12,911 bases of DNA from Pseudomonadota bacterium. GTDB taxonomy: Bacteria > Pseudomonadota > Gammaproteobacteria > Steroidobacterales > Steroidobacteraceae. The position numbers and the translations under genes were made by a program. Position 1 is the stretch's first letter; each line of letters opens with the position of its first letter. Below are positions 1-12,911 of this stretch, one piece after another. The stretch spans positions 1 through 12,911 of the forward strand of contig JAKAZP010000026.1 in assembly GCA_021815905.1 (NCBI GenBank), in the 5' to 3' direction. Below the pieces are notes generated by a model. The model saw nothing but the letters and a program-made list of their open reading frames with translations, searched no databases and had not been told where the DNA came from.

Positions 1-627
1 TCTGACTCGATCGACGCGATCGCCGGCGTGAAGCTCGATGCAGCCGTGTCTCTTGCCGGCCGCCTCGGCCTGTGGCCAGGCGGCGTTGTCGATCAGCGCA
101 GCGACCAGGATTCTCTTCAGGTCCACCCTGCGTGGGCAGGCCGGGAAGTTCGACTTCACTTTCGTGTAATGGACGGGCGCGCTCGAGGACGAGTCGGGAG
201 TTTCGCCGGAGGCTGCCGGCCGCTTGGCGGGCACCGGAATGCTCGCCGTGGCCGAAGACGGCGGAGCGGTTCCGCCGCCCCGTGGGCTCGGCCTGCTCCA
301 ACGCAGGGTCACGGCCGCGATCGAGCCGACACTTTCGGTCGCCAGCCCATGGGGCGGCAACCCGAGCCTGGCGTATCGGGACCGGTGTACCCCGTAGAAT
401 TTTGCGAGGCACGCGGCGCGCATTTCCTTGTCGGCCTTCCGGAACAGCGCTCGCGGCACGGACGGCGGGTGGTCGTCGTGCGCCATCGCGATGAGGCCAA
501 GCTGAAACTCGTCTCGTCCGTATTGCGCAACGCTTTCCCCGTACGGCGCCCCGGCGCAGTCGACGTTCGCCATTGCGACGTTGCACGCGAGCACGAGACA
601 CCCGAGAAGCGCAATCCGCGTTTTCAT
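1..627 (-). CDS. Exported protein of unknown function (3' end beyond the window)
   Basis: The frame is open for 209 codons from ATG 627 to the window edge with no stop, so the C-terminus is missing. The start is well supported: AAAGGAGG lies a few bases upstream (about 633-640). Residues 1-20 form a classic Sec signal peptide: Lys2 and Arg4, a hydrophobic stretch rich in Leu, Val and Ala, and an Ala-Met-Ala cleavage site before Asn21. A Cys at 15 follows Val-Leu-Ala, a poor lipobox, so a soluble periplasmic or secreted product is more likely than a lipoprotein. The mature part contains several Cys, a Pro/Ser/Ala-rich low-complexity linker around residues 117-145, then a more ordered segment with two further Cys (about residues 160-197). 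I do not recognise a family. It lies 73 bases downstream of the tRNA gene on the same strand with no obvious terminator between them. Confidence 0.75.
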   Translation of the reverse strand, partial: MKTRIALLGCLVLACNVAMANVDCAGAPYGESVAQYGRDEFQLGLIAMAHDDHPPSVPRALFRKADKEMRAACLAKFYGVHRSRYARLGLPPHGLATESVGSIAAVTLRWSRPSPRGGGTAPPSSATASIPVPAKRPAASGETPDSSSSAPVHYTKVKSNFPACPRRVDLKRILVAALIDNAAWPQAEAAGKRHGCIELHAGDRVDRVR

Positions 628-700
628 GTCTGCCTCCTTTATTCTTCGACCGATGTCGGACGAGAAGGCGTGTGTGCCGTAAACGGAGCGGGATCAGGTT

Positions 701-1053
701 TGGGCCCGGTAGGATTCGAACCTACGACCAAGGGATTCACTCTGCCCCGACGTTTCCGCCGGGAGTGGACTATCTCTTCACCCGCGAACGGGCGTGTCGC
801 CGGATGTCGGCGAGCCGCTCCATCCGGTGGGGTGCGGGATGCTCGTGCCTGTCATCAAGGGCGCTTCAGCCCTCAGGTAGTCTCTGCACCTTCCGGCGGT
901 GTACCGCCGGCTCGGCTCAGGATTGCCATGAGCCGGACCGGGATCGGCCGCTCGAAGGTTCCCCTGAATTCATCCCGTCCACTGTGCGCGTCATCCGCGC
1001 ACAGGCACCTTTTTCCGATGAGTCCCCTGCACTAACCGCTGTGCTACAGGCCC
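701..1053 (-). tRNA. tRNA-Ile(CAU), interrupted by a group I intron
   Basis: Exon 1 is 1053-1018 (36 nt) and exon 2 is 737-701 (37 nt). Joined, they give a complete 73-nt cloverleaf: acceptor GGGCCTG/CGGGCCC with discriminator A, D stem GCAC/GTGC, anticodon stem GGGGA/TCCCT with loop CTCATAA, and T arm GTAGG-TTCGAAT-CCTAC. The CAU anticodon and overall sequence match the minor isoleucine tRNA of proteobacteria, not initiator or elongator tRNA-Met. In that tRNA, C34 is converted to lysidine by TilS so that it decodes AUA. CCA is not encoded: the bases after the discriminator are AAC, so the tail must be added by CCA-adding enzyme. The split falls directly 3' of the anticodon (positions 36/37), the same target as the well-known Azoarcus tRNA-Ile intron. 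The assignment as Ile rather than Met is very likely but rests on recalled similarity. Confidence 0.93.
738..1017 (-). ncRNA. Group I self-splicing intron (IC3-like) in tRNA-Ile(CAU)
   Basis: This 280-nt intron runs from just after the anticodon CAT to a terminal G at 738. Pairings visible on the minus strand: the internal guide GGTG at the intron 5' end pairs with exon CAT, giving the U-G wobble at the splice site (P1); P2 at 983-1003 (8 bp); P3 at 971-977 with 835-841 (CGGGATG/CATCCCG); P4 joining the ATTCAGG and CCTGAG segments (about 963-969 and 917-923); P6 hairpin 893-910; P7 at 878-882 with 768-772 (GACTA/TAGTC); P8 base 830-834 with 779-783, extended by a 7-bp hairpin 800-827; P9 hairpin 746-763 with a GAAA tetraloop. 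The core strings AGGTGCAGAGACTA, GGCAATCCTGAGCC and AGATAGTCC match the conserved P/Q/R/S elements of cyanobacterial tRNA-Leu and Azoarcus tRNA-Ile introns (subgroup IC3). No homing endonuclease frame is present. The extra length over the roughly 205-nt Azoarcus intron sits mainly in P7.1 (about 848-877) and P8. Confidence 0.92.
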
Positions 1054-1090
1054 AACGCGCGACATTGTACCCGGTGCGAAGGGCGCGCCG
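1054..1090 (-). promoter_or_regulatory. Candidate sigma-70 promoter of the split tRNA gene
   Basis: On the minus strand a good -10 hexamer, TACAAT, lies at 1069-1064. It is followed by the GC-rich stretch GTCGCGCG before the tRNA 5' end at 1053, which implies a leader of only a few bases. A GC-rich discriminator is typical of stable-RNA promoters under stringent control. The -35 region is poor: TTGGCA occurs, but about 22 bp upstream, which is too far. The call therefore rests on the -10, the discriminator and the position in the 81-bp gap between the amidase gene and the tRNA. Confidence 0.45.
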
Positions 1091-1134
1091 CTGCCAATCG
1101 ATCCCGGTAGGCGCAGTGCAATGCCGCGGCGGGC

Positions 1135-2619
1135 TCAGTTGGAGGGACCGTAGCCCGGTGGCGCCCGGAAGCCGCCGAATTCCCGCTCCGCGAGCTGCGC
1201 GAACGCCACGGTCGTGCGGTCCTCGAGATACGGGCCGATGACCTGGGCGCCGATCGGCATGCCGTCGGCATCCTGTCCCACCGGCATCGCCGTGGCGGGC
1301 AGTCCGCAGAGGGACGCCGGGCCGGCCCAGACCCCCAGGGCGGCGTACGGGAGCGGCCGGCCATCGATCGCGATGCGACGCTGATCGACTTCGCGATCAT
1401 CGTGCTCGAAGGCGGTAACCGGCAGGACCGGACAGATCACGACGTCCCAAGCTCGAAAAAGCGCGCGCCATTGATGCTGCAGGAGAGTGCGCGTGCGTCG
1501 GGCGCGCAGCCAGTCACGGTGACTGGCGAGCAGCGCCCGCTGCCGTATCGGGTCCGAGTCCGTGCCGGGCTCGGCGGCCGACGGCGTCCTCTGCCGCCGC
1601 GCCTCGTACGCCGCATCCGGAAGATTCGCGCCGATGAAGGCAAGCAGCAGCAACCCGAAGGTCTCGTCGATCAGGGCGAGGTCGGGCAGCATCGGGCTCG
1701 AGCGCTCGACCGCGCACCCGGTGTCGGCGAGGCGGTCCGCGAAGCGGCGGATCGCCGCTCGCACCTCGGCCGAGAGCGGCAGCAGGGGATGCTCATCGAG
1801 CACCAGCGCCTTGAACTCGCCGAGGCGCGCATGGCGGGCCGGGGGCAATGCCAGGCGGCACGCAATCGCATGCGGATCGTCCGGCCCGGCGAGCACATCG
1901 AGCGCGAGAGCGAGATCACCCGCCGAGCGGGCCATCGGTCCGACGACCCCGAGATCCGGCTCCGGGTCGACGTCGAGCTCCGGCGCGCCGGGCGGTGCGT
2001 GTCCGCGGCTCGGCACCAGGCCGAGGGTAGGCTTGTGGGCGAACACCCCGCAGCAGTGCGCCGGCACGCGCAGCGAGCCGGCAAGATCGGAGCCGAGCTC
2101 GAGCGGCACCAGCCCGGCGGCGAGCGCCGCGGCCGAGCCGCCGGAGGAGCCGCCCGGCGTGCGCTCGAGACTCCACGGGTTGCGGGTGCGGCCGTAGAGC
2201 GCGTTCGCGCACTGCCAGTCGCCCAGGTTGGTCGGGATGTTGGTTTTGCCGATGATCACCGCCCCGCTCGCCTTGAGACGGCGAACGGCCACCGCGTCCT
2301 GGCTCGCGCGCGTACCGCGGGCGCCCGCGAGCCCCCAGGTCGTCGGCAGACCCGACACGTTGAAGGCTTCCTTCACCGTCATGGGCACCCCGAGCAGCGC
2401 TCGCCGCTCCCCGCGGGCGAGCGCCTCGTCGGCCGCACGCGCCGCGAGGCGTGCGCGCTCGAAGTCGCGGACGACGATCGAGTTGAGATCGCCGTCGCGC
2501 GCCTCGATGCGTTGCAGGGTGGCCTCGAGCGCTTCCCGCGCCGAGAGCTCCCCCGCGGCGAGCGCGCGCGCCAGCTCCGCAGCCGTCGCGTAGGGGGTGG
2601 CCATCAGCGGCTCACGCAT
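1135..2619 (-). CDS. Amidase-signature family hydrolase
   Basis: It hydrolyses a carboxamide bond through a Ser-cisSer-Lys triad; the physiological substrate is unknown. Counting from ATG 2604, the catalytic Lys is K78 (PMTVKE), the cis-Ser is S153 in GGSSGGS, and the nucleophile is S177 in GSDLAGSLR. The spacings of 75 and 24 residues match those recalled for fatty acid amide hydrolase. The normally Gly-Gly-Ser nucleophile loop reads Ala-Gly-Ser. The VPAHCCGVFAHKPT stretch is typical of amidases related to cyclic-dimer/oligomer hydrolases. At about 490 residues it has full family length and no signal peptide, so it is cytosolic. Two in-frame ATGs compete: 2619 (20 bases after the symporter stop) and 2604. 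Neither has a strong ribosome binding site, and 2604 starts closer to the usual family N-terminus. It is the last gene of the DUF3311-symporter-amidase run, suggesting that it acts on the imported solute. Confidence 0.93.
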   Translation of the reverse strand: MREPLMATPYATAAELARALAAGELSAREALEATLQRIEARDGDLNSIVVRDFERARLAARAADEALARGERRALLGVPMTVKEAFNVSGLPTTWGLAGARGTRASQDAVAVRRLKASGAVIIGKTNIPTNLGDWQCANALYGRTRNPWSLERTPGGSSGGSAAALAAGLVPLELGSDLAGSLRVPAHCCGVFAHKPTLGLVPSRGHAPPGAPELDVDPEPDLGVVGPMARSAGDLALALDVLAGPDDPHAIACRLALPPARHARLGEFKALVLDEHPLLPLSAEVRAAIRRFADRLADTGCAVERSSPMLPDLALIDETFGLLLLAFIGANLPDAAYEARRQRTPSAAEPGTDSDPIRQRALLASHRDWLRARRTRTLLQHQWRALFRAWDVVICPVLPVTAFEHDDREVDQRRIAIDGRPLPYAALGVWAGPASLCGLPATAMPVGQDADGMPIGAQVIGPYLEDRTTVAFAQLAEREFGGFRAPPGYGPSN

Positions 2620-2639
2620 GTGCGGCGTCCGCGGCCCCC

Positions 2640-4139
2640 TCAGCGCGGGACACGGCGTTCGCCCCCGGCGGCTCCGAAGAGCTCCGCCTCGGCCGCGAGC
2701 GGGGCGCGCCCGCGCCATCCGAGCGCCGGCTCGAGCAGGGTGAGCAGCAGCACCACCGCGAAGTTGGCGCACAGTCCCACGAAGCCGGCATCGATGCCGA
2801 GGAACGGGTTGCGATCCGTCAACATCAGGAAGCTGGCCACGACGATGCCCGCGACGATGCCCGCGAGCACCGAGCGCGCCGTGATCCGTCGCCAGTACAA
2901 CCCGAACAGAACGCCCGGAAAGAACTGGGCGACGCCCGCGTATCCGATCAGCAGCAGACCGACCAGCGTCTTCGAGCTGAACAGCGCGAGATAGAGGCTG
3001 ACCCCGCCGATCACGATCACCATCGCGCGCGCCAGGCGCCCCACCGCCGCATCGCTCATTCCGGGGGCGATGAGCGGCCGGACGAGGTTCTTGGCGAACA
3101 GGGTCGCCGCCGTCAGCGTGAAGACCGCGGCCGGCACCATGGCGGTGAGCGCGCCGGCGCCGCCCACCAGGCCGAGGAACCAGGGCGGAAACGTCTGACG
3201 CACGACCGTGAGCAGCGCGAGATCCCCGTCCGGGAGGCCGGGCACGGCGACCAGCGCCGCGAACCCCGCGATGAAGATCAGCACGAGCACCAGGTTGTAG
3301 AGCGGCAGCACCATGAAGTTGCGCCGCAGCGCATCGGCGCTCTTCGCCGTGAAGGCGCTGCCGAACAGGTGCGGCCACATGAAGCCCCCGAGCGCCGAGA
3401 GCAGCACCGTCGAGACGTACCAGGCGTGTCCGAGATCCTTCGTGCCGCCCGGCATGGTCAGGTGCCCGGGGTGCAGCCGCGCGAGAGTCGCGAACATCGG
3501 GCCCACGCCGCCGAAATGGATCAGTGGAATGCCGATGCCGATGGCCACGGCCGCCAGGAGCATCAGTCCGTCCTTCACCACGCTCACCCAGGCGATCGCC
3601 CGAATGCCGTTCGCGAACACGAACGCGACGAGCAGCCCGACGGCGCCGATCATCGCCGCATCGCGGCCGATGCCGCCGAAGCTCGTGATGGAGGCGATGA
3701 TGCCGAGCCCCGTGATCTGCAGCTGGATGTAGGGAATGAAGGAGCCGATGCCGACGAGACACACGAGCCCCGCGAGATACCGGTTGCCGTAGCGCCAGGC
3801 GAAGAAGTCGGGTTGGGTCTGCATGCCGGTGCGCTTGCCGAGCTCCCAGATCTGCGGAAGGATGAAGAATCCCACGATCTCGGCGAGCGGCAGATACGCC
3901 AGGATGTAGAGTGTCGGACCGCCTCGGGAGTAGGCCCAGCCGCTCGCGCCGAGAAATGAGAAAGTGGTGAAGGCCTCGCCGGCCATCAGCAGGAACACGA
4001 GCACGGCCCCGAGCCGCCGGCCGCCGACCACCCACTGCTCGAGATCCATGACGCGCCGCCGCCCGGCGAGAAATCCGACGCCCGTGCCCGCGGCCACCAG
4101 CGAGAACATGACGATCAGGCTGACGCTCGCCGCGCTCAT
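2640..4139 (-). CDS. Sodium:solute symporter (SSS) family permease
   Basis: This is a 499-residue inner-membrane protein with about 13 hydrophobic segments, as expected for the SSS family (PutP/MctP/SGLT fold), which couples solute uptake to sodium influx. Visible family features include the TM2 region GEAFTTFSFLG (54-64), SFIPYIQLQITGLG (133-146), and the late-helix segment QFFPGVLFGLYWRRIT (405-420), an SSS hallmark. The substrate cannot be read from sequence; monocarboxylate, amino-acid or amide-like solutes are all possible. The start ATG overlaps the stop of the upstream DUF3311 gene by 4 bp, implying translational coupling. A DUF3311 protein directly before an SSS permease is a recurring arrangement, which supports treating the pair as one transport unit. 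The downstream amidase begins 20-35 bases after its stop. Confidence 0.95.
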   Translation of the reverse strand: MSAASVSLIVMFSLVAAGTGVGFLAGRRRVMDLEQWVVGGRRLGAVLVFLLMAGEAFTTFSFLGASGWAYSRGGPTLYILAYLPLAEIVGFFILPQIWELGKRTGMQTQPDFFAWRYGNRYLAGLVCLVGIGSFIPYIQLQITGLGIIASITSFGGIGRDAAMIGAVGLLVAFVFANGIRAIAWVSVVKDGLMLLAAVAIGIGIPLIHFGGVGPMFATLARLHPGHLTMPGGTKDLGHAWYVSTVLLSALGGFMWPHLFGSAFTAKSADALRRNFMVLPLYNLVLVLIFIAGFAALVAVPGLPDGDLALLTVVRQTFPPWFLGLVGGAGALTAMVPAAVFTLTAATLFAKNLVRPLIAPGMSDAAVGRLARAMVIVIGGVSLYLALFSSKTLVGLLLIGYAGVAQFFPGVLFGLYWRRITARSVLAGIVAGIVVASFLMLTDRNPFLGIDAGFVGLCANFAVVLLLTLLEPALGWRGRAPLAAEAELFGAAGGERRVPR

Positions 4140-4360
4140 CCGGCGCGCTCACCCCGGCGGCCGCGGCGGATCTCCAGGCGGTGAGCGAGGAACAGGCAGA
4201 CGGAGGTCGCGACGATCCACGCGCTCAGCCAGAACAGGTTGAAGGGCAACCCGAGCACCCACGGCCGGACCCGGTCCCATAGGGGAACGGAGAAGCACAT
4301 CGCCACGAAGGGAATCGACGCGAGCAGCAGGGCAGCGCGGGAGTGTCGGCCGGCCCGCAT
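4136..4360 (-). CDS. DUF3311-type small membrane protein, symporter partner
   Basis: A 74-residue protein with two transmembrane helices (about 9-27 and 40-60) and a basic C-terminal tail (RLEIRRGRRGER). The pattern of first helix, PLWDRVRPWVLGLPFN, then second helix is that of DUF3311 proteins. These are small inner-membrane proteins usually encoded immediately upstream of SSS-family permeases and are thought to be an accessory subunit; a biochemical role is not established to my knowledge. Its stop overlaps the symporter start (ATGA), and only three bases separate its ATG from the stop of the GFA gene upstream, so all are probably one transcript. The residue pattern, size and neighbour agree. 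Confidence 0.85.
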   Translation of the reverse strand: MRAGRHSRAALLLASIPFVAMCFSVPLWDRVRPWVLGLPFNLFWLSAWIVATSVCLFLAHRLEIRRGRRGERAG

Positions 4361-4363
4361 GAG

Positions 4364-4789
4364 TCACTCGGGCAGCGTGATGCCCGTCCCTCCCATCTCC
4401 TTGGGGAAGTCCTTGAGCTTCGGCAGGCCGTCCTTGACCGCCAGCACCTTCTCGCCGTAGTTCACGTGGACCGCGGGCTTGAACGCGAGCGTCGGCAGCA
4501 CCGCCGCGAAGATGTCGACCAACTTCATCGAGGGATGATCCGTGAACAGGTGGCCGCCGCAGTCCTTGCACCACTTTCTCAGGCTGTTCGCGGTCTTATG
4601 GTAAGTGCCGATGCGGTCGGACCCTTTCACGATCTTCAGGGACTGCGGCTTCCAGAGCGTGAAGGCGTTCACGGGGCCCGCCGACCAGTGGCGGCAGGAC
4701 TCGCAGTGGCAATATCCCATCGCCTCCGGCTCGCCGGTCACGGAGAGCTCGACGGCGCCGCAGAAGCACCGGCCTTTGTGATCGCCCAT
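4364..4789 (-). CDS. GFA / CENP-V family zinc-binding protein
   Basis: A 141-residue cytosolic protein of the Gfa-like family (named after glutathione-dependent formaldehyde-activating enzyme). All seven expected zinc ligands are visible: C8 and C10 (CFCGAVE), C27, C29 and C32 (CHCESC), and C74 and C77 (CKDCGG), so both structural and active-site zinc sites look intact. Family members bind small thiol adducts such as S-hydroxymethyl-glutathione, but for many paralogues the substrate is unknown, so a formaldehyde role here is not assured. The start at 4789 is chosen because GAGGGGGAG precedes it at good spacing and the MGDHKGRCFCG beginning fits the family; the longer upstream frame (to 5491) lacks homology and overlaps the divergent sigma gene. 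It is the first gene of the minus-strand operon. Confidence 0.9.
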   Translation of the reverse strand: MGDHKGRCFCGAVELSVTGEPEAMGYCHCESCRHWSAGPVNAFTLWKPQSLKIVKGSDRIGTYHKTANSLRKWCKDCGGHLFTDHPSMKLVDIFAAVLPTLAFKPAVHVNYGEKVLAVKDGLPKLKDFPKEMGGTGITLPE

Positions 4790-5029
4790 TGAACTACTCC
4801 CCCTCGTCCGCCAGCGGCCGATGATGGGCCATGCCGGGACATCCGGCAAATCGGGCGCCCGGCCCTCTGCCGGGCGCGAGATGGCCTCCAGGCGGCGCGC
4901 AGGGTAGCCTTCGCTCCCTCTCCCGGGATCCGCCGGACCGGCCAGGGTCGTGGATCGCCGGCAGAGCCCCCCGCGGGTGCGGCGCTGCCGTGAAGCTCCC
5001 GCTGGAGCTGCAACTTTCGAGCGACCGCG
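4790..5029. promoter_or_regulatory. Divergent control region between the two operons
   Basis: These 240 bases separate the GFA start (minus) from the sigma-factor start (plus). On the minus strand a weak sigma-70-like pair, TTGCCG (4849-4844) and CATCAT (4826-4821), has exactly 17 bp between hexamers, though each matches consensus only 4/6. An inverted repeat TGCCGG-gacat-CCGGCA (4832-4848) overlaps that spacer and could be an operator. A stronger 8-bp hairpin, GCGCCCGG/CCGGGCGC (4855-4877, 7-nt loop), lies beside it; neither is followed by a T-run, so they are not intrinsic terminators. On the plus strand GCAACTTT at 5010-5017 resembles an ECF -35 element (consensus near GGAACTT), but no convincing -10 follows. 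I see no open frame here with coding character. Confidence 0.4.
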
Positions 5030-5647
5030 GTGTTCTTGCCGCAAACCGATGTCATACCCGTGTTCAAGGCAAGCTCCCGGCCCATCGAAGCTCAAGAGTT
5101 CACAGCGTTCATGCGCGCGTATCAGGACATGGTCTTCTCGACCGCAGTCCGCCTGACCGGCAGCCCCGCCCAGGCCGAGGACATCAGCCAGGAAGTATTC
5201 CTCAAGGCGTACTCGAGCTTCGATCGGCTGCGCGAAAGCCCGACGGCCGGAGGCTGGCTGAAGACCGTCGCCACCCATCTCGCGCTCAATCATCTCACCC
5301 GCTACCGTCGGCGCTGGCGGCTGTTCTCCGAGCAGTTCGCGGATGATGCGGGTGAGCCGGAGGTCGAGTCGGCCGCCACGGTGTTCGATGCGCTCTCCTG
5401 CGAGATGGAGGCCGAGCAGCGCTCGAGCCTCATCGAGCGGGCGCTCGGGCAGCTGCCCGATCACCAGCGCGTGCCGCTCGTGCTCTTTCATTTCGAGGAG
5501 ATGCCGTACCAGGACATTGCCGCGCGCCTCGGCGTCTCCCTGTCCAAGATCAAGACCGACATCCTGCGCGGACGGCTCGCGCTCGCGAAGCTGCTCGCCG
5601 CCGGCGGTCTGGAGTCTGAGGCTGCGCCGGCCGGAGCCAAGTCATGA
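5030..5647 (+). CDS. ECF-type RNA polymerase sigma factor
   Basis: A 205-residue extracytoplasmic-function sigma factor that would direct RNA polymerase to a small regulon, probably including its own operon. The sigma-2 region spans about 23-97 (YQDMVFSTAVRLTGS, AEDISQEVFLKAYSSFD for core binding, then GGWLKTVATHLALNHLTR for -10 recognition). A linker of about 35 acidic residues follows, then sigma-4 at about 132-190 with its helix-turn-helix (MPYQDIAARLGVSLSKIKTDILRG). There is no C-terminal extension of note. The start is uncertain: GTG 5030 is the first candidate after an in-frame TGA at 4991, but it lacks a close ribosome binding site; GTG 5060 would remove ten residues and still keep sigma-2. 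Its stop overlaps the next gene's ATG by 4 bp. ECF factors are normally held by a co-encoded membrane anti-sigma, which fits that neighbour. Confidence 0.93.
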   Translation: MFLPQTDVIPVFKASSRPIEAQEFTAFMRAYQDMVFSTAVRLTGSPAQAEDISQEVFLKAYSSFDRLRESPTAGGWLKTVATHLALNHLTRYRRRWRLFSEQFADDAGEPEVESAATVFDALSCEMEAEQRSSLIERALGQLPDHQRVPLVLFHFEEMPYQDIAARLGVSLSKIKTDILRGRLALAKLLAAGGLESEAAPAGAKS

Positions 5648-6120
5648 ACCCGCGAGAGAGCGCCGAGAAGAAGCTCGAGGAACTGGCCGGACGGGTGTTG
5701 CGGCAACAGCCGCTGCGCAAGGCGCCGGCCGCACTCGAGACGCGCGTGCTGGCGGAGATCGGCCGGCGCGCGCGCCGCCCGTGGTGGCGGCAGAGCATCG
5801 CAGGCTGGCCGGCCGGCGGGCGGGCGGTGCTGATCGGAGCCTCGTTGAGCTGCATCCCTCTGCTCTGGTTCCTCGCGCCGTGGCTCTGGACTCGGCTCAC
5901 GAGCGCCGCGGGAGAAGCCGGCCCGATTGCCGCGATCGCTCAGTCGGGCCGCGTGCTGCTCACGCTGGCGGCCGCGAGCGCGCGGGTGGCCGATGCCATC
6001 CCCCGCGACTGGCTGCTCGGGGGCCTGGTCACCGCCGGCGCGCTCTACTGCGCGCTGTTGGCCCTCGTCTATTCACTGCTTTACCTGAGTCCCCAAGACA
6101 CGAAGGCTCGGCCCCTATGA
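5644..6120 (+). CDS. Small membrane protein, putative anti-sigma factor
   Basis: A 158-residue protein with no confident family match. Residues 1-48 are cytosolic, helical and charged (AEKKLEELAGRVL, then LETRVLAEIGRRARRPWW). They are followed by a hydrophobic helix at about 60-82, an amphipathic middle region (about 95-118) and a second hydrophobic helix at about 123-147. An N-terminal cytosolic helical segment followed by membrane helices, encoded immediately after an ECF sigma gene with an ATGA overlap, is the usual layout of a cognate anti-sigma factor. No zinc-binding HxxxCxxC (ZAS) motif is present, so if it is an anti-sigma it belongs to a zinc-free class. Its own stop overlaps the next gene's start by 4 bp. 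The role is inferred from position and topology. Confidence 0.7.
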   Translation: MNPRESAEKKLEELAGRVLRQQPLRKAPAALETRVLAEIGRRARRPWWRQSIAGWPAGGRAVLIGASLSCIPLLWFLAPWLWTRLTSAAGEAGPIAAIAQSGRVLLTLAAASARVADAIPRDWLLGGLVTAGALYCALLALVYSLLYLSPQDTKARPL

Positions 6121-7637
6121 AGAATCTCACCCGGCTGCTGCCGTGCGCCCTGCTCGCACTGCTCGGCGGCTCCGTCCTCACCGCCCACGCCCAGGACGTG
6201 AGCACGTGGTCCGACCGGGGCGATCACCAGGTGGTCGCCATCGGCCACAATGCGCACCTTCCCGCCGGAGAGAGCGCCCAGGAGGTGGTCTCGGTCTTCG
6301 GCTCGACGACCGTCGACGGCGACGTCTCGGACTCGGCCGTCGCGGTGCTCGGCGACCTCACGGTCAACGGCACGGTCTCCAACACCGCGGTGGCGGTGCT
6401 CGGCGACGTCTACATCAACAACAAGGTGCGGGGCGATGTCGTCGGGGTACTCGGCAACGTGACCCTCGGGCCGCAGGCGGTCGTCGAGGGTCAGGTCGTC
6501 GAGATCCTCGGCTCGCTGCACCGGGACCCCGGCGCCGTGATCGACGGCGGCACGGTCCACGTGCTCTCGGGCGTCTTCACCCACGCGGAGAGCCTGCACG
6601 GCTGGATCGGCCGCTGCCTGCTCTACGGCCGTCCGCTCGCGCCGACGCTCGAGATCGGCTGGGCCTGGGGCGTCGCGCTCGGGGCGCTCGCGCTGTATCT
6701 GCTGCTGGCGGCCGTGTTCCGCGACGGCCTGCAGCGTTGCGTCTCGACGCTCGAGAGCCACCCCGGGGAGTCCGTGCTCACCGCGCTCATCGTGACGCTG
6801 CTGGTACCGGTCGTATTGCTCTCGCTGGTGTTCACGGTGGTCGGCATCGCGGTCATTCCGCTCTTCTGGATCGCGCTCATCTGCGTCGGAATCTTCGGCC
6901 GGGTGGTCGCTCTCGGCTGGCTGGGGTCGCGCTGCATTCGCCTGACGCACGCGGGCAGCGGTGCCACACCGGTGATCGATGTCCTCGTGGGAGGTCTGCT
7001 CGTGCTGGCTCTTTACATGGTTCCGGTCCTCGGGCTCATCGTCTACCTGCTGATCGGGATCGTCGGCTTCGGCGCGGTCGCCTACACGATACTGCTCGGC
7101 GCGCGCTCACGGCGCGCCATGGCGCAGTCCGCCGAGCCGCAGCTCGCCGCGGCGGGCGCCATGCCCCCGCCTCCTCCACCGCCTCCCGCCGACGCGGGCG
7201 CCGCCGCCGCCGTCCCGGGGACCGGAGCGCCGGCCGCCGCCGAGCTGCTCTCCGCAACCGCTTACCCGCGCGCGGGGTTCTGGATCCGCATGGTGGCGCT
7301 CCTCATCGATCTGATCCTCGTGGGAGTGGCCCTGAGCCTCCTGGACCACTTCACGCAGGCAACGCTCGTCGTGCTCGCCACCTACGGAGCCATCATGTGG
7401 AAGATGAAAGGCACGACGATCGGCGGCATCGTGTTCGATCTGAAAGTGGTGCGCCTCGACGGCCGGCCGGTGGACTGGAGCACCGCCATCGTGCGCGCGC
7501 TCGGCTGCTTCCTCTCGCTCGTGGTCGCCTGCCTCGGATTCATCTGGATCGCCTTCGATCGGGAGCACCAGGCCTGGCACGACAAGATCGCGGGCACGGT
7601 GGTGGTGCGCGTGCCCAAGGGCGTAGGACTGGTGTAG
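6117..7637 (+). CDS. Exported beta-repeat / transmembrane / RDD-domain fusion protein
   Basis: A 506-residue protein with an unusual three-part build. Residues 1-26 are a signal peptide ending in Ala-His-Ala-Gln. Residues 38-151 hold about six short repeats of 16-19 residues around a V-V-x-V-[LF]-G-[DNS] core (VVSVFGSTTVDGDV, VAVLGDLTVNGTV, VAVLGDVYINNKV, VVGVLGNVTLGPQ, VVEILGSLHRDPG), like the beta-helix of bactofilin/polymer-forming proteins, here placed in the periplasm. Four or so hydrophobic helices follow (about 183-202, 219-246, 247-268, 286-328). After a Pro/Ala linker (349-376, with eight consecutive Pro) comes an RDD membrane domain (383-500) with RAGFWIRMVALLIDLI and the closing FDREHQAWHDKIAGTVVV motif. 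ATG 6117 is chosen because it overlaps the previous stop (ATGA) and begins the signal peptide. It may sense or stabilise the envelope in the same pathway as the sigma factor; the function is not known. Confidence 0.88.
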   Translation: MKNLTRLLPCALLALLGGSVLTAHAQDVSTWSDRGDHQVVAIGHNAHLPAGESAQEVVSVFGSTTVDGDVSDSAVAVLGDLTVNGTVSNTAVAVLGDVYINNKVRGDVVGVLGNVTLGPQAVVEGQVVEILGSLHRDPGAVIDGGTVHVLSGVFTHAESLHGWIGRCLLYGRPLAPTLEIGWAWGVALGALALYLLLAAVFRDGLQRCVSTLESHPGESVLTALIVTLLVPVVLLSLVFTVVGIAVIPLFWIALICVGIFGRVVALGWLGSRCIRLTHAGSGATPVIDVLVGGLLVLALYMVPVLGLIVYLLIGIVGFGAVAYTILLGARSRRAMAQSAEPQLAAAGAMPPPPPPPPADAGAAAAVPGTGAPAAAELLSATAYPRAGFWIRMVALLIDLILVGVALSLLDHFTQATLVVLATYGAIMWKMKGTTIGGIVFDLKVVRLDGRPVDWSTAIVRALGCFLSLVVACLGFIWIAFDREHQAWHDKIAGTVVVRVPKGVGLV

Positions 7638-7646
7638 GAGACTCCT

Positions 7647-8954
7647 TTGCACGCCAAATCGGAAAGAGAGCCGGCCGCCGCACTGCGCACCGGCACCGGC
7701 ACGGAGCCGGGCTCGCCGCCGGAGCATCCGCCGGCGGGGACCCGTCAGTCCCCGATGGCATGGCTCGGCCGCGAGGCCGCCCCCGGCGAGCCCCCGGCAC
7801 AGGAACGCGCCGCGCCTTCCGGCGTGCCCCCCCTCGGCGTCTGGCCGCGCAAGCGGCTGCGCCTCATCGGCGGCGCCGCGCTCGCCCTCGCGGTCGCGGC
7901 GGCGCTGTGGCTGCACTTCGCCACCCGGGCCCCCGCCGGCGTGCCGCTCGCCGACCAGCACCACATTCCGCTCGTCAGCGTCATGGTCCCCGGCGTGCGG
8001 CCGGTGGCCACGCAGGTGATGGTGACCGGCACCATCGAGGCGCGCCACGATCTGCCGATCGGCGATGCCGGACAGGCCGGCCGCATCGATGCGGTGTACG
8101 TGCAGGTCGGCGACCATGTCAGAAAGGGCCAGGTGCTCGCGCAGCTCGATGACTCGGTGCTCGCGCCGCAGGTCAGCGAGCTCGTCGCCTCCCTCTCGCG
8201 TGCGCAGGCCCAGGCGAAGCTCTCGGCGGCGGAATATCGCCGCGCGCTGGCCATCGGCCCGCAGGGAGGACTGTCCGCGCAGAACATCGAGCAGACGCAG
8301 GCCACCGCGGACATGGACGCCGCCAACGTCAAGATGGTGGCGGCGCAGCTGGCGCAGAAGCGCGCCGACCTGGCGCTGACCCGCGTCGTGGCGCCGGTGT
8401 CGGGCATCGTGCTCACCCGCAGCGCGGAAGTCGGTCAGGTCGCGAGCCCCGGCGGCCCCGCGCTCTTCACCATCGAGGACGGCGGCAAGGTCGAGCTGGT
8501 CGGTCAGGTCGCGGAGCAGGACCTGTCGGCCCTCAGGGTCGGCCAGCGCGCCTCGGTGCAACTGGTCGGCTATCCGCAGCCGTTCCCGGGCCGCATCTGG
8601 CTGCTCGGCGCCACCATCGATCCGCAGAACCGGCTCGGGCAAGTGCGCATCGCGCTCGATCCCAACTCCGCGCTGCGCCCGGGCGCCTTCGCGCACGCCA
8701 CCATCCTGGTCAGCCGGGCCGAGCGGCCGGTCGTGCCGCAGACGGCCATCCAGTCGGACGGCTCGGGAACCTATGTCTACATCGTGAACGGTCGCGGCCG
8801 GGTCGTGCGGCGCAACGTGCAGGTGGGCAACGCCATCGCCTCGGGCGTGGTCGTCACCCGGGGCTTGAGCGGTCGCGAGCGCGTGGTGAGCCTCGCGGGC
8901 GGGTTCCTGCAAAGCGGCGAAGCCGTCGACGTGGCGGAGAGCAAGCACACGTGA
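7647..8954 (+). CDS. RND efflux pump periplasmic adaptor (membrane fusion protein)
   Basis: A 435-residue membrane fusion protein of the HlyD/AcrA type that would bridge the inner-membrane RND pump and an outer-membrane channel. Order: an unusual Pro/Ala-rich cytosolic N-terminal extension (1-70), one anchoring helix (72-92) instead of a lipoprotein signal, lipoyl half-motifs at about 133-170 (IDAVYVQVGDHVRKGQVLAQLDD) and 244-275 (TRVVAPVSGIVL), a helical hairpin between them (171-243), a beta-barrel (282-355) and a membrane-proximal domain (356-430). The start is TTG 7647, supported by TAGGAG (7635-7640) six bases upstream and overlapping the stop of the preceding gene; ATG 7755 would delete 36 residues and has no comparable site. 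Its stop overlaps the pump's GTG (GTGA), so the two are translationally coupled. Confidence 0.93.
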   Translation: MHAKSEREPAAALRTGTGTEPGSPPEHPPAGTRQSPMAWLGREAAPGEPPAQERAAPSGVPPLGVWPRKRLRLIGGAALALAVAAALWLHFATRAPAGVPLADQHHIPLVSVMVPGVRPVATQVMVTGTIEARHDLPIGDAGQAGRIDAVYVQVGDHVRKGQVLAQLDDSVLAPQVSELVASLSRAQAQAKLSAAEYRRALAIGPQGGLSAQNIEQTQATADMDAANVKMVAAQLAQKRADLALTRVVAPVSGIVLTRSAEVGQVASPGGPALFTIEDGGKVELVGQVAEQDLSALRVGQRASVQLVGYPQPFPGRIWLLGATIDPQNRLGQVRIALDPNSALRPGAFAHATILVSRAERPVVPQTAIQSDGSGTYVYIVNGRGRVVRRNVQVGNAIASGVVVTRGLSGRERVVSLAGGFLQSGEAVDVAESKHT

Positions 8955-11900
8955 GGAAGCTCTCCGCCTGGGCGATCCGGCACCCGCTGCCGCCCATCGT
9001 GATCTTCACCGTGCTGCTGCTCGTCGGCGCGGTCGCATTCATACGGCTGCCGGTCACGCTCAACCCGCACATCTCCTACCCCATCGTGTCGGTGACGGTC
9101 AGCCAGCCGGGCGCCGCGCCCGAGGAAGTCCAGACGCAGATCGTGCGGCGCGTCGAGGCGGCCGTGGCCGGGATCGGCAACATCCGCCACATCTTCTCCA
9201 CGGCGTACGAGGGGGGCGAGGAGACCGACGTCCAGTTCCAGATCGGCACGCCGATCGATCGCGCGGTGGAGGAAGTGCGGGACTCGGTCTCCCAGGTGCG
9301 CCCCGATCTGCCGGCCGACATCATGCCTCCCGTGATCCGGCGGGTGAACGTCTCGGGCGGACCGATCGGGTATTACGCCGTGAGCTCGACCACCATGAGC
9401 GCGCGACAGCTCTCCTGGTTCGTCGATGACACCGTCACCAAGACGCTGTTGACCATCCCGGGCGTCGCGCAGGTATCCCGCTACGGCGGCGTGGACCGGG
9501 AGATCCGCGTGGAGCTCGACCCGGCGCGCATGCAGGCGCTCGGCATCACCGCCTCGCAGGTGAACGATCAGCTCGACAACCTCAACGTCGACCTGCCCGG
9601 AGGTCGGGCGGACCTCGGCGACGGCGAGCAGACCATCCGGGTGCTCGGCGGCGCCCACACCGCGCAGCAGCTCTCGCAGACCCAGATCGTGCTGCCCGGA
9701 GGCCGCTTCGCGCGGCTCGGCGACATCGCCACCGTGCGCGACGGGGCCGCCGAGGTGCGCGACATCGAGCTCTACGACGGCCAGCCGGCCATCTCCTTTG
9801 CCGTCTCGCGCGCGCGCGGCTCATCGGACGTGTCCGTGCTGCGCGGCGTGCAGGCCGAGCTCGCGAACATCCGCAAGGAGAATCCCCGCGTCCGGATCAA
9901 CCGGACCTTCACCTCCGTCACCTACACCGAGCAGGAATATCACTCGGCGATCACCGCGCTGATCGAGGGCTCGATCCTCGCGGTGCTGGTGGTGTGGCTG
10001 TTCCTGCGCGATACGCGCGCGACGCTCGTGTCCGCGCTCGCCATCCCGCTGTCGGCCATTCCCACCTTCGCATTCATGAAGTGGATGGGATTCACGCTCA
10101 ACTTCATCAGCCTGCTGGCGCTGTCGCTGGTCACGGGCGTGCTGGTGGACGACGCCATCGTCGAGATCGAGAACATCGTGCGCCACAAGCGCATGGGCAA
10201 GAGCGCGCTGCAGGCCTCGCTGGATGCCGCCGACCAGATCGCGCTCGCGGTGGTGGCGACCTCCTGCACCATCATCGCGGTGTTCGTGCCGGTGAGCTTC
10301 ATGGGAGGCATCATCGGGCAGTACTTCATCCAGTTCGGACTGACGGTGGCCTCGGCGGTGTTCTTCTCGCTCATGGTGGCGCGCCTGCTGACGCCGGTGA
10401 TCGCCGCCTACACGCTGAAGTCCGATCCGCTGCCCGAGCTCCGCGACGGGCCGATCATGGCCTGGTACCTGAAGGTGCTGCACTGGTGCGCGGTGCACCG
10501 CTGGAAGACCATCCTGTTCGGCGTGTTGTTTTTCGCCGCTTCCGTGGTCGGGCTCGCGCTCATTCCCAAGACCTTCATAGCGCAGTCGGACGAGAGCAAC
10601 GCGGCGCTGCACATCGAGCTGCCCCCCGGCGTGCAGCTCGCCGACACCGCGAAGGTCGCGAAGCGGGTCTACGGAATCCTCGCCCGCGCCCCGGAGGTGA
10701 CCGGCATCTACGAGTCGATCGGCGGCGGCGGCAGCGATGTGCGCGATGCGAACTTCTACATCACGCTGGTCCCGCCCGACCGGCGCAAGCTGAGCCAGCA
10801 GCAGTGGCAGGACAGGATGATCCGGCGGCTGCGCACCATTCCCGATGCGCGCATCTATTTCCAGAACTTCAACGGCGGCAGCGACGGCCACGACATCACC
10901 ATCGACCTCACCGGGGACAACCTCGCGCTGCTCGAGCGCACCGCGCGCAAGGTGATGGGGCAGATGGCAGGGCTGCACGACCTGCGCGGCGTCAGCTCCG
11001 AGGACGGCCTGCCGCGGCCGGAGATCCGCATCACGCCGCGCTTCGACCTCGCGGCCCAACTCGGGGTCACGGTGGCGGACATCAGCCAGACCATCCGCAT
11101 CGCCACCATGGGCGATCTGATGCAGAACGACGCCAAGTTCACCCTGCCGAACCGTCAGATCCCGATCCTCGTCAGCCTGAGGCGCTCGGCGCGCGGCGAT
11201 CTCGCGACGCTCGAGAACCTGCCCGTGCCGACCTCCGGCGCCGGCTCCGTGCCGCTCAAATCGGTCGCCGATTTCAGCTTCGGCGAGGGACCGACCTCGA
11301 TCCACAGCCGTGACCAGCATCTGCGCATCGCGATCGATGCCGATCTGAACGGCGTGCAGCTCGGGGAGGCGATGAAGGAGATTCACGCCCTGCCGGCGCT
11401 CGAGCATCTGCCCCCCGGCGTGCGCCTGGTGCAGACCGGCAACGCACGGCTGATGAAGGAGCTGTTCACCGACTTCGTCATCGCCATGGGCACGGGCATC
11501 CTCATGGTGTTCGCGGTGCTGGTGCTGCTGTTCGCGCGGGTGCTGCAGCCGCTCACCATCCTGTCCTCCCTGCCGCTCTCCCTCGGCGGGGCGGTGGCGG
11601 CGCTGTGGCTCACCGACAATCCGCTCTCCCTCGGGGTGATGATCGGATTCCTGATGCTCATGGGCATCGTCGCGAAGAACTCCATCCTGCTCGTCGACTT
11701 CGCGATCGAGGAGATGCGCGCCGGCAAGAATCGGCTCGAAGCCCTGCTCGAGGCCGGCCACAAGCGCGCCCGTCCCATCGTGATGACCACCGTGGCGATG
11801 GTGGCGGGCATGCTGCCGGTGGCGCTGGTCGTCGGCGACGCGTTTCGCGCGCCCATGGCGATCGGTGTGATCGGCGGCCTGATCACCTCCACGGGACTGA

Positions 11901-12025
11901 CGCTGATCGTGATTCCCGCCGCCTTCACCGTGATCGATGACATCGAGCGCTGGCTCGGCCCGAGGATCGGGCGCGCGCTGCTCGCGCAGTCGCCGCCGGC
12001 CGCCGCGCCGGTCGAGGCCCGATGA
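8951..12025 (+). CDS. RND multidrug efflux transporter, HAE-1 family
   Basis: A 1024-residue AcrB/MexB-like inner-membrane pump of complete length, driven by the proton gradient and exporting hydrophobic or amphiphilic compounds. It shows the internal duplication of the family: TM1 (about 14-32) followed by a large periplasmic porter loop (33-335), helices 2-6, then TM7 (about 521-539) with a second periplasmic loop and helices 8-12. The proton-relay residues are in place: D400 and D401 in GVLVDDAIVEIEN (TM4) and K909 in GIVAKNSILLVDF (TM10). The porter signature SQPGAAPEEVQTQIVRRVE (51-69) is also typical. The substrate is not predictable from sequence. Start GTG 8951 overlaps the adaptor stop. 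No outer-membrane factor gene follows before the convergent TPR gene, so a TolC-like channel must be supplied from elsewhere. Confidence 0.95.
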   Translation: MRKLSAWAIRHPLPPIVIFTVLLLVGAVAFIRLPVTLNPHISYPIVSVTVSQPGAAPEEVQTQIVRRVEAAVAGIGNIRHIFSTAYEGGEETDVQFQIGTPIDRAVEEVRDSVSQVRPDLPADIMPPVIRRVNVSGGPIGYYAVSSTTMSARQLSWFVDDTVTKTLLTIPGVAQVSRYGGVDREIRVELDPARMQALGITASQVNDQLDNLNVDLPGGRADLGDGEQTIRVLGGAHTAQQLSQTQIVLPGGRFARLGDIATVRDGAAEVRDIELYDGQPAISFAVSRARGSSDVSVLRGVQAELANIRKENPRVRINRTFTSVTYTEQEYHSAITALIEGSILAVLVVWLFLRDTRATLVSALAIPLSAIPTFAFMKWMGFTLNFISLLALSLVTGVLVDDAIVEIENIVRHKRMGKSALQASLDAADQIALAVVATSCTIIAVFVPVSFMGGIIGQYFIQFGLTVASAVFFSLMVARLLTPVIAAYTLKSDPLPELRDGPIMAWYLKVLHWCAVHRWKTILFGVLFFAASVVGLALIPKTFIAQSDESNAALHIELPPGVQLADTAKVAKRVYGILARAPEVTGIYESIGGGGSDVRDANFYITLVPPDRRKLSQQQWQDRMIRRLRTIPDARIYFQNFNGGSDGHDITIDLTGDNLALLERTARKVMGQMAGLHDLRGVSSEDGLPRPEIRITPRFDLAAQLGVTVADISQTIRIATMGDLMQNDAKFTLPNRQIPILVSLRRSARGDLATLENLPVPTSGAGSVPLKSVADFSFGEGPTSIHSRDQHLRIAIDADLNGVQLGEAMKEIHALPALEHLPPGVRLVQTGNARLMKELFTDFVIAMGTGILMVFAVLVLLFARVLQPLTILSSLPLSLGGAVAALWLTDNPLSLGVMIGFLMLMGIVAKNSILLVDFAIEEMRAGKNRLEALLEAGHKRARPIVMTTVAMVAGMLPVALVVGDAFRAPMAIGVIGGLITSTGLTLIVIPAAFTVIDDIERWLGPRIGRALLAQSPPAAAPVEAR

Positions 12026-12069
12026 CCGGCGCAGGGCGAGGCGCGGCAACCGGCGGTGTGATCGGTGCC

Positions 12070-12086
12070 GCGCCCCTCAGGGGCGC
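12070..12086. terminator. Hairpin between convergent genes, possible terminator
   Basis: A perfect 7-bp inverted repeat, GCGCCCC-tca-GGGGCGC, lies 45 bp after the pump stop and includes the stop codon of the convergent TPR gene. Its position would suit a bidirectional terminator, but neither strand has a T-run after it. It could equally just reduce read-through or stabilise 3' ends. Confidence 0.3.
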
Positions 12087-12911
12087 ACGCCGTAGTGGGC
12101 GAACAGGTCACCGATGTCGTACGAGAGTTCCGTCGCCTCGCGGATGTCGGCGCGCCCGCGCCGGGTCTTCCCCTCCCTCAGCTCGCAGATGCCGCGACCG
12201 TAACGGGGGAGCGGAGCGATCGAGTCGAGCTTCAACGCCGCATCGTACGCGGTGATCGCCTGCCGGCAGCGCCCGAGCCTCAGCAGCACGAACCCGCGGC
12301 TGTTCAGAACCGTGTAGTTGTCCGGCGCCTTCCGGAGCGCCGAGTCGCAGTCGGCGAGCGCTGTTTGCAGCTCGACACCGGCGGTGGCGAGCTGCCAGCA
12401 GGTGTCGGTGAAGGCGACCGCGGTCCGCAGCCGGCGCTGCGCGTCGTCGAAGTCCCGCTTCGCGAGCCGCCCGCGGCCGGATCTCTCGTAGGCGATGCCC
12501 CGCTCGACCCGCATCAGTTCGGAATCGCCGTACTTCTCGAGCGCGGACGTCAGTGTCGAGACTGCCTGCCGGTCGTGCCCAGCCGCCAGCTGCACCTCGG
12601 CGAGCATCAGGATCGCCTCTCCCGAGGCGGGGTCGAGGCTCAACGCCTTCTCGAGGTCCGCGCCCCGCCCCGCCAGGTCGCTCCAGGGACGGTAACTGGC
12701 GAGCGCCAGATAGGTCGGGGCGGTCGGTGACAACGCGATGGCGTGAGCGAATGCCGCCCGCGCCGGCGCGCGCCGGTGCAGCGCGGTGTCGATCGCGCCG
12801 GCCATCAGGTAGGCGTAAGGGTTGCTGCGATCGGCGGCGACCACGCGCTGCGCCTGTCGCAGCGCCTCGGCGTCCCGGCCCTGCTGATGGAGGAGCGACG
12901 CCCGCATGCCG
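12077..12911 (-). CDS. TPR-repeat protein (N-terminus beyond the window)
   Basis: The frame is open to the right edge (278 codons), and the codon before the first in-frame Met at 12907 is Gly with no stop, so the true start probably lies outside. The visible part is built from tetratricopeptide-like helical pairs: AYLMAGAIDTALHRRAPARAAFAHAIAL, GEAILMLAEVQLAAGHDRQAVSTLTSAL, VERGIAYERSGRGRLAKRDFDDA, and a clear last pair TVLNSRGFVLLRLGRCRQAITAYDAALKLD followed by PRYGRGICELREGKTRRGRADIREA. It ends with the short tail DLFAHYGVRP. TPR proteins are scaffolds for protein contacts; the partner cannot be deduced. It converges on the RND operon and is unlikely to belong to it. Confidence 0.85.
   Translation of the reverse strand, partial: GMRASLLHQQGRDAEALRQAQRVVAADRSNPYAYLMAGAIDTALHRRAPARAAFAHAIALSPTAPTYLALASYRPWSDLAGRGADLEKALSLDPASGEAILMLAEVQLAAGHDRQAVSTLTSALEKYGDSELMRVERGIAYERSGRGRLAKRDFDDAQRRLRTAVAFTDTCWQLATAGVELQTALADCDSALRKAPDNYTVLNSRGFVLLRLGRCRQAITAYDAALKLDSIAPLPRYGRGICELREGKTRRGRADIREATELSYDIGDLFAHYGVRP

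Follow-up and report, generated by a model that had tools for sequence, protein, structure and literature searches.

A group I intron in a tRNA-Ile(CAU) gene of a Steroidobacteraceae bacterium, with relatives at the same site in other bacteria and in viral contigs

The group I intron of Azoarcus sp. BH72, about 205 nt long, occupies an anticodon-loop site, where an internal GUG guide pairs with the CAU of the exon. It is named as the Azoarcus pre-tRNA-Ile group I intron in the available part of PMC3984707. Group I introns in the tRNA-Ile2 genes of Acidovorax and Burkholderia are described in the accessible text of PMC8450103, according to which such introns account for a missing fMet or Ile2 tRNA in 36 genomes and tRNAscan-SE is by design not meant for genes split in this way. 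Cyanobacterial tRNA group I introns, one of them in tRNA-fMet with an endonuclease of its own, appear in titles cited by PMC3984707 and in PMC8450103. For phage introns, the available part of PMC3984707 describes collaborative homing, in which an intron without a gene and a free-standing endonuclease share a target site, and a proposed route to composite introns.

The stretch of DNA analyzed here (the window, 12,911 nt) carries a further member of this known kind of intron, larger and with an extra P7.1 helix. It shares with the Azoarcus intron the host tRNA-Ile, the anticodon-loop site, and the CAU/GUG pairing, and differs from it in its length of 280 nt, in the extra P7.1/P7.1a module, and in the sequence of P4 (the Azoarcus site, pairing, and P4 being taken from general knowledge). 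A reading made earlier from the sequence alone had called the intron a larger, IC3-like relative of that of Azoarcus, the subgroup being a candidate assignment; the difference in length comes in part from P7.1/P7.1a, which its list of helices did not include. The Acidovorax and Burkholderia introns, likened here by their description in the accessible text alone, have the same host tRNA; the bacterium here is probably a gammaproteobacterium close to Steroidobacterales, as placed by the intron tree. The cyanobacterial introns, as described there, share the anticodon region but lie in other tRNAs, and the window intron has no endonuclease gene. Collaborative homing, in the part of the source available, concerns phage genes such as psbA, whereas bacterial and phage tRNA genes are concerned here, and in relatives only. 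A search of the open-licence PubMed Central literature found no report of gammaproteobacterial or Bacteroidota members. On its own, the window finding extends known biology only modestly. The split gene and its neighbors are as follows.

701..737, minus strand: 3′ exon, 37 nt, tRNA nucleotides 37-73; CCA not encoded
738..1017, minus strand: group I intron, 280 nt, without an endonuclease gene; omega-G at 738
1018..1053, minus strand: 5′ exon of tRNA-Ile(CAU), nucleotides 1-36, ending ..ACTCAT with the anticodon CAU last
5030..12025: genes for a sigma factor, an RDD protein, a fusion protein, and an RND pump

Joining the exons (1053-1018 and 737-701) gives a 73-nt tRNA(CAU) whose cloverleaf has 7 acceptor, 4 D, 5 anticodon, and 5 T pairs, 21 of 21 standard, with the intron directly 3′ of the anticodon. 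The sequence-only reading had proposed this cloverleaf and a 280-nt insert (1017-738, ending in G), and both proved right to the base. A CAU anticodon within a standard cloverleaf is the pattern of a lysidine-type tRNA-Ile(CAU), and the two splice-site marks of group I introns, a U.G pair at the 5′ splice site and a terminal omega-G, are both present. Two protein frames cross the locus, 28-1035 and 573-1241 on the plus strand, as had been noted earlier. We are nearly certain that this is a tRNA-Ile(CAU) gene with a group I intron that is self-spliced from the pre-tRNA, and that the spliced tRNA reads AUA.

P1 and P2 to P9 can be drawn with standard pairs in the window intron, among them every helix previously listed, including P1 with its U-G wobble, and the conserved core P3-P8 with P7 that characterizes group I introns is present. 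The proposed helices are listed below, with changes on both sides counted among 36 aligned genes.

1006..1020, minus strand: P1, formed by the exon CAU (1020-1018) and the internal guide GUG (1008-1006)
982..1004, minus strand: P2 stem (1004-996/990-982; loop 995-991); 8 of 9 pairs change on both sides
834..979, minus strand: P3, strands 979-972/840-834, around P4-P6, the P7 5′ strand, and P7.1
917..967, minus strand: P4 (967-963/921-917), P5 (958-957/927-926), and P5a (953-950/933-930)
888..916, minus strand: P6 (916-914/890-888) and P6a (910-904/899-893); 5 of 7 P6a pairs change on both sides
768..882, minus strand: P7, strands 882-878/772-768, invariant in 36 of 36
848..877, minus strand: P7.1 (877-874/851-848) and P7.1a (873-869/862-858), between P7 and P3
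780..833, minus strand: P8 (833-830/783-780), its apical part enlarged
738..767, minus strand: P9.0 (767-764/741-738, omega-G included) and P9 (763-757/752-746, GAAA loop)

The Rfam group I model RF00028, run with an E-value threshold, matched the window at 746-1030 on the minus strand over its full length (model positions 1-253 of 253), with a score of 42.2 bits and an E-value of 2.7e-9. This is below the gathering score of 50 bits, which is why a default Rfam scan of the window (gathering scores) listed nothing; ARAGORN run on the window listed no tRNA. Automated finders can miss such genes, as the earlier reading remarked; this one, whose tRNA would depend on a ribozyme, escapes both a widely used tRNA finder and Rfam at its default setting. 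A covariance score below threshold had also been named beforehand as grounds for giving up the intron, and taken literally the score is below it. We do not regard this as a refutation, because the E-value is low and because 24 of 26 genomes with relatives have an RF00028 match above the cut-off, which is a library convention rather than a structural feature.

Relatives were collected with a DNA pattern covering the 5′ exon end, P4, and P6, in one genome per species, which gave at least 120 stretches; the same tRNA with the same insertion site was parsed in 110 of 120 among the matches listed. The parser required that the 3′ exon begin with AA and that five pairs form in the anticodon stem, and left free the last base of the intron, the T-stem pairs, and the acceptor pairs. 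Among the matches listed, the T stem had 5 of 5 pairs in each parsed relative, the acceptor stem had 7 pairs in most (6 in L007, L038, and L078; the 5′ end of L101 is masked), and omega-G was terminal in 111 of 111 introns, the window included; these 111 measured 204-334 nt, with a median of 250. Of the ten unparsed loci, eight are truncated at the end of the sequence available for them, one (L027) is degenerate, and one (L050) has a longer intron. L027 (1104-1295), from a low-coverage bin, holds a degenerate tRNA-Ile and an intron without its 3′ part, possibly through an assembly fault. An artefact of assembly or a chimera has next to no chance of explaining the insert, as the same structure occurs at 110 other loci among the matches listed, several of them from named isolates.

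The closest relatives among the matches listed (L073, L045, L058, L052, and L117) are 86-92% identical to the window over the gene and cluster with it at 97% SH-aLRT in the intron tree. Class labels on this tree need 5 changes, against a minimum of 4, so descent of the intron looks mostly vertical; 25 of the 111 rows have no class, the trees are quick ones with long branches, and the phage and Bacteroidota introns are not firmly placed. Same-site introns lie in Bacteroidota tRNA exons at L068 (6598-6928) and L059 (2472-2789), one of the two from the isolate Splendidivirga corallicola. Among the matches listed, P7.1/P7.1a has the CCUG/CAGG form in 100 of 111 introns, and a module of other sequence stands at the P7.1 position in L019, L047, L053, L059, L068, L085, and L105 (pairing judged by eye). 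The module is absent from the compact, Azoarcus-type introns of L007, L016, L038, and L039 (204-208 nt). Of 147 genomes in the order of genome G003, 32 have the strict intron pattern and 62 have an RF00028 match, above the cut-off in 43; the RF00028 count includes 23S rRNA introns such as L129. In two intron-bearing genomes, second group I matches lie in 23S rRNA genes (L129 and L134), and that of L134 is below the RF00028 cut-off.

For covariation, 36 aligned genes were chosen out of the 111. In these, 95.0% of the cells of the proposed helices are paired, compared with 85.4% after shuffling. Changes on both sides occur in 29 of 69 pairs, and not one of 500 shuffles reached any of five measures. 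In slid controls the paired cells fell to 27-43%, a comparison favored by the structure having been drawn on the window itself. P4, P5, P7, P7.1, and most of P3 are invariant, so covariation is uninformative there. Each of the P1 pairs CG, AU, and UG occurs in 35 of 36 genes, two pairs of P7.1a change on both sides, and P9.0 is 100% paired, with 2 of its 4 pairs changing on both sides. P5a is paired in 54% of cells and was retained because its length varies and the alignment is poor there. The earlier proposal that a group I intron splits the tRNA-Ile(CAU) anticodon loop, with insertion at the Azoarcus-type site, is supported by the 110 relatives among the matches listed, by covariation, and by the intronless tRNAs of related genomes described below.

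The minimum energy of the window intron was below that of 200 of 200 shuffles (z −5.1). Of the proposed helices, the minimum-energy fold keeps P2, most of P3, P7.1a, P8, and P9 and is without P1, P4-P7, P7.1, and P9.0; the proposed core structure is founded on covariation and homology and not on this fold. An inner P8 pairing (826-820/791-785) was excluded from the structure, 157 of 191 cells pairing and a local hairpin competing with it; it is nevertheless held by the minimum-energy fold.

The score below the Rfam cut-off would also suit a decayed intron that no longer splices, leaving a pseudogene tRNA and AUA read by another tRNA. So would the P2 loop (991-995, GAUGA), which has one extra base in the window only when compared with 25 aligned relatives (26 introns). 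The extra base may weaken a tertiary contact known from Azoarcus. We give decay only a slim chance, since every core helix and each of the 21 tRNA pairs is able to form, the five close relatives have the same architecture, and no spare copy was found in 56 intron-bearing genomes.

That search used a pattern allowing at most one mismatch, covered many incomplete bins, and is blind to a divergent copy or to a tRNA-Ile(UAU). The pattern matched 4 of 4 intronless control genomes, and its only matches in the 56 genomes were CTT (lysine) tRNAs. The exons of the Bacteroidota genome G025 were unsuited to it, and a looser pattern found no intronless copy either. The earlier view that splicing is essential unless a second copy exists thus stands for the relatives, to the extent that the 56 genomes, many of them incomplete bins, hold no intronless copy; the window tRNA itself is probably essential and would depend on a ribozyme.

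A CAU anticodon alone is ambiguous, and ARAGORN labels a plain CAU tRNA as Met, so the split gene might encode a methionine tRNA rather than a tRNA-Ile with lysidine. Weak to moderate evidence argues against this: a separate CAU tRNA of other sequence is present in one intron-bearing genome (L135), CTCATAACCC-type CAU tRNAs occur in others of the order, the intron-bearing genomes gave no other Ile(CAU) match, and, of 12 intron-bearing genomes of relatives, 10 have a TilS match above the cut-off (in the other 2 it is below). We hold a methionine tRNA to be slightly less probable still than decay, and keep the isoleucine assignment.

The exact joined 73-mer occurs without an intron in 4 of 8 intronless related loci fetched. 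Near three of these four tRNAs lie the sigma factor, fusion protein, and RND pump genes that the window also has, and in these three the tRNA and the sigma gene are on the same strand, unlike in the window. The site thus occurs both occupied and empty, with some of its neighborhood conserved, which fits precise gain or loss of the intron at the tRNA site, as judged from these comparisons.

Computation shows the splice sites, the tRNA, a structure that is conserved and covaries, and that no spare copy turned up in relatives; splicing itself, the use of guanosine, and lysidine we infer from the family. The pre-tRNA would fold so that the guide GUG pairs with the exon end CAU, U1018.G1008 marking the 5′ splice site. 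A free guanosine in P7, the helix expected to bind it, would attack after U1018, and the released 5′ exon would then attack after omega-G738, joining the exons. The spliced tRNA would receive its CCA end and a TilS-made lysidine at C34, allowing it to decode AUA. As the window intron has no homing gene of its own, it is at present most likely inherited along with the tRNA. How the intron family spreads is a separate and less certain question; a plasmid search for the intron gave no match.

A candidate homing gene was found beside relatives and not in the window. In a Saprospiraceae bin (L050, 5586-6344), a group I intron of 685 nt interrupts the tRNA-Ile(CAU) gene, and its loop L1 holds an HNH-like frame that is open (5658-6077, 139 aa). 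The protein has no Pfam match; its relative at L031 matches PF01844 just above the cut-off. With a model built from nine such proteins, the HNH family was found to adjoin the tRNA in 12 of 110 parsed loci among the matches listed, kin loci being counted, or in 12 of 107 once loci with less than 400 nt of 5′ flank are set aside. Eight of these 12 had contributed to the model; L010, L026, L052, and L082 had not. All 12 neighbors lie on the 5′ side of the tRNA and are divergent from it; with the incomplete loci L033 and L098 and with L334, the total among the matches listed is 15. Ten frames are open (L005, L006, L010, L031, L034, L062, L082, L095, L097, and L118), with the ATG 62-239 nt from the tRNA. 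From their sequences, the HNH genes at L026 and at L052, a sister of the window, look like remnants, and that of L098, matching in two frames, may be broken.

In the order of genome G003, the HNH gene stands beside 3 of 32 intron loci, against 0 of 48 intronless loci (Fisher p 0.06). This leaves the link between HNH and intron unproved in that order, because of the p value and because the 48 were drawn among the matches listed, one of them (L302) is without 5′ flank, and two of the three HNH-bearing loci are the same as L033 and L098. Whether the HNH gene is simply an ordinary conserved gene was also considered and rejected: the protein was found in 1 of 200 Lysobacterales genomes, that one being the search centre and the reach of the search for divergent copies being uncalibrated, and it is therefore no common gene of that order. 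The intron pattern was present in 7 of the same 200 genomes.

The strict intron pattern matched four IMG/VR contigs, and a looser core pattern gave at least 120 stretches on viral contigs; combined, these made 122 viral loci. Among the matches listed, the core lies inside a tRNA gene in 22 of the 122, and six of the 22 have a CAU anticodon and the same insertion site.

L144, 5173-5490: viral tRNA(CAU) with intron
L145, 610-915: viral tRNA(CAU) with intron
L146, 148-451: viral tRNA(CAU) with intron
L147, 8781-9094: viral tRNA(CAU) with intron
L174, 1427-1736: viral tRNA(CAU) with intron
L255, 8160-8477: viral tRNA(CAU) with intron

A scan of neighboring genes covered selected ORFs at 20 of the 22 loci, leaving out L200 and L252. 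Endonuclease-like ORFs overlap the tRNA ends in four of the six CAU loci (L144, L145, L174, and L255) and also in L165, L237, and L263, which have other phage tRNAs and a 222-223-aa endonuclease ORF over the tRNA 5′ end; in L207 the distance to such an ORF is 45 nt, and in L146 it is 812 nt. These counts come from intron-bearing loci, and phages often carry endonucleases in any case. Near the intron-bearing tRNA(CAU) of L174 is an ORF (2521-3165) of the PP-loop family PF01171. TilS is a member of this family, and the ORF suggests that this phage tRNA(CAU) is an isoleucine tRNA. A terminase was matched in L147 and L145 and weakly in L146; none was found in L144, L174, or L255, contigs that may be fragments. 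The terminase model also matches 11 of 14 control genomes, so the support for a phage origin is modest.

Phage introns known up to 2014 were all in protein genes, according to the available part of PMC3984707. No report of phage tRNA introns was found in the literature searched, which included the accessible parts of PMC7886860, PMC12386605, PMC6125680, and PMC3984707.

Together, the neighboring endonuclease and the phage copies suggest a candidate, testable account of how the intron spreads. Under collaborative homing, the window's intron family would spread at a single essential tRNA site. A small HNH endonuclease would be free-standing and divergent beside the 5′ exon in some bacteria, would have entered loop L1 of the intron in the Saprospiraceae genome (L050), and would have decayed in the window's own sister lineage (L052), while phages with intron-bearing tRNA(CAU) genes, often overlapped by an endonuclease, would carry the intron across hosts and phyla. 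We put this forward tentatively and, taken as a whole, judge it somewhat more likely to be wrong than right. If it is true, one family shows both states, from the ORF-less intron to the composite mobile intron. Should the HNH enzyme cleave tRNA-Ile DNA at the empty site, the much-debated origin of composite mobile introns, in which a free-standing endonuclease meets an ORF-less intron, becomes testable with natural intermediates, and phage tRNA genes become a likely carrier.

In a search of phage records, the only match was one of 62 bases to the core, found in two records that both belong to Synechococcus phage S-SRM01. There, at L148 (2408-3216), an unannotated group I core match lies beside a split psbA, which is adjoined by genes for a homing endonuclease and an endonuclease VII.
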